This document shows positions 1 to 64,000 of a DNA stretch of 64,000 bases, piece by piece (positions within the stretch are counted from its first letter, which is position 1; the number at the start of each line of letters is the position of its first letter). The notes under the pieces are model-generated. The model was given only the letters and a program-made list of their open reading frames with translations. It was not told where the DNA came from and did not search any database. The position numbers were made by a program, and so were the translations under genes. This DNA is from Arthrobacter sp. PM3. Lineage in GTDB: Bacteria; Actinomycetota; Actinomycetes; Actinomycetales; Micrococcaceae. Location of the stretch: positions 2,736,972-2,800,971 of the forward strand of contig NZ_CP022314.1 of NCBI RefSeq assembly GCF_003352915.1, written 5' to 3'.

Positions 1-1470
1 CTTCAGCTCCAGGACCGTCCCCGTGTGCTCGTCGTCGGCGGCGGGTACGTCGGCCTGTATGTAGCCCTCAAACTGCAGAAAAAGATCGCGAATGCAGGTG
101 GCATCGTCACCGTCGTCGATCCGCTGCCCTACATGACCTACCAGCCCTTCCTGCCGGAAGTTGCCGGCGGCAACATCGAGGCCCGCCACGCGGTCGTCTC
201 GCACCGCCAGCACCTGAAGCAGACCGAACTCATCCAGGGCCGCGTCACCTCGATCGACCACGCCAACCGCACTGCGGTGGTGGCCCCCTCCGACGGCGGC
301 GCCACCTTCGAGGTGCCCTACTTCGACGTCGTCCTGGCCGCCGGCGCCATCACCCGCACCTTCCCGATCAAGGGCCTCGCGGACAAGGGCATCGGCCTGA
401 AGACCATCGAGGAAGCCGTTGCGCTGCGCAACAAGGTCCTCGAGCGCATCGAGACCGGTTCGCTCATGACGGACCCGGCCGAGCGCGCCCGCGCCCTGAC
501 GTTCGTCGTCGTCGGCGGCGGCTTCGCCGGCATCGAATGCATCACCGAAATGGAAGACCTTGCCCGCGCCGCGGTCAAGAACAACCCGCGCGTCAAGCAG
601 GAGGAAGTCCGCTTCGTCCTGGTCGAGGCCATGGGCCGCATCATGCCCGAGGTTACGGCGCAGCAGGCCGAGTGGGTTGTTGGACACCTCCGCAGCCGCG
701 GCATCGAGGTCCTGCTCAACACCTCGCTGGACAACGCCGAGGGATCCCTGAAGCTCATCAACCTGCCGGACAAGACCCTGGCCCAGGAATTTGAGTCTGA
801 CACCCTGGTCTGGACCGCGGGCGTGCAGGCCAACCCGATGGTCCGCTCCACGGACTTCCCGCTCGAGCCGCGCGGCCGCGTCCGCGTGCTGCCGGACCTG
901 CGCATCGCAGGTGACGAGGGCATCATCGACAACGCCTGGGCTGCCGGCGACATCGCCGCCGTTCCCGACCTCACCGGCGGCGGCCTGCCGGACGGCACCT
1001 GCGTGCCGAACGCCCAGCACGCGCTGCGCCAGGCCAAGCGCCTCGCCAAGAACCTGTGGGCCTCCCGCTGGAACAAGCCGCTCAAGGACTACAAGCACAA
1101 GAACCTGGGCGCCGTCGCCGGCTTCGGCGAATGGAAGGGTGTCGCGAACATCAACCTGCTGGGCCGCATCGGCCTCAAGGGCCCGCTGGCGTGGCTGGCC
1201 CACCGCGGCTACCACGGCCTGGCCATGCCGACCGTTGAGCGCAAGATCCGCGTGATCACCGGCTGGTTCTGGGCCTTCTTCCTGGGCCGCGACACGACGC
1301 AGCTGATGGACCTGGACAACCCGCGCGGCGCATTCGTGGCCGCAGCGACCCCGGCGCCGAAGCCCGCACCGGCACCGGCACCGGAGGCGGCCAAGCCCGC
1401 AGCTGACGCCAAGGCCGACGCCAACGTGTCAGCCAAGGAGTCAGCCTCGGTTCCCGCAGACGCCAAGTAA
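1..1470 (+). CDS. ndh: NADH dehydrogenase type II (NDH-2), 5' end cut by window edge
   Basis: This is a single-subunit FAD enzyme that oxidises NADH and passes electrons to menaquinone at the inner face of the membrane, without pumping protons. The reading frame is open to base 1 and reads in phase into the first dinucleotide-binding motif (VVGGGYVGLYVA), so the true start lies outside the window; the GTG at 25 is internal. A second Rossmann motif (VVVGGGFAGIE) lies about 160 residues later, as expected for the two-nucleotide pyridine disulfide reductase fold, and AAGDIAAVPD is the FAD-binding GD motif. A hydrophobic or amphipathic C-terminal stretch (GWFWAFFLGRD) fits membrane attachment. 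The last 45 residues are a low-complexity Ala/Pro/Lys tail. A strong terminator follows. Confidence 0.93.
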   Translation, partial: LQLQDRPRVLVVGGGYVGLYVALKLQKKIANAGGIVTVVDPLPYMTYQPFLPEVAGGNIEARHAVVSHRQHLKQTELIQGRVTSIDHANRTAVVAPSDGGATFEVPYFDVVLAAGAITRTFPIKGLADKGIGLKTIEEAVALRNKVLERIETGSLMTDPAERARALTFVVVGGGFAGIECITEMEDLARAAVKNNPRVKQEEVRFVLVEAMGRIMPEVTAQQAEWVVGHLRSRGIEVLLNTSLDNAEGSLKLINLPDKTLAQEFESDTLVWTAGVQANPMVRSTDFPLEPRGRVRVLPDLRIAGDEGIIDNAWAAGDIAAVPDLTGGGLPDGTCVPNAQHALRQAKRLAKNLWASRWNKPLKDYKHKNLGAVAGFGEWKGVANINLLGRIGLKGPLAWLAHRGYHGLAMPTVERKIRVITGWFWAFFLGRDTTQLMDLDNPRGAFVAAATPAPKPAPAPAPEAAKPAADAKADANVSAKESASVPADAK

Positions 1471-1498
1471 ACACCGGCCGTAACTTAGCGGTTGCCAT

Positions 1499-1543
1499 AC
1501 GACGGCGGCTGTTCCCCTCCGGGGAGCAGCCGCCGTCGTTTGT
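1499..1543 (+). terminator. Rho-independent type terminator after ndh
   Basis: A long GC-rich stem (ACGACGGCGGCTG pairing with CAGCCGCCGTCGT) with a further CCCC/GGGG helix inside is followed by a short T-containing tract. It lies 29 bases after the ndh stop codon and separates ndh from the next gene. Confidence 0.8.
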
Positions 1544-1611
1544 TGTTCCGGTCCCGGCAGCCGCACCACTGAAGGGAACAGCCGCCGGACCCCGGCGCCT
1601 AGACTGGCATC

Positions 1612-2601
1612 ATGACAGGCGAAAAGGACCTCCATACGCTGCTGGCAACGATGCACCCCGTGCGCCGCGACGGCGAATACGTCTATGTTCTGTGGCCGCA
1701 CGGCAGGCCGCTGGCGGGGGAGATCATGGCCGCCGTGCGGGAAGCCGAGGGACTGACAGTGGTGATGCCCCGGGACGACGCGGACGCCATGGGACTCTCC
1801 TATGACTTCGTGGGCGCCTGGATAACCCTCGAAGTGCATTCCTCGCTGGAAGCAGTGGGCCTCACGGCCGCCGTCGGAGCCGCCCTGACCGAGGCGAAGA
1901 TCAGCTGCAACGTGCTGGCCGGCTTCCACCATGACCACCTGCTGGTGCCGGTGGCGGATGCCGACCGCGCCCTGGAAGTCCTGCACGAACTAGCCCTGCG
2001 CGAATCCGCCCCGCACGAATTCGACCCGCACGAGCTCGCCCAGGACAGCAGCCGGGAGCCCGCCGCACCGGCACTGCGGCTGCGCGTCGAACAACCGGAG
2101 GACCGGCCCGCCCTCCTGGCCCTCACCGCCGCCGCCTTCGCCGTGTCCCCGGTGACCGGACTGCCGGTGGAAGGCGAACCGGAGGAAGTTGACCTGCTCC
2201 GCCGGCTCTTCGGCTGCGCAGAGTACCTGCCGGAGTTCAGCATTGTCGCGGAGCTTGACGGCGAGATCGTGGGCCATGTGATCAGTACCCGGGCCCGGGT
2301 GGGGGACCTGGACCTTCTCGGACTCGGGCCGATTGGGGTGGTGCCCCGGCTGCAGCGGCACGGCATCGGCACCGCGCTCATGAAGGAGACCGTGGCACGG
2401 GCCAACGCCGCGGGGGAGCGGGGGATCGCCCTGCTGGGCAGCCCCGGCTACTACTCGCGGTTCGGCTTCGTGCCGTCCTCCTCCCTCGGGGTGGCGCCGC
2501 CGGTGCCGGCATGGGGCGCGAACTTCCAGCTGCTCCCGCTCGCCCTCTGGCCCGGCGGCGTCAGCGGCACTTTCCGCTACGCCGCGCCGTTCGAGGGCTG
2601 A
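1612..2601 (+). CDS. ACT-domain / GNAT N-acetyltransferase fusion protein
   Basis: The protein is 329 residues. Residues about 1-125 resemble a CASTOR-type ACT domain (start LHTLLATMHPVRRDGEYVY, later CNVLAGFHHDHLLVP), a fold that usually binds amino acids. Residues about 150-329 are a GNAT acetyltransferase, with the acetyl-CoA binding loop visible as GVVPRLQRHGIGTALM and a YYSRFGF segment typical of the YhbS-like branch. The substrate is not known. Inference: the ACT part may sense an amino acid and control the acetyltransferase. The ATG at 1612 has no Shine-Dalgarno sequence but follows TAGACT (1600-1605) by six bases, so the mRNA is probably leaderless. The tRNA gene begins 32 bases after its stop. 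Confidence 0.82.
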   Translation: MTGEKDLHTLLATMHPVRRDGEYVYVLWPHGRPLAGEIMAAVREAEGLTVVMPRDDADAMGLSYDFVGAWITLEVHSSLEAVGLTAAVGAALTEAKISCNVLAGFHHDHLLVPVADADRALEVLHELALRESAPHEFDPHELAQDSSREPAAPALRLRVEQPEDRPALLALTAAAFAVSPVTGLPVEGEPEEVDLLRRLFGCAEYLPEFSIVAELDGEIVGHVISTRARVGDLDLLGLGPIGVVPRLQRHGIGTALMKETVARANAAGERGIALLGSPGYYSRFGFVPSSSLGVAPPVPAWGANFQLLPLALWPGGVSGTFRYAAPFEG

Positions 2602-2633
2602 TCCGGCCTGCGACGGGATACCATTGACCGGGC

Positions 2634-2707
2634 GCCCTAGTAGCCCAATTGGCAGAGGCATCGGACTTAAAATCCGCGTGTTGTGGGTTCGAGTCCCACC
2701 TGGGGCA
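2634..2707 (+). tRNA. tRNA with anticodon UAA (Leu by anticodon, class I shape)
   Basis: The sequence folds into a 74-nt cloverleaf: acceptor GCCCTAG/CTGGGGC (one U-G pair), a 3-bp D stem GCC/GGC with an 11-nt loop containing GG, anticodon stem TCGGA/TCCGC with a T-C mismatch at the top, loop CTTAAAA with anticodon TAA at 2668-2670, a 5-nt variable region GTGTT, and T arm GTGGG-TTCGAGT-CCCAC. The discriminator is A and CCA is not encoded. The anticodon reads UUA (Leu), but bacterial leucine tRNAs normally have a long variable arm, which is absent here, so charging identity is uncertain. Confidence 0.85.
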
Positions 2708-2752
2708 CAAGCCGGGAACCGGCGTGTTCGAACAGTCCGTGGGACGGACGGA

Positions 2753-2785
2753 AGCGCCCCACCCGCCATCGGGTGGGGCGCTTTT
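2753..2785 (+). terminator. Terminator after the UAA tRNA
   Basis: A perfect 12-bp stem (AGCGCCCCACCC / GGGTGGGGCGCT) with a 6-nt loop is followed by a short run of T. It ends the tRNA transcript and also faces the 3' end of the permease on the other strand. Confidence 0.85.
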
Positions 2786-2880
2786 CGGGTCTTGGCCCCG
2801 CCCCCGATAATGGTTACCCTGGGCCACTACTCCTTACCATGCTAGTGAGCACCTGGCCGGGCGGCAATGATTGATTTGCG

Positions 2881-4575
2881 CTATGCCGGGCGGGCCGGGA
2901 GAACGTACCGGCCGGCCTTGTCGGTGGCCAGAGCCAGGGAACTGATGTACTGCGGGCCGCCGTCCGGTGCCCGTTCCGCCGACAGCATCATGTCCGGCCG
3001 TTCGAAGTGCAGGCCGCTGACGTGGCAGGGCAGCGTGGCGCCGCTGGGATTCCCGTCGGCGTCGAACATCGGCAGGTCGATACCGTCGTCGGTGCGTCGC
3101 AGGTAGAACCGGCCTTTCGTGACAATCGCCATGATCGGGGTGACGACGACGGCGATCGCCACGGCGAACACCGGCGAGAACGGCTGCACGGCGGAGCCGA
3201 AGGCGCCGAAGAACATCGCGATCGAGACCCCGGCGGAGAGCGCGAGCGAGACGACACCGACCGGGTTCCAGTCGTGCAGCATGCCGCGGCGGAACTCCGG
3301 GTGGAGCGGCGAGAGCTTCAGGAGCCACTTGTTGACCATGATGTCGGTGGCGACCGTGACGATCCACGCCATCGCGATGTTGGCATAGAAGCCGAGGATG
3401 GTGTTCAGGAAGTCGAACATGTTCGCCTCCATCAGTACCAGGGCGATGCCGAGGTTCACCACCACGAAGACGAGGCGGCCGGGGTAGGTGCGGGTGACGC
3501 GGGTGAACGAGTTGGTCCAGGCAAGGGAACCCGAGTAGGCGTTGGTGACATTGATCTTGATTTGCGAGATCACCACCAGGACGACTGCCAGCGTCATGGC
3601 CAGCCAGGCCGGCATCATCTCCGTGTAGACGCCGAGGAACTGGTGCACGGGCTCATTGGCGGTGGCCGAGGCGGCCGGGTCGAGGGTGCCGATCAGGTAC
3701 ACGGCGATGAAGAGGCCGATCGCCTGCTTGATCGCACCGAACACGACCCAGCCGGGTCCGGCGAGGATCACGGCCCGCCACCAGGCCACGCGGTTCTCGG
3801 CGGTCTTGGGCGGCATGAAGCGCAGGTAGTCGATCTGCTCCGCGATCTGGGCAATGAGTGACAGGCAGACGCCGGCCGCGAGCATGACCGAGGCGAAGCT
3901 GGGGCCCCCGTTGCCGTCGCTGCCGCCGTAGGCGAAGAACTCGCTGATCGAACCGGGGTGGGTGGCCACCAGGAAGCCGAAGGGAAGCACCATGAGCACC
4001 AGCCAGAGCGGCGTGGTCCAGACCTGCAGCTTTGACAGGACCTTCATGCCGTAGATGACCAGCGGAATGACCAGGATTGTCGACACGGCGTAGCCGGCCC
4101 AGCGCGGCACCCCCAGTCCGATCTCGAGCCCCTGGGCCATGATCGAGCCTTCGAGGGCGAAGAAGATGAACGTGAACGTGGCGAAGATGATGTTGGTGAC
4201 CACCGACCCGTAGTAGCCGAACCCCGCTCCGCGGGTGATCAGATCGAGGTCGATGTTGTAGCGGGCCGCGTAATATGCGAGCGGGAAACCTGTCACGAAG
4301 ATGATCGCGGCGGCCACGGCGATGCCGAGCAGCGCGTTGGTTGTCCCGTGGGCGATGCCGATGTTGGCGCCGATCGAGAAGTCGGCCAGGTAGGCGATGC
4401 CGCCCAGGGCGCTGGTCGCGACCACGCCGGTGCCCCACTTGCGGTACGAGCGCGGCGCGAACCGGAGGGTGTAGTCCTCCAGGCTCTCCTTGGTGGCGTT
4501 CCTGGTGTCGGAGTCGGCCGGGGACTGTGGGGCCGGGGCGGTGGTGGCGCTGGCGGGCTGTAAGTCCGTTGACAT
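2881..4575 (-). CDS. NCS1 family purine/cytosine-type permease
   Basis: This 564-residue integral membrane protein has about 12 hydrophobic segments and matches the NCS1 (nucleobase:cation symporter-1) family by its N-terminal block (LRFAPRSYRKWGTG followed by a Ser/Gly-rich first helix and DLDLITRGAGFGYYGS). Members import purines, cytosine, allantoin, hydantoins or thiamine with protons or sodium; the substrate here cannot be read from sequence. The start ATG at 4575 follows GAAAGG at a suitable distance. The first 30 residues are Ala/Pro/Ser-rich and cytoplasmic, and the last 75 or so form a long hydrophilic tail (contains LPMFDADGNPSG). It is monocistronic and diverges from livK, sharing a 304-bp control region with a CRP-like palindrome. 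Confidence 0.85.
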   Translation of the reverse strand: MSTDLQPASATTAPAPQSPADSDTRNATKESLEDYTLRFAPRSYRKWGTGVVATSALGGIAYLADFSIGANIGIAHGTTNALLGIAVAAAIIFVTGFPLAYYAARYNIDLDLITRGAGFGYYGSVVTNIIFATFTFIFFALEGSIMAQGLEIGLGVPRWAGYAVSTILVIPLVIYGMKVLSKLQVWTTPLWLVLMVLPFGFLVATHPGSISEFFAYGGSDGNGGPSFASVMLAAGVCLSLIAQIAEQIDYLRFMPPKTAENRVAWWRAVILAGPGWVVFGAIKQAIGLFIAVYLIGTLDPAASATANEPVHQFLGVYTEMMPAWLAMTLAVVLVVISQIKINVTNAYSGSLAWTNSFTRVTRTYPGRLVFVVVNLGIALVLMEANMFDFLNTILGFYANIAMAWIVTVATDIMVNKWLLKLSPLHPEFRRGMLHDWNPVGVVSLALSAGVSIAMFFGAFGSAVQPFSPVFAVAIAVVVTPIMAIVTKGRFYLRRTDDGIDLPMFDADGNPSGATLPCHVSGLHFERPDMMLSAERAPDGGPQYISSLALATDKAGRYVLPARPA

Positions 4576-4765
4576 GGGGCGACCTTTCGCAGAGGGAACA
4601 GCGGGCAGTGGTGCGGACGCGATTCTGCCGAAGACATGTTTCCGGCATGTTCCCGGCTGCGCTCATGCATGTGTCGTTCGCCGCGGGCCAGAGGGCCCGG
4701 CTTTCGCCGCAGGCCGGCCCGGCGCCGGGCGCCAGATTTCCTCTATGCAACGAGTGTTATAAGGA

Positions 4766-4781
4766 TGTGATCGTAGTCACT
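4766..4781. promoter_or_regulatory. CRP/GlxR-like palindrome upstream of livK
   Basis: TGTGA-TCGTAG-TCACT fits the TGTGA-N6-TCACA operator used by the cAMP-binding regulators CRP and GlxR in actinobacteria. It lies 99 bases before the livK start and 190 bases before the divergent permease start, so it could control either or both. A related site lies upstream of livHMGF. Confidence 0.5.
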
Positions 4782-4879
4782 TATTTTCGGGCCGAATTTG
4801 CATTAGCTTGAAGTGGAATCAGGAACACCTGATCTTTCGCGTCAAAGGCCGTTCGCACCTTTAGATGAGGAGCTTGTAC

Positions 4880-6229
4880 ATGACTTCACTCCCTCGGGTC
4901 GCGCCCCGCATCGCTAAGCTCACAGTGCTTAGCGTGGGCGTCGCCCTTCTGGCTACGGCTTGCGGTGGTTCGTCCACCCCGAGCTCGACGGGCTCCAGTT
5001 CAGCCGCGGCCGCCGGCATCGCATGCCCGGCACCCAGCGCTACCGGCGGCGGCACCTCAGCTGCCAGTGACACCGGCTCCGTGCCCGCATCGGCCACCAC
5101 CACCGACACGCCCCTGAAAATCGGCTCGCTCCTGCCGACAACGGGTTCGCTGGCCTTCCTCGGCCCGCCCGAAATTGCCGGTGTCAACCTCGGCATCAAG
5201 GAAATCAACGACGCCGGCGGCGTCCTGGGCAAGCCCGTCGAGGTCATCCACCGCGACTCCGGCGACACCAAGACCGACATCGCCACCCAGTCCACCACGG
5301 CACTGCTCGGCCAGGGCGTCGGCGCCATCATCGGTGCCGCTTCCTCGGGCGTGTCCAAGACGGTCATCAACCAGATCACCGGTGCCGGCGTCGTCCAGTT
5401 CTCCCCGGCGAACACCTCGCCGGACTTCACCACGTGGGACGACAAGGGCCTCTACTGGCGCACCGCTCCCTCGGACGTGCTCCAGGGCAAGGTCCTCGGT
5501 AACTACATCGCCACCTGTGGCGCCCAGACCATCGGCATGATCGTCCTGAACGACGCCTACGGAACCGGCCTCGCCAAGAACGTCCAGGCCGCTTTCGAGG
5601 CAGCCGGCGGCAAGGTTGTGGCTCAGGAGCTCTTCAATGAAGGCGACTCCCAGTTCAGCAGCCAGGTGGACAAGGTCCTCGCCGCCAAGCCGGATGCCAT
5701 TGCCCTGATCACCTTCGACCAGGCCAAGAGCATCGTTCCGCTCATGACGGGCAAGGGTGTCAAGCCCAACCAGATCTTCATGGTGGACGGCAACATGTCC
5801 GACTACAGCAAGGACTTCCAGCCGGGAACCCTCAAGGGCGCCCAGGGCACCATCCCGGGCACCTTCGCCAAGGATGACTTCAAGAAGAAGCTCCTCGCGA
5901 TCGACCCGGCCCTGAAGGACTACAGCTACGCAGGTGAATCGTACGACGCTGCCAACCTGATCGCTCTGGCAGCGGAAGAGGCCAAGAGCACCAAGGGTAC
6001 GGATATCGCCGCACACCTGAAGGATGTCTCTGAAGGCGGCGAGAAGTGCAACACCTTCCCGTCCTGCGTCACCCTGCTCCGCAACGGCAAGGACATCGAC
6101 TACGACGGCCAGTCCGGCCCCGTAACGTTCTCCGATGCCGGCGACCCGACTGAAGCCTACATCGGCATCTACGAGTACCAGGATGACAACACCTACAAGC
6201 CCGTCAAGGAAGAGTTCGGCAAGCTGTAA
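4880..6229 (+). CDS. livK: Branched-chain amino acid ABC transporter substrate-binding lipoprotein
   Basis: This is the extracytoplasmic binding protein of a HAAT-type importer (leucine/isoleucine/valine or related ligands). The ATG at 4880 has AGGAG seven bases upstream; an earlier in-frame ATG at 4865 has none, so 4880 is preferred, giving 449 residues. The N-terminus is a lipoprotein signal (basic start, VGVALLATAC lipobox), followed by a Ser/Thr/Ala-rich linker of about 65 residues and the periplasmic-binding fold (PLKIGSLLPTTGSLAFLG, then AGGVLGKPVE typical of LivK/LivJ type I folds). Two cysteines near the C-terminus (CNTFPSC) may form a disulfide. It is monocistronic with its own terminator and converges with livF, the last gene of the permease/ATPase operon. 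Confidence 0.9.
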   Translation: MTSLPRVAPRIAKLTVLSVGVALLATACGGSSTPSSTGSSSAAAAGIACPAPSATGGGTSAASDTGSVPASATTTDTPLKIGSLLPTTGSLAFLGPPEIAGVNLGIKEINDAGGVLGKPVEVIHRDSGDTKTDIATQSTTALLGQGVGAIIGAASSGVSKTVINQITGAGVVQFSPANTSPDFTTWDDKGLYWRTAPSDVLQGKVLGNYIATCGAQTIGMIVLNDAYGTGLAKNVQAAFEAAGGKVVAQELFNEGDSQFSSQVDKVLAAKPDAIALITFDQAKSIVPLMTGKGVKPNQIFMVDGNMSDYSKDFQPGTLKGAQGTIPGTFAKDDFKKKLLAIDPALKDYSYAGESYDAANLIALAAEEAKSTKGTDIAAHLKDVSEGGEKCNTFPSCVTLLRNGKDIDYDGQSGPVTFSDAGDPTEAYIGIYEYQDDNTYKPVKEEFGKL

Positions 6230-6250
6230 GCCGCACTCCGCCTGACACGG

Positions 6251-6282
6251 AAGGCCCCCGCCCCCAGGGCGGGGGCCTTTTG
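6251..6282 (+). terminator. Terminator after livK
   Basis: The stem AAGGCCCCCGCCC / GGGCGGGGGCCTT has a 3-nt loop and ends in TTTT, a textbook intrinsic terminator 21 bases after the livK stop. Confidence 0.92.
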
Positions 6283-6594
6283 CGTGCCCGGAGGGCCCGA
6301 CGCCGGCGAGGCGAGGGCGGGTGTCACGCACTTCTACTCAAGAGCCTGCGCTGCGTGACGCCGTCGTCGCCTTGGTGGTGAAGCAAACGGTGACTTAGGA
6401 GCTGAGGGTGACGGAGGCAGGCGCTTGTGAAAGCGCCGTTGTTGCGCGAGGCACGAGCGCAGGCGCCGAGCAAGTGGCTGCGGAGTCGCCCGGAGTCCCC
6501 AGAGCGGCCGCGGAGTCCGAAGGCGCGCGGGGCACGCAGAAGGGCCGCCACCGGCTGGTGACGGCCCCTCAGCGAAGCGGTACTGCTGGTACTC
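6283..6594. other. Repeat-rich intergenic region between convergent livK and livF
   Basis: No gene is visible. The segment holds an 8-bp inverted repeat GTCACGCA/TGCGTGAC (6323-6330 and 6352-6359), a hairpin GGCGCTT-GTGA-AAGCGCC, repeated GGTGAC/GGTGACGG words, and two GCGGAGTC-type direct repeats around 6480-6515. Short frames across it have atypical composition and no start signals. The nature of the sequence is unknown. Confidence 0.5.
6542..6567 (-). terminator. Probable terminator of the livHMGF operon
   Basis: An inverted repeat GGGCCGCCACC / GGTGACGGCCC (one mismatch) lies about 30 bases past the livF stop on the minus strand. A T-rich tail is weak, so the call is moderate. Confidence 0.5.
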
Positions 6595-7368
6595 CTACTC
6601 GACGGTGTCCGCGAGCGTCCCGAGGTAGAGCTGGATGACCTTGGGGTCCTTCATCAGTTCCCGGCCGGTGCCCGTGTACGCGTCCTTGCCCTGGTCCAGG
6701 ACGTAGCCGCGGTCGCAGATCTGCAGGCAGCGGCGCGCGTTCTGCTCGACCATGATGACGGAGACGCCGGCCCGGTTGATCTCGTGCACCCGCAGGAAGG
6801 TCTCATCCTGTTTGACGGGGGAGAGGCCGGCCGAGGGCTCGTCGAGCAGGAGCACGGCGGGATCCATCATCAGGGCCCGGCCCATGGCCACCATCTGGCG
6901 TTCGCCGCCGGAGAGTGAACCCGCCCGCTGGGCGCGCCGCTTGCCGAGTTCGGGGAACAGGCTGGTGACGAAGTCGAACCGTTCGGCGTAGTCCTTGGGC
7001 CGCTGGAACATGCCCATCTGCAGGTTTTCCTCGATGGTCAGGGCCGCAAAGACGTTGTTCGTCTGGGGTACGAAGCCCACACCCTTGGTGACCAGCTTGT
7101 TGGCCTTGAGCCCGGTGATGTCCTGGCCGCGGACCACGACCGAGCCGGAGTGGACCTTGACCAGGCCGAACATCGCCTTCAGCAGCGTGGACTTCCCGGC
7201 GCCGTTGGGGCCGATGATGCCGATCAGTTCACCCTTGCGGGCCTCGATGCTGCAGCCGTTGAGGATGTTGACCCCCGGGATGTACCCGGCCACGAGGTCG
7301 GTGACCTTGACAACCGAGTCGCCGTCGAAGGCGGGCTGGGCGGTCGGTGCCGCGCTGGTGGCGCTCAT
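6595..7368 (-). CDS. livF: HAAT-type ABC transporter ATP-binding protein LivF
   Basis: One of the two ATPases that drive branched-chain amino acid import. It has 257 residues with Walker A (GPNGAGKST), the ABC signature LSGGERQ, Walker B (VLLLDEPSAG, with the LSP that follows characteristic of LivF) and a switch histidine region (VIMVEQNARRCL). The length is near the family norm of about 235-260 with a 20-residue N-terminal extension. Its ATG overlaps the livG stop in an ATGA, indicating translational coupling. It is the last gene of livH-livM-livG-livF. Confidence 0.95.
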   Translation of the reverse strand: MSATSAAPTAQPAFDGDSVVKVTDLVAGYIPGVNILNGCSIEARKGELIGIIGPNGAGKSTLLKAMFGLVKVHSGSVVVRGQDITGLKANKLVTKGVGFVPQTNNVFAALTIEENLQMGMFQRPKDYAERFDFVTSLFPELGKRRAQRAGSLSGGERQMVAMGRALMMDPAVLLLDEPSAGLSPVKQDETFLRVHEINRAGVSVIMVEQNARRCLQICDRGYVLDQGKDAYTGTGRELMKDPKVIQLYLGTLADTVE

Positions 7369-8516
7369 TCTGTGTCCTTATCAGTGCTGGTCGGTTTCCC
7401 GGGGCTCTCCGGCTGATCAGTGTTCGCCGGCTCCCCGGAGACGCCCGACTGGTCCCCGGGCGTCGGTTCCCCGGCGCTGCGGCGGCCGTGCGGGGCCCCG
7501 TTCGCACCGGGCTCCTGCGCCTCGGTGGCGAGGACATCGGCCGAGATGATGCCGGCGTTGTCCGTGCCGACGATCGATTCCTCGTCCGCGACAAGCTCGG
7601 CAGCCAGTTCCTTGATGCCCTCCGCGTCGCCGAGGTCGACGTCGTGGTGGGCGCCGAGGTAGGCGTCGATCACGGCGGGGTTCTTCATGACCTCCGCCGG
7701 CGGACCTTCGGCCACGATCTTGCCCTCGGCCATCACGACGACCCAGTCCGCAATGTGACGGACCATGTGCATGTCGTGCTCGACGAACAGGACCGTCATG
7801 CCTTCGGACTTGAGGTTCTTGATGTGGTCCAGCAGCGACTGCGTCAGGGCCGGATTAACGCCGGCCATGGGCTCGTCGAGCATCACGAGCTTGGGACGCA
7901 CCATGAGCGAGCGGGCCATTTCCAAGAGCTTGCGCTGGCCGCCGGACAAGGACGCCGCGTAATCGTCCTTCTTGGCGTCCAGCTTGAACTTCTCGAGCAG
8001 GACGTTCGCCTCTTCGGTGATCTTGCGCTCCTGGCCGCCCCAGATGCCCTTGAACAGGGCCTTGGAGAGCCGCTCGCCGGACTGGCTGGAGGCGCCCAGG
8101 CGCATGTTCTCCATGACAGTGAGCTTGCCCATGACCTTGGTGAGCTGGAACGTGCGCACCATGCCCATCCGGGCCACCTTGTAGGAGGACACCCCGGCGA
8201 GGCTCTGGCCCTCAAACTGCCAGCTGCCCGAGTTTGGGGTGTCGAAGCCCGTGAGCAGGTTGAACAGCGTGGTTTTGCCGGCCCCGTTCGGGCCGATCAG
8301 GGCCGTGATCTTGTGCCGCGGAATCTCCAAATATTCGACGTCGACGGCGTTGATGCCGCCGAAGCTGCGGGTGACGTTCTCCGCCACCACGATCGGGTCA
8401 CGCTTCTTGCAGCCTGGCCCGACCTCGCCGACGGCGATCGGCCGGGTGTCGGTCATGTAGTCGACTTCTTCCGACATGCGGGGTTCGCCGCGCGATTCTT
8501 CGCTGGGAATGCTCAT
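7365..8516 (-). CDS. livG: HAAT-type ABC transporter ATP-binding protein LivG
   Basis: The second importer ATPase: Walker A (GPNGAGKTT), the LivG-specific FNLLTGF segment, signature LSGGQRK, Walker B (LVMLDEPMAGVNP) and FVEHDMHMV. The start is taken at the ATG at 8516 because it overlaps the livM stop (ATGA); internal ATGs at 8477 and 8456 are alternatives, since the core ABC fold begins only at about residue 40. At 383 residues it is about 110 longer than typical LivG: beyond the N-terminal extension it carries an acidic, Pro/Gly/Ser-rich C-terminal tail of about 90 residues with no recognised domain. It lies third in the operon. Confidence 0.92.
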   Translation of the reverse strand: MSIPSEESRGEPRMSEEVDYMTDTRPIAVGEVGPGCKKRDPIVVAENVTRSFGGINAVDVEYLEIPRHKITALIGPNGAGKTTLFNLLTGFDTPNSGSWQFEGQSLAGVSSYKVARMGMVRTFQLTKVMGKLTVMENMRLGASSQSGERLSKALFKGIWGGQERKITEEANVLLEKFKLDAKKDDYAASLSGGQRKLLEMARSLMVRPKLVMLDEPMAGVNPALTQSLLDHIKNLKSEGMTVLFVEHDMHMVRHIADWVVVMAEGKIVAEGPPAEVMKNPAVIDAYLGAHHDVDLGDAEGIKELAAELVADEESIVGTDNAGIISADVLATEAQEPGANGAPHGRRSAGEPTPGDQSGVSGEPANTDQPESPGKPTSTDKDTE

Positions 8517-9481
8517 GCGAATGCCAGCTCCTTCTTGTTGCCGAGGACGCCCTGGGGCCTGAAGATCATCAACAGCATCAGCGCGACACCCACCAGGATG
8601 TAACGCAGCTGACCGGCCTGGACCGTGTTCAGCCAGGTGATGGTGCCGGACTCGATCAGGCCGTAGAGGATGCCCTGGGTGAGGGAGAGCACCACCCAGA
8701 AGATCATGGCGCCGACCACCGGGCCGAGCACCGTGCCGAGGCCGCCCAGCAGCAGGCAGGTGTACAGGAAGAACGTCAGTTCGGTGCCGTAGTTGGCGGG
8801 CTGGACCGCGCCGCGGGGGAGCGTGAAGATCATGCCTGCCAGGGCACCGAGCGCGCCGCCGATGATCAGGGACTGCATCTTGTAGGCGTACACGTTCTTG
8901 CCCAGTGAGCGGACGGCGTTCTCGTCCTCGCGGATGCCCTTGAGCACGCGGCCCCAGGGGCTGCGCATGAGCAGCCAAACCAGGGTGCAGAACAAGGCCA
9001 CGACTGCCCAGGCGACCACCCGGATGAAGAAGTCGCGGTTGTTCATGCCGATGTAGGTCCCCGGCGGGAAGGGGTTCATGGCGTAGAAGTCGCCTTCGAA
9101 AGCGGCCAGGCCGTTGGCCGAACCGGTGACGGAGGTCAGCTGGTTGGTCGTGACGATGTAGCGCACGATTTCAGCCGCCGCGATGGTCACGATGGCCAGG
9201 TAGTCCGCCCGCAGCCGCAGCGTCGGGATGCCCAGCAGCAGGGCGAAGATGGCCGAACACACGACGGCGATGAGCAGTCCGACGAAGAACGGCACGTGGA
9301 ACGTCAAGGTGGAGATGGCGAAGCCGTAGGCCCCCACCGCCATGAAGCCGGCCTGGCCGAAGTTCAGCAGGCCGGTGTAGCCGAAGTGGACCGCGAGGCC
9401 GAGGGTGGCGAGGGCGTAGGCGGCTGTCGTCGGGCTGAAGAGTTCGCCGGCGGCGCTGGAGAAAATAAATCCGAAATCCAT
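8513..9481 (-). CDS. livM: HAAT-type ABC transporter permease LivM
   Basis: A 322-residue membrane permease that pairs with LivH to form the channel. It has eight or more hydrophobic segments and the LivM hallmarks GYTGLLNFGQAGFMAVGAY near residue 35 and the cytoplasmic coupling loop SPWGRVLKGIREDE around residues 175-190. The ATG at 9481 is preceded by GGAG seven bases away. It starts ten bases after the livH stop and overlaps livG by four bases. Confidence 0.95.
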   Translation of the reverse strand: MDFGFIFSSAAGELFSPTTAAYALATLGLAVHFGYTGLLNFGQAGFMAVGAYGFAISTLTFHVPFFVGLLIAVVCSAIFALLLGIPTLRLRADYLAIVTIAAAEIVRYIVTTNQLTSVTGSANGLAAFEGDFYAMNPFPPGTYIGMNNRDFFIRVVAWAVVALFCTLVWLLMRSPWGRVLKGIREDENAVRSLGKNVYAYKMQSLIIGGALGALAGMIFTLPRGAVQPANYGTELTFFLYTCLLLGGLGTVLGPVVGAMIFWVVLSLTQGILYGLIESGTITWLNTVQAGQLRYILVGVALMLLMIFRPQGVLGNKKELAFA

Positions 9482-9490
9482 GGCTGTCTC

Positions 9491-10831
9491 CTAACCCACG
9501 CGCTCGCGGCGGCCCAGAATGCCCTGAGGCCGGAACAAGAGGACAACGATCATGATGAACAACGCTCCCACGTATTTGAGGTCGGCCGCGAGACCGAACA
9601 CGGTGGTCAGCTCCACGAAGATGCCGACGATGATGGAACCGACCAGGGCGCCCCAGACCGTGCCGAGGCCGCCCAGGGTGACAGCGGCGAAGATGAGCAG
9701 CAGGATCTGCGAGCCCATGTCGAAGGTGACGCCGGGCCGGTAGTAGGCCCACAGGATGCCGCCGAGGGCGGCGAGCATGCCGCCGACCACCCAGACGATC
9801 CGGATGACGGAGTCGACGTCGATGCCGGAGGCCGCGGCCAGGGCCGGGTTGTCGGCCACCGCGCGGGTGGCCTTGCCCAGCCTGGTCTTCAGAAGGACGA
9901 CGCCGAGGGCTGCGATCACGGCGGCGCTGACGATCAGGGAAAAGAGGTTGTTGGGGGAGATCGAGACCGGGCCGATCAGGATTTCCGCGCTCTGGGCAAA
10001 CGGCAGCTGCTGGGTGGCGCCGCCGAAGTAGAACTGGATGATGTAGCGGACGGCCAGGGCGAGGCCGATGCTGACGATCATCATCGGAACAAGCCCGGTG
10101 CCGCGGCGCCGCAGCGGCTTCCACAAGCCTGCGTCCTGGGCGTAGCCGAACAGGCCGCCGCCCACAATCGCCAGGAGGACGGCCAGCCAGAACGGCAGGT
10201 TCATCCCGTTGAATGCAAAGACCAGCACGGCGCCCAGGGTGACCATTTCACCGTGGGCGAAGTTCGTCAGGCCCGTGGTGCCGAAGATCAGCGAGAGGCC
10301 AACGGCCGCGAGGGCGAGCAGCAGGCCGAAGCTCAGGCCGGCCACGAGCCGGTTAATCAGGTTCTGGCCGAAGTTCTGCTCCGCCACAACAATGCCTTTG
10401 CCGAAGGCGAAGATCACCGAGAGGTTGGAGGTCTGGCTGAACGTGACCTTGCGGGGGTTTTCCTGGCCCTCGGCGAGCTTGATGCCGCTCGGCAGCGTGG
10501 ACTCGTCGAGTTTGACCTCGTAGGTGCCCTGGGTGGGGACGCCGATGGTCCAGGCGCCATTGGCTCCCGATTTTGCGGTTCCCGTGAAGTCGCCGTTCGT
10601 GGCGGTGATGGTGACCCCGGGGATCGGTGCGCGGTCATCGCCGCGCAGGAAGCCGCTGATGCTGTTCGTGAACTGGGTGGCCGACGGGGATGGTGTCGGC
10701 GAAGGGGTCGTGGCGCTGGATGCCGGGGCAACGATGAGCAGTAGTGCGGCCATGGTGGCAAGTACCGCCCCCACCGACCTCAGTAGACTGCCGCGCCGTC
10801 TCTGCGACAGGCCGCTCGTTGTGCTTCTCAA
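9491..10831 (-). CDS. livH: HAAT-type ABC transporter permease LivH with extra N-terminal secreted domain
   Basis: The C-terminal 290 residues are a LivH permease (LALAAVGLSLIFGTTGLTNFAHGEMV, coupling region TRLGKATRAVADNP, final RPQGILGRRE). Ahead of it sit a signal-anchor-like segment (about residues 15-40), a Thr/Pro/Ser linker and a beta-rich domain of about 85 residues (GFLRGDDRAPIPGVTI..., GANGAWTIGVPTQGTYEVKL) resembling carboxypeptidase-regulatory or transthyretin-like folds, expected outside the cell. Ordinary LivH lacks this. The start is taken as TTG at 10831, which has GGAGG eight bases upstream; a further in-frame TTG at 10876 has no such signal. The protein is 446 residues and heads the operon. 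Confidence 0.88.
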   Translation of the reverse strand: MRSTTSGLSQRRRGSLLRSVGAVLATMAALLLIVAPASSATTPSPTPSPSATQFTNSISGFLRGDDRAPIPGVTITATNGDFTGTAKSGANGAWTIGVPTQGTYEVKLDESTLPSGIKLAEGQENPRKVTFSQTSNLSVIFAFGKGIVVAEQNFGQNLINRLVAGLSFGLLLALAAVGLSLIFGTTGLTNFAHGEMVTLGAVLVFAFNGMNLPFWLAVLLAIVGGGLFGYAQDAGLWKPLRRRGTGLVPMMIVSIGLALAVRYIIQFYFGGATQQLPFAQSAEILIGPVSISPNNLFSLIVSAAVIAALGVVLLKTRLGKATRAVADNPALAAASGIDVDSVIRIVWVVGGMLAALGGILWAYYRPGVTFDMGSQILLLIFAAVTLGGLGTVWGALVGSIIVGIFVELTTVFGLAADLKYVGALFIMIVVLLFRPQGILGRRERVG

Positions 10832-11262
10832 ATTGAAAACCTCCACATGGGGGTGCTGTGGGTTGCGCCTTTGCAACCGCTGCGAACGGTCAGGGGGCGG
10901 GGTCCTGCCTGCAGTGGTGTACTGCGGGCATTGCTTGTGATGTCCGTCACCCTGTGTGGCCTATGCTACAGCGCGGGGAGGCCGATGAATGCCGTTGCGA
11001 GCAGGCAGAACGTCGCGATCGGGTAACAACCGTGTAGTGCGGCAGGAGCTATGTTTTAGCGCAGCTTAAGAAAACTTTTGTTGATTCCGAGTATGCCTAA
11101 ACAGTGGCCGCTCTGACCCCGGGCTCCAAGCTTTTCCCAAGCCGTCCCGCGTTATGGTGCGAAGAGCGCCGGCGTCCGAGGACGGGATGCCGGGACCCGG
11201 ATCTCCAGTCCGGGACCAGGTGCCGGCGCCGGCAGCGGGGGCCGATCTTGGAGGGCCGAGCG
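10832..11262. promoter_or_regulatory. Control region between livH operon and secreted-protein gene
   Basis: No gene is seen in these 431 bases. On the minus strand TAGCAT (around 10972) is a plausible -10 for livHMGF, with a CRP-like palindrome at 10936-10951 just downstream of it and GGAGG at 10840-10844 for translation. The middle part around 11045-11090 is AT-rich for this genome (TTAAGAAAACTTTTGTTGATT) and may hold a promoter for the plus-strand gene. Confidence 0.4.
10936..10951. promoter_or_regulatory. CRP/GlxR-like palindrome upstream of livHMGF
   Basis: TGTGA-TGTCCG-TCACC fits the CRP/GlxR consensus. Its place downstream of the likely -10 box suggests repression of the liv permease operon when bound. 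Its first 14 bases recur exactly at 46285. Confidence 0.45.
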
Positions 11263-12138
11263 ATGAACCGGGTGGTCAGGCTGTGCCTCGCGGGCACGCT
11301 TGTCCTGGCGGTCCTGGGGATTCCGGCACTCAGCCTTGGACCCGAAACCGCCGGGGCCCAGGCCTGCGTGCCCGGTGCGGGCCCGCCGTCCAATCCCTAC
11401 CCCGGGAGCACCGCGGCGGCGTCGGGCTTCGAGTCCGCCACCTTGGACGGGTTTGGCGTCTCCACCTCCGGGACGGGAACGGCCTCGGTGTCCACCGCCA
11501 TATCGCATTCCGGCAACTGTTCGGCCGTCCTGCACACCACGACAGCGCCGGGCTCCCTGGCCCGCATGACAGTCGGCCTGAAGCCGGGGGCGACCGAAGC
11601 GTATGCGGACGGCTGGTTCAATATCGCCGCGGAGGGCGGGGCGGGAAACAATGTTCCCTACTTCCGGTTCTTCTCCGGCGGCGTCCGTGTCCTGGATGTC
11701 TTCCGGCAGAACGTCTCCCATGAGCTGATGCTCCGGACATCCTCACCGGAAGGGTTCATGTACACCACGCTGCGGCGGGAAGTTCCCGGCGACTCCTGGC
11801 ACCGGCTCATCATGCACGTGGTGCCCAACGGACCCGCGACGGAGGTGCAGATCTGGTGGGACGGGCGGTCCGTCTATGCGGGGACGGTCAGTGTGCCGGC
11901 GATGACGGTCGATACGGTGCAGCTCGGCTCAGAACATGACCAACAGATGGCAGACATCTATGTCGACGACGTCATCGTCAGCAGCGGCACGGGAAGTCCG
12001 GTGCCGGTTCCCGGGCCGCTCCCGGCACCCAAAGGGGAACCGTCGGCACCGCCGAACGACCTCCGGGTGGACAACCACTCGTTGGTTCTGGCGGCGGGCA
12101 CCGTCTACAGGCGCGGCAGGCCACTCCGGATGGGCTGA
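11263..12138 (+). CDS. Secreted protein with predicted jelly-roll (concanavalin-like) fold
   Basis: The start ATG at 11263 has GGAGGG seven bases upstream; longer frames to 11104 lack signals. The 291-residue product has a Sec signal peptide (LAGTLVLAVLGIPALSL, cleavage near AGAQA) and about 220 residues of beta-rich sequence (alternating FESATLDGFGVSTSGTGTAS, WHRLIMHVV, VQIWWDGRSVYAG, MADIYVDDVIVSS) whose pattern resembles polysaccharide-lyase or LamG-like jelly rolls seen in carbohydrate-binding proteins. A Pro-rich linker and a basic C-terminal end follow. No catalytic motif is recognised. It stands alone, divergent from the liv operon, and its function is unknown. Confidence 0.65.
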   Translation: MNRVVRLCLAGTLVLAVLGIPALSLGPETAGAQACVPGAGPPSNPYPGSTAAASGFESATLDGFGVSTSGTGTASVSTAISHSGNCSAVLHTTTAPGSLARMTVGLKPGATEAYADGWFNIAAEGGAGNNVPYFRFFSGGVRVLDVFRQNVSHELMLRTSSPEGFMYTTLRREVPGDSWHRLIMHVVPNGPATEVQIWWDGRSVYAGTVSVPAMTVDTVQLGSEHDQQMADIYVDDVIVSSGTGSPVPVPGPLPAPKGEPSAPPNDLRVDNHSLVLAAGTVYRRGRPLRMG

Positions 12139-12430
12139 GTGGGATCCGCTGACCGGGGCCGGTCGGTGCCCGGCGTTAGGCCTGTCGTCCGGTTCCGGCG
12201 TTAGGTCACGGTTCGGTTGCGGCGGCCGTAGCAGGGAACTATCCCTCCCGGCCGGCCGTGGGAATTGGTAGCGTGACTTTACAAAGCCTGCTGCAGAGCG
12301 GCCCTGTGGCTTCCTGCACGGCCGGCTGCCTGCCCGTAGGCTTCGCATTGTCCGCGCTGCATTTGTCCGCATCACTCATTCCGTATCGCACCGGATCACC
12401 ACCTACCCCTAATCTTGGAGGAAACCCGCA

Positions 12431-13360
12431 ATGGCATCTGGCGGAAACCCGATCTTCAGCGGAAAGAATTTCCGTGAAGCCACCCAGGCCCCGCCCGCCC
12501 CGCAGGCGTACGGCCAAAACCCCTACGGCCAGGCCCCCTACGGCCAGAACGGCTACGGCCAGGCCCCCGGCCAGGTCATGGACGCCCGGGGTGCGTGGAG
12601 CTCCGCGCAGCAGGGCATGACTCAGGATCAGCTGCAGGACCTGTACAACCGCCCGGCTGCCGGCCCGGCAGATATCGGCCGGATGACCTACGACGACGTG
12701 ATCGTCAAGACGGCCGGATGCCTCGGTGTCCTGGTGGTCGGCGCCGCCGTGGCGCTCGCCGTTCCGCAAGGCACCGGGTCCATGCTGATGATCCTCGGCG
12801 CGCTCGGCGGCTTCGCCCTGGCCATGGTCAACACGTTCAAGAAGCAGCCCTCTCCCGCGCTGATCCTGGCGTACGCGCTGCTCGAGGGATTCTTCCTCGG
12901 CGGCCTGACCCGCATCCTGGACAACATGTTCCCGGGTGTCGGCATCCAAGCCGTCGTCGGGACCCTGTCCGTGTTCGCCGTGACCCTGGTGCTGTTCAAG
13001 AGCGGCAAGGTGCGGGCAACGCCCAAGGTCATGCGGTTCTTCATGATCGCCCTGATCGGCTACGCGGTGTTCGCGCTCATCAACCTGTTCATGATGATGA
13101 CCGGTGCCGTGACGACGCCGTTTGGCCTGAGCACGAGTGTGGAGATTTTCGGCATCCCGCTCGGTGTCTTCATCGGCATCCTGGCGATCGGCCTGGCCGC
13201 GTTCTCGCTGATCATGGACTTCACCAGCATCGAGGCGGCCATCAGCGCCGGCGCCCCGCAGCGGTTCTCCTGGACCGCCGCTTTCGGCCTCACGGTCACC
13301 CTGGTCTGGCTGTACGTCGAGATCATCCGCCTGCTGGCCATCCTCCGCGGCGACGAGTAG
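12431..13360 (+). CDS. Bax inhibitor-1 / YccA family membrane protein
   Basis: A 309-residue protein with seven hydrophobic segments after a cytoplasmic N-terminus of about 95 residues. The membrane part matches the actinobacterial Bax-inhibitor-like (YccA, PF12811) family (KKQPSPALILAYALLEGFFLGGLT, SIEAAISAGAPQRFSWTAAFGL, ending in VWLYVEIIRLLAIL). Relatives include calcium-leak channels, but the role in actinobacteria is not established. The N-terminus carries imperfect tandem YGQ(N/A)PYGQ repeats (about residues 25-50). The ATG follows GGAGG by eight bases. It is monocistronic; the 292 bases upstream hold its promoter and nothing else obvious. Confidence 0.85.
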   Translation: MASGGNPIFSGKNFREATQAPPAPQAYGQNPYGQAPYGQNGYGQAPGQVMDARGAWSSAQQGMTQDQLQDLYNRPAAGPADIGRMTYDDVIVKTAGCLGVLVVGAAVALAVPQGTGSMLMILGALGGFALAMVNTFKKQPSPALILAYALLEGFFLGGLTRILDNMFPGVGIQAVVGTLSVFAVTLVLFKSGKVRATPKVMRFFMIALIGYAVFALINLFMMMTGAVTTPFGLSTSVEIFGIPLGVFIGILAIGLAAFSLIMDFTSIEAAISAGAPQRFSWTAAFGLTVTLVWLYVEIIRLLAILRGDE

Positions 13361-13390
13361 CCGCCGTCCTTCCCGACACCGGCTCTGTCA

Positions 13391-13428
13391 CGCAGGAGCC
13401 CCGCCGGACGGCGGGGCTCCTGCGTTTT
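13391..13428. terminator. Terminator between convergent Bax-inhibitor gene and thiolase
   Basis: The stem CGCAGGAGCCCCGCC / GGCGGGGCTCCTGCG is perfect with a 4-nt loop and ends in TTTT on the plus strand. It may serve both convergent genes. Confidence 0.9.
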
Positions 13429-13438
13429 AAGCGCGGCG

Positions 13439-14677
13439 TCAGCTCAGGCGCTCGAGGACCACCGCCATGCCCTGGCCGCCGCCGACGCACAGCGTGGCCA
13501 GCCCGAGGGCGGCGTCACGGGTGCGCAGGCCGTTCAGGAGCGTGGTGGTCATGCGGGCCCCGGTCATGCCGAACGGGTGTCCCAGGGCGATCGCGCCGCC
13601 GTGGACGTTGAGCTTCTCCGGATCAATCTCCAGCTCCCGGGCACTGGCCACCACCTGGACGGCGAAGGCTTCGTTGAGCTCCACGAGGTCGACGTCGCGG
13701 ATTGTCAGGCCGGCGAGCGTGAGCGCCCTGCGGCTCGCCTCCACCGGGCCCATGCCCATCAGTTCCGGGGACAGGGCGCTGACCCCGGTGGACACGATCC
13801 GGGCGAGGGGTTCGAGGCCGAGTTCGCGGGCGCGCGTGTCGCTCATGACCACGACTGCGGCCGCCCCGTCATTGAGCGGGCAGGCGTTGCCGGCGGTGAC
13901 GGTGCCGTGGCTGCGGAACACCGGCTGCAGGGCGGCGACACCCTCGGCGCTCACGCCGGGCCGCGGAGAGTCGTCGCGGTCCACCACCGAGCCGTCGGCG
14001 CGGGTGTACGGCGTGATTTCGCGGGCGTAGAACCCGGAGGTGATCGCCGCCTCGGCCCGGTTCTGGCTGAGCACGGCCCACGCATCCTGTTCCGCGCGGC
14101 CGATCCCGTAACTCGTCGCGACGTTCTCCGCGGTCTGGCCCATGGCGATGTAGACGTCCGGCATACGGCCGCCCAGGCGCGGGTCGGTCCAGGGCGTATT
14201 GGAGGCCGCGCGGGCCTCGGTGCGTTGCCGCGCCGCCTGGAACTTCGGGTTGTGGCTGCCAGGGTCGGTCTCGCCGGCCCCGGCCCAGTCCCGGTACCGG
14301 GACACCGACTCCACGCCGGCGGCGACGAACGCGTGCCCTTCTCCGGCTTTGACGGCGTGGAACGCCATCCGGAGCGTCTGCAGGCTGGAGGCGCAGAACC
14401 GGTTGATGGTGGCGGCGGGAACGTTGTCCAGCCCGGCCAGGATGCCGGCCACCCGCGCCATGTTGGAGCCGGCCTCGCCGCTGGGCTCGGCGCACCCCAG
14501 GTAGATGTCGTCGAGGCCCGGACCCGGCCCGGCGGCGGCGTCGAACCCGGCCAGCGGCGCCAGGGCGGCCGTGATCATGGCGGCGGCGAGGTCGTCGGGC
14601 CGCTCATCCTTCAGCGACCCCTTGAACGCGCGCCCGATCGGGCTCCGGGCGGTGGAAACGATGACGGCTTCAGGCAT
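13439..14677 (-). CDS. Thiolase (acetyl-CoA C-acyltransferase)
   Basis: A 412-residue thiolase, which makes or cleaves 3-ketoacyl-CoA in fatty-acid oxidation or acetoacetyl-CoA synthesis. The nucleophilic cysteine lies in NRFCASSLQ (about residue 95), the thiolase pattern VELNEAFAVQ and the catalytic histidine region NVHGGAIALGHPFGMTG near residue 360, and the second cysteine in LATLCVGGGQG. Degradative (FadA) and biosynthetic roles cannot be told apart; no other beta-oxidation gene is adjacent. The ATG at 14677 lacks a Shine-Dalgarno but follows a TAGTCT box by exactly six bases, so it is probably leaderless. Confidence 0.92.
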   Translation of the reverse strand: MPEAVIVSTARSPIGRAFKGSLKDERPDDLAAAMITAALAPLAGFDAAAGPGPGLDDIYLGCAEPSGEAGSNMARVAGILAGLDNVPAATINRFCASSLQTLRMAFHAVKAGEGHAFVAAGVESVSRYRDWAGAGETDPGSHNPKFQAARQRTEARAASNTPWTDPRLGGRMPDVYIAMGQTAENVATSYGIGRAEQDAWAVLSQNRAEAAITSGFYAREITPYTRADGSVVDRDDSPRPGVSAEGVAALQPVFRSHGTVTAGNACPLNDGAAAVVVMSDTRARELGLEPLARIVSTGVSALSPELMGMGPVEASRRALTLAGLTIRDVDLVELNEAFAVQVVASARELEIDPEKLNVHGGAIALGHPFGMTGARMTTTLLNGLRTRDAALGLATLCVGGGQGMAVVLERLS

Positions 14678-14697
14678 GCGCCAAGACTACGCCCCGG

Positions 14698-15858
14698 CTA
14701 TGCCAGCCGCACGGCCCCGGCGGCGGGGCGGACGCTGAAGATCTCCGGCGCGGTGTAGCCGGCACGGGAGAAGGCCTGCCCGACGGCGGCACGGACCTGC
14801 GGCTCGGACCCCGCCGGCGTCAGGGCGATCGCGGAGCCGCCAAAGCCTCCGCCGGTCATGCGGGCACCGAGCGCGCCGGCGGACCGTGCGGTGTCCACGG
14901 CCAGGTCCAGCTCGGCACAGGAGATCTCGAAGTCATCGCGCATCGAGGCGTGGGAGGCGTCCAGCAGGGGACCGATCACGGCCGGGCCCAGGGTCTCCAG
15001 CAGCTCCACCGTCTGCAGCACGCGGTCGTTCTCGGTGACGACGTGCCGGACCCGCCGGAACGTTTCAGCGTCCAGGAGCCCGCTGGCTTCCTCCAAGTCC
15101 TCCAGCCCGACGTCGCGCAGGGCCCGCACGCCGAGGACTTCGGCGCCGAGCTCGCACGATTCCCGCCGGGCGGCGTATTCGCCGTCGGCGTGGGAGTGGG
15201 AGACCCTGGTGTCGATGACCAACAGCACCAGCCCGGCGGCGTCGGCGTCGAACGGGACCTGGCGGACGCTCTGGTCCCGGCAGTCGAGGAAGACGGCGTG
15301 CCCGGCCGTGGCCCGGAGCGAGGCGGACTGGTCCATGATGCCGGTCGGCGCTCCGACGAAGTCGTTTTCCGCGCGCTGGGTGGCCAGGACCATGTCCTGG
15401 GCGGACAGGCCGGCGGAGGTGAGGTCGTTCAGCGCCGTGATCACGGCGCATTCAATGGCGTGGGAGGAGGACAGGCCGGCGCCGCGCGGGACGTCGGAGT
15501 CCAGGAGCAGGTCCACGCCCGGGACCGTGACCCCCACTTGCTGCAGCGCCCAGATGACACCGAGCGGGTATTTGGTCCAGCCCCGCGCGGCGGCGCGGTC
15601 CAGCGAAGCCGTGTCCGCCGTCGTCAGTCCCTGGTTGCCGAACGTGGAGAGCATCCGCACGGCCGAATCCGGCCGGATCCCGACGGCCACCCGGGCCGTC
15701 CGGTCGATCGCGAACGGCAGGACGAAGCCCTCGTTGTAGTCCGTGTGCTCGCCGATGAGGTTGACCCGTCCCGGCGCCCGCCACACGCCGTCGGGCCGGA
15801 CGCCGAAGACCGCCTCAAACCGGCCCGCGAGCCCGCCGCTGTCCGTGGAGGGGATCAT
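14698..15858 (-). CDS. galK: Galactokinase
   Basis: Phosphorylates alpha-D-galactose to galactose-1-phosphate, the first step of the Leloir pathway. The 386-residue protein has the galactokinase signature GRVNLIGEHTDYNEGFVLP near residue 30, the GHMP ATP-binding motif PRGAGLSSSHAIE and the C-terminal GGGFGGSAIAL motif. The ATG at 15858 fits the family's N-terminus; an upstream open frame is only an antisense shadow of the epimerase gene. It is transcribed divergently from galM with 90 bases between them; a galE homologue lies at 37.9 kb, and galT is not in the window. Confidence 0.95.
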   Translation of the reverse strand: MIPSTDSGGLAGRFEAVFGVRPDGVWRAPGRVNLIGEHTDYNEGFVLPFAIDRTARVAVGIRPDSAVRMLSTFGNQGLTTADTASLDRAAARGWTKYPLGVIWALQQVGVTVPGVDLLLDSDVPRGAGLSSSHAIECAVITALNDLTSAGLSAQDMVLATQRAENDFVGAPTGIMDQSASLRATAGHAVFLDCRDQSVRQVPFDADAAGLVLLVIDTRVSHSHADGEYAARRESCELGAEVLGVRALRDVGLEDLEEASGLLDAETFRRVRHVVTENDRVLQTVELLETLGPAVIGPLLDASHASMRDDFEISCAELDLAVDTARSAGALGARMTGGGFGGSAIALTPAGSEPQVRAAVGQAFSRAGYTAPEIFSVRPAAGAVRLA

Positions 15859-15948
15859 GGCCTGGCACCTGCGCTGCTGGAAGTCATGGAACCAAGGTAT
15901 ACGGGTTCGCAGGGTTGTTTGTGTGGTGCGGGCTGTACGGTGTTCACC

Positions 15949-16926
15949 ATGGACCCCACAGCAACTGACTCCGCATCCGGCACTGCAACAGGCGCCGATG
16001 CCACCGTGCGGCGGTACGCCACCGGGCGGCAGTACGAGCTCCGGCGCGGGGACGCGCTGGCCGTCGTCACCGAACTCGCCGCCGGGCTGCGGCTCTACAG
16101 CCGCGGCGGGACCGCTCTGACAGAGAGCTATGGCGACGCCGACATCCCGCCCGGCGCCACCGGCATCACCCTGGCGCCCTGGGCCAACCGGGTGGAAGAC
16201 GGCACCTGGTACCTCAACGGCAAGAAGATGCAGCTCGACATCACCGAGGTCTCCCGCCACAACGCCAGCCACGGCCTGCTGCGGAACTCCGCCTACGAAC
16301 TGGTCGATGAGGACGAATTCTCCGTCACCCTGGAGGCAGCCGTGTTCCCGCAGCACGGCTACCCGTTCCTGCTGCGGCACCGGGTCCGCTACGAGCTCGC
16401 CGACGACCTCGGACTGGTGGTGCGCCAGAGCCTCATCAACGACTCCCGGGACCCCGCGCCGTTCGTGCTCGGCGCGCACCCGTACCTGCGGCTGGGCGAC
16501 GTGCCCGCCGAGGACCTCACGGTGACCGTCAGCGCCCGGACCCGGCTGGTCGCCGACGACCGGCTCATCCCGCGCAGCACCGCGCCTGTCAGCGGCGATT
16601 TCGACCTCCGCGGCGGACAGCCCGTGGGGACGCTGGACCTGGATTCGGCGTACACGGACTTGGAGTTCGACGGCGGCGTCGCCCGGCACACGTTGCGGGC
16701 ACCGGACGGGCGGACCGTGAGCCTGTGGCAGGATGCCGCCTGCGGCTATGTCCACGTTTTCGTGACCACGGAGTTTCCCGGCCGGACCAAGGCGGTCGCG
16801 ATCGAGCCGATGACCGGGCCCGCGAACGCGTTCAACAGCGGCGAGGGACTGCGCTGGCTGGCACCGGGGGAGCAGTTCTCCATGAGCTGGGGCATCACCG
16901 CCTCCTTGACTGACGCGGCTGACTGA
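15949..16926 (+). CDS. Aldose 1-epimerase (mutarotase) family protein
   Basis: Interconverts alpha and beta anomers of aldoses such as galactose, feeding galactokinase next door. The 325-residue protein has the mutarotase landmarks PWANRVEDGTWYLNGK, the catalytic-type histidine in RHNASHGLLRN (about residue 105), GAHPYLRLGD with the second conserved histidine (about residue 175) and the glutamate region AIEPMTGPANAFNSG (about residue 285). The ATG at 15949 follows TACGGT by seven bases with no Shine-Dalgarno, suggesting a leaderless or near-leaderless mRNA. Its pairing with galK supports a role in galactose use. Confidence 0.88.
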   Translation: MDPTATDSASGTATGADATVRRYATGRQYELRRGDALAVVTELAAGLRLYSRGGTALTESYGDADIPPGATGITLAPWANRVEDGTWYLNGKKMQLDITEVSRHNASHGLLRNSAYELVDEDEFSVTLEAAVFPQHGYPFLLRHRVRYELADDLGLVVRQSLINDSRDPAPFVLGAHPYLRLGDVPAEDLTVTVSARTRLVADDRLIPRSTAPVSGDFDLRGGQPVGTLDLDSAYTDLEFDGGVARHTLRAPDGRTVSLWQDAACGYVHVFVTTEFPGRTKAVAIEPMTGPANAFNSGEGLRWLAPGEQFSMSWGITASLTDAAD

Positions 16927-17024
16927 CGCCGCCGGCTGATACCGGGGGAAGCCGGCCCAACGGACTGTCCCGGCGCGCCGCGGGCCGGTTTCCCATTAAC
17001 CGGCGGCTGGGGAAGTATGGGGCT

Positions 17025-18332
17025 ATGACGCCAGCTGAGGACGCCACCCCCGCCACCAACCCCGCTGTTTCCGCGGCAGGGACCGGATACCGGGCCCGGC
17101 CCAAAACGGACCGCGAGATTGACCAGGACATCCCCTACGGCGTGCGGATCGCCGCCGCCTGGGCCTGGCGCGTCGGGCTGATCATCCTGGTGCTCGGCGG
17201 CCTGGTCTGGCTGCTGAGCCATGTCAGCTTCCTCATCATCCCGGTGATGGTGGCAGCCCTGCTGTCCGGGCTCCTCAGCCCGATCGTGCGCTGGCTGGCC
17301 CGGCGCAGCGTGCCCAAGGGCCTGGCGGTCGCCATCACGGTGCTCGGCTTCATCGGCGTGATTATCGGCGCCCTGGTCCTGGTCGGGCGCCAGCTCACCC
17401 AGGGGTTCGGCGAGCTGTGGTCCCAGGCGCTTGAGGGCGTGCAGCAGGTCCAGACCTGGCTGTCCGAAGGCCCGCTGCACTTGACGGCCGCCCAGATCGA
17501 CAAGTACATCCAGGACGCCACCGCCGCCCTGCAGAACAACAGCAGCAGCATCCTCAGCGGGGCACTGACCTTCGGCAGCACGGCCGGGCACTTCGCCGCC
17601 GGCCTGGTGCTGGCGCTGTTCGTGCTGATCTTCTTCCTGCTGGAAGGGGACAGGATCTGGGCCTTCCTGGTCCGGCTCATGCCGCGGAAGGCGCGCCGCG
17701 CCACGGACGGCGCCGGCCGCCGCGGCTGGGCCTCCATGGTCAGCTACGCCCGGATCCAGATGTTCGTCGCGTTTGTCGACGCCGTGGGAATCGGCGTCGG
17801 TGCCGCCATCATCGGCGTGCCGCTGGCGCTGCCGCTGGGCGTGTTGGTGTTCCTCGGTTCGTTCATCCCGGTGGTCGGTGCGCTGGTCACCGGGGCCATC
17901 GCGGTGCTGCTGGCCCTGGTCGCCAACGGGCCCGTCAACGCCCTGATCATGCTGGCAATCGTGCTCGGGGTCCAGCAGCTCGAAAGCCACATCCTGCAGC
18001 CGCTCGTCATGGGCAAGGCCGTGGCCCTCCACCCGGTGGCCGTGATCCTGTCCGTCGCGGCGGGTTCCTACCTCGCCGGAATCCCCGGCGCGCTGTTCTC
18101 CGTGCCGATCCTGGCCGTAGCAAACTCGTCGATTCGCTACATTGCCGGCAGAACGTGGGAACATGATGAAGTGCTGGCAACCGCGGGACCCGGGGGCAGC
18201 CCTGCCTCAGAGCCATCCGCGGATACCACCTTCACTGACGCCCATCTGCCGGGCGGAACCCCCGGCCGCGAGGGCGCCGCACCCAACAGCGGTGCTCCGG
18301 GCAGCGATGCCGGACGGGGCACCGACGCCTGA
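17025..18332 (+). CDS. AI-2E family transporter (PerM-like permease)
   Basis: A 435-residue membrane protein with the AI-2E/PerM family layout: paired N-terminal helices (GLIILVLGGLVWLLSHVSFLIIPVMVAALLSGLLSPIVRWL), a soluble middle segment, and C-terminal helices with the conserved GVPLALPLGVLVFLGSFIPVVGALVTG and a HILQPLVMGKAVALHPVAVI motif. The family name comes from autoinducer-2 export, but most members have no proven substrate. The start ATG at 17025 has no clear ribosome-binding site. The last 65 residues are a hydrophilic Gly/Pro/Asp-rich tail. The gene precedes ilvA by 21 bases and may be co-transcribed with it. Confidence 0.85.
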   Translation: MTPAEDATPATNPAVSAAGTGYRARPKTDREIDQDIPYGVRIAAAWAWRVGLIILVLGGLVWLLSHVSFLIIPVMVAALLSGLLSPIVRWLARRSVPKGLAVAITVLGFIGVIIGALVLVGRQLTQGFGELWSQALEGVQQVQTWLSEGPLHLTAAQIDKYIQDATAALQNNSSSILSGALTFGSTAGHFAAGLVLALFVLIFFLLEGDRIWAFLVRLMPRKARRATDGAGRRGWASMVSYARIQMFVAFVDAVGIGVGAAIIGVPLALPLGVLVFLGSFIPVVGALVTGAIAVLLALVANGPVNALIMLAIVLGVQQLESHILQPLVMGKAVALHPVAVILSVAAGSYLAGIPGALFSVPILAVANSSIRYIAGRTWEHDEVLATAGPGGSPASEPSADTTFTDAHLPGGTPGREGAAPNSGAPGSDAGRGTDA

Positions 18333-18353
18333 TCCGAAGAAGGAGAACAGTTC

Positions 18354-19592
18354 GTGAATACCCTTGAGAGCCTGCCCGTCACGCTGGACGATGTCCTGGA
18401 GGCGCAGAAGCTGCTCGACGGGATTATTACGCGGACGCCCGTGGAGTCCTCCCGGGCCCTCGGCGGCATGGTGGGCGGCGAGGTCTTCCTCAAGTGCGAA
18501 AACCTGCAACGGGCCGGTTCGTTCAAGGTCCGCGGCGCCTACGTGCGCATGGCTAAGCTCTCCGACGCCGAAAAGAAGCGCGGCGTGGTGGCGGCCTCCG
18601 CCGGAAACCACGCCCAGGGCGTCGCGGTCGCCGCGAAGAGCCTGGGCATCAAGGCCCGCATCTACATGCCGCTCGGCGTCGCCCTGCCCAAACTGGCCGC
18701 CACCCGCAGCCACGGCGCCGAGGTGGTCCTGCACGGCCACAACGTGGACGAGGCGCTCGCCGAGGCCCGGCGCTACGCCGACGAAAGCGGTGCCGTCTTT
18801 GTCCACCCGTTCGACGACGTCGACGTCGTGGCCGGCCAGGGCACGGTGGGCCTGGAAATCCTCGAACAGGTGCCCGACGTCGACACCATCCTCATGGGCG
18901 TCGGCGGCGGCGGCCTGCTGGCCGGCGTCGCCGTCGCCGTGAAGGCCCGCGCCAAGGAACTGGGCCGCGATATCCGCATCATCGGCGTCCAGGCCGAGAA
19001 CGCGGCCGCCTACCCGCCCTCGCTCGCCGCGGACGCCCTCGTCCCGCTCAAGAAGGTCTCCACCATGGCGGACGGCATCGCCGTCGGCCGGCCCGGGCAG
19101 CTGCCGTTTAGCATCATCCGCGAGCTGGTGGACGACGTCGTCACCGTCAGCGAGGACGCCCTGGCCCGGGCGCTGATCTTCCTGCTCGAACGCGCCAAGA
19201 TGGTGGTGGAACCCGCCGGGGCGGTCGGCGTCGCCGCGCTCATGGAAGGCAAGATCGAAAACCCCGGAACCGTCGCGGTGGTGCTCTCCGGCGGCAACAT
19301 CGACCCCATGCTGATGCTCAAGGTGATCCAGCGCGGCCTCTCCGCCGCCGGCCGCTACATGACCGTGCGCATGATGCTCGACGACCGGCCCGGCTCGCTC
19401 GCAACCATCGCCCGCATCATCGCCGAAAACGACGCCAACGTCACCGGGCTGGACCACACGCGGGTGGGCGGCTCCATCAGCATGGGCGACGTCTCCATCA
19501 CGGTCAACCTGGAAACCAAAGGCCACGAGCACTGCAGCCAGGTCCTGGCAGCACTGCGGGCCGAGGGCTTCCAGCCGATCGTGGTGCACTAG
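18354..19592 (+). CDS. ilvA: Threonine ammonia-lyase (threonine deaminase)
   Basis: A PLP enzyme that converts threonine to 2-oxobutanoate, the first committed step to isoleucine. The 412-residue protein has the PLP lysine at about residue 58 (GSFKVRGAY), the Ser/Gly PLP phosphate loop (GVGGGGLLAGV) and a C-terminal ACT-like domain from about residue 335 (MTVRMMLDDRPGSLATI...). With one regulatory domain it resembles the short catabolic/biosynthetic form of actinobacteria rather than the two-domain E. coli IlvA. The GTG start follows AGAAGGAG at good spacing. It lies between a permease gene and the rhomboid gene, all on the same strand. Confidence 0.94.
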   Translation: MNTLESLPVTLDDVLEAQKLLDGIITRTPVESSRALGGMVGGEVFLKCENLQRAGSFKVRGAYVRMAKLSDAEKKRGVVAASAGNHAQGVAVAAKSLGIKARIYMPLGVALPKLAATRSHGAEVVLHGHNVDEALAEARRYADESGAVFVHPFDDVDVVAGQGTVGLEILEQVPDVDTILMGVGGGGLLAGVAVAVKARAKELGRDIRIIGVQAENAAAYPPSLAADALVPLKKVSTMADGIAVGRPGQLPFSIIRELVDDVVTVSEDALARALIFLLERAKMVVEPAGAVGVAALMEGKIENPGTVAVVLSGGNIDPMLMLKVIQRGLSAAGRYMTVRMMLDDRPGSLATIARIIAENDANVTGLDHTRVGGSISMGDVSITVNLETKGHEHCSQVLAALRAEGFQPIVVH

Positions 19593-19597
19593 GGGAC

Positions 19598-20206
19598 GTG
19601 GTGCTGGAGCCGTCCGGCGGCGGCCAGCCGGGAGCCGGGGACACCCCCGCAGTACGGGCCCGCCGGGGCCTGCTGGTGGTGGGCTCGTTCGTGGTGTTGC
19701 TGTACCTGATCGAGATCGTCAACACCGTCATGCTCCATGCCCTGAACCGCACGTTCGGGCTGCGCCCGCGCAGCCTGGACGGGATCTTGGACATCCTGAC
19801 GTTTCCGCTGCTGCACGCCAGCCTGGCCCACCTGATGTCCAACACGCTCCCGCTGGTCATCTTCGGGTTCCTCGTGTTCCTGTCCGGCCGGCGCGTCTTC
19901 ATCACCGCCCTGGCCGCCAGCTGGCTTGCCTCGGGAATTCTCGTCTGGCTGATCGGCGGCACCAGCGTCACCGTCGGCGCGTCCGGACTGGTATTCGGGC
20001 TGTTCTCGTTCCTGCTGGTCCGCGGCTTCTTCAACCGGAGCTGGTGGCAGATCGTGCTGTCGGTGGTCCTGTTCATGGCCTACGGCGGCATCCTGTTCGG
20101 CGTCCTGCCCACAGTGGCCAGCTTCGTCTCATGGCAGGCCCACCTGGGCGGGGCAATCGGCGGCGTCGTGGCGGCGCTGCTGCTAAGCACGCGGCGCCCG
20201 CGGTAA
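19598..20206 (+). CDS. Rhomboid family intramembrane serine protease
   Basis: A 202-residue membrane protein with six hydrophobic segments. The rhomboid catalytic serine lies in VGASGLVFGL (GxSG, about residue 130) and the histidine in the last helix (SWQAHLGGAIGG, about residue 180); the HASLAHLMSNTLPL segment is the conserved second-helix motif with its HxxxN pattern. It should cleave membrane proteins within the bilayer; substrates are unknown. The start is GTG at 19598 or the adjacent GTG at 19601, six bases after the ilvA stop, so translation is probably coupled to ilvA. Confidence 0.88.
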   Translation: MVLEPSGGGQPGAGDTPAVRARRGLLVVGSFVVLLYLIEIVNTVMLHALNRTFGLRPRSLDGILDILTFPLLHASLAHLMSNTLPLVIFGFLVFLSGRRVFITALAASWLASGILVWLIGGTSVTVGASGLVFGLFSFLLVRGFFNRSWWQIVLSVVLFMAYGGILFGVLPTVASFVSWQAHLGGAIGGVVAALLLSTRRPR

Positions 20207-20223
20207 AGGGTAACTGCGCAAAT

Positions 20224-20266
20224 AACGACGCCGGCCTCCCCTTGAAGGGGAGACCGGCGTCGTTGT
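20224..20266. terminator. Bidirectional terminator between rhomboid gene and greA
   Basis: A long near-perfect hairpin (AACGACGCCGG(C/T)CTCCCC arms around TTGA) sits between the two convergent stops, with T-rich sequence on both sides. Confidence 0.85.
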
Positions 20267-20295
20267 TGATCCATGCAGGATCCTGTGCGGCGTTG

Positions 20296-20790
20296 TCAGC
20301 CGGTGTACGGCTTGGCGGAGATGATTTCCACCGCGATGGCCTTGCCGTTCGGGGCGGTGTAGCTGAGCTTGTCGCCCTCCTTGTGGCCCACGATGGCCGC
20401 GCCGAGGGGTGACTTCTCGCTGAAGACGTCCAGGTCCGAGCCACCGGCGATCTCGCGGGAGCCGAGGAGGAAGGTTTCCTCGTCGCCGGCAATCTTTGCC
20501 ACGACGATCATGCCCGGCTCCACGATTCCGTCATCGGCCGGGGCCTCGCCGACGTGGGCGTCGCGCAGGAGTACCGTGAGCTGGCGGATGCGGGCCTCGA
20601 TCTTGCCCTGCTCCTCCTTGGCAGCGTGGTAGCCGCCGTTTTCCTTGAGGTCGCCCTCCTGGCGCGCGGCTTCGATCTTCTGGACGATTTCTGCCCGGCC
20701 TGCGCCGGAAAGGTGGTCCAGCTCTGCCTTCAGGCGGTCAAAAGCTTCCTGGGTTAGCCAAGCCGCAGTTGCGCTGTTGGTGGTAGACAC
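20296..20790 (-). CDS. greA: Transcription elongation factor GreA
   Basis: Rescues backtracked RNA polymerase by stimulating transcript cleavage. The 164-residue protein has the N-terminal coiled coil with the acidic tip (EGDLKENGGYHAAKEEQG, with DLxEN catalytic residues at about 42-46) and the C-terminal FKBP-like domain ending SPLGAAIVGHKEGD. The GTG at 20790 is chosen because AAAGGAG lies five bases upstream; more upstream starts (TTG 20817) lack a site and break homology. It heads the conserved order greA, DUF4307, mca seen in many actinobacteria. Confidence 0.95.
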   Translation of the reverse strand: MSTTNSATAAWLTQEAFDRLKAELDHLSGAGRAEIVQKIEAARQEGDLKENGGYHAAKEEQGKIEARIRQLTVLLRDAHVGEAPADDGIVEPGMIVVAKIAGDEETFLLGSREIAGGSDLDVFSEKSPLGAAIVGHKEGDKLSYTAPNGKAIAVEIISAKPYTG

Positions 20791-20966
20791 GGACTTCTCC
20801 TTTGGGTGGTCATACAAACAAAGACCCCGCCACGATGGCCACTTTTAGGACGCAGGGTCTTTGGCAGTAACCAGCTCAGCGGGGAAAGGTATTGATCCAT
20901 TGTAGGCAATCCTGTGGATAAACCAAAGACGAATGCGGTGCGGATCACACCGTGTCGCGCCCCGGC

Positions 20967-21419
20967 CTACTTTCCGGCGTCGGGAATCCAGCAGCTGTCG
21001 ACGACGGCGGAGACCGCTTGGGACTCCGTGCGCAGTTCGGCGCGGTGGGCGGTGGTGCGTCCGCCGTCCGTGCCGACGTCGGCCCCGTTGGGGGCGATGT
21101 CCACGACCTGCCAGCCGACAATCGCGAACTTCGAGTCCATGGCTTTGACGGCGCATTTGGCGTCCGTCGCCGGCTCCTTGGTGACCTGGAAGTCGATCTC
21201 CGTCAGCGTGGCGTCGCGGGTGCTGTAGCCGATGTCCTTGAAGCTCACGCTGGCGGTGGCCGCCGACGTCGACACCCAGGCCAGGAAGGCGATGCCCACG
21301 GCGAGGCCGGCGATGAGGATGTTGCGTTTGGCCTTGCGGGTCAGCGCGCGCTTTTGGCCGCCGTAACGATTGGCTAGGCTGGTAGGTGCCGGCGCGGCGG
21401 GCTGATCCTCGGAAGTCAC
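20967..21419 (-). CDS. DUF4307 domain-containing membrane protein
   Basis: A 150-residue protein with a basic cytoplasmic start (RYGGQKRALTRKAKRN), one transmembrane segment (ILIAGLAVGIAFLAWV, residues 34-50) and an extracytoplasmic domain with two cysteines (AKCAVKA and VDSCWIP). It matches DUF4307, a family found next to greA and mca in actinobacteria; its function is not known. The GTG at 21419 follows TAAACT by six bases with no Shine-Dalgarno, so it is probably leaderless. It is divergent from mca. Confidence 0.85.
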   Translation of the reverse strand: MTSEDQPAAPAPTSLANRYGGQKRALTRKAKRNILIAGLAVGIAFLAWVSTSAATASVSFKDIGYSTRDATLTEIDFQVTKEPATDAKCAVKAMDSKFAIVGWQVVDIAPNGADVGTDGGRTTAHRAELRTESQAVSAVVDSCWIPDAGK

Positions 21420-21466
21420 TCATCCAGTTTAGTGTGGATCGGACCGGGACGGTGCCGCCCGCCAGC

Positions 21467-21553
21467 CCCGCACTGTCCGCCTGCATTGTCCGTTCGTACT
21501 GCACCGTCCGTTCGTACTGCACCGTCCGTCCGCAGAGACCCGCACTGTCCGCC
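21467..21553. repeat. Short direct repeats in the mca upstream region
   Basis: Two adjacent 18-bp copies of GTCCGTTCGTACTGCACC (21488-21505 and 21506-21523) are flanked by two copies of CCCGCACTGTCCGCC (21467-21481 and 21539-21553). The whole lies between the DUF4307 start and the mca ribosome-binding site. Confidence 0.85.
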
Positions 21554-21590
21554 CGAAGGGAAGGACAGCAGAAAGAGGAGCCGTCCCCCG

Positions 21591-22496
21591 ATGACAGCAG
21601 CCCCCAGCCCGTCAGCCCCGCTCCGTCTGCTGGCGGTCCATGCTCATCCCGACGACGAATCGAGCAAGGGCGCCGCCACGATGGCCATGTACGCCGCCGC
21701 CGGGGTGGACGTCCTGGTGGCCACCTGCACCGACGGCTCCCGCGGCGACATCCAGAACCCGGCCATGGAGGGCAAACCGCACCCCAAACGCGACATGGCC
21801 GGGGCGCGCCGGCTTGAGATGGATGCCGCGGCCAAGGTCCTCGGCGTCCGGCAGCGCTGGCTCGGATTCGTGGATTCCGGCCTGCCGGAGGGCGATCCGC
21901 TGCCGGACCTGCCGGCGGGGTGCTTCGCCCTGCAGCCGCTGGAGCGGGCGGCCGCGCCCCTGGTCCGGCTGGTTCGGGACTTCAAGCCGCAGGTGATCCT
22001 GAGCTATGACGAGAACGGCGGCTACCCGCACCCGGACCACATCATGGCGCACCGCGTGGCCGTCGAGGCGTTCGCTGCTGCCGGCGATCCCGCCCGGTAC
22101 CCGGGCACCGGGGAGCCCTGGACGCCCAGCAAGCTCTACTATGACCGCGCCTTCAGCCCGGACCGCTTCCGCGCACTCCACTTCGCCCTGGAAGAGGCCG
22201 GCCTGCAGTCGCCGTATGCCGAGCGTCTGGCCGCTTGGCTCGAAGCGGACGCCGAGGGCCACACCCCGCCGCCGCCGACCCACCCCACCACCACCCAGAT
22301 CGAGTGCGGCGACTTTTTCGAAGCCCGGGACGAGGCACTGCGGTCCCACCGCACCCAGGTGGACCCGGAAGGGTTCTTCTTCGCGGTCTCTCCGGCCATG
22401 CAGCGCAGGGTCTGGCCGTGGGAGGACTACTCCCTCATCGAGTCCCGCATCCCGTCGGAACTGCCCGAAAAGGACCTTTTCGCCGGGCTAAGATAG
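21591..22496 (+). CDS. mca: Mycothiol S-conjugate amidase
   Basis: Cleaves mycothiol conjugates of electrophiles to a mercapturic acid for export plus GlcN-inositol for recycling, the detoxification arm of mycothiol metabolism. The 301-residue protein is of the LmbE/PIG-L zinc family: AHPDDE (His19 and Asp22 as zinc ligands) and the third ligand in GGYPHPDHIMAHR. The length and the long middle region (PSKLYYDRAFSPDRFRAL) favour Mca over the deacetylase MshB. The ATG at 21591 follows GAGGAG by ten bases. Its neighbours (greA, DUF4307, a small membrane protein and a DUF255 protein) match mycobacterial order. Confidence 0.92.
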   Translation: MTAAPSPSAPLRLLAVHAHPDDESSKGAATMAMYAAAGVDVLVATCTDGSRGDIQNPAMEGKPHPKRDMAGARRLEMDAAAKVLGVRQRWLGFVDSGLPEGDPLPDLPAGCFALQPLERAAAPLVRLVRDFKPQVILSYDENGGYPHPDHIMAHRVAVEAFAAAGDPARYPGTGEPWTPSKLYYDRAFSPDRFRALHFALEEAGLQSPYAERLAAWLEADAEGHTPPPPTHPTTTQIECGDFFEARDEALRSHRTQVDPEGFFFAVSPAMQRRVWPWEDYSLIESRIPSELPEKDLFAGLR

Positions 22497-22589
22497 ACGG
22501 GAGAGCGATCTTCTATTCCGTGTAGAAAAGACACTGCGGGTAGAAGAGCCGCCGCAGAAAGACACCGGTTTCCACAGAAGGTTTTCACC

Positions 22590-22899
22590 GTGCATTCCTT
22601 GCTCATAGCTCTGGCAACAGCCCCGGCGCCCAGCCCTACGCCGTCACTGCGCCCGGGCCTGTCCGAGGACCAGGTCACCCCGGGTCTGCTGGGCTTCCTG
22701 CTGACAGCCTTCATCGTGGTGCTGACAGCGTTCCTGATCGTGGACATGGTGCGGCGCATCCGCCGGGTCCGCTACCGGGCCCAGGTGGAGGCCGAGCGCG
22801 AAGCCGCCGAAGAGGCTCCGGACGGGGCCGGGGCCGGCACGTCCGGCGGCGGCGGGCTGCCTTCCGATGGCGGGGTTTCCCGGCCGGAAGTCAACGGCG

Positions 22900-22922
<23 letters not shown>
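22590..22922 (+). CDS. Small single-pass membrane protein downstream of mca
   Basis: A 110-residue protein with a hydrophobic N-terminus (LLIALATAPAP), one clear membrane helix (GLLGFLLTAFIVVLTAFLIVDMVRR, residues about 35-58) and a charged cytoplasmic tail with RRIRRVRYRAQVEAEREAAEE likely helical. No known function; small proteins of this type occur at this place in many actinobacteria. The GTG start is preceded by a weak AGAAGG. Its 3' end overlaps the start of the next gene by 23 bases, indicating an operon with it. Confidence 0.75.
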
Positions 22923-25061
<2,139 letters not shown>

Positions 25062-25065
<4 letters not shown>

Positions 25066-25727
25066 TTTCCCAAGACGGCTTTGACCTGGTGGTTTTCGAT
25101 TGTGACGGCGTCCTGGTGGATTCCGAGGTGATCTCCGTCCGGGTGGACCAGCGGGTGCTGGCAGATCTCGGCTGGGAGCTGGAACTGGATGAAATCGTTG
25201 AACGGTTCGTCGGGAAGTCCGAGGCGCACTTTGTTGCCACCGTCGAGCAGCAGCTGGATATCCGGCTGGCCGACGGTTGGGACCGCGAGTACGGGCTCTG
25301 GTACCAGGAGGCGTTTGAACGCGACCTTGAGGCGGTTGACGGCATCGAGGAGGCCCTGGACCGGCTGCAGCTGCCGCACTGCGTGGCCTCCAGCGGCAGC
25401 CACGAGAAGATGCGCCGGACCCTGAGCCGGACCGGGCTGCTGCACCGGTTCGAGGGACGCATCTTTAGCGCCACGGAGGTCGCGAACGGCAAACCGGCAC
25501 CGGATTTGTTCCTCCACGCCGCCGCACGGCTCAACACGGCTCCGGAACTGTGCGCCGTCGTCGAGGACAGTGCCTATGGCGTGCAGGCTGCCCGGGCCGC
25601 CGGAATGCACGTCTTCGCCTATGCAGGCGGCGTCACCCCGGCCGCGCGGCTGGCCGGACCAGGGACAACCGTCTTTTCCGACATGCGCCAGCTGCCCGAG
25701 CTCATCGCTGCCGGGCGCCCCTGCTGA
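25062..25727 (+). CDS. HAD-superfamily phosphatase (phosphoglucomutase/phosphatase-like)
   Basis: A 221-residue subfamily IA HAD hydrolase. Motif I is DCDGVLVDSE (residues 11-20), motif II ASSGSHEKMRR, motif III lysine in ANGKPAPDLF and motif IV VVEDSAYGVQAARAAGM, with a helical cap after motif I. Such enzymes dephosphorylate small sugar or nucleotide phosphates; the substrate is unassigned. Its ATG overlaps the preceding stop (ATGA), yet TAGGAT at 25050-25055 lies six bases before the ATG, so it probably also has its own leaderless promoter inside the upstream gene. Confidence 0.88.
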
Positions 25728-25766
25728 CCCGTCAGCCGATCGTGGCTGGCGCCCGGCCCGGCAGGC

Positions 25767-26483
25767 TCAGCTCAGGACCGCGATGGCAATGGCGATGTAG
25801 TGCGCGGCGAAGGCGACCACCGTCATGGCATGGAACAGTTCGTGGAAGCCGAAGTGCTCATAGCTGAAGTTCGGCTTCTTCAGCGCGTAGAAGACGGCGC
25901 CGGTGATGTAGAAGACGCCGCCGACGCAGATCAGCACCGCCGAGGCGACATTCGCGGCGAAGAAGTCCGGGAGGTAGAACAGCGCCCCGCAGCCCAAGGC
26001 GATGTAGATCGGCACGTAGAGCCAGCGCGGGGCGTTGGTCCACAGGAGCCGGAACAACACGCCCAGAACGGCGCCGGACCAGATGACCCACAACAGCACT
26101 TCGGCCTTCTGCCGGTCCAGCAGGGCCCAGGCCAGCGGCGTGTAGCTTCCGGCGATCACCAGCATGATATTGGTGTGGTCCAGGCGCTTCAGGACCATCT
26201 TGACCCGCGGGGACCAGTTCCCGCGGTGATACACGGCGCTGACGCCGAACAGCAGTACCCCGGTGACGGCGTAGACGGCACACGCGACCTTCAGATCCGC
26301 CGGAGCCAGGATCACGAGCACCAGCCCGGCGGCCAGCGCCAGCGGGGCCGTCACCGTGTGGATCCAGCCCCGCCATTTGGGCTTGATCATCAGCAGTTCG
26401 GCAAGCCGCACCGCGGCATCGTCCACCGGGGTCCGCTCAGTTGCCGGACGCTCCGGACGGGGTTCCGGACTGTTGCTCTCCAT
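25767..26483 (-). CDS. trhA: Hemolysin III / TrhA family membrane protein
   Basis: A 238-residue seven-helix protein of the PAQR/hemolysin III family. It shows the family's histidine and serine markers: HTVTAPLALAAG in helix 1, SAVYHRGNWSPR, KRLDHTNIMLVIAGSYTP and FGFHELFHAMTVVAFAAH at the end, which form a metal site in PAQR receptors. The bacterial role is linked to membrane fluidity in E. coli. The ATG at 26483 follows TACTAT by six bases, suggesting a leaderless mRNA, and agrees with family length. A 14-bp palindrome lies 30 bases upstream. Confidence 0.88.
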   Translation of the reverse strand: MESNSPEPRPERPATERTPVDDAAVRLAELLMIKPKWRGWIHTVTAPLALAAGLVLVILAPADLKVACAVYAVTGVLLFGVSAVYHRGNWSPRVKMVLKRLDHTNIMLVIAGSYTPLAWALLDRQKAEVLLWVIWSGAVLGVLFRLLWTNAPRWLYVPIYIALGCGALFYLPDFFAANVASAVLICVGGVFYITGAVFYALKKPNFSYEHFGFHELFHAMTVVAFAAHYIAIAIAVLS

Positions 26484-26512
26484 CCCGCAATAGTAACCTA
26501 CGGGAAAGTAAG

Positions 26513-26526
26513 TTACCCGCGAGTAA
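26513..26526. promoter_or_regulatory. Near-palindrome TTACCCGCGAGTAA, possible TetR-type operator
   Basis: The 14-mer matches its reverse complement at 12 of 14 positions and lies between the divergent starts of trhA and the cis-prenyltransferase gene. Another GTAAC/GTTAC inverted pair (26493-26516) overlaps it. The binding factor is unknown. Confidence 0.35.
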
Positions 26527-26626
26527 TAAGCATCCGGCGGCCATCCCGGGGCCGCCCTGCGCGCGGCAGGACGCTCATGCGGGTAGCCTAGGATGTGCAC
26601 TGAACACAGGATCTCAAGGAAGCCAG

Positions 26627-27400
26627 GTGAATCTCCGGATGGAATTGCCCGGATTCCTCTACGGCTTTTACGAGCGCAACTTGCAGCGTTCCCTCGACCC
26701 GGAACGGATCCCCCGGCACATCGGTGTCATGGTCGACGGCAATCGGCGCTGGGCCCGCCAGTTCAACGCCCCCACGAGCCAGGGGCACCAGGCCGGCGCG
26801 GACAAGATCCACGAATTCCTCGGCTGGTGCCAGGAGCTTGGCGTCAAGGTGGTCACCCTGTACATGCTCTCGACGGACAACATGAACCGGTCGGGGGAGG
26901 AACTGGACCTCCTGATGGGCATTATCGCCAACACGATGGACCGGCTGGATGAGGACGCGGACATCTCGGTGCACGCGATGGGGGCGCCGGAACTGCTGCC
27001 GGATTATCTGGCCGAGCGGCTGAACAAACTGACGGCCCGCACGCCCGTGCACGAAAAGCTGCACGTCAATGTCGCCGTCGGCTACGGCGGGCGGCGGGAA
27101 ATCGTCGACGCCGTCCGGGAACTGCTGCACGACGCCGTCGCCCGCGGCGCGGACATCGCACAACTGGCCGATGACCTCACCGTGGATGACATCTCCCGGT
27201 TCCTCTACACGCGCGGCCAGCCGGACCCTGACCTTGTGATCCGGACCTCCGGAGAGCAGCGGCTATCCGGGTTCCTCATGTGGCAAAGCGCGTACAGTGA
27301 GTTCTACTTCTGCGAGGCCCTGTGGCCGGCCTTCCGCAAGGTCGACTTCCTGCGCGCCCTGCGCGATTACGCCGGCAGGCAGCGCCGCTTCGGCGCCTGA
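26627..27400 (+). CDS. Isoprenyl transferase (cis-prenyltransferase, UppS family)
   Basis: Adds isoprene units in cis to an allylic diphosphate to make the lipid carrier for wall synthesis or its short precursor. The 257-residue protein has the family P-loop-like motif GVMVDGNRRWARQF (catalytic Asp at about residue 36), TLYMLSTDNMNRS, and the late signature PDLVIRTSGEQRLSGFLMWQSAYSEFYF. Many actinobacteria have two paralogues; by place (next to hemolysin III) this matches mycobacterial Rv1086, a Z,E-farnesyl diphosphate synthase, so it may not be the main undecaprenyl enzyme. GTG at 26627 follows AAGGA at six bases; ATG at 26639 is an alternative. Confidence 0.88.
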   Translation: MNLRMELPGFLYGFYERNLQRSLDPERIPRHIGVMVDGNRRWARQFNAPTSQGHQAGADKIHEFLGWCQELGVKVVTLYMLSTDNMNRSGEELDLLMGIIANTMDRLDEDADISVHAMGAPELLPDYLAERLNKLTARTPVHEKLHVNVAVGYGGRREIVDAVRELLHDAVARGADIAQLADDLTVDDISRFLYTRGQPDPDLVIRTSGEQRLSGFLMWQSAYSEFYFCEALWPAFRKVDFLRALRDYAGRQRRFGA

Positions 27401-27474
27401 TCCGTTCACGCGGAGTTCACAAGAAAGCAACAAGAATCGCCGGAAAATAACCGGACAAACCGGCCGCCGGAGAC

Positions 27475-27633
27475 GTACCTTGAGTGCATCGGCAGGTAAT
27501 TCGCCGGCCGATCGGGGAGGCCAGTACATGGAGCGGATTTTCGCACCGGGTGTATGGGGGGCCGCGTCCGGCCTCCAGGCCGAGCCGCCTCACCTATAAC
27601 AATTCCGGGCATTGTCCCGGGGCTGGAGTCGAT
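27475..27633 (+). promoter_or_regulatory. Possible structured 5' leader of the PhoH gene
   Basis: TACCTT at 27475-27480 may be a -10 box, which would give a leader of about 145 bases. It contains hairpins ATCGGC...GCCGAT (27488-27512), CGGCCT-CC-AGGCCG (about 27569-27582) and CCGGG-CATTGT-CCCGG (27605-27620), the last ending just before the CTGGAG ribosome-binding site. No known riboswitch class is recognised. Confidence 0.3.
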
Positions 27634-29070
27634 GTGGCTATTTCTGAGCAACTGCCCGTTTCCGAACAGGGACAGAAAGCTACCTCTCGCGCCAAGCGAG
27701 CCACCTCAAAGACCGGTGCAGCGCATGCAGACGCTGCGGCCGGTCTTGCTGTTTCCGGGGAAGGAACAGAGCGCCGGGGCACGGCCCGCAGTTTCGTGAT
27801 CGACACCTCCGTGCTGCTCTCCGATCCGCGGGCCCTCCTGCGCTTCGCCGAGCACGAGGTCATCCTGCCGATCGTCGTCATCACCGAGCTCGAAGGAAAG
27901 CGGCACGACCCCGAACTGGGCTACTTCGCGCGCAAAGCGCTCCGGCTGCTGGATGACCTGCGGCTCGAGCACGGCGGCCTGGACCGGCCCATCCCGCTCG
28001 GCCGCGACGGCGGCACGCTCATGGTGGAGCTGAACCACATCTCCGCCGAGGTGCTCCCGGCCGGCTTCCGCGGGGCGGACAACGACAGCCGCATCCTGGC
28101 GGTGGCGAAGAACCTGGCCAATGAGGGCCGCGATGTCACCGTGGTGTCCAAGGACCTGCCGATGCGCGTCAAAGCATCGGCGATGGGGCTGCTGGCCGAC
28201 GAATACCGCAACGAACTCGTCAAGGACTCCGGCTGGACCGGCGTCGCCGAGGTCGACGCGGGCGAGGACGAGGTCGCCACCCTCTATGGGCACGAACCCG
28301 TGTTCATCCCGGCCGCGGCCGAGATGCCGACCAACACCGGGCTCGTGCTGCTGTCCAACCGCGGCTCGGCCCTTGGGCGGGTCGGGGCGGACAAGCAGGT
28401 CCGGCTCGTCAAGGGGGACCGCGACGTCTTCGGGCTCCACGGGCGCTCCGCCGAGCAGCGGCTCGCGATCGACCTCCTGATGGACCCCTCGGTCGGCATC
28501 GTGTCCCTGGGCGGCCGCGCCGGCACCGGCAAATCCGCCCTGGCCCTCTGCGCCGGCCTCGAGGCCGTCCTGGAGCGCCGGGAGCACCGCAAGGTGATCG
28601 TCTTCCGGCCCCTGTACGCCGTGGGCGGCCAGGAACTGGGCTACCTTCCCGGATCCGAGGCGGAAAAGATGAACCCCTGGGCCCAGGCCGTCTTTGACAC
28701 GCTCGGCGCCCTGGTCAGCCAGGAAGTCGTGGAAGAGGTGATGGACCGGGGCATGCTCGAAGTCATGCCGCTGACCCACATCCGCGGCCGCTCACTGCAC
28801 GACGCCTTCGTGATCGTCGACGAGGCCCAGTCCCTGGAGAAGAACGTGCTCCTCACCGTGATGAGCCGGATCGGACAGAACTCCAAGATCGTCCTGACCC
28901 ATGATGTCGCCCAGCGCGACAACCTCCGCGTGGGCCGGCACGACGGCGTGGCCGCCGTGGTCGAGACGCTCAAGGGCCATCCGCTGTTCGGCCACGTCAC
29001 CCTCACCCGCTCGGAGCGCTCGCCGATCGCGGCCCTGGTGACGGATCTGCTGGAGGGGGCGGAGATCTAA
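27634..29070 (+). CDS. PhoH2-type protein: PIN ribonuclease domain fused to PhoH ATPase
   Basis: The start is the GTG at 27634 with CTGGAG five bases upstream, giving 478 residues; longer frames have unlikely N-termini. After about 50 low-complexity residues comes a PIN nuclease domain ([40 protein letters not shown] carry the acidic residues), then a PhoH helicase-like ATPase with Walker [13 protein letters not shown] and Walker [13 protein letters not shown]. PhoH2 proteins of mycobacteria unwind and cut RNA in a sequence-dependent way and often follow an antitoxin-like gene, which is not seen here. Convergent with the gene at 29.6 kb. Confidence 0.93.
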
Positions 29071-29569
29071 ACCCGTCCCGTGTTGGGCCGCGGTCCGGTT
29101 TGCCGTGATTGGGCTGCCGGGCCACGGCCCTTCGTCGTGGTCGGGTTTGCCGTGGTTTGGTCCGCCGGGCGGCGGCGCCCCGCCGTCGCTTAGACACCTC
29201 CCGTCGCTGCGCTGTGGTCGCTGGGCGACCTCCGCTTCGCTTTGGTCGGCGATGCGCTCCTTTGCGGGACACCGCGGCCCGTCTAGGTGCGCCGCTCACT
29301 CGCCGCGATGGTCTTTGGTAACGGTGAGGTGCGTACGCGCCGGGGCGCGGTCTTTCGTAAAGGAGCGCATCGCGACGCATCGGACCCCGGAGGTCGCCCG
29401 GCGACCGCAGCGGGTCCCATGCGTTGTGTCTAAGCGACGGCGAAAGGCCGTGTCACGGCAAACGCAACCACGGCAAACGCAACCACGGCAGCTCTCATCA
29501 TCGGTTGCTCCGGAACTGCCCTTCTGGGCGTCCTAAAAGGCGGGTACGGAGCAGTCGATGACGGGGTGC
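29071..29569. other. Gene-free region between convergent genes, filled by a large palindrome
   Basis: These 499 bases hold no supported gene. Nearly all of the middle is the inverted repeat at 29140-29483. The right flank (29490-29569) is unique sequence with no obvious terminator. Frames through it read only because of the high GC content. Confidence 0.6.
29140..29483. repeat. Imperfect ~340-bp palindrome (long inverted repeat), centre near 29311
   Basis: Paired blocks share one centre: CGCCGTCGCTTAGACAC (29181-29197) with its exact complement at 29426-29442; a 23-bp block at 29212-29234 with 29388-29410 (21 of 23 matching); GCGATGCGCTCCTTT (29249-29263) with its exact complement at 29359-29373; and weaker pairing up to the centre. 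The ends carry TTTGCCGTGGTT on the left and AACCACGGCAAA twice on the right as 15-bp direct repeats. It could fold into one long hairpin. Confidence 0.85.
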
Positions 29570-30394
29570 CTACTCGGCCGGGACGTCCCAGCTGATGTGG
29601 CGGCGGACGTCCGTGAGGTTCATCGATTCGGCGAGGAACAGGTCATCGAGCATGTATTCGTCCACGCCCAGGATCCTCAGCCAGTGTCCGTAGCCGGGCT
29701 CGCCGCCGGTATCCGGCGCATCCAGCCAGCGGCTCGCAACGCAGACGCCCGTGCCGGCGTCGATCCTCAACAGGGTGCGTCCGGGCAGGCAGATCGGGGT
29801 TGCCGGGTCGGCCGGACGGTAGGACGGGTTCGGGCTGACCGTGGCCTCGAGGGCGGGGCGGCCCTCGTGGTCCACTTCCGTGACGGAGCCCAGTTCCACG
29901 GCGTTGGAATTGGGGAATTCCAGCGGGACGGGGGAGTTGCCCGCGAGTTCCACGGGGTCGAGGACGGCGGCAAACCGGCCGTTCCCAAAGGACGGTTCGC
30001 CGTACGCTGCCTCCGGGCGGCGGCGCACCAGACCGTCGTCGTCGTACACGGGGGTGACGAGGTTCGGCGGCAGGAGCCAGGTCTTCCGCGTGGAACTGAC
30101 GTAGAAGCCGCCGCGGGAGTCATTGATGCCGGTGGTGCTGGCGATCACTAGTCCGTCGGCGGTTTCCAGCCGGAGGGCGCCGGGCCTGCGCAGCCACGCC
30201 CGGACGAGGTCTTCGGGAGCGCCGGCTGCGGCAGAGCCTGCGGTGCCTGTGAGGGGCCGGTCCAGGTATTCGAATCTCAGCGACTGCCACTTCCAGGGCG
30301 AGGACCGGCACAGGTCCCGGAAGGCCGCTGCCTGGTCTGCGGGGCCGCGCGGCGTGCGGGGACCGCGCCCGTTCCTGCTGTCCCATGCGGCCAT
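29570..30394 (-). CDS. Hypothetical protein, predicted soluble
   Basis: No family is recognised with confidence. The start is taken as ATG at 30394 because TAAACT lies exactly six bases upstream (leaderless pattern); an in-frame GTG at 30400 is the alternative. The product has 274 residues, no signal peptide and no membrane helix. Visible features are an Arg-rich start, a basic segment KWQSLRFEYLDRP, WLRRPGALRLETADG, an aromatic-rich DSRGGFYVSSTRKTWLLPPNLVTPVYDDDG and a C-terminal SRWLDAPDTGGEPGYGHWLRILGVDEYMLDDLFLAES. The pattern of short beta strands suggests an all-beta or mixed fold. It is divergent from the prepilin peptidase gene with 58 bases between starts. Confidence 0.65.
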   Translation of the reverse strand: MAAWDSRNGRGPRTPRGPADQAAAFRDLCRSSPWKWQSLRFEYLDRPLTGTAGSAAAGAPEDLVRAWLRRPGALRLETADGLVIASTTGINDSRGGFYVSSTRKTWLLPPNLVTPVYDDDGLVRRRPEAAYGEPSFGNGRFAAVLDPVELAGNSPVPLEFPNSNAVELGSVTEVDHEGRPALEATVSPNPSYRPADPATPICLPGRTLLRIDAGTGVCVASRWLDAPDTGGEPGYGHWLRILGVDEYMLDDLFLAESMNLTDVRRHISWDVPAE

Positions 30395-30452
30395 ATCCAC
30401 AGTTTACGCGCGGGGGCCCGCGGGTCGGACGAATATCCAGTAGCATCCGAGA

Positions 30453-31010
30453 GTGATCGAACGACTCGGCGACCTCGGGGCTGCCAGCCCGCTGGCTTTC
30501 TGGCTGGCGCTGGCCGCGTGTGCCTATTTTTTCGTCATGGCCGTGCGGCTTACCGTGATCGACGTCCGGCACCATCTGCTGCCGGACCGGATCGTGTTCC
30601 CCTCCTATGCGATTGCCGGGGTCCTGCTGCTGGGCGCGGCCGCCAGCCGGTTGCTGCCCCTCGGGCAGTCGGCCGCCGGCACGCCCGTCGCAGGGCTGTT
30701 CGGCGTGCCGGGGCTCCGCGTCCTGGCCGGCGGCGCGGCCCTGTGGCTCTTCTATTTCCTCCTGCACACGGTGTATCCGCCGGGAATGGGGTTCGGCGAC
30801 GTTAAGCTCGCGGGCGTCCTGGGCATGTATCTGGGTTTCCTGGGCTGGGGGCACGTCTTTGCCGGGACCTTCGCGGCGTTCGTCCTGGGCGGCCTGTGGA
30901 GCCTGGGCCTGCTGCTGGCCCGCCGCGGCACGCTGCAATCGGCCATTCCCTTCGGCCCGTTCATGCTGGCAGGCACGGCGGCGGCCATGCTGCTCCTGCC
31001 CGCAAGTTAG
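30453..31010 (+). CDS. Type IV prepilin peptidase family protein (A24), peptidase domain only
   Basis: An aspartyl protease of the membrane that trims leader peptides of type IV pilin-like proteins. The 185-residue protein has five or six hydrophobic segments, with the two catalytic aspartates in TVIDVRHHLLPDRIV (about residue 32) and GFGDVKLAG (GxGD motif, about residue 115). It lacks the N-terminal methyltransferase part of PilD, as is common for actinobacterial Flp/Tad-type enzymes. GTG at 30453 follows TAGCAT by six bases, so it is probably leaderless. No pilin genes lie nearby. Confidence 0.85.
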   Translation: MIERLGDLGAASPLAFWLALAACAYFFVMAVRLTVIDVRHHLLPDRIVFPSYAIAGVLLLGAAASRLLPLGQSAAGTPVAGLFGVPGLRVLAGGAALWLFYFLLHTVYPPGMGFGDVKLAGVLGMYLGFLGWGHVFAGTFAAFVLGGLWSLGLLLARRGTLQSAIPFGPFMLAGTAAAMLLLPAS

Positions 31011-31077
31011 CCGTCCTGTCACGGCGGGCTGCTGGCCCGGGGCTGGAAGCGCGCACCCACGACGCCACAAATCCCCG

Positions 31078-31166
31078 GCGACGCGCAAAATACCCTCCGC
31101 ACCCAAATTCGGGTAGCGCCAGAGAATTTGCGCGTCGCAGATCGGGGGCCGCGTCGCAGAACGGGA
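31078..31166. repeat. Inverted repeat plus direct repeat between prepilin peptidase and MFS genes
   Basis: GCGACGCGCAAA (31078-31089) is repeated inverted at 31127-31138, with an inner TACCC/GGGTA pair. The right arm overlaps a direct repeat: CGCGTCGCAGATCGGG (31131-31146) and CGCGTCGCAGAACGGG (31151-31166). It may act as a terminator for both convergent genes, although no T tract is present. Confidence 0.7.
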
Positions 31167-31183
31167 TCCGCATGGCGGGCGGC

Positions 31184-35105
<3,922 letters not shown>

Positions 35106-35151
35106 GGGGCTAGCTTATGGCGAGTGGGGGTCCCATCGAAAACCGTGAACG

Positions 35152-35180
35152 GACCCCGCCGCGGCCGCCGCGGCGGGGTC
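35152..35180 (-). terminator. Hairpin between carbonic anhydrase and fumC genes
   Basis: GACCCCGCCGCGG pairs with CCGCGGCGGGGTC around a 3-nt loop directly after the carbonic anhydrase stop. It lacks a clear T tract; it may end the upstream minus-strand transcript. Confidence 0.6.
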
Positions 35181-35187
35181 ACGGAAG

Positions 35188-35802
35188 CTAGAGGCGGCCG
35201 ATGCTGGAGACGAGGTCGGCACGGCCGTCGGCAAGGCTGTAGGCCAGCCCGATCACGGCAGTGCGGCCGCTGTCGACGGCGCTGGAAATCACCCGGGAAC
35301 TGTCCACGAGCCGCTGCGAGGTCTGCTTGACGTTTTCGACCACCATGTCATTGACCTCGGTCTGATTGTTACGCAGCGACGTCAGCACGGACGGGGTGAT
35401 CCGCTCCACCAGGCTGCGGATAAAGCCGGCCGGCATCTGGCCGGTCTCGACGGCGGCCTTGGTCGCGGTCACGGCGCCGCAGCTGTCGTGCCCCAGGACG
35501 ACGATCAGGGGGACGTCCAGTTCGCTGACGCTGTACTCCAGCGAGCCGAGGACGGCGTCGTCGATCACCTGGCCGGCGGTGCGGACCACAAAGGCGTCCC
35601 CGAGGCCGAGGTCGAAGATGATTTCTGCGGCGAGCCGGGAGTCGGCGCAGCCGAAAATCACGGCGAAGGGGTTCTGGTTTTCCACCAGCGACGAGCGCCG
35701 CGACGCATCCTGGTTCGGGTGTGAGGACGTGCCGGCGACAAAACGCTTGTTGCCTTCACGCAGACGTTGCCATGCGAGTTCGGGGGTCAGGTAAGTAGCC
35801 AC
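35188..35802 (-). CDS. Beta-class carbonic anhydrase
   Basis: A zinc enzyme that interconverts CO2 and bicarbonate. The 204-residue protein has zinc ligands Cys52 (FGCADSR, with Asp54 and Arg56 as the Asp-Arg dyad), His105 and Cys108 (GHDSCGAV). The GTG start lies ten bases after the DUF4245 stop with no ribosome-binding site of its own, so it is probably translated by coupling. It could supply bicarbonate for carboxylases; the reason for the DUF4245 pairing is not known. Confidence 0.93.
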   Translation of the reverse strand: MATYLTPELAWQRLREGNKRFVAGTSSHPNQDASRRSSLVENQNPFAVIFGCADSRLAAEIIFDLGLGDAFVVRTAGQVIDDAVLGSLEYSVSELDVPLIVVLGHDSCGAVTATKAAVETGQMPAGFIRSLVERITPSVLTSLRNNQTEVNDMVVENVKQTSQRLVDSSRVISSAVDSGRTAVIGLAYSLADGRADLVSSIGRL

Positions 35803-35811
35803 GGGGCTACT

Positions 35812-36519
35812 TTACGGTGCGGGGCTGGCCGAGGGGGAAACTGTTGCGGCGGCGGTGCCGGGGGCGGCACCTGCGGGAGGATTGCTTTCCAGTGACTTCA
35901 CCACGGCCGCGGCCAGGGTGGAGAACTCCTCCAGCGAGGCGGATCCGTTCAGGATGACGGTGGTGCCGCGGTCGGTCAGGACCATGGATTTCTCGCCCTT
36001 GCCGGCGTCGCGCAGTTCCCAGTCGCGGCCGCCGGCGTTCCGGGTTCCGGTTACCGGCGCGCTCTTGGTCTGCTGCAGGAGCCAGGTGGGGTTGGCCTGG
36101 CGGGTCTGCACGAGGCCGATGAACGACTCCTTGGGTGTCAGGTAGCCGACTTCCCACGCGGGGACGCCGCTGCCCGCGCCGGATTCCCAGCGGGCATAGT
36201 TGGCACGGAATGTGTCACCGGTATTGACCGCAACGGGTGTGAATCCCGCCACATCCGCCGCGTTCTGCGCGATGGCGCTGACGTTGATGTTCGGCCGGTA
36301 CCCGTCGGACTTGGGCGCCGGGTTCATGAGCACGATCGGCAGGAACGCGGCGATGCTCACCAGGAGCGCGATGATCATGCCCATGACCGAGGCGTTCGCG
36401 CGTTTGGCCGCCGCGGCGGCGATGACGGGCTTGACGGGGGCTTGCCCGGCCGCGTCCGGGGCTGCCGCGGGGGTGCCGCCAGACGTTGAACCGGGGGCGG
36501 CGGGGGAGGTGTCCTGCAT
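35812..36519 (-). CDS. DUF4245 domain-containing membrane-anchored protein
   Basis: A 235-residue protein with a Pro/Ala-rich cytoplasmic start, one transmembrane helix (MGMIIALLVSIAAFLPIVL, about residues 45-65) and an extracytoplasmic domain with alternating strands (DTFRANYARWESG, GVPAWEVGYLTPKESFIGLVQT, RDWELRDAGKGEKSMVLTDRG). It fits DUF4245, an actinobacterial family of unknown function adjacent to glpX. ATG at 36519 is chosen because GAGGGG lies nine bases upstream; a longer form to 36546 is possible. It ends in a low-complexity Ala/Pro/Ser tail. Confidence 0.8.
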   Translation of the reverse strand: MQDTSPAAPGSTSGGTPAAAPDAAGQAPVKPVIAAAAAKRANASVMGMIIALLVSIAAFLPIVLMNPAPKSDGYRPNINVSAIAQNAADVAGFTPVAVNTGDTFRANYARWESGAGSGVPAWEVGYLTPKESFIGLVQTRQANPTWLLQQTKSAPVTGTRNAGGRDWELRDAGKGEKSMVLTDRGTTVILNGSASLEEFSTLAAAVVKSLESNPPAGAAPGTAAATVSPSASPAP

Positions 36520-36726
36520 TTCGCTCACCCCTCTATAGTCGCGCATGTGAGGGCCGATCTCACATTCGCGGCGCTTGGGCCCGTCCGCGGGTGAAGTGCG
36601 TCACGCGGGTGTCATCCCATGCCCTGGCGACGCTGCCCCGACTATGATCAGAATCAGACAAACCACCGCGACGGATCGATCCTGGCCGTTCGGTTTCAAC
36701 GACCGCCACTCGAAGAAGAGGTTCAC

Positions 36727-37764
36727 GTGACACCAGCGCCTATGTCCCAGAAGTACTCGACGCTTTCCCCCTCGCTCGCCGTCGGAATCGACGAGCCTGA
36801 CCGCAACCTCGCCTTGGAACTTGTCCGCGTCACCGAGGCCGCGGCCATCGCGGGCGGCCACTGGGTGGGCTTCGGCGACAAGAACAAGGCCGACGGCGCG
36901 GCTGTGGACGCCATGCGTTCCTTCCTGCAGACCGTGCACTTCAACGGCGTGGTGGTCATCGGCGAAGGCGAGAAGGACGAGGCCCCGATGCTCTTCAACG
37001 GGGAGCGCGTCGGCGACGGCACGGGCCCCGAGGTCGACGTCGCCGTCGACCCCATCGACGGCACGCGCCTGACCGCCCTGGGCATCAACAACGCCCTGGC
37101 CGTGCTCGCGGTGGCCGAACGCGGCTCCATGTTCGACCCCTCCGCCGTGTTCTACATGGAAAAGCTCGTCACCGGCCCGGAAGCGGCCGACATGGTTGAC
37201 CTGCGCCTGCCGGTCAAGCAGAACCTGCACCTGATCGCCAAGGCCAAGGGCGTCAAGGTCAACCAGCTCAACGTCATGATCCTGGACCGCGACCGGCACC
37301 GCCCGCTGGTGGAGGAAATTCGCGAAGCCGGTGCCCGCACCAAGTTCATCATGGACGGCGACGTCGCGGGGGCCATCGCGGCCGCCCGCGCCGGTACCGG
37401 CGTCGACGCCCTCATGGGTATCGGCGGCACCCCGGAAGGCATTGTCGCGGCCTGCGCGATCAAGTCCCTCGGCGGCGTCATCCAGGGCCGCCTGTGGCCG
37501 ACGAGCGATGAGGAAAAGCAGAAGGCGATCGACGCCGGCCACGACCTCGAGCGGGTGCTCTCGACCAACGACCTCGTCTCCAGCGACAACTGCTACTTCG
37601 CGGCCACCGGCATCACCGACGGCGACCTCCTCAAGGGTGTCCGCTACTCCAAGGACAAGGTCCTCACCCAGTCCATCGTGATGCGCTCCAAGTCCGGCAC
37701 CATCCGGTTTGTCGACGGCGAGCACCAGGCCAGCAAGTGGGAAGGCTACGCCCGCAAGAGCTAG
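36727..37764 (+). CDS. glpX: Fructose-1,6-bisphosphatase class II
   Basis: Removes the 1-phosphate from fructose-1,6-bisphosphate in gluconeogenesis. The 345-residue protein carries the lithium-sensitive phosphatase metal motif VAVDPIDGTRLTALG (about residues 100-115), the acid cluster VVVIGEGEKDEAPML and ALMGIGGTPEGIVAACAI. In actinobacteria this is usually the only FBPase. The GTG at 36727 is supported by GAAGAGG six bases upstream; longer forms to 36619 run into the promoter. It is divergent from DUF4245. Confidence 0.96.
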   Translation: MTPAPMSQKYSTLSPSLAVGIDEPDRNLALELVRVTEAAAIAGGHWVGFGDKNKADGAAVDAMRSFLQTVHFNGVVVIGEGEKDEAPMLFNGERVGDGTGPEVDVAVDPIDGTRLTALGINNALAVLAVAERGSMFDPSAVFYMEKLVTGPEAADMVDLRLPVKQNLHLIAKAKGVKVNQLNVMILDRDRHRPLVEEIREAGARTKFIMDGDVAGAIAAARAGTGVDALMGIGGTPEGIVAACAIKSLGGVIQGRLWPTSDEEKQKAIDAGHDLERVLSTNDLVSSDNCYFAATGITDGDLLKGVRYSKDKVLTQSIVMRSKSGTIRFVDGEHQASKWEGYARKS

Positions 37765-37796
37765 CACCCGCCCAACACTCAGCAAGACCGGGTACC

Positions 37797-37839
37797 GCGA
37801 ATCCCGGGGCCGCAGCAGCGCCCCGGGATTCGCCGTCTT
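37797..37839 (+). terminator. Terminator after glpX
   Basis: The stem GCGAATCCCGGGGC / GCCCCGGGATTCGC has a 9-nt loop and is followed by CGTCTTAATT. Confidence 0.85.
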
Positions 37840-37914
37840 AATTGACGTGTCTTAATTGCGGTGCCGCGCGCCGCGGTACGGTACCGGGCCCGGCCGATTC
37901 GGTAGGGTGGAACC

Positions 37915-38889
37915 ATGACGTGGCTTGTAACTGGCGGTGCAGGATATATCGGTTCTCATGTGGTGTCCGCCTTGCGCGGGGCCCGAATCCAGCCGGTGGT
38001 GATCGACTCCCTGTCCAGCGGGCACCGTGAGTTCGTCCCGGCCGACGTGCCGTTCATCCACGGCAGCATCCTCGACGCCGACCTCGTGGCCCACACGCTG
38101 CGGAACCACGCGGTGACCGGCGTGATCCACCTGGCGGGTTTCAAGTACGCCGGGGTTTCCGTCCAGGAGCCGCTGCTGACCTACGAACAGAACGTCACCG
38201 GCACCGCGCAGCTGCTCAAGGCCATGGAGCTCACCGGTGTGGACAAAATGGTCTTCTCCTCCTCGGCGGCCACCTACGGCACGCCCACCGGCGACCTCGT
38301 CACCGAGGACACACCCACCAACCCGGAATCCCCGTACGGCGAGAGCAAGCTCATCGGCGAATGGCTGATCCGGGACCAGGGCCGGGCCCGGGGACTGAGC
38401 CACACCTCGCTGCGGTACTTCAACGTGGTCGGTTCCGGCGCGCCGGAGCTCTATGACACCAGCCCCCACAACCTGTTCCCGATCGTGCTGCGGGCGCTCA
38501 CGGCGGGCCAGACCCCGCGCATCAACGGCATCGACTACAACACGCCGGACGGCACCTGCGTGCGCGACTACGTGCACGTGGCCGACCTCGCGACCTCCCA
38601 CGTGGCCGCCGCCCAGGCTCTCGCCGCCGGAAAACCGCTGGAGCGCGTGTACAACCTCGGGTCCGGCGACGGACTGTCCGTGCGCCAGATCATGACGGCG
38701 ATGGCCAAGGTCACCGGCATCGACTTCGAACCCGAGATCGGCCCCCGCAGGGCCGGGGACCCGGACCGGATCGTCGCCGACGGCACGCTCGCCGCCCGCG
38801 ACCTCAACTGGAAGATGCGGCACTCCGTGGAGCAGATGGTGGCCAGCGCCTACGACGCCCAGCAGCACGCCATCACCGCAGCCGGCTAG
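37915..38889 (+). CDS. galE: UDP-glucose 4-epimerase
   Basis: Interconverts UDP-glucose and UDP-galactose for galactose use and for envelope glycans. The 324-residue extended SDR has the NAD motif TGGAGYIGSH at residue 6, the active-site pair YGESK (YxxxK, about residue 141) with the upstream Ser/Thr in FSSSAATYG, and RYFNVVGS and RDYVHVADLA typical of GalE. ATG at 37915 follows TAGGGT (37903-37908) by six bases, so it is probably leaderless. It is not linked to galK/galM at 15 kb; neighbours suggest an envelope role. Confidence 0.94.
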   Translation: MTWLVTGGAGYIGSHVVSALRGARIQPVVIDSLSSGHREFVPADVPFIHGSILDADLVAHTLRNHAVTGVIHLAGFKYAGVSVQEPLLTYEQNVTGTAQLLKAMELTGVDKMVFSSSAATYGTPTGDLVTEDTPTNPESPYGESKLIGEWLIRDQGRARGLSHTSLRYFNVVGSGAPELYDTSPHNLFPIVLRALTAGQTPRINGIDYNTPDGTCVRDYVHVADLATSHVAAAQALAAGKPLERVYNLGSGDGLSVRQIMTAMAKVTGIDFEPEIGPRRAGDPDRIVADGTLAARDLNWKMRHSVEQMVASAYDAQQHAITAAG

Positions 38890-38930
38890 GGCCGCCGGCC
38901 GGGGCCGCCGGGTCGTTCGACGGCGGCGCG

Positions 38931-39902
38931 TCAGCGGTTTGTCAGCGCCCGGGACCGGGCACGCAGCGTCTTGGCGAGCTGGGCGCCCCTGCGGGCCAGC
39001 TGGTAGCTGCCGTACCGGACCTTCCTCACCGGAAGGTCCCAGGTCCCCGGGTAGGCAATCTCGCGGCCGCCAAAGGACTTCTTGAACGCCGTGAACCCGG
39101 CCCACTTGTGGTCGGGCTGGTCCGCGGGCGCCACGCCCCACAGGTCCACATGCTTGAGGCCCTTCGCCTGGGCATCGGCGATCAGGGTGACGAGCAGCGG
39201 AATCCCGGCGCTGAGCTTGCGGTGCGTGTCGTCCAGGGCGGCGTGGGCGTACGTGCGGGTGTCGGCCGAATCGTAGGCGAGGGCGGCGGCGATGGGGTGC
39301 CCGTCGAGCTCGGCAACGAAGAGCGTCGCGGCCCCGGCCGGCATCAGCGAGCGGGCCACCTGGCTGAGGTACTCGTCGCTTTGCGGCTTGAAGCCGTTGC
39401 GCGCCGCTGTCATGTGCAGGAAGTCCAGCAGCACAGAGATTTCCGCCGGATCCTGGCTGGAGCGGAAGGTCACGCCCTTCTTGTGGATGTTGCGGTACAG
39501 GTTCCGGTTCACCGGCTTCATGTCCGCCAGGACATCCTTGAAATCACGGTCAAGGTCCACGATCCAGCTCAGCTCCGGCTGCTGGTTGGCCGGCGCCGGC
39601 TGCAGGCCGCGGCCGCGAAGCACGGCGCCGGCCTCCGCGGCACCGAACCCCGCGGTGACCGGCTCAACCCGGACAAACACGGCCCCCCTGGTCCGGGCGA
39701 GATCCGTCAGGGCCGCCAGCGCGGCGTCGAACGCGGCCAGGGAGTCGGCGACCGGACCATAGGGGGAGTACAGCAGCTTGCCGGCCGGATTCGATTCCTC
39801 CACCGCGAGGAAGCGCCACCCCGGTCCGGACTCTTCGTGGACGGTGCGCCCCAGGGAACGCTGGAACTGTGCCCACTGCGGGCTCTGCAGGAAATAGTCC
39901 AT
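38931..39902 (-). CDS. FemAB/FemX family aminoacyltransferase (peptidoglycan bridge formation)
   Basis: Such enzymes use aminoacyl-tRNA to add bridge residues to lipid II in the cytoplasm. The 323-residue protein has the paired GNAT-like layout of the family: the start FLQSPQWAQFQRSLG, the middle MKPVNRNLYRNIHKKGVTF (tRNA-handling helix), FVAELDGHPIAAALAYDS and the FemABX end motif LWGVAPADQPDHKWAGFTAFKKSFGG. The amino acid added is not known; Arthrobacter bridges vary by species. It lies five bases after manA on the same strand and is probably co-transcribed with it. Confidence 0.88.
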   Translation of the reverse strand: MDYFLQSPQWAQFQRSLGRTVHEESGPGWRFLAVEESNPAGKLLYSPYGPVADSLAAFDAALAALTDLARTRGAVFVRVEPVTAGFGAAEAGAVLRGRGLQPAPANQQPELSWIVDLDRDFKDVLADMKPVNRNLYRNIHKKGVTFRSSQDPAEISVLLDFLHMTAARNGFKPQSDEYLSQVARSLMPAGAATLFVAELDGHPIAAALAYDSADTRTYAHAALDDTHRKLSAGIPLLVTLIADAQAKGLKHVDLWGVAPADQPDHKWAGFTAFKKSFGGREIAYPGTWDLPVRKVRYGSYQLARRGAQLAKTLRARSRALTNR

Positions 39903-39907
39903 GGATC

Positions 39908-41197
39908 TCAGGCTTCCAGTGCGGTGGTGACGGCGAATGCGAGGGCGGGGGCGTCGGCGCCGGAGACGGCATGGACGTTGACCGGGGCCTCGGCGGCGGG
40001 CAGGAAGGCGCTGGCGCCGCGATCCAGCCGGAGCTCGCCCTTGGGGGAGTCGAGGCGGACCGAACCGCCGACCACGATCAGGACGGCGGCACCGGACTGC
40101 GCCAACGGGACGGGCTCGGCCCCCGGGGCCAGCTCAACGCGCTGGAGCTGGAATTCGCGGAACGGCGGCCGGAAGAGTTCCTGGCCCAGCATGGTGGTCT
40201 GGGCGGGAAGCATCGGCACGGCCACGGCCTCGAACGCGACCGTCTTGAGCAGCTCCGGCACATCCACGAATTTCGGCGTCAGCCCGCCGCGGAGCACGTT
40301 GTCTGAGGACGCCATGACCTCGATTCCGAGACCGTGGAGGTAGGCGTGGACGTTGCCGGCGGGCAGGTAGACCGCCTGCCCGGGGTCCAGGGAGATGCGG
40401 TTCAGCAGCAGCGAGATCAGGACGCCCGGGTCGCCCGGGTACCGGTCGTTGAGGTCCACGGCCGTGGTCAGCGCCGCCTCGTGCTGTCCCTGCGGGGCGC
40501 CGGAGACGAGCGCCGAAACAATCAGGGCGGTCGCGTCGGAGACCTCGGCGCCGCCGGTGATGAGCCGTTCGAAGGCGGCGCGGAGGGCTGCGGATTCGTC
40601 GGGCTGTGCCAGGTCGGTGAGCAGCTGCGGGACCAGCGGCGGCAGCTCAAGCCCGGCGAGGTCGAAACACGCCGCCAGGTGTTCGAAGACGGCGCGGGAT
40701 GCGGCCGCCGGCCGGAACCCGCAGAGCGCCTCGAACGGGGTCAGCGCCAGGATCATCTCGGGCTTGTGGAAGGCGTCCTTGTAGTTGCGGTCCGGGGCGG
40801 CGTGGTCCACCCCTGCGGCCTCTTCCCGCGCGAACCCCTCCCGGGCCTGGGCGGCGGTCGGGTGCACCTGCAGGGACAGCGGCGTCTCGGCGGCCAGGAC
40901 CTTGAGCAGGAACGGCAGCCGCGGGCCGAACTCGGCCACGCTAGCGCTGCCCAGACAGTGTTCGGGGTCCCGGGCGATCAGCGCGTCCAGGGCCAGCCGC
41001 CCGCCGTCGTCGGCCTCGGGCGTGTGCCGCCCCGCCCCGCCGGCCGCCGCCGTCAGGGCGACGGACGGGGAGTCCGGGTGGGCGCCGATCCAAAGCTCGG
41101 CTTCCGGGCCGCCGGAGGGCCGGCGTCCCAGCAGATCGGCGATGGCCGTCGGGGAGCCCCAGGCGTAGGGCCGGAGGACGTTCTCTAGTGCGTACAT
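39908..41197 (-). CDS. manA: Mannose-6-phosphate isomerase, class I
   Basis: Interconverts fructose-6-phosphate and mannose-6-phosphate, the entry to GDP-mannose and mannosylated envelope polymers. The 429-residue cupin enzyme has the type I start LENVLRPYAWGSPTAI, zinc-site sequence PLSLQVHPTAAQAREGFAREE, HKPEMILALTPFEALCGFR, and the signature YLPAGNVHAYLHGLGIEVMASSDNVLRGGLTPKFVD in blocks (about residues 270-310). ATG at 41197 follows TAGGTT by seven bases with no Shine-Dalgarno. With pmt, GtrA and GT2 genes around, mannose supply for glycosylation is a likely role. Confidence 0.94.
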   Translation of the reverse strand: MYALENVLRPYAWGSPTAIADLLGRRPSGGPEAELWIGAHPDSPSVALTAAAGGAGRHTPEADDGGRLALDALIARDPEHCLGSASVAEFGPRLPFLLKVLAAETPLSLQVHPTAAQAREGFAREEAAGVDHAAPDRNYKDAFHKPEMILALTPFEALCGFRPAAASRAVFEHLAACFDLAGLELPPLVPQLLTDLAQPDESAALRAAFERLITGGAEVSDATALIVSALVSGAPQGQHEAALTTAVDLNDRYPGDPGVLISLLLNRISLDPGQAVYLPAGNVHAYLHGLGIEVMASSDNVLRGGLTPKFVDVPELLKTVAFEAVAVPMLPAQTTMLGQELFRPPFREFQLQRVELAPGAEPVPLAQSGAAVLIVVGGSVRLDSPKGELRLDRGASAFLPAAEAPVNVHAVSGADAPALAFAVTTALEA

Positions 41198-41290
41198 GGC
41201 CTGGAACCTATCTGGTCAATGAAGTGTGGTCACGCTGTATCTTGTCACTGCCCGGCATCATGCCACTGCCCGCAGGGAGGCGCCGTGTCC

Positions 41291-42952
41291 CTAGAGCGGT
41301 GCACACTGGCCGTTGGTGGCAACAAGATCCCGGATGGACTGCTCGTCCCCGTTGCGCTTGAACTGGTTGAGCATCTCTTCGGTGATCGGCTGCCCGTCGG
41401 GGGTGGTGGTCACCGGGGTGAAGTCCGACGACGACGGCGAGGGCTGGGTGGCCGGTGCGGCGTCCGCGGGAAGCGGCCCGGCGGCCGTGACCGGCCCGGC
41501 GCCCGTCCCGGGCTGCACGATCGTGTCGCCGGGGACGGCGGGTGCGGCGGCCCCGGTCGACGGGGCCGCCAGCAGCTTGGCCACCCGCGCGTGGATGACA
41601 TCGAAGTCCGGGGAGGTGGAGAATGCCGGGTCGAAGTCGGGCGGGCCGATGGTCAGGCGGCTGACGTCCTGGCCCTTGGCCTTCAGGGCCAGGTCCACGA
41701 AGCTGCCGAGCTGGCCGGAGGAGATGTTTGACTCGACCACCTTGGTGCCGGCCTTGGCGATGTCCTCGAACTTGGCGAGCAGGGTGGCCGGGTCGAGCTG
41801 CTTCAGCATCGCCTGCTGGACGCACTGCTGGCGCTGGATCCGGGCGTAGTCGTCCACGAATTCCCGGGACCGGCCGTACCAGAGCGCATGGAAGCCGTCG
41901 AGCTTCTGGTCACCGGCCGGAATCCAGCCGTCCGGCATGCCGTGGATGCCGTTGGCCTCATCCACCATCGGTCCGCTGATCGGGACCCAGCCGCCGGCCT
42001 TGATCCGTATGCCGCCCATGGCGTCGATGAGCTTGGAGAAACCGTCCATGTCCACGAGCACATACGCCTGAACCTTGATGCCCAGTGTCCCGGACACAGC
42101 TTCCATGGTCGCCTGCGCTCCGGGATCGGCCACCCCGGGATAGAGGTCCCGGTGCTCGTTGGTGACCTCGGTGTTGATCGCGTTGACCAGGCACTCATCG
42201 CCGCAGTTGTACCCGTCGGGGTAGATCTGGCGCATGGGAGAGTCCGCGCTGAACTGGGCGTTCTGGAGGTTGCGGGGCACCGAGATGATGGCGGTGCTGC
42301 CGGTCTTGGCGTCGACGCTGATCACCGACAGGCTGTCCGGCCGGCGGCCGGTGCGGTCCGCTCCGGCATCCCCGCCCATCATGAGGAAGTTGTACCGGCC
42401 GTCGGAGGGTTCGAGGGTGGGGCCGGAACCGGAGAAGATGCTGCCGATCGCATCCCGGCTGACGTTGAGCAGATAGGCCGCGTAGCCCAGGGATCCGCTG
42501 CTGAGGATCATCGCAAGTACCAGCGCCAGCACCACCGCGGGGCGGGCCCGGGGGCTGAGCAGCCCGGGGCGGATGAGCCGGAGCGTGTTGAGGAACAAGG
42601 CGGCCCAGCCAATGGCCAGCAGGGCGAGCCCGACCACGAGGAGAAACGACGGCCACGTGCCGGCGAGGATGTTGATCAGCGTGGAGCGCGACAGCAGGAG
42701 GAGGAGCAGGGCGAGCAAGGCCAGCGCCCAGACGGTGATGGTCACGCGCAGCGCGGCCCGTCCCAGCCGGCGGTTGCCCGCGACGATCTGGGCGCTGCCG
42801 GGTACCAGCAGCGTCATGAGGACCAGGACGAACGCCCGCTTGGTCAGCACCGGGGCAGGGGCGCCGGACGGGTGCCGGACCGGGTCGCCGGGCGCCGTCC
42901 GGGGCTGCCCGGGAGGTTCGGTGCCGCGGGTGGGGGCGTAGCCGTTGCTCAT
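41291..42952 (-). CDS. LytR-CpsA-Psr (LCP) family glycopolymer transferase
   Basis: LCP proteins attach teichoic acid, arabinogalactan-like or capsular polymers to peptidoglycan outside the cell. The 553-residue protein has about four hydrophobic segments in the first 175 residues (one begins AFVLVLMTLLVPGSAQIVAGN), more than the usual single anchor, then the LCP domain with the conserved RPDSLSVISVD (phosphate-binding Asp/Arg), SVPRNL, GGIRIKAGG, and WYGRSREFVDDYARIQRQQ near residue 395. A Pro/Ser/Thr linker and a small C-terminal segment ending CAPL follow. The gene is ten bases after purE on the same strand. Confidence 0.9.
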   Translation of the reverse strand: MSNGYAPTRGTEPPGQPRTAPGDPVRHPSGAPAPVLTKRAFVLVLMTLLVPGSAQIVAGNRRLGRAALRVTITVWALALLALLLLLLSRSTLINILAGTWPSFLLVVGLALLAIGWAALFLNTLRLIRPGLLSPRARPAVVLALVLAMILSSGSLGYAAYLLNVSRDAIGSIFSGSGPTLEPSDGRYNFLMMGGDAGADRTGRRPDSLSVISVDAKTGSTAIISVPRNLQNAQFSADSPMRQIYPDGYNCGDECLVNAINTEVTNEHRDLYPGVADPGAQATMEAVSGTLGIKVQAYVLVDMDGFSKLIDAMGGIRIKAGGWVPISGPMVDEANGIHGMPDGWIPAGDQKLDGFHALWYGRSREFVDDYARIQRQQCVQQAMLKQLDPATLLAKFEDIAKAGTKVVESNISSGQLGSFVDLALKAKGQDVSRLTIGPPDFDPAFSTSPDFDVIHARVAKLLAAPSTGAAAPAVPGDTIVQPGTGAGPVTAAGPLPADAAPATQPSPSSSDFTPVTTTPDGQPITEEMLNQFKRNGDEQSIRDLVATNGQCAPL

Positions 42953-42962
42953 GCGGGGATCC

Positions 42963-43610
42963 CTAATGGCTGCCTTTCTGGCTGTCTTTTTGGCTGTCTT
43001 TTTGGCTGTCTTTCTGGCTGCTTCGCACTGTGACGTTGCCGTCCGCGAAGACTTCGCCGACCTTCTGCCGGAGGTTCGCGCCCTTCCGGGTCGCGACGTC
43101 GTTGAGTTCCTGGGCGAAGTCCAGCAGGTCCGCCCGGAGCTGGCGTGCGTACGCGTCCGTGCCCGAGGCCAGCATGCGCACGGCCAGGAGCCCGGCGTTG
43201 CGCGCCCCGCCGATCGAGACGGTGGCGACCGGAACCCCGGCGGGCATTTGCACGATGGACAGCAGGGAATCCATGCCGTCAAGGGTCTTCAGCGGCACGG
43301 GGACGCCGATCACGGGCAGCGGCGTGACCGAGGCGAGCATGCCGGGAAGATGCGCCGCGCCGCCGGCGCCGGCGATGATGACGCGCAGCCCGCGCTCGTG
43401 GGCGCTCTGGCCGTAGCGGATCATCTCCGTGGGCATCCGGTGGGCGGAGACGACGTCGGCCTCGAACGGGATCCCGAACTCGGCCAGTGCCTCGGCGGCG
43501 GCCTCCATGACCGGCCAGTCCGAGTCCGAGCCCATGACAAGGCCCACGATCGGCGCGTCGGCCGCGGTGCCGGCCTCGGTGGTGTCTGCGGTGTGCGGTG
43601 CGGTGCTCAT
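42963..43610 (-). CDS. purE: N5-carboxyaminoimidazole ribonucleotide mutase
   Basis: Moves the carboxyl group of N5-CAIR to give CAIR in purine synthesis, acting after PurK. The 215-residue protein has the class I PurE core: [16 protein letters not shown] near residue 25, VVSAHRMP with the catalytic histidine, and [14 protein letters not shown]. The C-terminus carries four tandem SQKD/SQKG units coded by a 12-bp repeat, outside the conserved fold. Its ATG overlaps the purK stop by four bases, so the two are an operon, here followed by the LCP gene. Confidence 0.95.
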
Positions 43611-44803
43611 GCGCTCTCCTCGGCAGTCGCCGTCGTTGTGCCGGCCCCGGCCCGGCCGTTCCGGATGATGTCGGCCACAGTGGTGGCCCGCTGCCGCACG
43701 GCGTCGACGTCGGCCGCAGAAGTGCCCACGAGGTTGACGTGGCCGATCTTCCGCCCGGGCCGGACGGCCTTGCCGTAGCAGTGCACCTTCACGGCGGGTT
43801 CGCTCGCGAGGGCGGCCGGGTAGGCGGAGTAGAGGTCCTGGTTGGCTCCGCCGAGGAAGTTCTTCATCACCACGACCGGTCCCAGGAGATCGGTGGCGCC
43901 CAGTGGCAGGTTCAGGATGGCCCGCAGGTGCTGCTCGAACTGGCTCGTCACCGAGCCGTCCTGGGTCCAGTGCCCGGTGTTGTGCGGGCGCATCGCGAGC
44001 TCGTTGATCAGGAACCCGGCACCCGTGCCGGGCGTCTCGAACAGCTCCACGGCCATGACGCCCGTCACGCCGAGTTCGTTGGCGATCCGGATCGCGGCGT
44101 TTTCCGCAGCAGCTGCGACTTCAAGGGAAATCTCCAGTGCGGGCGCAATCACCTCATCGCACACCCCGTCCACCTGGATGGTGTGGACCACCGGCCAGGC
44201 GCGGCATTCGCCGTCCGGGGTCCGTGCGACCATGGCCGAGAGTTCGCGGCTGAATTCCACTTTGGCTTCGGCCAACAGGGGAGACATGGCCTCGAACCAG
44301 TCGGCGGTCTCTTCCGCGTCCGCGGCTGAAGCCACGATCCGCACGCCCTTGCCGTCATAGCCGCCGCGCGGCGTCTTCAGCACCACGGGCCAGCCGGTCT
44401 CCTCGCCGAAGGCGACGAGGTCCGCGACACTGGCGACGGCGGCCCAGCGGGGGTTGGGCAGCTCCAGCCGGTCGATCGCGGCGCGCATCACAAGCTTGTC
44501 CTGGGCGTTGACCAGCGCATCCGGGCCGGGATGGACGTTGACGCCGGCGTCGATCAGGGAGCGCAGGTGTGCGGTCGGGACGTGCTCGTGGTCGAAGGTC
44601 AGAACGTCCAGGCCGCGGGAGAACTCGAGCAGGTGGTCGAGATCCTTGTAGTCGCCGACCGGGGCGTTCGCCACGGCAGAGACTGCTGAGACGTCCTCGC
44701 CTTCGGCAAGGACACGGAGCTCGAAGCCCAGGGCAGTCGCGGCAGGGGCCATCATGCGGGCAAGCTGGCCGCCGCCAACAACACCGATTACTGGAAAAGT
44801 CAC
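43607..44803 (-). CDS. purK: N5-carboxyaminoimidazole ribonucleotide synthase
   Basis: An ATP-grasp enzyme that carboxylates AIR with bicarbonate and ATP. The 398-residue protein begins [21 protein letters not shown], has the TFDHEHVP segment, the grasp-domain [12 protein letters not shown] (about residue 150) and the metal-binding [20 protein letters not shown] at 44803 matches the family start and follows TAGGCT by seven bases without a Shine-Dalgarno; longer frames to 44938 run into the divergent GtrA promoter. Operon with purE. Confidence 0.95.
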
Positions 44804-44946
44804 AAGTCCCAGCCTACCGAAAACCTCGCTGGAACCCGGCTTTTGCGATCCGCCAGCGCGGACCGCGCGGGCGGACTCCCAAGGAAACGGCGCTAAAATG
44901 GGCGTTTGGCCCAATGGCCTACAGTTCCAAAAGGCCACGGAGGATC

Positions 44947-45528
44947 ATGATTACTACACTTACCGAGCGCATGCGCGGGCTGGCCTCGCTGTTCTGGCGC
45001 GAAGTGGCCAAGTTCGGCGCCGTCGGCGGCATCGCGTTCGTCATCGATAACGGGCTCACGTACTACCTGATGCATGGCCCCATGACTGACAGCGAGGCGA
45101 AGGCACGCTTTTTCGGAGCGAGCGTGGCCACGGTGTTCTCGTGGGTTGCCAACCGTTTCTGGACGTTCCGGCACCGCCGGCAGGCCAATGTGCTGCGCGA
45201 ATTCGTGATGTTCGTCATCATTAACGGGATCGGAATCGGTATCTCCACCGGCCTCACCGCGGCGGCGAAGTACGGGCTGGGCATCACCGACAAGAACATG
45301 CTCTTCCTGGCGGGCGTCGTCGGCATCCTGGTCGCAACCGTCGTCCGGTTCTTCGCCTACCGTTTCCTGGTGTTCAACCAGGAACTCGACGACGAGCCGG
45401 AGTTCTCCCACGACCACGAGATCATCGAACGGCACCCACATGCCCGTCCCGGCGTGAGCGTCCCGGGGGAGGCCGCCAAGTCCAGGGAGGCCGTCAAGGA
45501 CCCTGAACTCCCCGGCCCCCCGGCCTGA
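44947..45528 (+). CDS. GtrA family membrane protein (flippase-like)
   Basis: GtrA-like proteins are small four-helix membrane proteins thought to move polyprenyl-phosphate sugars across the membrane for wall glycosylation. The 193-residue protein has four hydrophobic segments with the family motifs FGAVGGIAFVIDNGLTYYL, SWVANRFWTFRHRR and RFFAYRFLVFNQ, then a hydrophilic tail of about 45 residues. ATG at 44947 follows GGAGG closely (3 bases); ATG at 44914 in the same frame, 14 bases after TAAAAT, is an alternative start. Divergent from purK and next to envelope genes, as in mycobacteria (Rv3277 region). Confidence 0.9.
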   Translation: MITTLTERMRGLASLFWREVAKFGAVGGIAFVIDNGLTYYLMHGPMTDSEAKARFFGASVATVFSWVANRFWTFRHRRQANVLREFVMFVIINGIGIGISTGLTAAAKYGLGITDKNMLFLAGVVGILVATVVRFFAYRFLVFNQELDDEPEFSHDHEIIERHPHARPGVSVPGEAAKSREAVKDPELPGPPA

Positions 45529-45542
45529 GGCCCGGCCCGCGT

Positions 45543-46247
45543 TCAGTTCCCGCTGATCCGCTCGGCGGCGCGCAACTTGCCTGTCACCTCGACCTCGGGG
45601 TGGACCAGGACCACGGAACCGTCGCTCTTCCACGTTCCCAGTGCCTGCGCCAGGACGCTTTCCAGGCCCTCGGCGGCGGGCACCAGCAGCCGCTGGCCGG
45701 CGTCGTGAGCGGCGGCAAAGTCCGCCAGCAGTGCGCCGTGCACGTGGACGGCCCCCTTCGCGGTGCGGATGGCGGGTCGTCCGGCCTCCGGGTCGACGTG
45801 GGGCATGAAGACGTCGCCGTGCGAGCGGACCTCGGCGGCGTAGTCCAGGACGCCGGTGGGCAGCCCGCCCTGCCAGCGCATGGCCAGGGCCGGCAGCGCC
45901 ACCGCGAGAACGGCGTCGACCCCGCCGGCCGCGGCGCCGGGGCCGGGATCGGCGGTGGCCAGCAGCTCCGCCTCCGCGTCCCCGGTGACCACTTCCATGC
46001 CAAGCTGCCAGGCCGCCAGGGCCAGGATCACCGACTTCCAGTGGGCGGGCAGGTCCAGCCGCAGCCGCATGCCCGGTTCGGCGTCGAGCTCATCCTGCAG
46101 CAGGTTGGACGTCTTCGCCACCCAGTTATCCAGCACGCGGCCGGACAGTTCAACCCGCTCGGAATCGGGGCCGTACCAGGTCAGCCGGGGCGCCGTGGAC
46201 TGGCCGGACCGCAGGGCTGTCATCAGTTCGATTGCCGGGATGCTCAT
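45543..46247 (-). CDS. TIGR03089 family protein (truncated adenylate-forming enzyme fold)
   Basis: A 234-residue protein resembling the N-terminal part of acyl-CoA synthetases (ELSGRVLDNWVAKTSNLLQDEL, the spaced GMRLRLDLPAHWKSVILALAAWQLGMEVV) but without the ATP-binding P-loop or C-terminal lid, so it is unlikely to form adenylates. It fits the actinobacterial TIGR03089 family, which is linked to the LCP gene in mycobacteria (Rv3268 beside Rv3267, from memory). Its function is unknown. It is convergent with the GtrA gene with only 14 bases between them. Confidence 0.78.
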   Translation of the reverse strand: MSIPAIELMTALRSGQSTAPRLTWYGPDSERVELSGRVLDNWVAKTSNLLQDELDAEPGMRLRLDLPAHWKSVILALAAWQLGMEVVTGDAEAELLATADPGPGAAAGGVDAVLAVALPALAMRWQGGLPTGVLDYAAEVRSHGDVFMPHVDPEAGRPAIRTAKGAVHVHGALLADFAAAHDAGQRLLVPAAEGLESVLAQALGTWKSDGSVVLVHPEVEVTGKLRAAERISGN

Positions 46248-46606
46248 GCCTTCATCTTGCCACGGGCCATCCGGACACCGGTGCTGTGATGTCCGTCATG
46301 CCGGCCGGTTCCGGCTTTCGGTGCCCCGCGGCGGCGTTGCGGGAAATTTCCCGAAAATTCAAGAAAAACCCCAAAAAGTACTCAGTACCCTGATTATTCC
46401 GCGGGATCCCGCGGGCGGAACGAAAAAAATCCCGGGCGTGGCGTCCCAAGGTTTGTGTTTCGGGTTGATTATTATCTCCGCCGTGGCTTGACTCCCGGTG
46501 ACTTACACACGTGTAATTAGTTATCTAAAGCCACTGCGCAAAAACCGGCACTCAACCGAGTGTCCAAGGGGGTCTTGCAGTGGCTGTATATCAGGAGGGG
46601 GACGCC
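46248..46606 (+). promoter_or_regulatory. Long control region upstream of whiB
   Basis: The 359 bases hold no supported gene. A TTGACT near 46485 with an ACGTGTAATTAG element about 17 bases later is a fair promoter for whiB. The stretch 46340-46460 is A-rich and has a GCGGGATCCCGCG palindrome (46401-46413), unusual for this genome. TGTGATGTCCGTCA at 46285-46298 matches the liv CRP-like site. The AGGAGG for whiB is at 46593-46598. Confidence 0.5.
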
Positions 46607-47149
46607 ATGGGGCTAGCAGAGCGTATCCATGAAGATGCCGTAGTTGCCGGCCAGGCCACGGCGAAATACCGGTCGCGGGGGGTGCCGAGTGACTGGTACG
46701 TAGATCCGGCTGATCCGGACGCGGCAGACCGCTACAACGGACACACCCAGGACTCCTTGCAGGAAGCCGGAACGGCCTTCCTCGCAGCGCACGATGAGCT
46801 CCTTGCCGGCCAGGATCACGACGACGATCCCCTTGACCCGCCCATGGAGCTCCGTTCGTCCGGGGCCGACACCCTCGCGCAGCCGGTTTGGATCGGACTG
46901 CCCTCCCGGCAGGACTTTGACGACGAGGGCGAGCTCGGCTGGCAGACGGATGCGTTGTGTGCCCAGACAGATCCCGAGGCGTTCTTCCCCGAAAAGGGCG
47001 GCTCCACCCGGGACGCCAAGAAGGTCTGCGGCGCCTGCAACGTGCGGTCCCAGTGCCTCGAATACGCTTTGTCCAACGACGAGCGCTTCGGAATCTGGGG
47101 CGGCCTGTCCGAGCGCGAACGGCGCCGGCTTAGGAAGCGAGCAGTCTAA
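46607..47149 (+). CDS. whiB: WhiB family iron-sulfur transcriptional regulator (WhiB2/WhmD-like)
   Basis: A [4Fe-4S] protein that binds the sigma factor and controls division or development genes. ATG at 46607 has AGGAGG eight bases upstream, giving 180 residues. The C-terminal half has the four cysteines in WQTDALC..., KKVCGACNVRSQCLEYAL, the GIWGGLSERERRRLRKRA turn and basic tail. The first 95 residues are an acidic, low-complexity extension (DHDDDPLDPP) not found in short WhiB proteins. Place next to the DUF3499/zincin/GT2 genes matches whiB2 of mycobacteria and whiB of Streptomyces. Confidence 0.9.
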   Translation: MGLAERIHEDAVVAGQATAKYRSRGVPSDWYVDPADPDAADRYNGHTQDSLQEAGTAFLAAHDELLAGQDHDDDPLDPPMELRSSGADTLAQPVWIGLPSRQDFDDEGELGWQTDALCAQTDPEAFFPEKGGSTRDAKKVCGACNVRSQCLEYALSNDERFGIWGGLSERERRRLRKRAV

Positions 47150-50100
47150 TTCTTCAAGAAGTACGCGTCACCGCCGTCGTGGTCTCCCACGACGGCGGTG
47201 ACTTTCTCCCCCGGACCCTCGCGGCCCTGGCGGCCCAAACCCGGCCGGCCGACGCTGTCCTCGGTGTCGACACCGGGTCCCGCGACCACTCGGCGGCGCT
47301 CCTCGAACAAGCTTTGGGCAAGGACCGTGTCACCGTCTTCGATCAGCCCAGGACCGGAATGGGCGCGGCCGTCACGGCAGGGCTCAAGGCCCTGGCGCCC
47401 TGGCCTGCGGGAGGTGCGCCGGCCACTGAGTGGATCTGGCTGCTGCACGACGACGCCGCGCCGGCGCCCGAGGCCCTCGCGGAGCTCCTCCATGCGGTGG
47501 AGCGCGCGCCGTCGGTCACAGTGGCAGGCTGCAAGCAGCTGGACTGGCACACCGAACGGCGGCTGATCGACGTCGGCCTGTCCACGAGCCGCTGGGCCGA
47601 GCGCCTGACGCTGATCGACGCCGACGAACTCGACCAAGGCCAGTACGACGGCCGCAGTGATACCTTTGCCGTCAATTCCGCCGGCATGCTGGTCCGCCGC
47701 GACGTCTGGGAGGAGCTCCGTGGCTTTGATCCGGCCCTGCCCGGCAGCGGAGACGACGTCGACTTCTGCTGGCGCAACCGGCTTGCCGGACACCGGGTGG
47801 TGGTGGTCCCCAGCGCCAGGATGTTCCATGTCGCGCACCGTCCCCACGCCCTGGGGAATGCGTCCGCCGCGCGTAAGGCACAGGTCCATCTGCGGCTCAA
47901 GCACGCGGCCGGCTGGAAAGTCCCGCTGCACGCCGCCGGAGCCCTTCTGGGCAGCCTGTACAAACTCGTCCTGAGCATTGCCGTCAAGGACCCGGGGTAC
48001 GGGTTCTCCCAGCTCCTTGCCACCCTGGCCGCGCTGGGCCGCCCCGCCGCGGTGATCCGCGGGCGGCGCAACGCCGCACGAACGCGACGCGTCCGACGCT
48101 CGGTCATGAAGGGGCTGCAGACCCCCCGCCGTGAAGTCTGGGCGCACCGCCGTTCCCTCATCGAAGCCCTGGGCGCCGACGACTTCGGTGACGGCTCCAC
48201 CGGCACCGGCCTTCTGGGCGACCAGCCCACCGGCGACGCCGACGACTTCGCCGCCATCGCCACCCCGGACCGGGGATGGGTAGGTAACGGTGCCGTACTC
48301 GCCGTCCTCGTCACCACCGCGGTCTCCCTGGCCGGACTCCTCAGCCTGCTCCGCGCCCCGGCAGTGGCCGGCGGCGCCCTGATCCCCGTGTCGCTGCACC
48401 TGTCCGAAATCTGGAACCATGCCTCCGCCTGGTGGATCAGCCTCGGCGCCGGCCTCCCGGGGCACAGCGACCCCTTCGGCTACCTCCTGTGGGTCCTGGG
48501 AGTGTTCGGTGCCGGCGACGCCAACGGCGCGGTCGGCTGGTTGCTGATCCTTGCCATGCCGCTCTCCGCCCTGGGCGCATGGTTCGCCTCCGGGGCCCTG
48601 ACCCGGCGCCGCCGGCTCCGGCTGGCGGCGGCGTTGGTCTGGGCCGGGGCCCCTGCACTCCAGGTGGCGCTCAACCAGGGCCGGCTCGGTGCCCTGATAG
48701 CCCACGTTATGATTCCGGTGCTGGTCCTGGCCCTGCTCCGGGCGACCGGCACGGCGACAGGCCACGGCGTCCACGCCGTCCCCGCGCCCGGCCAAGGCCG
48801 GCTCAATGCCCGGCCCGCCGCCCGCCCCGGCGTCAACGGGACGCCTTCCTGGACAGCCGCGGCCGCCGCGGGCCTCGCCTTGGCCGCGGTGACCGCCGCC
48901 GCGCCGTCGCTGCTGGTGCCCGCGGTGGTCATCGTCGGCCTGTGCGGAGTGTTCCTGGGCCGCCGCGGCCGCACCGTGTGGTGGGCGCTCCTGCCCAGCC
49001 TGGCCCTGTTCGTGCCCTTTGCCTTCTCGGTCATTGACCGGCCGCGGGCGCTCCTGGCCGACCCCGGCATGCCGCTCGCCTTTGGCGCCGCGCCGCTGTG
49101 GCAGCAAGCCCTGGGCCAGCCGCTGAACTTCGACGCCGGCGCCGGCCTCACCGGGCTCGACGCTTTCGGCGGCTCCGCCACCGCCGGGTTCGCCGCCCTG
49201 CCCTGGGCCCTCCTGGCCGCCCTGCTGCTGGGCCTGCCGGTACTCGTGCTGGCCCTCACTGCTCTCTTCATGCCCCGCACCCTGGTCCGGACCGGACGCA
49301 CCCGCACCGCGCGCTCCCTTTGGGCGGCGGCGGTGCTGCTGCTCGCCGGCGGCTGGCTCGCCGGGCACGTCGCCACCGGCGCCGGCACGGACGTGCTGGT
49401 CACGCCCTTCCCCGGTCCCGCTGTCTCCGCCGCCGCGTTCGCGCTGCTGGGCGCTGCCATCATCGCGGCGGAAGGGTTGCTCGACGCGGCCGACCGGACG
49501 ACGGACGCCCGGCCGGCCCGCAAGGTGCTGGTCCGCGCCACCGCGGTCACGGCGATCACCCTGCTCATGCTCGCGCCCCTGGCCGGGCTCACGATCTGGA
49601 CGGCGCAGAACCTGGTGCAGCCCACCGCGCCGGCAGCCGGCACGGGGGGCGGCACCGCACAGGCATCGGGCCTTGGCACGCCGCGGCTCATCCAGCCCGC
49701 ACAAAGCCGCACCCTTCCCGCCACGGCGGTTGACCGCGGCGAAGGGCCGGAGCAGTCCAGGACGCTCCTGATCACGAGCAATGAGGACGGAACCTTCGAC
49801 GCGTCCCTGATGCGCGGCGCCGGCACCACCCTGGATGCCCTGTCCACGATCACGGCGGCCCGCAGCATTATGGGGGAGCCGGGCCGGGAGACGGTCCGCG
49901 ACGACGACGCCGTCGCCGCGTCCCTCCGGAACGCCGTCGCCACCGTGGTGGCCGGCGAGGGCGTGGACCCGCGCCCGGACCTGGAACGGCTCGGTGTCGG
50001 CTTTGTGGTGCTCCGCGTCGCCGATTCCGCCTCCGAACTGACCGCCAGCCGCATGGACGCCGTCCCCGGCCTTGTCGCCGTCGGCCAGACCGGCGCCGGC

Positions 50101-50544
50101 TGGCTCTGGCGGGTCACCCCCCAGGCCGGCCCCGGCATCACGGATTCCGACGTCGCACACCGGGTCCGCGTGGTGGACGCAGGCGGGGCCGTCGTCGGCC
50201 TGCTTCCCGCAGAGGAAGTCCAGGCCGGCGGCACCGTCCCGGCCGGCCCGGAGGGCCGCCTGGTGGTCCTCGCCGACCGCGCCGATCCGGGCTGGAGCGC
50301 CTGGCTCGACGGCCGCCGCCTGACGTCCACGACGTCGGGCTGGGCGCAGGCGTTCACGCTGCCCGCCCAGGGCGGGCAGCTGAGCATCCGCTACGAGGCT
50401 CCCTGGGCCGTCGCGGCCGGCATCGCGCAGGCCGTCGTGATCGGCTTGACCGTCCTCCTGGCCCTGCCCATGCCTGCCCGCCGGTCCAACCCCGGCCTGT
50501 CCAGGGGCGAAGCTTCCCTGCGTAAGGAACACCAGCATGCCTAA
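47149..50544 (+). CDS. Family 2 glycosyltransferase with large multi-pass membrane part; start uncertain
   Basis: Residues about 1-270 are a GT2 domain (VTAVVVSHDGGDFLPRTL, DTGSRDHSA, LHDDAAPAPEAL with the DD motif, GFDPALPGSGDDVDFCWRNR). About 10 hydrophobic helices (residues 370-800) and an extracytoplasmic beta-rich domain end the 1131-residue protein. GTG at 47179 would delete the first beta strand. In frame upstream there is only an ATT at 47149 (overlapping the whiB stop TAA by one base) before a stop at 47131, so ATT is the best candidate start. It overlaps DUF5719 by eight bases. Likely role: glycosylation of an envelope polymer. Confidence 0.8.
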   Translation: MLQEVRVTAVVVSHDGGDFLPRTLAALAAQTRPADAVLGVDTGSRDHSAALLEQALGKDRVTVFDQPRTGMGAAVTAGLKALAPWPAGGAPATEWIWLLHDDAAPAPEALAELLHAVERAPSVTVAGCKQLDWHTERRLIDVGLSTSRWAERLTLIDADELDQGQYDGRSDTFAVNSAGMLVRRDVWEELRGFDPALPGSGDDVDFCWRNRLAGHRVVVVPSARMFHVAHRPHALGNASAARKAQVHLRLKHAAGWKVPLHAAGALLGSLYKLVLSIAVKDPGYGFSQLLATLAALGRPAAVIRGRRNAARTRRVRRSVMKGLQTPRREVWAHRRSLIEALGADDFGDGSTGTGLLGDQPTGDADDFAAIATPDRGWVGNGAVLAVLVTTAVSLAGLLSLLRAPAVAGGALIPVSLHLSEIWNHASAWWISLGAGLPGHSDPFGYLLWVLGVFGAGDANGAVGWLLILAMPLSALGAWFASGALTRRRRLRLAAALVWAGAPALQVALNQGRLGALIAHVMIPVLVLALLRATGTATGHGVHAVPAPGQGRLNARPAARPGVNGTPSWTAAAAAGLALAAVTAAAPSLLVPAVVIVGLCGVFLGRRGRTVWWALLPSLALFVPFAFSVIDRPRALLADPGMPLAFGAAPLWQQALGQPLNFDAGAGLTGLDAFGGSATAGFAALPWALLAALLLGLPVLVLALTALFMPRTLVRTGRTRTARSLWAAAVLLLAGGWLAGHVATGAGTDVLVTPFPGPAVSAAAFALLGAAIIAAEGLLDAADRTTDARPARKVLVRATAVTAITLLMLAPLAGLTIWTAQNLVQPTAPAAGTGGGTAQASGLGTPRLIQPAQSRTLPATAVDRGEGPEQSRTLLITSNEDGTFDASLMRGAGTTLDALSTITAARSIMGEPGRETVRDDDAVAASLRNAVATVVAGEGVDPRPDLERLGVGFVVLRVADSASELTASRMDAVPGLVAVGQTGAGWLWRVTPQAGPGITDSDVAHRVRVVDAGGAVVGLLPAEEVQAGGTVPAGPEGRLVVLADRADPGWSAWLDGRRLTSTTSGWAQAFTLPAQGGQLSIRYEAPWAVAAGIAQAVVIGLTVLLALPMPARRSNPGLSRGEASLRKEHQHA

Positions 50545-52237
50545 GGGCGAGAACGACACCACGAACCCGGCTCCCGCCGGGCCGGCCGCCGGCACGGCCG
50601 ACGCCAAGCCCGCCGACGCCAAGCCCGCCGACGCCGGGACCCGGCCGCGGGTACGGCGTGTGCCCCGCGGCGGCGTGATCGGCGGGGTCCTCTCGGCCGT
50701 TGCCCTCGTGGCCGCGGGCGGCGGCCTGGTCTCGGCGGCGTCCCTGGCGCCGCAGAGCCCCGCCAGCCGGCACCTGGAAGCCCCGGTCGCCTCCGTGCCC
50801 GCCGGCAGCAGCGTGGGGGTCTGCCCGGGACCGGCCCGGTTGCTCGAAGGCACCCCGGTCGGTACCGACCCCCAGTTCAGCCCGGAATCGGACACCGCGA
50901 AGACAGCCGTCAGCGCGGCCGTCCTTGCAGCGGGCACCGGTGATATCCCCGGCAGTCGGCTGGCTCCGCTCAAGGGCGACGCGCTCGTTGAGATCGCCAA
51001 GGGCACCGGCGGATCCCAGGCCCCCTCTGCCGCGCCCCGCACGCCCGCGCTGCTCGCCGGCGTCGTGTCCGGGCGCGCGGTGGACGGCGTCAGCGTCCTC
51101 AGGGCGGATGCACAGGGCAACCACCAGCCGGCAGCCGGCGCCGTGGTGAGCTACGCGGCCGAGGACGGAGACCTGCAGGGTTCCGCGGCCGCCGCGTGCC
51201 AGCAGCCCGGCAACGATCTTTGGCTGGTCGGCGCCAACACGGCCCTGGGCCGCACGGCCGTGCTGAACCTCACCAACGCTTCGACCACGCCGGCGACGGT
51301 CAGCCTGGACCTGTTCGGCGCCGAGGGCCAGATCCAGGCACCGGGAAGCCGCGGCCTGCTCGTGGCGCCGGGCACCACCCGGTCCATCGTCCTGGCCGGC
51401 CTCGCGCCGGGGCAGGAACGGCTGGGCGTGCGGGTCCGCAGCACCGGCGGCCCCGTGGCCGCCGTCATCCAGCAAAGCGTCCTGCGCGGCCTCACGCCCG
51501 GCGGCGTCGACTTCATCACGCCCGGCACCGCCCCCTCCGTCCGCCAGGTGATCCCGGGCCTGGACATCCAGGACGCCTCCGACCTGGCCGCCCTGACCGC
51601 GAAGCCGGGCTTCGCGGACGCCGGACCGGCCCTCCAGATCGCGGTCCCCGGGGCGGCCGACGCGGTCGTCGAGATCAAGCTGTACGGGCGCGGCGGCCAG
51701 CGGGCACTGCCCGGCGGCGGTGTGGTCACGGCGAAGGCCGGAACCGTGACCGAAGTTTCACTGGCCGGCGTGCCGGCCGGAACCTACACCGTCGCGGCGA
51801 GCTCCGATGTCTCCTTTGCGGCCACCGCCCGGGTGACCCGCGGAGTGAAGGCGGAGGACCCCGCCGACATCGCGTACTCTGCCGCCGCGGCACGGCTGGG
51901 CAGCCAGCACGTTGTCCCGGTGCCCCGCACGGGGGACCGGCAGCTTGTGTTCGGTGCGCCCGAGGGCGACGCCAGGATCTCCTACACACCCATCACCGCG
52001 GACGGCAAAATCCGGACCGCGGCTACGGCGGACATTGCCGGCGGAACCACGGTGTCCGTCAGCGTCCCCGCGGATGTGGGCGGTTCGCCGCTCGTGGGCT
52101 ACGTGGTGGCCGCCTCCGGAGACCCGGCCTACGCGGCGGTGCTCCTCAGCCGGGAGGGCAGGCAGGACATTTCCACGGTGGCCGTGGCTCCGGAAGCGGC
52201 AGGACAGCAGCAGGTGCCCGTCACGCTGGGATACTAG
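50537..52237 (+). CDS. DUF5719 family secreted or membrane-anchored protein
   Basis: A 566-residue protein with a Lys/Ala/Asp/Pro start, one N-terminal membrane segment (GGVLSAVALVAAGGGLVSAASLA, about residues 47-70) and a large extracytoplasmic region of repeated beta segments (AVLNLTNASTTPATVSLDLFG, GTTRSIVLAGLAPGQERLGVRV, VSLAGVPAGTYTVAASSDVSF). It fits DUF5719, found directly after the whiB-linked glycosyltransferase in actinobacteria; the function is unknown, but translational coupling (eight-base overlap) suggests it works with that enzyme. The ATG follows AAGGA. Confidence 0.82.
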   Translation: MPKGENDTTNPAPAGPAAGTADAKPADAKPADAGTRPRVRRVPRGGVIGGVLSAVALVAAGGGLVSAASLAPQSPASRHLEAPVASVPAGSSVGVCPGPARLLEGTPVGTDPQFSPESDTAKTAVSAAVLAAGTGDIPGSRLAPLKGDALVEIAKGTGGSQAPSAAPRTPALLAGVVSGRAVDGVSVLRADAQGNHQPAAGAVVSYAAEDGDLQGSAAAACQQPGNDLWLVGANTALGRTAVLNLTNASTTPATVSLDLFGAEGQIQAPGSRGLLVAPGTTRSIVLAGLAPGQERLGVRVRSTGGPVAAVIQQSVLRGLTPGGVDFITPGTAPSVRQVIPGLDIQDASDLAALTAKPGFADAGPALQIAVPGAADAVVEIKLYGRGGQRALPGGGVVTAKAGTVTEVSLAGVPAGTYTVAASSDVSFAATARVTRGVKAEDPADIAYSAAAARLGSQHVVPVPRTGDRQLVFGAPEGDARISYTPITADGKIRTAATADIAGGTTVSVSVPADVGGSPLVGYVVAASGDPAYAAVLLSREGRQDISTVAVAPEAAGQQQVPVTLGY

Positions 52238-52283
52238 CTGGCGCAGGTACCGGCCGGCCGCGTCAGGGTGGGGCGCTGAGCAT

Positions 52284-52835
52284 CTAGTAGCGGCGGCGGT
52301 AGACCGGGTCGAGGGACTCCGGGGGGACGCCGAGCATCTCGGCGGTGTATTCCACGACGACGTCGTGCACGAGGTCCTGGAGTTCATCCCGGCTCCCGCA
52401 GGCCTGTTCCACCACCCGGCGGTACAAGGTAATGATCGGGCCGTCCTCGGCAGTCGCGGCAGTATAGGCGCCCATCGGCGCGGGCGTGCGGTCCGCGACC
52501 AGTTGCTCGAGCCCGGGCGGGATCTCGTCCACGGCGAAGCGGACGCCGTCCAGCGGCTTGCCCCAGATGTCATGCAGCCGCTGGGCCGAGTCCAGGACGA
52601 GGTCGTCAAAGCGGTCCGAACGGGTGCGGTAGCCGGGCAGTGTCGGCAGCATCAGCTCGCCGCGGAGACCGCGGCCGTGCCTGTTCCTGCGGCGCTGCCG
52701 GAAGCTCTTGCCCCGAACGGCGCTGTCCGCCCCGGTCACGGGTGCGCCTGCGGGGGCGGAACCGGCGCCTGGCTGTCCGGCGTCGGGGTCAGCCAACCGG
52801 ACCGTAAAACCCGAAGAGTGGTGCGATGACTGCAT
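52284..52835 (-). CDS. Zincin-1 family metallopeptidase-like protein with degenerate active site
   Basis: A 183-residue protein of the small PF06262 type: core FDDLVLDSAQRLHDIWGKPLDGVRFAVDEIPPG, then GPIITLYRRVVEQACGSRDELQDLVHDVVVEYTAEMLGV in blocks. Where active members have HExxH, this has HDVVVEY: the catalytic Glu is Asp and the second His is missing, so activity is doubtful. The N-terminal 55 residues are Arg/Ser-rich. ATG at 52835 follows TAGAGT by six bases, so it is probably leaderless. Divergent from DUF3499, as in mycobacteria (Rv3259/Rv3258c). Confidence 0.8.
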   Translation of the reverse strand: MQSSHHSSGFTVRLADPDAGQPGAGSAPAGAPVTGADSAVRGKSFRQRRRNRHGRGLRGELMLPTLPGYRTRSDRFDDLVLDSAQRLHDIWGKPLDGVRFAVDEIPPGLEQLVADRTPAPMGAYTAATAEDGPIITLYRRVVEQACGSRDELQDLVHDVVVEYTAEMLGVPPESLDPVYRRRY

Positions 52836-52957
52836 ATCTTGACTCTAAACCCGCGCAATGATTTACGCGATACGGTCCTGTCGGCGAGCCGCCGGCGTGC
52901 CCCCGCGGGCGTTTCAATGCGCGGATCCGGTCCGCAGGGGGAGTAGTCTGTGGTGTC

Positions 52958-53347
52958 GTGGGTGCAATTCGTCTTTGTTCGAGATCTGCCTGCCGCAATT
53001 CTGCGGTGGCTACTTTGACGTACGTGTACGCCGACTCCACGGCCGTCCTGGGCCCGCTGGCCACCTATGCCGAACCGCACTGCTACGACCTCTGCGAACA
53101 GCACGCCGACTCGCTGACCGTCCCGCGCGGCTGGGAAGTCATGCGCCTGGCGATGCCCGCGACACCGGCCGGGCCCGGCCCTGATGACCTCCTGGCCCTC
53201 GCGAACGCGGTCCGGGAGGCGGCCTCCCGGCCGGCCGCGGCGGAACCGGCGAAGGGGCAGCGCACCCTGCACCCGGCCCTGGAAGCACCGGCCCCGGCCG
53301 AGGGCACCCGGCGCGGGCACCTGCGCGTGCTGCGCGAACCTTCCTAA
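52958..53347 (+). CDS. DUF3499 domain-containing protein
   Basis: A 129-residue soluble protein whose N-terminal 70 residues match DUF3499: CSRSACRNSAVATLTYVYADSTAVLGPL then HCYDLCEQHADSLTVPRGW. The C-x4-C and C-x3-C-x2-H spacing suggests a bound metal, probably zinc. The C-terminal part is Ala/Pro-rich and ends in a basic RRGHLRVLREPS. Its function is not known; the family is actinobacterial and always near whiB2. GTG at 52958 follows TAGTCT by eight bases, consistent with a leader of one or two bases. Confidence 0.85.
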   Translation: MGAIRLCSRSACRNSAVATLTYVYADSTAVLGPLATYAEPHCYDLCEQHADSLTVPRGWEVMRLAMPATPAGPGPDDLLALANAVREAASRPAAAEPAKGQRTLHPALEAPAPAEGTRRGHLRVLREPS

Positions 53348-53430
53348 GCCGACAACTGGCGGTAGGGTGGAAACTGCAAAAGCCGTAAGCCACCGGCGCC
53401 ATCCGCGGCGCCCATCAGGGAGCGTTCACC

Positions 53431-53721
53431 ATGTCCAAGCTCAGCCCCGATCTGTTGTCTGTCCTGCGATGCCCTGTCACCGGGTCCGGCCTGGTCCAGG
53501 AAGGCGACGAACTGGTCAGCATCGCGGCCGATGAAGCCGGGGACAAGCTGAGGTACAGGATCGAGGACGGCATCCCCCTGCTGTTGCCGCCGGAACTGCT
53601 GCCGGCCGCCGCAGCGGCTGCAGCTGATCAGCACGACGCAGGCCAGCACGACGCAGGCCAGCATGACGCCGGCCGGCACGACGCAGCTCAGTCCGCCGGC
53701 CCGCGCCACTCGGCGGAATAG
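53431..53721 (+). CDS. Trm112-like small protein with repeat tail
   Basis: A 96-residue protein. Residues 1-55 match the Trm112/UPF0434 fold ([39 protein letters not shown]), but only one cysteine remains, so the zinc site of the family is lost. Bacterial members are thought to assist methyltransferases. The C-terminal 40 residues consist of poly-Ala and four HDAGQ-like units coded by a 15-bp repeat. The ATG follows GGAG by eight bases. It lies between DUF3499 and ahcY; in Streptomyces and mycobacteria a phosphomannomutase gene is usual beside DUF3499, and it is absent here. Confidence 0.75.
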
Positions 53722-53779
53722 CGCGGATCCGCGGCCCCGCGGACTCTCAGACCCGGAATCACCCAGCACCCGCTGCCCG

Positions 53780-53826
53780 CGCAGGCCCCAACAACGCAGG
53801 CCCGAACAAACGCAGGCCCCAACAAA
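53780..53826. repeat. Three tandem 15/16-bp repeats before ahcY
   Basis: Units CGCAGGCCCCAACAA, CGCAGGCCCGAACAAA and CGCAGGCCCCAACAAA lie head to tail and run into the AAAGGA ribosome-binding site of ahcY, so they form its 5' leader. Confidence 0.9.
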
Positions 53827-53834
53827 GGATTCAC

Positions 53835-55313
<1,479 letters not shown>

Positions 55314-55322
55314 GAACCGGCC

Positions 55323-55354
55323 AAGGGGCCCCGGACCAGCGTCCGGGGCCCCTT
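55323..55354 (+). terminator. Terminator after ahcY
   Basis: The stem AAGGGGCCCCGGA / TCCGGGGCCCCTT has a 6-nt loop; CCCTTTTGG and TTTTTG follow slightly downstream. Confidence 0.85.
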
Positions 55355-55469
55355 CCCGTGACCCTTTTGGGGGCCTTTTTGTAACCGGATCGTGGTCGAA
55401 CCGGCACGGGGCTCCAAGGTAACTCGCTTATGCTGGCAGGATGACGTGTGGAATCGCCAGGGTCCTGTG

Positions 55470-56693
55470 ATGGCCCTGAAAACCTGGAGTACCGGCCGAA
55501 AGATCGCCTTGGTGGGGGTGGTCTGCGCCCTGGCAGCCGGCGGCGGCGCCTTCGCCGCGGCGGCCCCCGGACTGGCCCAGTCCGTTTCCTCCGAGGCGTC
55601 ATCGCCGGCACGGACGACGCCGGGCCTCGCGGTCCCCGTCGTGGCCCCCGCGGAACTGGCAGTCGCGCCGGCCGACGGCGCCCAGCAGGTCAACCCGGCG
55701 GCGCCGGTGACACTCAAGGTGACGAACGGGCGTATCGACCGTGTTGCCCTCACCAGCGCTGACGGCAGCACCGTCGACGGCACCCAGAGCGCGGACGGCT
55801 CCGCCTGGACCTCGTCCGGGAACCTGTTGTTCAACACCCGCTACAGCTACACGTACTCCGTCGTGGACGGTGCCGGGCGCGAGACCCACAGCACCCGGTC
55901 CTTCACCACCGTCTCCACCGCCAATGAGGCCGACGCCGCAATCTACCCGCTGGACGGGATGAAAGTGGGCGTCGCACAGCCCCTGCAGATCACCTTCAGC
56001 GAACCGGTCCTGAACCGGGACGCCGTCGAGAAGGCCATCAAGATCACCTCCACGTCCGGCCAGACGGGCAAGTTCCACTGGTTCAACAACAACACCGTCC
56101 GGTACCGGCCGGAAGCCTTCTGGGCCGCCAACAGCACCATCACCATGGACATGAAAATGTTCGGCGTCGAACTGGGCAACGGGCAGGTCGGCAACTTCAA
56201 CAAGACCGTCACCGTCCACATCGGCGACAAGCGGGTGGCGGTCGCCGACGCCAAGGCGCACACCTTCTCGGTCAGCATCAACGACAAACCGGCGGGGCAG
56301 TGGCCGGCGACGATGGGTGACACCCGGTTCCCGTCGGCCCGGGGATTCCTGGTGTTCATGGAGAAACACCGGGTGGAGCACATGGACGCCTCCACGATCG
56401 GGCTCAAGCCCGGGGACCCGGCCTACTACGGCCAGCTTGACGTCAATTACGCCACGCGCCTGACACCCAGCGGGGAGTTCATCCACCAGGCCACGGACAC
56501 GGCCATGCCGTTCCTGGGCCGGGCGAACCTCTCCCACGGCTGCATCGGCCTGGGCCCGGACGGCGCACAATGGGTCTTCGACAACATGACCACTGGCGAC
56601 GTCGTCCAGGTCGTGAACACCGAAGGGGACTTCGCCAACTTCGATGACGGATTCGGCGACTGGAACATCCCTTGGTCGCAATACGGCAACTGA
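55470..56693 (+). CDS. L,D-transpeptidase with N-terminal Ig-like domains
   Basis: Cross-links peptidoglycan 3-3 or attaches proteins outside the membrane. The 407-residue protein has a membrane anchor (IALVGVVCALAAGGGAFAAAA), two Ig-like beta domains (about residues 60-260; the second begins SEPVLNRDAVEKAI) and the YkuD catalytic domain ending in the SHGCIGL motif (Cys nucleophile about residue 360) with FIHQATDTAMPF upstream. The layout matches mycobacterial LdtB-type enzymes. ATG at 55470 is chosen for its position before the anchor; GTG at 55446 is an alternative. Not beta-lactam classified here. Confidence 0.9.
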   Translation: MALKTWSTGRKIALVGVVCALAAGGGAFAAAAPGLAQSVSSEASSPARTTPGLAVPVVAPAELAVAPADGAQQVNPAAPVTLKVTNGRIDRVALTSADGSTVDGTQSADGSAWTSSGNLLFNTRYSYTYSVVDGAGRETHSTRSFTTVSTANEADAAIYPLDGMKVGVAQPLQITFSEPVLNRDAVEKAIKITSTSGQTGKFHWFNNNTVRYRPEAFWAANSTITMDMKMFGVELGNGQVGNFNKTVTVHIGDKRVAVADAKAHTFSVSINDKPAGQWPATMGDTRFPSARGFLVFMEKHRVEHMDASTIGLKPGDPAYYGQLDVNYATRLTPSGEFIHQATDTAMPFLGRANLSHGCIGLGPDGAQWVFDNMTTGDVVQVVNTEGDFANFDDGFGDWNIPWSQYGN

Positions 56694-56805
56694 CGGGGTG
56701 GCACCTCGCCGGGCCTTATCCGCTGACGGTAGGCTCGGAGCCAGAGAAATGGCGCAGCCAGGCGCAGGCCGGGCGGCGCGGAAGCCTACGGAAGCGAAGC
56801 TCCAC

Positions 56806-58029
56806 GTGACTGAGAAGAACCCGACACCTCCCGACCGGCCGGATCCGGACCTGGATCCAACGAACGACACCGACGAGCCGGCCTTCGAGTGGATGAAGCC
56901 GGCGTCCACGGCCGCGCCGGCCGCTAAGGCCGGGAACGCGCCGTCCGGAACGTCCGCGCAGCCCGCACCGGCCGCGCAAGTCGCGGCCGGGCAGCCGGAG
57001 AGCCGCGCCGACCGGAAGGCGGCCGAAGCGGCCGTCGTCCGCCCCGACGCTGATAAGACCGGCGCTGAACAGACCAACGCTGGAAAGACCCACGCTGGAA
57101 AGACCGACGCCGACGAGCCGCTGCGGACCTCGGCGCTGCAGATCCGTCCTCCGCAGGAGGACGTTGAGCGCCGCAACGCCGAACGCGAACAGGCCGCCAA
57201 AGCCAAGCCGGTCCTCCCGCGCGTCATGCAGGTGCTGCTCGCCGTGTTCTACCCGGTGATCCTGCTGGTGCTGGCCGTCCGGGCCGTCACGAGCCCCATG
57301 TTCCTCTGGGTGGAATACAACCGTCCGGGCTTCCCCGGCGACGGCTACGGCTTCAGCCCCGATGACCGCATGACCTACGGCTCCTACGCCGTGGACTACC
57401 TAAGCAACTGGTCGGGTCCCCGCTACCTCGGCGACCTCGTGGACCAAAGCGGCGAACGGCTGTTCAAGGACGGCGAGGTCAGCCACATGGCCGACGTCAA
57501 GGCGGTGATCCTGTCCACGTTCGGGGCCGGCACCCTGCTGATCCTGCTGGGCCTCATTGCCGTGATTTACCTCAGGCGGCGCCACAACGGGGGAGTCCGC
57601 CGCGGCCTCTTTGCCGGCTCCATCATCACCCTTGCCGTCATCATCGGCCTCGGCACCCTCGCCGTCCTGGGCTGGGAGCAGTTCTTCACGGAATTCCACC
57701 GCATCTTCTTCGCCAACGGGACCTGGACGTTCTCCCTCCAGGACACCCTGATCCGGCTGTTCCCGGGCCAATTCTGGATGGACGCCGGGATGGTCATCGG
57801 TGCCTTGGTCCTGCTCGCGTCCGTGCTGACCCTGATCCTCACCTGGCCCACCCGCAAACGCCGCGGCCTGGGCCCGAAGAAGGCCGCGGACGCCGGGAAA
57901 ACGGACGCCGAAGCACCGGTAGCGGGGACCGCGGCCGCCGGCGACGCTGAGGCCACGGCACCCGGCGGGGCGCAGGTCACCACGGACGGCGGCACGGACG
58001 GCCCCCCTCGCACGCGGCACACCGTCTGA
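56806..58029 (+). CDS. TIGR01906 family integral membrane protein
   Basis: A 407-residue protein with a long hydrophilic Pro/Ala/Asp-rich cytoplasmic start of about 130 residues, including short (N/H)AGKT repeats around 57060-57110, then five hydrophobic segments. The membrane part (FLWVEYNRPGFPGDGYGFS, YLSNWSGPRYLGDL, SHMADVKAV, GTWTFSLQDTLIRLFPGQFWMDA) fits TIGR01906, a family of unknown function found in firmicutes and actinobacteria. The start is unsure: GTG at 56806 has only a weak site, and ATG at 56749 (GGAG eight bases upstream, after a TAGGCT at 56730) would add 19 residues. Confidence 0.72.
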   Translation: MTEKNPTPPDRPDPDLDPTNDTDEPAFEWMKPASTAAPAAKAGNAPSGTSAQPAPAAQVAAGQPESRADRKAAEAAVVRPDADKTGAEQTNAGKTHAGKTDADEPLRTSALQIRPPQEDVERRNAEREQAAKAKPVLPRVMQVLLAVFYPVILLVLAVRAVTSPMFLWVEYNRPGFPGDGYGFSPDDRMTYGSYAVDYLSNWSGPRYLGDLVDQSGERLFKDGEVSHMADVKAVILSTFGAGTLLILLGLIAVIYLRRRHNGGVRRGLFAGSIITLAVIIGLGTLAVLGWEQFFTEFHRIFFANGTWTFSLQDTLIRLFPGQFWMDAGMVIGALVLLASVLTLILTWPTRKRRGLGPKKAADAGKTDAEAPVAGTAAAGDAEATAPGGAQVTTDGGTDGPPRTRHTV

Positions 58030-58052
58030 CCAACAGCAGCAAGAGAAGCACC

Positions 58053-58086
58053 GGAAGCGGCCGGCACCATTGTGCCGGCCGCTTCC
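58053..58086. terminator. Terminator between convergent membrane-protein and ligase genes
   Basis: A 15-bp perfect stem (GGAAGCGGCCGGCAC / GTGCCGGCCGCTTCC) with a 4-nt loop lies between the two converging stops and could stop transcription from either side. Confidence 0.85.
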
Positions 58087-58127
58087 ATGTTCGTGATGGA
58101 GCCCCGCGACTCCGCGGCAGATACGGC

Positions 58128-59957
58128 TCAGCCGTAGATGCGGTCGATATGGGCCCCGAAGTCCCGCACGACGGCGGCCCGCTTCAGTTTCAGCGACGGG
58201 GTCAGGTGCCCCGATTCCACAGTGAAGTCGGCGTCCAGGATCACGAAGCTGCGGATCGATTCGGCCTTGGAGACCAGCAGGTTGGCCTCGTCGACGGCGC
58301 CCTGGATGGAGGCCCGGACGGCCGCATCGGCAGCCGCCTGCGCCGGACTCATGACCGGCACCTTGCGGGCGGTACACCAGTGCTGGAGTGCTTCCGGGTC
58401 CAGGTTGATCAGGGCCGAGACGAAGGGTCGGCCGTCCCCGACCACCACGGCCTGGCCGACCAGCGGGTGCTCGCGGATTTTCTCCTCCAGCGGGCCGGGG
58501 GCCACGTTCTTGCCGCCGGCGGTGACAAGCAGGTCCTTCTTCCGCCCGGTGATGGTCAGGAAACCGTCCTTGTCGAGCGAGCCGAGGTCCCCGGTGCGGA
58601 AGAAGCCGTCCACGAACGCTTCGGCGTTGGCGGCCTCGTTGGCGTGGTAGCCCTTGAAGACGCCGATTCCCTTGACCAGGATCTCGCCGTCGTCGGCCAC
58701 CCGGATGGTGGTGCCCGGGACGGGAATGCCGACCGTCCCCACCTTGGTCCGGGCCGGCGTGTTGGCCGTGCACGGCGCGGTCGTTTCGGTCAGGCCGTAA
58801 CCCTCCAGAACCGGAATGCCGGCGCCGCGGAAAAAGTGGGCGTCATTGGAACTCAGCGGGCTGGCGCCGGACACCGTGTGGCGGAGCTGGCCGCCAAAGG
58901 CCTGCCGGAGCTTCGGGTAGAACAGCCGGTCGAAGACGCCCTGCCGGAGCCGCAGGAGGCGTCCGGGGCCTTTCCCGGTTCCCCGGGCGGCGGCGTCCAG
59001 GGCTTTGGAATAGTCGATCGCGGTGGCCGCGGCGGCGGCGAACACCCGCTCCTTGCCGGCGGCCGCAGCCTTCTGCTCCGCCCCGGCATAGACCTTCTCA
59101 AAGATCCGGGGGACCACCAGCAGGAAGGTGGGCCTGAACGCGGCCAGATCCGCCAGGAGCTCCTTGGCGCTGGCGGTGTGGCCGAGGGTGGCCCCGGAGC
59201 TCAGGCAGATCACCTGCACGGCCCGGGCCAGGACATGCGCCAGCGGCAGGAACATCAGGGTCCGGGCCCGCGGCTGCTTCAGGATCTCGGGCAGGAATAG
59301 GACAATGTTCTTGGCCACGAGGGCGAAGTTGGCGTGCGTGATCTCGCAGCCCTTGGGCTTGCCGGTGGTGCCCGAGGTGTAGACCAGCGACGCTACGTCA
59401 TCGAGGGACGCGGCACTCCGGTGGCGCTCGAGCTCGGCGTCGGACACCCCGGCGCCGGCGGCGGCCAGGCTTGCCAGGTTCGGTGCGGCGCCGTCGTCCT
59501 CCATCCGGACGACGGCGACCAGCCGGTCGCCAAGCATCGCGGACTCGTCCAGCACGCCCTGGACCAGGGCCGCCTTGGCGTGGTCCTCGACGAACACGCG
59601 CCCCGCCCCCGAGTCGTGCAGGATCCACTCGATCTGGCTGGCGGAGGAGGTTTCGTAGATCGGGACCGTGACGCCGCCGGCGAACCAGATGGCAAAGTCC
59701 ACCACCGACCACTCATAGCGGGTGGCCGACATGACGGCCACGGTGTCGCCCGGGGCGATGCCGCCGGCGATCAGGCCTTTGGCGAGGGCAGTGACCTGCG
59801 CCAGAAACTGCTGGACGGGGACATCGGTCCAGCCGGCCGGGCCTTTGCGGGCGTAGAGGGCGTGCACGGGATCCTTGGCGTGCTGCTCCAGGAGCAGGTC
59901 CGTCACGTTGCTCGCCGGGTCCAGCTCCACGAGCAGTCCGGTGCTTGCTTCTCTCAC
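58128..59957 (-). CDS. Long-chain fatty-acid-CoA ligase (AMP-forming)
   Basis: Activates fatty acids to acyl-CoA through an acyl-adenylate. The 609-residue protein has the AMP-binding P-loop YTSGTTGKPKGCEITH (about residue 170), LPLAHVLARAVQ, YGLTETTAP (motif II), RTGDLGSLDKDGFLTITGRKKDLLVTAGGKNVAP (hinge Asp and motif, in blocks) and a final catalytic lysine region HLTPSLKLKRAAV. Its length matches FadD15-type ligases of actinobacteria. GTG at 59957 is chosen for GGAG eight bases upstream; ATG at 60011 would add 18 residues of unlikely composition. The pmt gene upstream on the same strand ends 61 bases away. Confidence 0.92.
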   Translation of the reverse strand: MREASTGLLVELDPASNVTDLLLEQHAKDPVHALYARKGPAGWTDVPVQQFLAQVTALAKGLIAGGIAPGDTVAVMSATRYEWSVVDFAIWFAGGVTVPIYETSSASQIEWILHDSGAGRVFVEDHAKAALVQGVLDESAMLGDRLVAVVRMEDDGAAPNLASLAAAGAGVSDAELERHRSAASLDDVASLVYTSGTTGKPKGCEITHANFALVAKNIVLFLPEILKQPRARTLMFLPLAHVLARAVQVICLSSGATLGHTASAKELLADLAAFRPTFLLVVPRIFEKVYAGAEQKAAAAGKERVFAAAAATAIDYSKALDAAARGTGKGPGRLLRLRQGVFDRLFYPKLRQAFGGQLRHTVSGASPLSSNDAHFFRGAGIPVLEGYGLTETTAPCTANTPARTKVGTVGIPVPGTTIRVADDGEILVKGIGVFKGYHANEAANAEAFVDGFFRTGDLGSLDKDGFLTITGRKKDLLVTAGGKNVAPGPLEEKIREHPLVGQAVVVGDGRPFVSALINLDPEALQHWCTARKVPVMSPAQAAADAAVRASIQGAVDEANLLVSKAESIRSFVILDADFTVESGHLTPSLKLKRAAVVRDFGAHIDRIYG

Positions 59958-60017
59958 AGCCGAGTCTCCATTCCTGGTCCGCCCGGAGTGCGGCGGACTG
60001 TCCCCTGCCATCCTGCC

Positions 60018-61754
60018 TTAGATCCAGGAAGGCATCCACATCCGCAGGCGCCACTCCTGGTACGGGATCACCTCCGCGGTCCAGACCGGGTAGAAGAACG
60101 CGGAGAGCAGCACGGCCGCCACGACAAACAACGCCACCAGGTAAAACCCGGACCGCCGCCGCCACAGCGGGTCGCTGCGCTGGCCGAGAACCAGCCCCAG
60201 GCAGTAGGTCAGCGCCAGCACCAGGAACGGTTCAAAGGACACGGCGTAGAAGAAGAAGGTGGTGCGTTCCGGGTACATGAACCAGGGCAGGTAGCCGGCG
60301 GCCACGCCGGCCAGGACGGCGCCGGCGCGCCAGTCGCGGCGGCCCGCCCACCAGAACAGCAGGATCCCCAGGCTGATGGCCGCGCTCCACCAGATCAGCG
60401 GATTGCCCACCGAGAGGATCGCGGAGGTGCAGTTGCTCAGATCGCAGCCCGGGGTGCCCTGGCCCGGGGATTCGTAGTAAAAGGACGTGGGCCGCCCCAT
60501 GACCAGCCAGCTCCAGGCACTGGCCTCGTACGGGTGGTCGGAGCTCAGGCCCTGGTGGAACTTGTACGCTTCGAGGTGGTAGTGGGCCAGGGACCGCACG
60601 GCGTCCGGCAGCCAGCCCCACTCGGCCGAGGGGTTGGCCTCGGCCCAGTGCCGGAAGTAGGCGTCCTTGGACAGGAACCAGCCTGTCCACGTGGCGCCGT
60701 AGACGGCGGCGGCCACTGGAATGATGCTCAGGAACGCCGGGAGGCCGTCCTTGAGGATGCCGCCGCTGATCCAGGCATGCACCCCGGCGATGCGCCGGGC
60801 GCTCAGGTCCCAGAACACGGTGAGCAACCCGAAGACGGCCACAAAGAACAGGGCGGACCATTTCGTGCCCGTCGCCAGGCCCAGGCAGACGCCCGCAACG
60901 ACGCGCCACCAGCGGATCCCGAGCCACGGCCCGGACGTGAGCTGCAGCGCCGAGGGCAGACCCGTGGCGGATTCCGAGGCCTGCCGGCCGAGCCGCGCCG
61001 CGAGGCGACGCCGGCCGTCGTCGCGGTCCATCAGCAGGGCGCCGAACGCGGCCAGGAGCCAGAACATGAGGAAAACATCCAGCAGCGACGTCCGGGACAT
61101 GACGAGATGGTGGCCGTCCACGGCCAGCAGCACGCCGGCCACGGCGCCCAGGGTCAGCGACCGGAAGAGTTTCTGCGCGATCAGCGCGAGCAGGAGGATG
61201 GACAGCGTCCCCGTCAGCGCCGCGCCGAACCGCCAGCCGAAGGGGTTGTCCGCCCCGAACAGCCACATGCCCGCCGCGATCATCCACTTGCCCACCGGCG
61301 GGTGGACCACGTACTCCGGCGTGTTCAGCAACACGCCGGGATTGCCGGCGATGAAGGAGTCGTTGGCGCGGTCGGGCCAGCTGCGCTCGTAACCGCTGAC
61401 CAGGAAAGAATAGGCATCCTTGACGTAATAGGTTTCGTCGAAGACCAGGTTCCGCGGCGTGTCCAGCCGGACGAACCGCAGCACACCGCCCAGCGCCGCT
61501 GTCAGGACGGGGATGAGCCAGTACCACAGCCGAAGCGACGGCGGGTAGTCCCGCCAGCTTGCCAAGCCGCCGATCAGGCGCTCGCGGAGGGCCTCCGCCG
61601 TGAAGGATTCGGCGGGTCGGCCGACCCAGCGGTGCCCCTCGAGGTTGCGGCCGGAACGGGAACGGCCACGGGCGCGGTGGCCGGCGCTGCCCGGCCCTGC
61701 AGTCGAGGATGCGGCGGCGCCGGTTTCGGAGGTCCGCGTGGGGGTCTGGGTCAC
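60018..61754 (-). CDS. pmt: Polyprenyl-phosphate-mannose:protein O-mannosyltransferase
   Basis: Transfers mannose from polyprenyl-phosphate-mannose to Ser/Thr of secreted proteins (GT39 family). The 578-residue protein has a basic cytoplasmic start, about ten hydrophobic helices and the catalytic LVFDETYYVKDAYSF (Asp-Glu pair, first luminal loop, about residue 105), plus YVVHPPVGKWMIA and SRTSLLDVFLMFW typical of PMTs. The GTG at 61754 follows TAGCAT by seven bases (leaderless pattern); ATG at 61763 is an alternative. Divergent from rsmI, the same arrangement as mycobacterial Rv1002c/Rv1003. Confidence 0.93.
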   Translation of the reverse strand: MTQTPTRTSETGAAASSTAGPGSAGHRARGRSRSGRNLEGHRWVGRPAESFTAEALRERLIGGLASWRDYPPSLRLWYWLIPVLTAALGGVLRFVRLDTPRNLVFDETYYVKDAYSFLVSGYERSWPDRANDSFIAGNPGVLLNTPEYVVHPPVGKWMIAAGMWLFGADNPFGWRFGAALTGTLSILLLALIAQKLFRSLTLGAVAGVLLAVDGHHLVMSRTSLLDVFLMFWLLAAFGALLMDRDDGRRRLAARLGRQASESATGLPSALQLTSGPWLGIRWWRVVAGVCLGLATGTKWSALFFVAVFGLLTVFWDLSARRIAGVHAWISGGILKDGLPAFLSIIPVAAAVYGATWTGWFLSKDAYFRHWAEANPSAEWGWLPDAVRSLAHYHLEAYKFHQGLSSDHPYEASAWSWLVMGRPTSFYYESPGQGTPGCDLSNCTSAILSVGNPLIWWSAAISLGILLFWWAGRRDWRAGAVLAGVAAGYLPWFMYPERTTFFFYAVSFEPFLVLALTYCLGLVLGQRSDPLWRRRSGFYLVALFVVAAVLLSAFFYPVWTAEVIPYQEWRLRMWMPSWI

Positions 61755-61761
61755 GTTGCCC

Positions 61762-61815
61762 ATGCTACCTTTCACGGCTGTACCCGGCGGGGCACCGCTC
61801 CGCCGGCAGTAGGCT
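61762..61815. promoter_or_regulatory. Back-to-back leaderless promoters of pmt and rsmI
   Basis: The 67-base gap has TAGCAT on the minus strand (61767-61762, seven bases before the pmt GTG) and TAGGCT on the plus strand (61810-61815, six bases before the rsmI GTG). No Shine-Dalgarno fits the chosen starts. Confidence 0.55.
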
Positions 61816-61821
61816 GGAGCT

Positions 61822-62739
61822 GTGGATCACGAACCCAGCGCTTCTTCCCAGCTTGTCCCCGACGACGGCGATGCCGGCGCCGCTACCCCCGCCGTTCCCG
61901 CCGCCGGGCCGGGCAGGATCGTCCTGGCGGCGACCCCGATCGGGAACACCGGCGATGCTTCGGCCCGGCTCGTGGAACTGCTGACGACGGCGGACATCGT
62001 CGCCGCCGAGGACACGCGGAGGCTGCACCGCCTCGTGCAGAGCCTCGGCGTCACCGTGGCCGGCCGGATCATCAGCTATCACGAGCACAATGAGGCGGCC
62101 AAGACCGCGGACCTGCTGGAGCAGGTCCGGTCCGGCCGGACCCTCGTGATGGTGACTGACGCCGGCATGCCGTCCGTCTCGGATCCGGGATTCCGCCTCG
62201 TTGAAGGGGCCGTCGCGGCCGGCCTCACCGTCACCGCGGCCCCCGGGCCCTCCGCCGTCCTGACCGCCCTGGCCCTCTCAGGACTCCCGACCGACCGCTT
62301 CTGCTTCGAGGGCTTCCTGCCCCGCAAGGCCGGCGAACGGTCCTCCCGGCTGGCCGAGCTCGACGCCGAACGCCGCACCATGGTCTTTTTCGAGGCTCCC
62401 CACCGGCTGGAGCCGATGCTGCGGGCCCTCCACGAACGCTTCGGCGCCGACCGCCGGGCCGCCGTATGCCGCGAACTCACCAAGACCTACGAAGAGGTCA
62501 TCCGCGGCACCCTGCGCGAACTGCTCGAATGGGCCGAAACCAACGAGGTGCGCGGCGAAATCGCCGTGGTGGTCGGTGGGGCGCCGGACCGCGAACCCGG
62601 CCGCCCGGAGGACCACGTTGCCGCCGTGAACTCACTGGTTGCCCAGGGCATCCGGCTGAAGGAAGCCGTCGCGGCGGTGGCCGACGATGCGAAGGTCAGC
62701 AAGCGCGAACTCTATGCCGCGGTGCTCGCCGCCCGGTGA
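61822..62739 (+). CDS. rsmI: 16S rRNA (cytidine(1402)-2'-O)-methyltransferase
   Basis: Methylates the ribose of C1402 in the decoding centre of 16S rRNA. The 305-residue protein has an acidic Ala/Pro-rich extension of about 33 residues and then the tetrapyrrole-methylase-type fold: LAATPIGNTGDASARL, AEDTRRLHRLVQSLG, YHEHNEAAK, MVTDAGMPSVSDPGFRLV (SAM-binding) and FEGFLPRKAGERSSRL. GTG at 61822 follows TAGGCT by six bases, so the mRNA is probably leaderless. A tandem repeat array begins 29 bases after the stop. Confidence 0.95.
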   Translation: MDHEPSASSQLVPDDGDAGAATPAVPAAGPGRIVLAATPIGNTGDASARLVELLTTADIVAAEDTRRLHRLVQSLGVTVAGRIISYHEHNEAAKTADLLEQVRSGRTLVMVTDAGMPSVSDPGFRLVEGAVAAGLTVTAAPGPSAVLTALALSGLPTDRFCFEGFLPRKAGERSSRLAELDAERRTMVFFEAPHRLEPMLRALHERFGADRRAAVCRELTKTYEEVIRGTLRELLEWAETNEVRGEIAVVVGGAPDREPGRPEDHVAAVNSLVAQGIRLKEAVAAVADDAKVSKRELYAAVLAAR

Positions 62740-62767
62740 TCCCCGCGGCGGGTTCCGGCCCGCGCCC

Positions 62768-62895
62768 GGTGACCCTGCGCCAGGTGACCCCCGCCTGGTG
62801 ACCCCCGCCTGGTGACCCTGCCCGGTGACCCCCGCCTGGTGACCCTGCGCCAGGTGACCCCCGCCTGGTGACCCCCGCCTGGTGACCCTGCGCCA
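62768..62895. repeat. Nine-unit GGTGACC minisatellite after rsmI
   Basis: Nine tandem units of 13-15 bp each start with GGTGACCC; the forms are GGTGACCCTGCGCCA (A), GGTGACCCCCGCCT (B) and one GGTGACCCTGCCC (C). The order is A B B C B A B B A, so part of the array repeats as a higher unit of 43 bp (A B B). Confidence 0.95.
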
Positions 62896-63123
62896 GGTTC
62901 ACGGATTGTGATACGCGCCCCAGTTTCCGGGATGGTGCTCCCTGCGCTGGGTTCCTGGATGGCCGAGGCGGGACCAGCCAGTACAGGTTTCCCGGCTGCC
63001 AACGAGGGACATGCTCATTCTTGGGCCCGCCGGGTGTGGAGCATGCTCACTGCCGGGCGCGGCCATTGAGCGGTATCCCATTCTGTCCAGTGCTCGGCGC
63101 TCGGAGGGAGCATGTCCACTGGG
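62896..63123. other. Gene-free flank of the IS3 element with short repeats
   Basis: No supported gene. It holds GGACATGCTC (63007-63016) with its exact complement GAGCATGTCC at 63108-63117, and a palindromic GAGCATGCTC between them (about 63039-63048). These may belong to the element the IS inserted into. Confidence 0.4.
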
Positions 63124-64000
63124 TGTATCTGAACTGGTCCCCGATTGTTGGACTGGTTGGTTACAGCCTAAGCTGCGAGGGTCTGGGCGCGGTATTGGAC
63201 CGGGCTCAGGCCTTTGAGTTTTGTTGAGATTCTTTCGGTGTTGTACCAGCGGATGTACTCGTTCAGGGCCGTTGCCAGGGCGTCGGTGCTGGGGAACCGG
63301 GCATGGTGGAAGAGTTCTTCCTTGAGGTGGCCGAAGAAGTTCTCCATGACCGCGTTGTCGTAGCAGTTGCCTTTGCGGGACATCGATTGGACCGCGCCGG
63401 CGTCCTCGAGCAGAACACGCCAGGACACGTGCCGGTACTGGAAGCCCTGGTCTGAATGCACGAGCGGTTTCTGTCCGTCCTGGAGCGTTGCCAGGGCCTC
63501 GTGCAGTGACGTGTTGGTCAGTTCCAGGTTCGGGGAGGAGCTGACGGTGTGGGAGATGATCTGCCGGTCGAACAGATCCATGACCGGGGAGAGGTAGAGC
63601 TTCCGGCCGCCGACGCTGAACTCGGTCACGTCCGTCACCCACTTCCGGTTCGGAGCATCCGCGTCGAACTCGCGGTTCAGTACGTTCGGGGCGATACCGC
63701 CCTGCTCGCCCCGGTAGGAGTTGTAACGCTTCTTCCGCCGAACCTTGCAGACCAGCCCGAGTGACCGCATGAGTTTCAGCACGGTCTTCTTCGCGACCGT
63801 CCAGCCTTGCCTGACCAGTTCCGTGTGGATACGGCGGTGCCCATACCGGCCATGGTTCGCCGTGAAGACGTCCGTGACTGCGGCCTTGAGCGCCTCCTGC
63901 GGATCGGGGGCCTGCAGGCGGGCCTGGTGATAGAAGAACGTGGACCGGGCCACGCCGGCAACGGCCAGCAGCACCGGGAGCGGGAAGTCAGCCTTGAGGG
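63124..64000 (-). mobile_element. IS3-family insertion sequence, cut by the window edge
   Basis: The transposase gene fills most of it. The outer end is near 63124, where sequence typical of IS3 terminal repeats begins (TGTATCTGAACTGGTCCCCG); the exact boundary and target duplication cannot be set because the other end, with orfA, lies beyond 64000. Confidence 0.75.
63168..64000 (-). CDS. IS3-family transposase OrfB (DDE integrase), 5' end beyond window
   Basis: The frame is open to base 64000, where it reads LKADFPLPVLLAVAGVARS, so the apparent start at 63974 is internal. The visible 277 residues have the IS3 HTH_21 segment (HGRYGHRRIHTELVRQG) and the integrase core: first Asp in WVTDVTEF, second in VHSDQGFQYR, Glu in NAVMENFFGHLKEE, followed by the family end YIRWYNTERISTKLKGLSPVQYR. 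All three catalytic residues are intact, so it may be active. In IS3 elements OrfB is made as an OrfAB fusion by frameshifting; OrfA is off the window. Confidence 0.93.
   Translation of the reverse strand, partial: LKADFPLPVLLAVAGVARSTFFYHQARLQAPDPQEALKAAVTDVFTANHGRYGHRRIHTELVRQGWTVAKKTVLKLMRSLGLVCKVRRKKRYNSYRGEQGGIAPNVLNREFDADAPNRKWVTDVTEFSVGGRKLYLSPVMDLFDRQIISHTVSSSPNLELTNTSLHEALATLQDGQKPLVHSDQGFQYRHVSWRVLLEDAGAVQSMSRKGNCYDNAVMENFFGHLKEELFHHARFPSTDALATALNEYIRWYNTERISTKLKGLSPVQYRAQTLAA

Follow-up and report, generated by a model that had tools for sequence, protein, structure and literature searches.

The element described here lies between two convergent genes in the window (the whole stretch of 64,000 nucleotides of Arthrobacter sp. 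PM3 DNA that was analysed), where the genes and features are as follows.

27484-29070, plus strand: phoH-family gene (Pfam PIN_4 and PhoH), whose 3' end borders the element
29085-29131, plus strand: phoH-end hairpin (fold of 29072-29140, z -3.8)
29146-29157, plus strand: left outer word, TTTGCCGTGGTT
29165-29283, minus strand: RNA unit A, running outward (model match 29281-29167, 71.8 bits)
29284-29340, no strand: central spacer, in which no promoter-like site was found
29341-29458, plus strand: RNA unit B, running outward (model match 29341-29456, 117.4 bits)
29454-29483, plus strand: CACGGCAAACGCAAC, two exact copies holding the right outer word
29466-29477: right outer word, AACCACGGCAAA
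29570-30400, minus strand: convergent gene of 276 aa, whose stop faces the phoH stop across the element

The 276-aa gene has no Pfam match at 1e-5. Between the two genes, the imperfect palindrome of ~340 bp reported in a preliminary description of this DNA is real. It is made up of the inverted repeats I1 (29136-29197 with 29426-29487, 77%), I2 (29249-29281 with 29341-29373, 85%) and I3 (29210-29234 with 29388-29412, 92%), and the single-strand fold of 29130-29493 reaches -253.4 kcal/mol as against -175.8 ± 6.2 for dinucleotide shuffles (z -12.5), none of 100 being as good. Also present, as described, are the outer words at both arm ends and a repeated CGCTKCGCTKTGGTCG word in the left arm. 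The outer words stand outside the units and resemble half of the phoH-end hairpin, the 3' arm of which can double as one strand of P0 (the outer stem of a unit, see below) where a unit comes next; a similar hairpin stands alone in some relatives without a unit (L064, L080, L100). A scan of 28900-29700 for intrinsic terminators found no U-tract terminator at the outer unit ends, its sole site (29336-29349) lying at the inner edge of unit B, and a search for a dedicated promoter before the RNA gave TANNNT in 12 of 164 cases with 34 expected.

Two units placed tail to tail

The palindrome is two copies, which we call types A and B, of one element of ~116-135 nt that are arranged tail to tail and each fold on themselves. 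Unit structure was derived from the convergent-gene loci of 80 genomes (most of them also with phoH) plus matches in further genomes, and the common plan, taken from 127 copies picked by BLAST, has CGCCGTCGCTTAGACAC at the start, GGTCGCTGGGCGACC in the middle and GCGATGCGCTCCT at the end. Because A and B have these fixed blocks in common while their variable arms differ, what results is a palindrome with exact blocks amid poorer matching. Hence the inverted repeats of the supposed single palindrome stand, its being one unit does not, and the suggestion that pairing between the arms is conserved has to be given up: the exact blocks are motifs kept within each unit, and the pairing that is kept is intra-unit.

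Counted over 204 unit-bearing loci, which are partly redundant, one tail-to-tail pair is found at 99, three units at 2 and a single unit at 103, and the opposite order of a pair is found at none of them; extra partial pieces in direct order are present at some loci. In other genomes, the place next to phoH may hold a single A, a single B, A-B or B-A, or be empty. One phoH-site locus (L087) carries a chimeric unit with the left arm of B and the right arm of A, which suggests recombination between the two types. An apparent insertion of ~60 nt in the head motif, beside GCTTA words, is seen whole at L034 and L295 and in part at L007, L008, L031 and L101, and may be an optional extra domain or a nested insertion. 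In type A (e.g. window 29181-29285), a third GGTCG word that is kept in 35 of the 36 listed A arms could pair with the apical CGACC, making two mutually exclusive hairpins possible.

Fold, covariation and strand

From the outside in, each unit consists of the stem P0 (16 bp), the helix Pb (5 bp), an internal loop of fixed letters, P1 (in type B) and a fixed apical hairpin. For unit B of the window these parts are located as follows.

29343-29358, plus strand: 5' strand of P0, partner of 29440-29455 (alignment columns 3-18 and 100-115)
29359-29375, plus strand: 5' side of the internal region, with AGGAGCGCAUCGC and one Pb strand
29376-29423, plus strand: P1 (29376-29388 with 29410-29423) and apical hairpin P2 (29392-29397 with 29401-29406)
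29424-29439, plus strand: 3' side of the internal region, GUGUCUAAGCGACG
29440-29455, plus strand: 3' strand of P0

Compensatory changes, for which the preliminary description had proposed to look, are abundant. In an ungapped alignment of 47 B copies (including the A/B chimera of L087), both sides have changed at 26 of 34 pairs, there are 174 double-changed cells in comparison to 52 ± 5.3 after shuffling, and the structure pairs 91.7% of cells as opposed to 38-48% in slid controls. Covariation of P1 and P2 alone, on the other strand, was above controls, too; the six pairs of the apical hairpin barely vary and are hence uninformative. Copies for the swap, strand and covariation tests were picked by pattern with near-consensus head, apical and tail blocks required, which makes the invariance of these blocks partly one of construction, and for some sets, including the 47 copies, fixed arm lengths were demanded as well; the stems were not selected. 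With RNAalifold, a first alignment of 42 B copies missed P1 through misregister and a fixed-length alignment recovered it for B, while 18 A copies gave no double-changed pair.

Swapping arms between copies points in the same direction for P0 and for the P1 of type B. Own duplexes of B P1 average -19.2 and swapped ones -14.5 (permutation sd 0.32, 83 arm pairs), and the values for P0, in a register chosen from six tried, are -30.0 and -20.0 (sd 0.34, 130 of 163 copies), or -32.8 and -20.5 when the 29 A copies are taken by themselves. The P1 arms of type A are not matched (own -9.2, swapped -9.6), and our claim for P1 is therefore restricted to type B. Coordination between the phoH-end hairpin and P0 is weak (own -19.7, swapped -18.1), so that we do not claim a terminator/antiterminator switch.

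Pb takes the forms GGAGC/GCGAC (with two G.A oppositions, in 139 of 163), GUCGC/GCGAC and GGCGC/GCGCC, to which another genus adds GUCCC/GGGAC. Between Pb and P1, GCAUCGC stands opposite GUGUCUAA in nearly invariant form, partly owing to the choice of copies but also in the 127 picked by BLAST. A possible helix of the internal region, CGTCGC/GCGATG, would pair better as the opposite strand, where it has G.T in place of the A.C of the RNA strand; it barely varies and is uninformative as to covariation.

Which strand selection acts on can be read from the mismatches at paired positions, with expectations computed from column make-up. In the orientation first used, G.T is found 4 times in P1 (27 expected), 3 times in inner P0 (60 expected) and 19 times in outer P0 (61 expected), whereas A.C, which is G.U on the other strand, amounts to 42 (51 expected), 58 (107 expected) and 159 (160 expected), respectively. 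A.C is thus depleted less than 2-fold or not at all, other mismatches 2.4- to 6.5-fold, and P0 shows the excess of A.C over G.T in each class of site and in A and B alike; the eighth P0 position, treated separately, has mainly C.A, equivalent to U.G on the other strand, and gives no sign either way. Moreover, the opposite strand is the more stable one in 163 of 163 copies (mean -72.2 vs -57.9). Together, the stronger depletion of G.T and the greater stability of the opposite strand show that it is the outward-running strand, as seen from the centre, which is under selection. The working strand is accordingly minus for A (29283 to 29165) and plus for B (29341 to 29458). Unit B of the window (fold of 29326-29460) reaches -79.5 on the plus strand (z -5.56) with z -1.67 for its complement, and unit A (fold of 29166-29301) reaches -69.5 on the minus strand with z -0.34 for its complement, its own z of -2.56 marking a less decisive fold than that of B. 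Tolerance of G.U points to RNA, albeit a single DNA strand would show some, too. Given the position at convergent gene ends, the strand that folds usually runs antisense to the nearer gene and in the sense of the farther one. The units had also been considered as sense 3'-UTR elements of the nearer gene, an idea overturned by the strand asymmetry, as it is the other strand that folds.

Copies across genomes and the history of their sites

Copies elsewhere, another check named in the preliminary description, exist across the genus. Searched with a first model (one strand, without P0), 118 of 150 genus genomes have the unit, in 1-9 copies each; at the threshold and filters used there is no copy in the other 32, and E-values of the models are rough owing to short calibration. 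In its own genome there are exactly two strong matches at one site, and a search with the whole query returned the locus and its own reverse only; a suspected remnant 47 kb away (2813208) turned out to be the end of a coding gene. The gap between the ABC-F ATPase and TetR genes of this genome (L113 12134-12666), a place where the unit is present in many relatives, has no unit here and holds what by eye, from repeated words in six-frame ORFs, seems to be a different repeat. A first scan across the order with strict filters had given matches in 7 of 396 genomes and 1 of 109 genera, the own one, a picture corrected by the outward-strand model with P0 and lax filters: it matches 8 of 37 hand-picked genomes and 7 of 32 genera (six besides the own genus), in a set made up of the own genome, three with weak earlier matches (two of which matched again), 30 other family members and three unit-less members of the genus. 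Some of the copies from other genera are short forms, and their P0 is re-lettered yet paired.

Of 307 units at partly redundant loci, 270 have a same-direction stop before them and a convergent gene after them, the genes having been called by GC3 so that some of the 37 exceptions may be miscalls. Clustering 203 loci by their flanks (these loci and the 307 units partly repeat the same genomes) gave ten clusters that correspond to nine sites at most, as L288 also belongs to the pectate lyase site below. Three sites dominate, and all three are orthologous convergent gene ends: phoH (117 loci), ABC-F ATPase/TetR (56 loci; ~48 kb away) and Crp-family/NUDIX-like (16 loci; the NUDIX-like gene was named by eye and has no Pfam match). 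Other genera and the rare sites have copies, in both orientations, that are flanked by co-directional or divergent genes, so that one role relative to the neighbouring genes does not account for all of them. One such gap, between dapA-like and proline racemase genes, holds copies in the own genus and, in opposite orientation, in one other genus (two genomes, genes named by eye). In another genus (L359), copies at 1501-1585 and 2344-2429 flank a sulfate-assimilation operon gene, again named by eye; no convincing gene was found between the widely spaced units of three own-genus pairs.

At the pectate lyase site, four genomes (G133, G103, G038, G130; loci L285, L289/L229 from one genome, L295 and L288) have an A/B pair in place of the promoter and signal-peptide region of intact relatives. 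When G133 is compared to G108, ~370 bp are replaced by ~325 bp, with lyases that are 97% identical, and in this one close pair no target-site duplication was seen by eye. The right-hand limits of the site differ between genomes. Empty phoH sites have diverged too far for a precise comparison of this kind.

On a rapidly built phoH tree of 73 rows, in which support is weak for 33 of 70 inner branches and weak unit remnants are scored as absent, there are at least 19 changes in presence and, among 19 pairs, at least seven switches between the orders A-B and B-A, the pair having repeatedly flipped and disappeared there. The nearest neighbour of a unit is of the same site and side in 50 of 50 ABC-F units and is a phoH unit in 87 of 87 phoH units, though 16 of 36 phoH A units are nearest to one on the opposite side. 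Copying between sites is hence rare for these two, and so both are places of long residence, with flipping at phoH and, at the ABC-F site, two lineages that have each stayed on their side. Crp-family and rare sites form no clean site-specific lineages: for the former, 3 of 12 units have their nearest neighbour within the site and 9 of 12 at another. Across 12 ABC-F loci in the same orientation, mean identity is 85% and 82% in the two units and 51% in the spacer.

Candidate role, rival readings and known families

We favour, at a probability of about 0.6, a reading in which the palindrome consists of two diverging copies from a structured RNA family, one that we did not find described and that would be a candidate element of mRNA ends and gene gaps; its function is an inference. 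The fold may act in mRNA ends and between the genes of operons, where the fixed internal loop (GCAUCGC and its counterpart) might be recognised by a putative protein or RNA partner. The transcript that includes the fold would probably be affected in its processing, its stability or in read-through. Because the strand that folds at convergent sites is antisense to the nearer gene, the element could matter to that gene only if transcription reads through from the other one. With many genomes having no copy, the element is not essential. The inverted layout would simply follow from two copies being face to face, which may make it easy for a site to flip or to lose one of its copies. A more far-reaching version, speculative and rather doubtful in our view, sees an RNA-strand-specific element that stays at particular gene ends over long periods, can invert there and now and then gains new sites by DNA replacement, its loop being read by a putative factor rather than any known transposase, as a selfish or trans-acting RNA might that has spread through the Micrococcaceae.

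Mobile DNA is another option to consider, though an unlikely one: a non-autonomous hairpin cassette, folded as a single DNA strand, might insert next to gene-end hairpins and between genes, the pair being two insertions or one composite. New sites do exist, as with pectate lyase in G133, G103, G038 and G130, two genera have copies in the dapA/proline racemase gap, oppositely oriented, the phoH tree calls for 19 or more changes in presence, some unit-less relatives carry the phoH-end hairpin alone, and 9 of 12 Crp-family-site units are nearest to another site. Mobility is hard to reconcile, however, with one site only in the own genome, with nearest neighbours staying within the site for 50 of 50 ABC-F and 87 of 87 phoH units, and with a G133/G108 difference that is a replacement and no clean insertion, no target duplication having been seen by eye where compared; plasmid and phage collections gave no match, and the transposase domain PF01797 occurs in 1 of 150 genomes. 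With a single site in the genome, no duplication seen by eye in the one pair compared and site-specific lineages of phoH and ABC-F copies, the degenerate MITE that had been guessed at is not supported. RAYT mobilisation was rejected on the PF01797 count.

Less probable still is an outsized bidirectional terminator, or a barrier to antisense read-through between convergent genes. It would account for most of the fetched sites being convergent gene ends, for a folded strand that forms just before polymerase would enter the nearer gene in antisense, and for the strand that the phoH-end hairpin can share with P0, but it has no need of fixed internal-loop letters, the unit ends in the window lack a U-tract terminator, several unit-less relatives keep a plain hairpin, and copies are found in operons and between divergent genes as well. 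Template switching can correct long inverted repeats, and such quasi-palindrome correction at the DNA level would match the arms and yield double changes without selection or any selected function. We consider this very improbable, as it gives no reason to tolerate A.C yet remove G.T on one strand, and leaves internal-loop letters that are kept though unpaired as well as bulges and an eighth-pair wobble in P0 that persist. Chance or private debris, for instance an inverted duplication of a gene fragment, can practically be dismissed in view of the z of -12.5, a unit in 118 of 150 genomes, the covariation, and a length of the B core that is off the commonest reading frame in 28 of 123; a coding origin was rejected on the same variation out of frame.

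By its covariation, which exceeds both shuffled and slid controls, the element behaves as a structured RNA, and the earlier guess of a long structured RNA was right in kind. It resembles the candidate structured RNA motifs of comparative genomics in being found by covariation with no assigned function, and Arthrobacter goes unmentioned in the text of two papers on such motifs (PMC2864571, PMC6429828). A riboswitch would be expected on the same strand and upstream of related genes; these units are mostly antisense to the nearer gene, with rare exceptions. When both strands of 28900-29700 were compared to Rfam, riboswitch families included, by cmscan with E-values of up to 1 allowed, the only match was to a miRNA at 20.7 bits, where the cut-off is 70, and the literature searched, a scope from which most subscription papers and preprints fell outside, held no description of the element. 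As this family, with strong covariation behind it, is present in roughly four fifths of the 150 genomes sampled from a common soil genus but absent from Rfam, these bacteria probably possess an RNA-recognising factor or RNA-based element that awaits description, and the fixed loop letters and two orientations at one locus allow direct tests. On a more general note, an apparent palindrome may turn out to consist of two back-to-back RNA copies, and RNA folding can be told from palindrome repair in DNA by a bias of wobble pairs towards one strand.

REP/BIME elements of enterobacteria and pseudomonads are intergenic hairpin units, often in inverted pairs at gene 3' ends, that are mobilised by RAYT, with units of ~20-40 nt and hundreds of copies per genome. 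Ours are likewise intergenic and come as inverted pairs of hairpin units, and this inverted-pair layout is the one feature among those tested that they share, so the preliminary comparison to REP/BIME was sound for layout (two inverted units) and failed for RAYT and for many dispersed copies. In contrast to REP/BIME, the unit here measures 116-135 nt, has several stems and a fixed internal loop, and occurs in 1-9 copies per matching genome; the one genus genome in 150 with a RAYT/Y1 transposase is not our own. ERIC/IRU elements, which are ~127 bp long, form one long imperfect hairpin, lie between genes and are transcribed within mRNAs. The present unit is alike in length, in its long imperfect hairpin and in being intergenic, but it differs in recurring at orthologous sites across the genus and in a strand-specific fold with covariation; any relation in sequence was compared via Rfam alone. 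A REP survey (PMC12306157) lists predicted palindromes for one Arthrobacter species.

Similarity to Ms1 and 6S RNA is one of shape only, these being long hairpins, too, that have an internal loop on either side. Our element is shorter, often has several copies per genome, sits at phoH, ABC-F and Crp-family loci and has no Rfam match. At two loci (L278, L282), a rare unit site adjoins a HAD-like hydrolase gene, named by eye. According to one paper, Ms1 is predicted for Arthrobacter by synteny and often has a HAD hydrolase gene as its neighbour (PMC9130861), a coincidence with the HAD-like gene beside the rare unit site for which we have no explanation.
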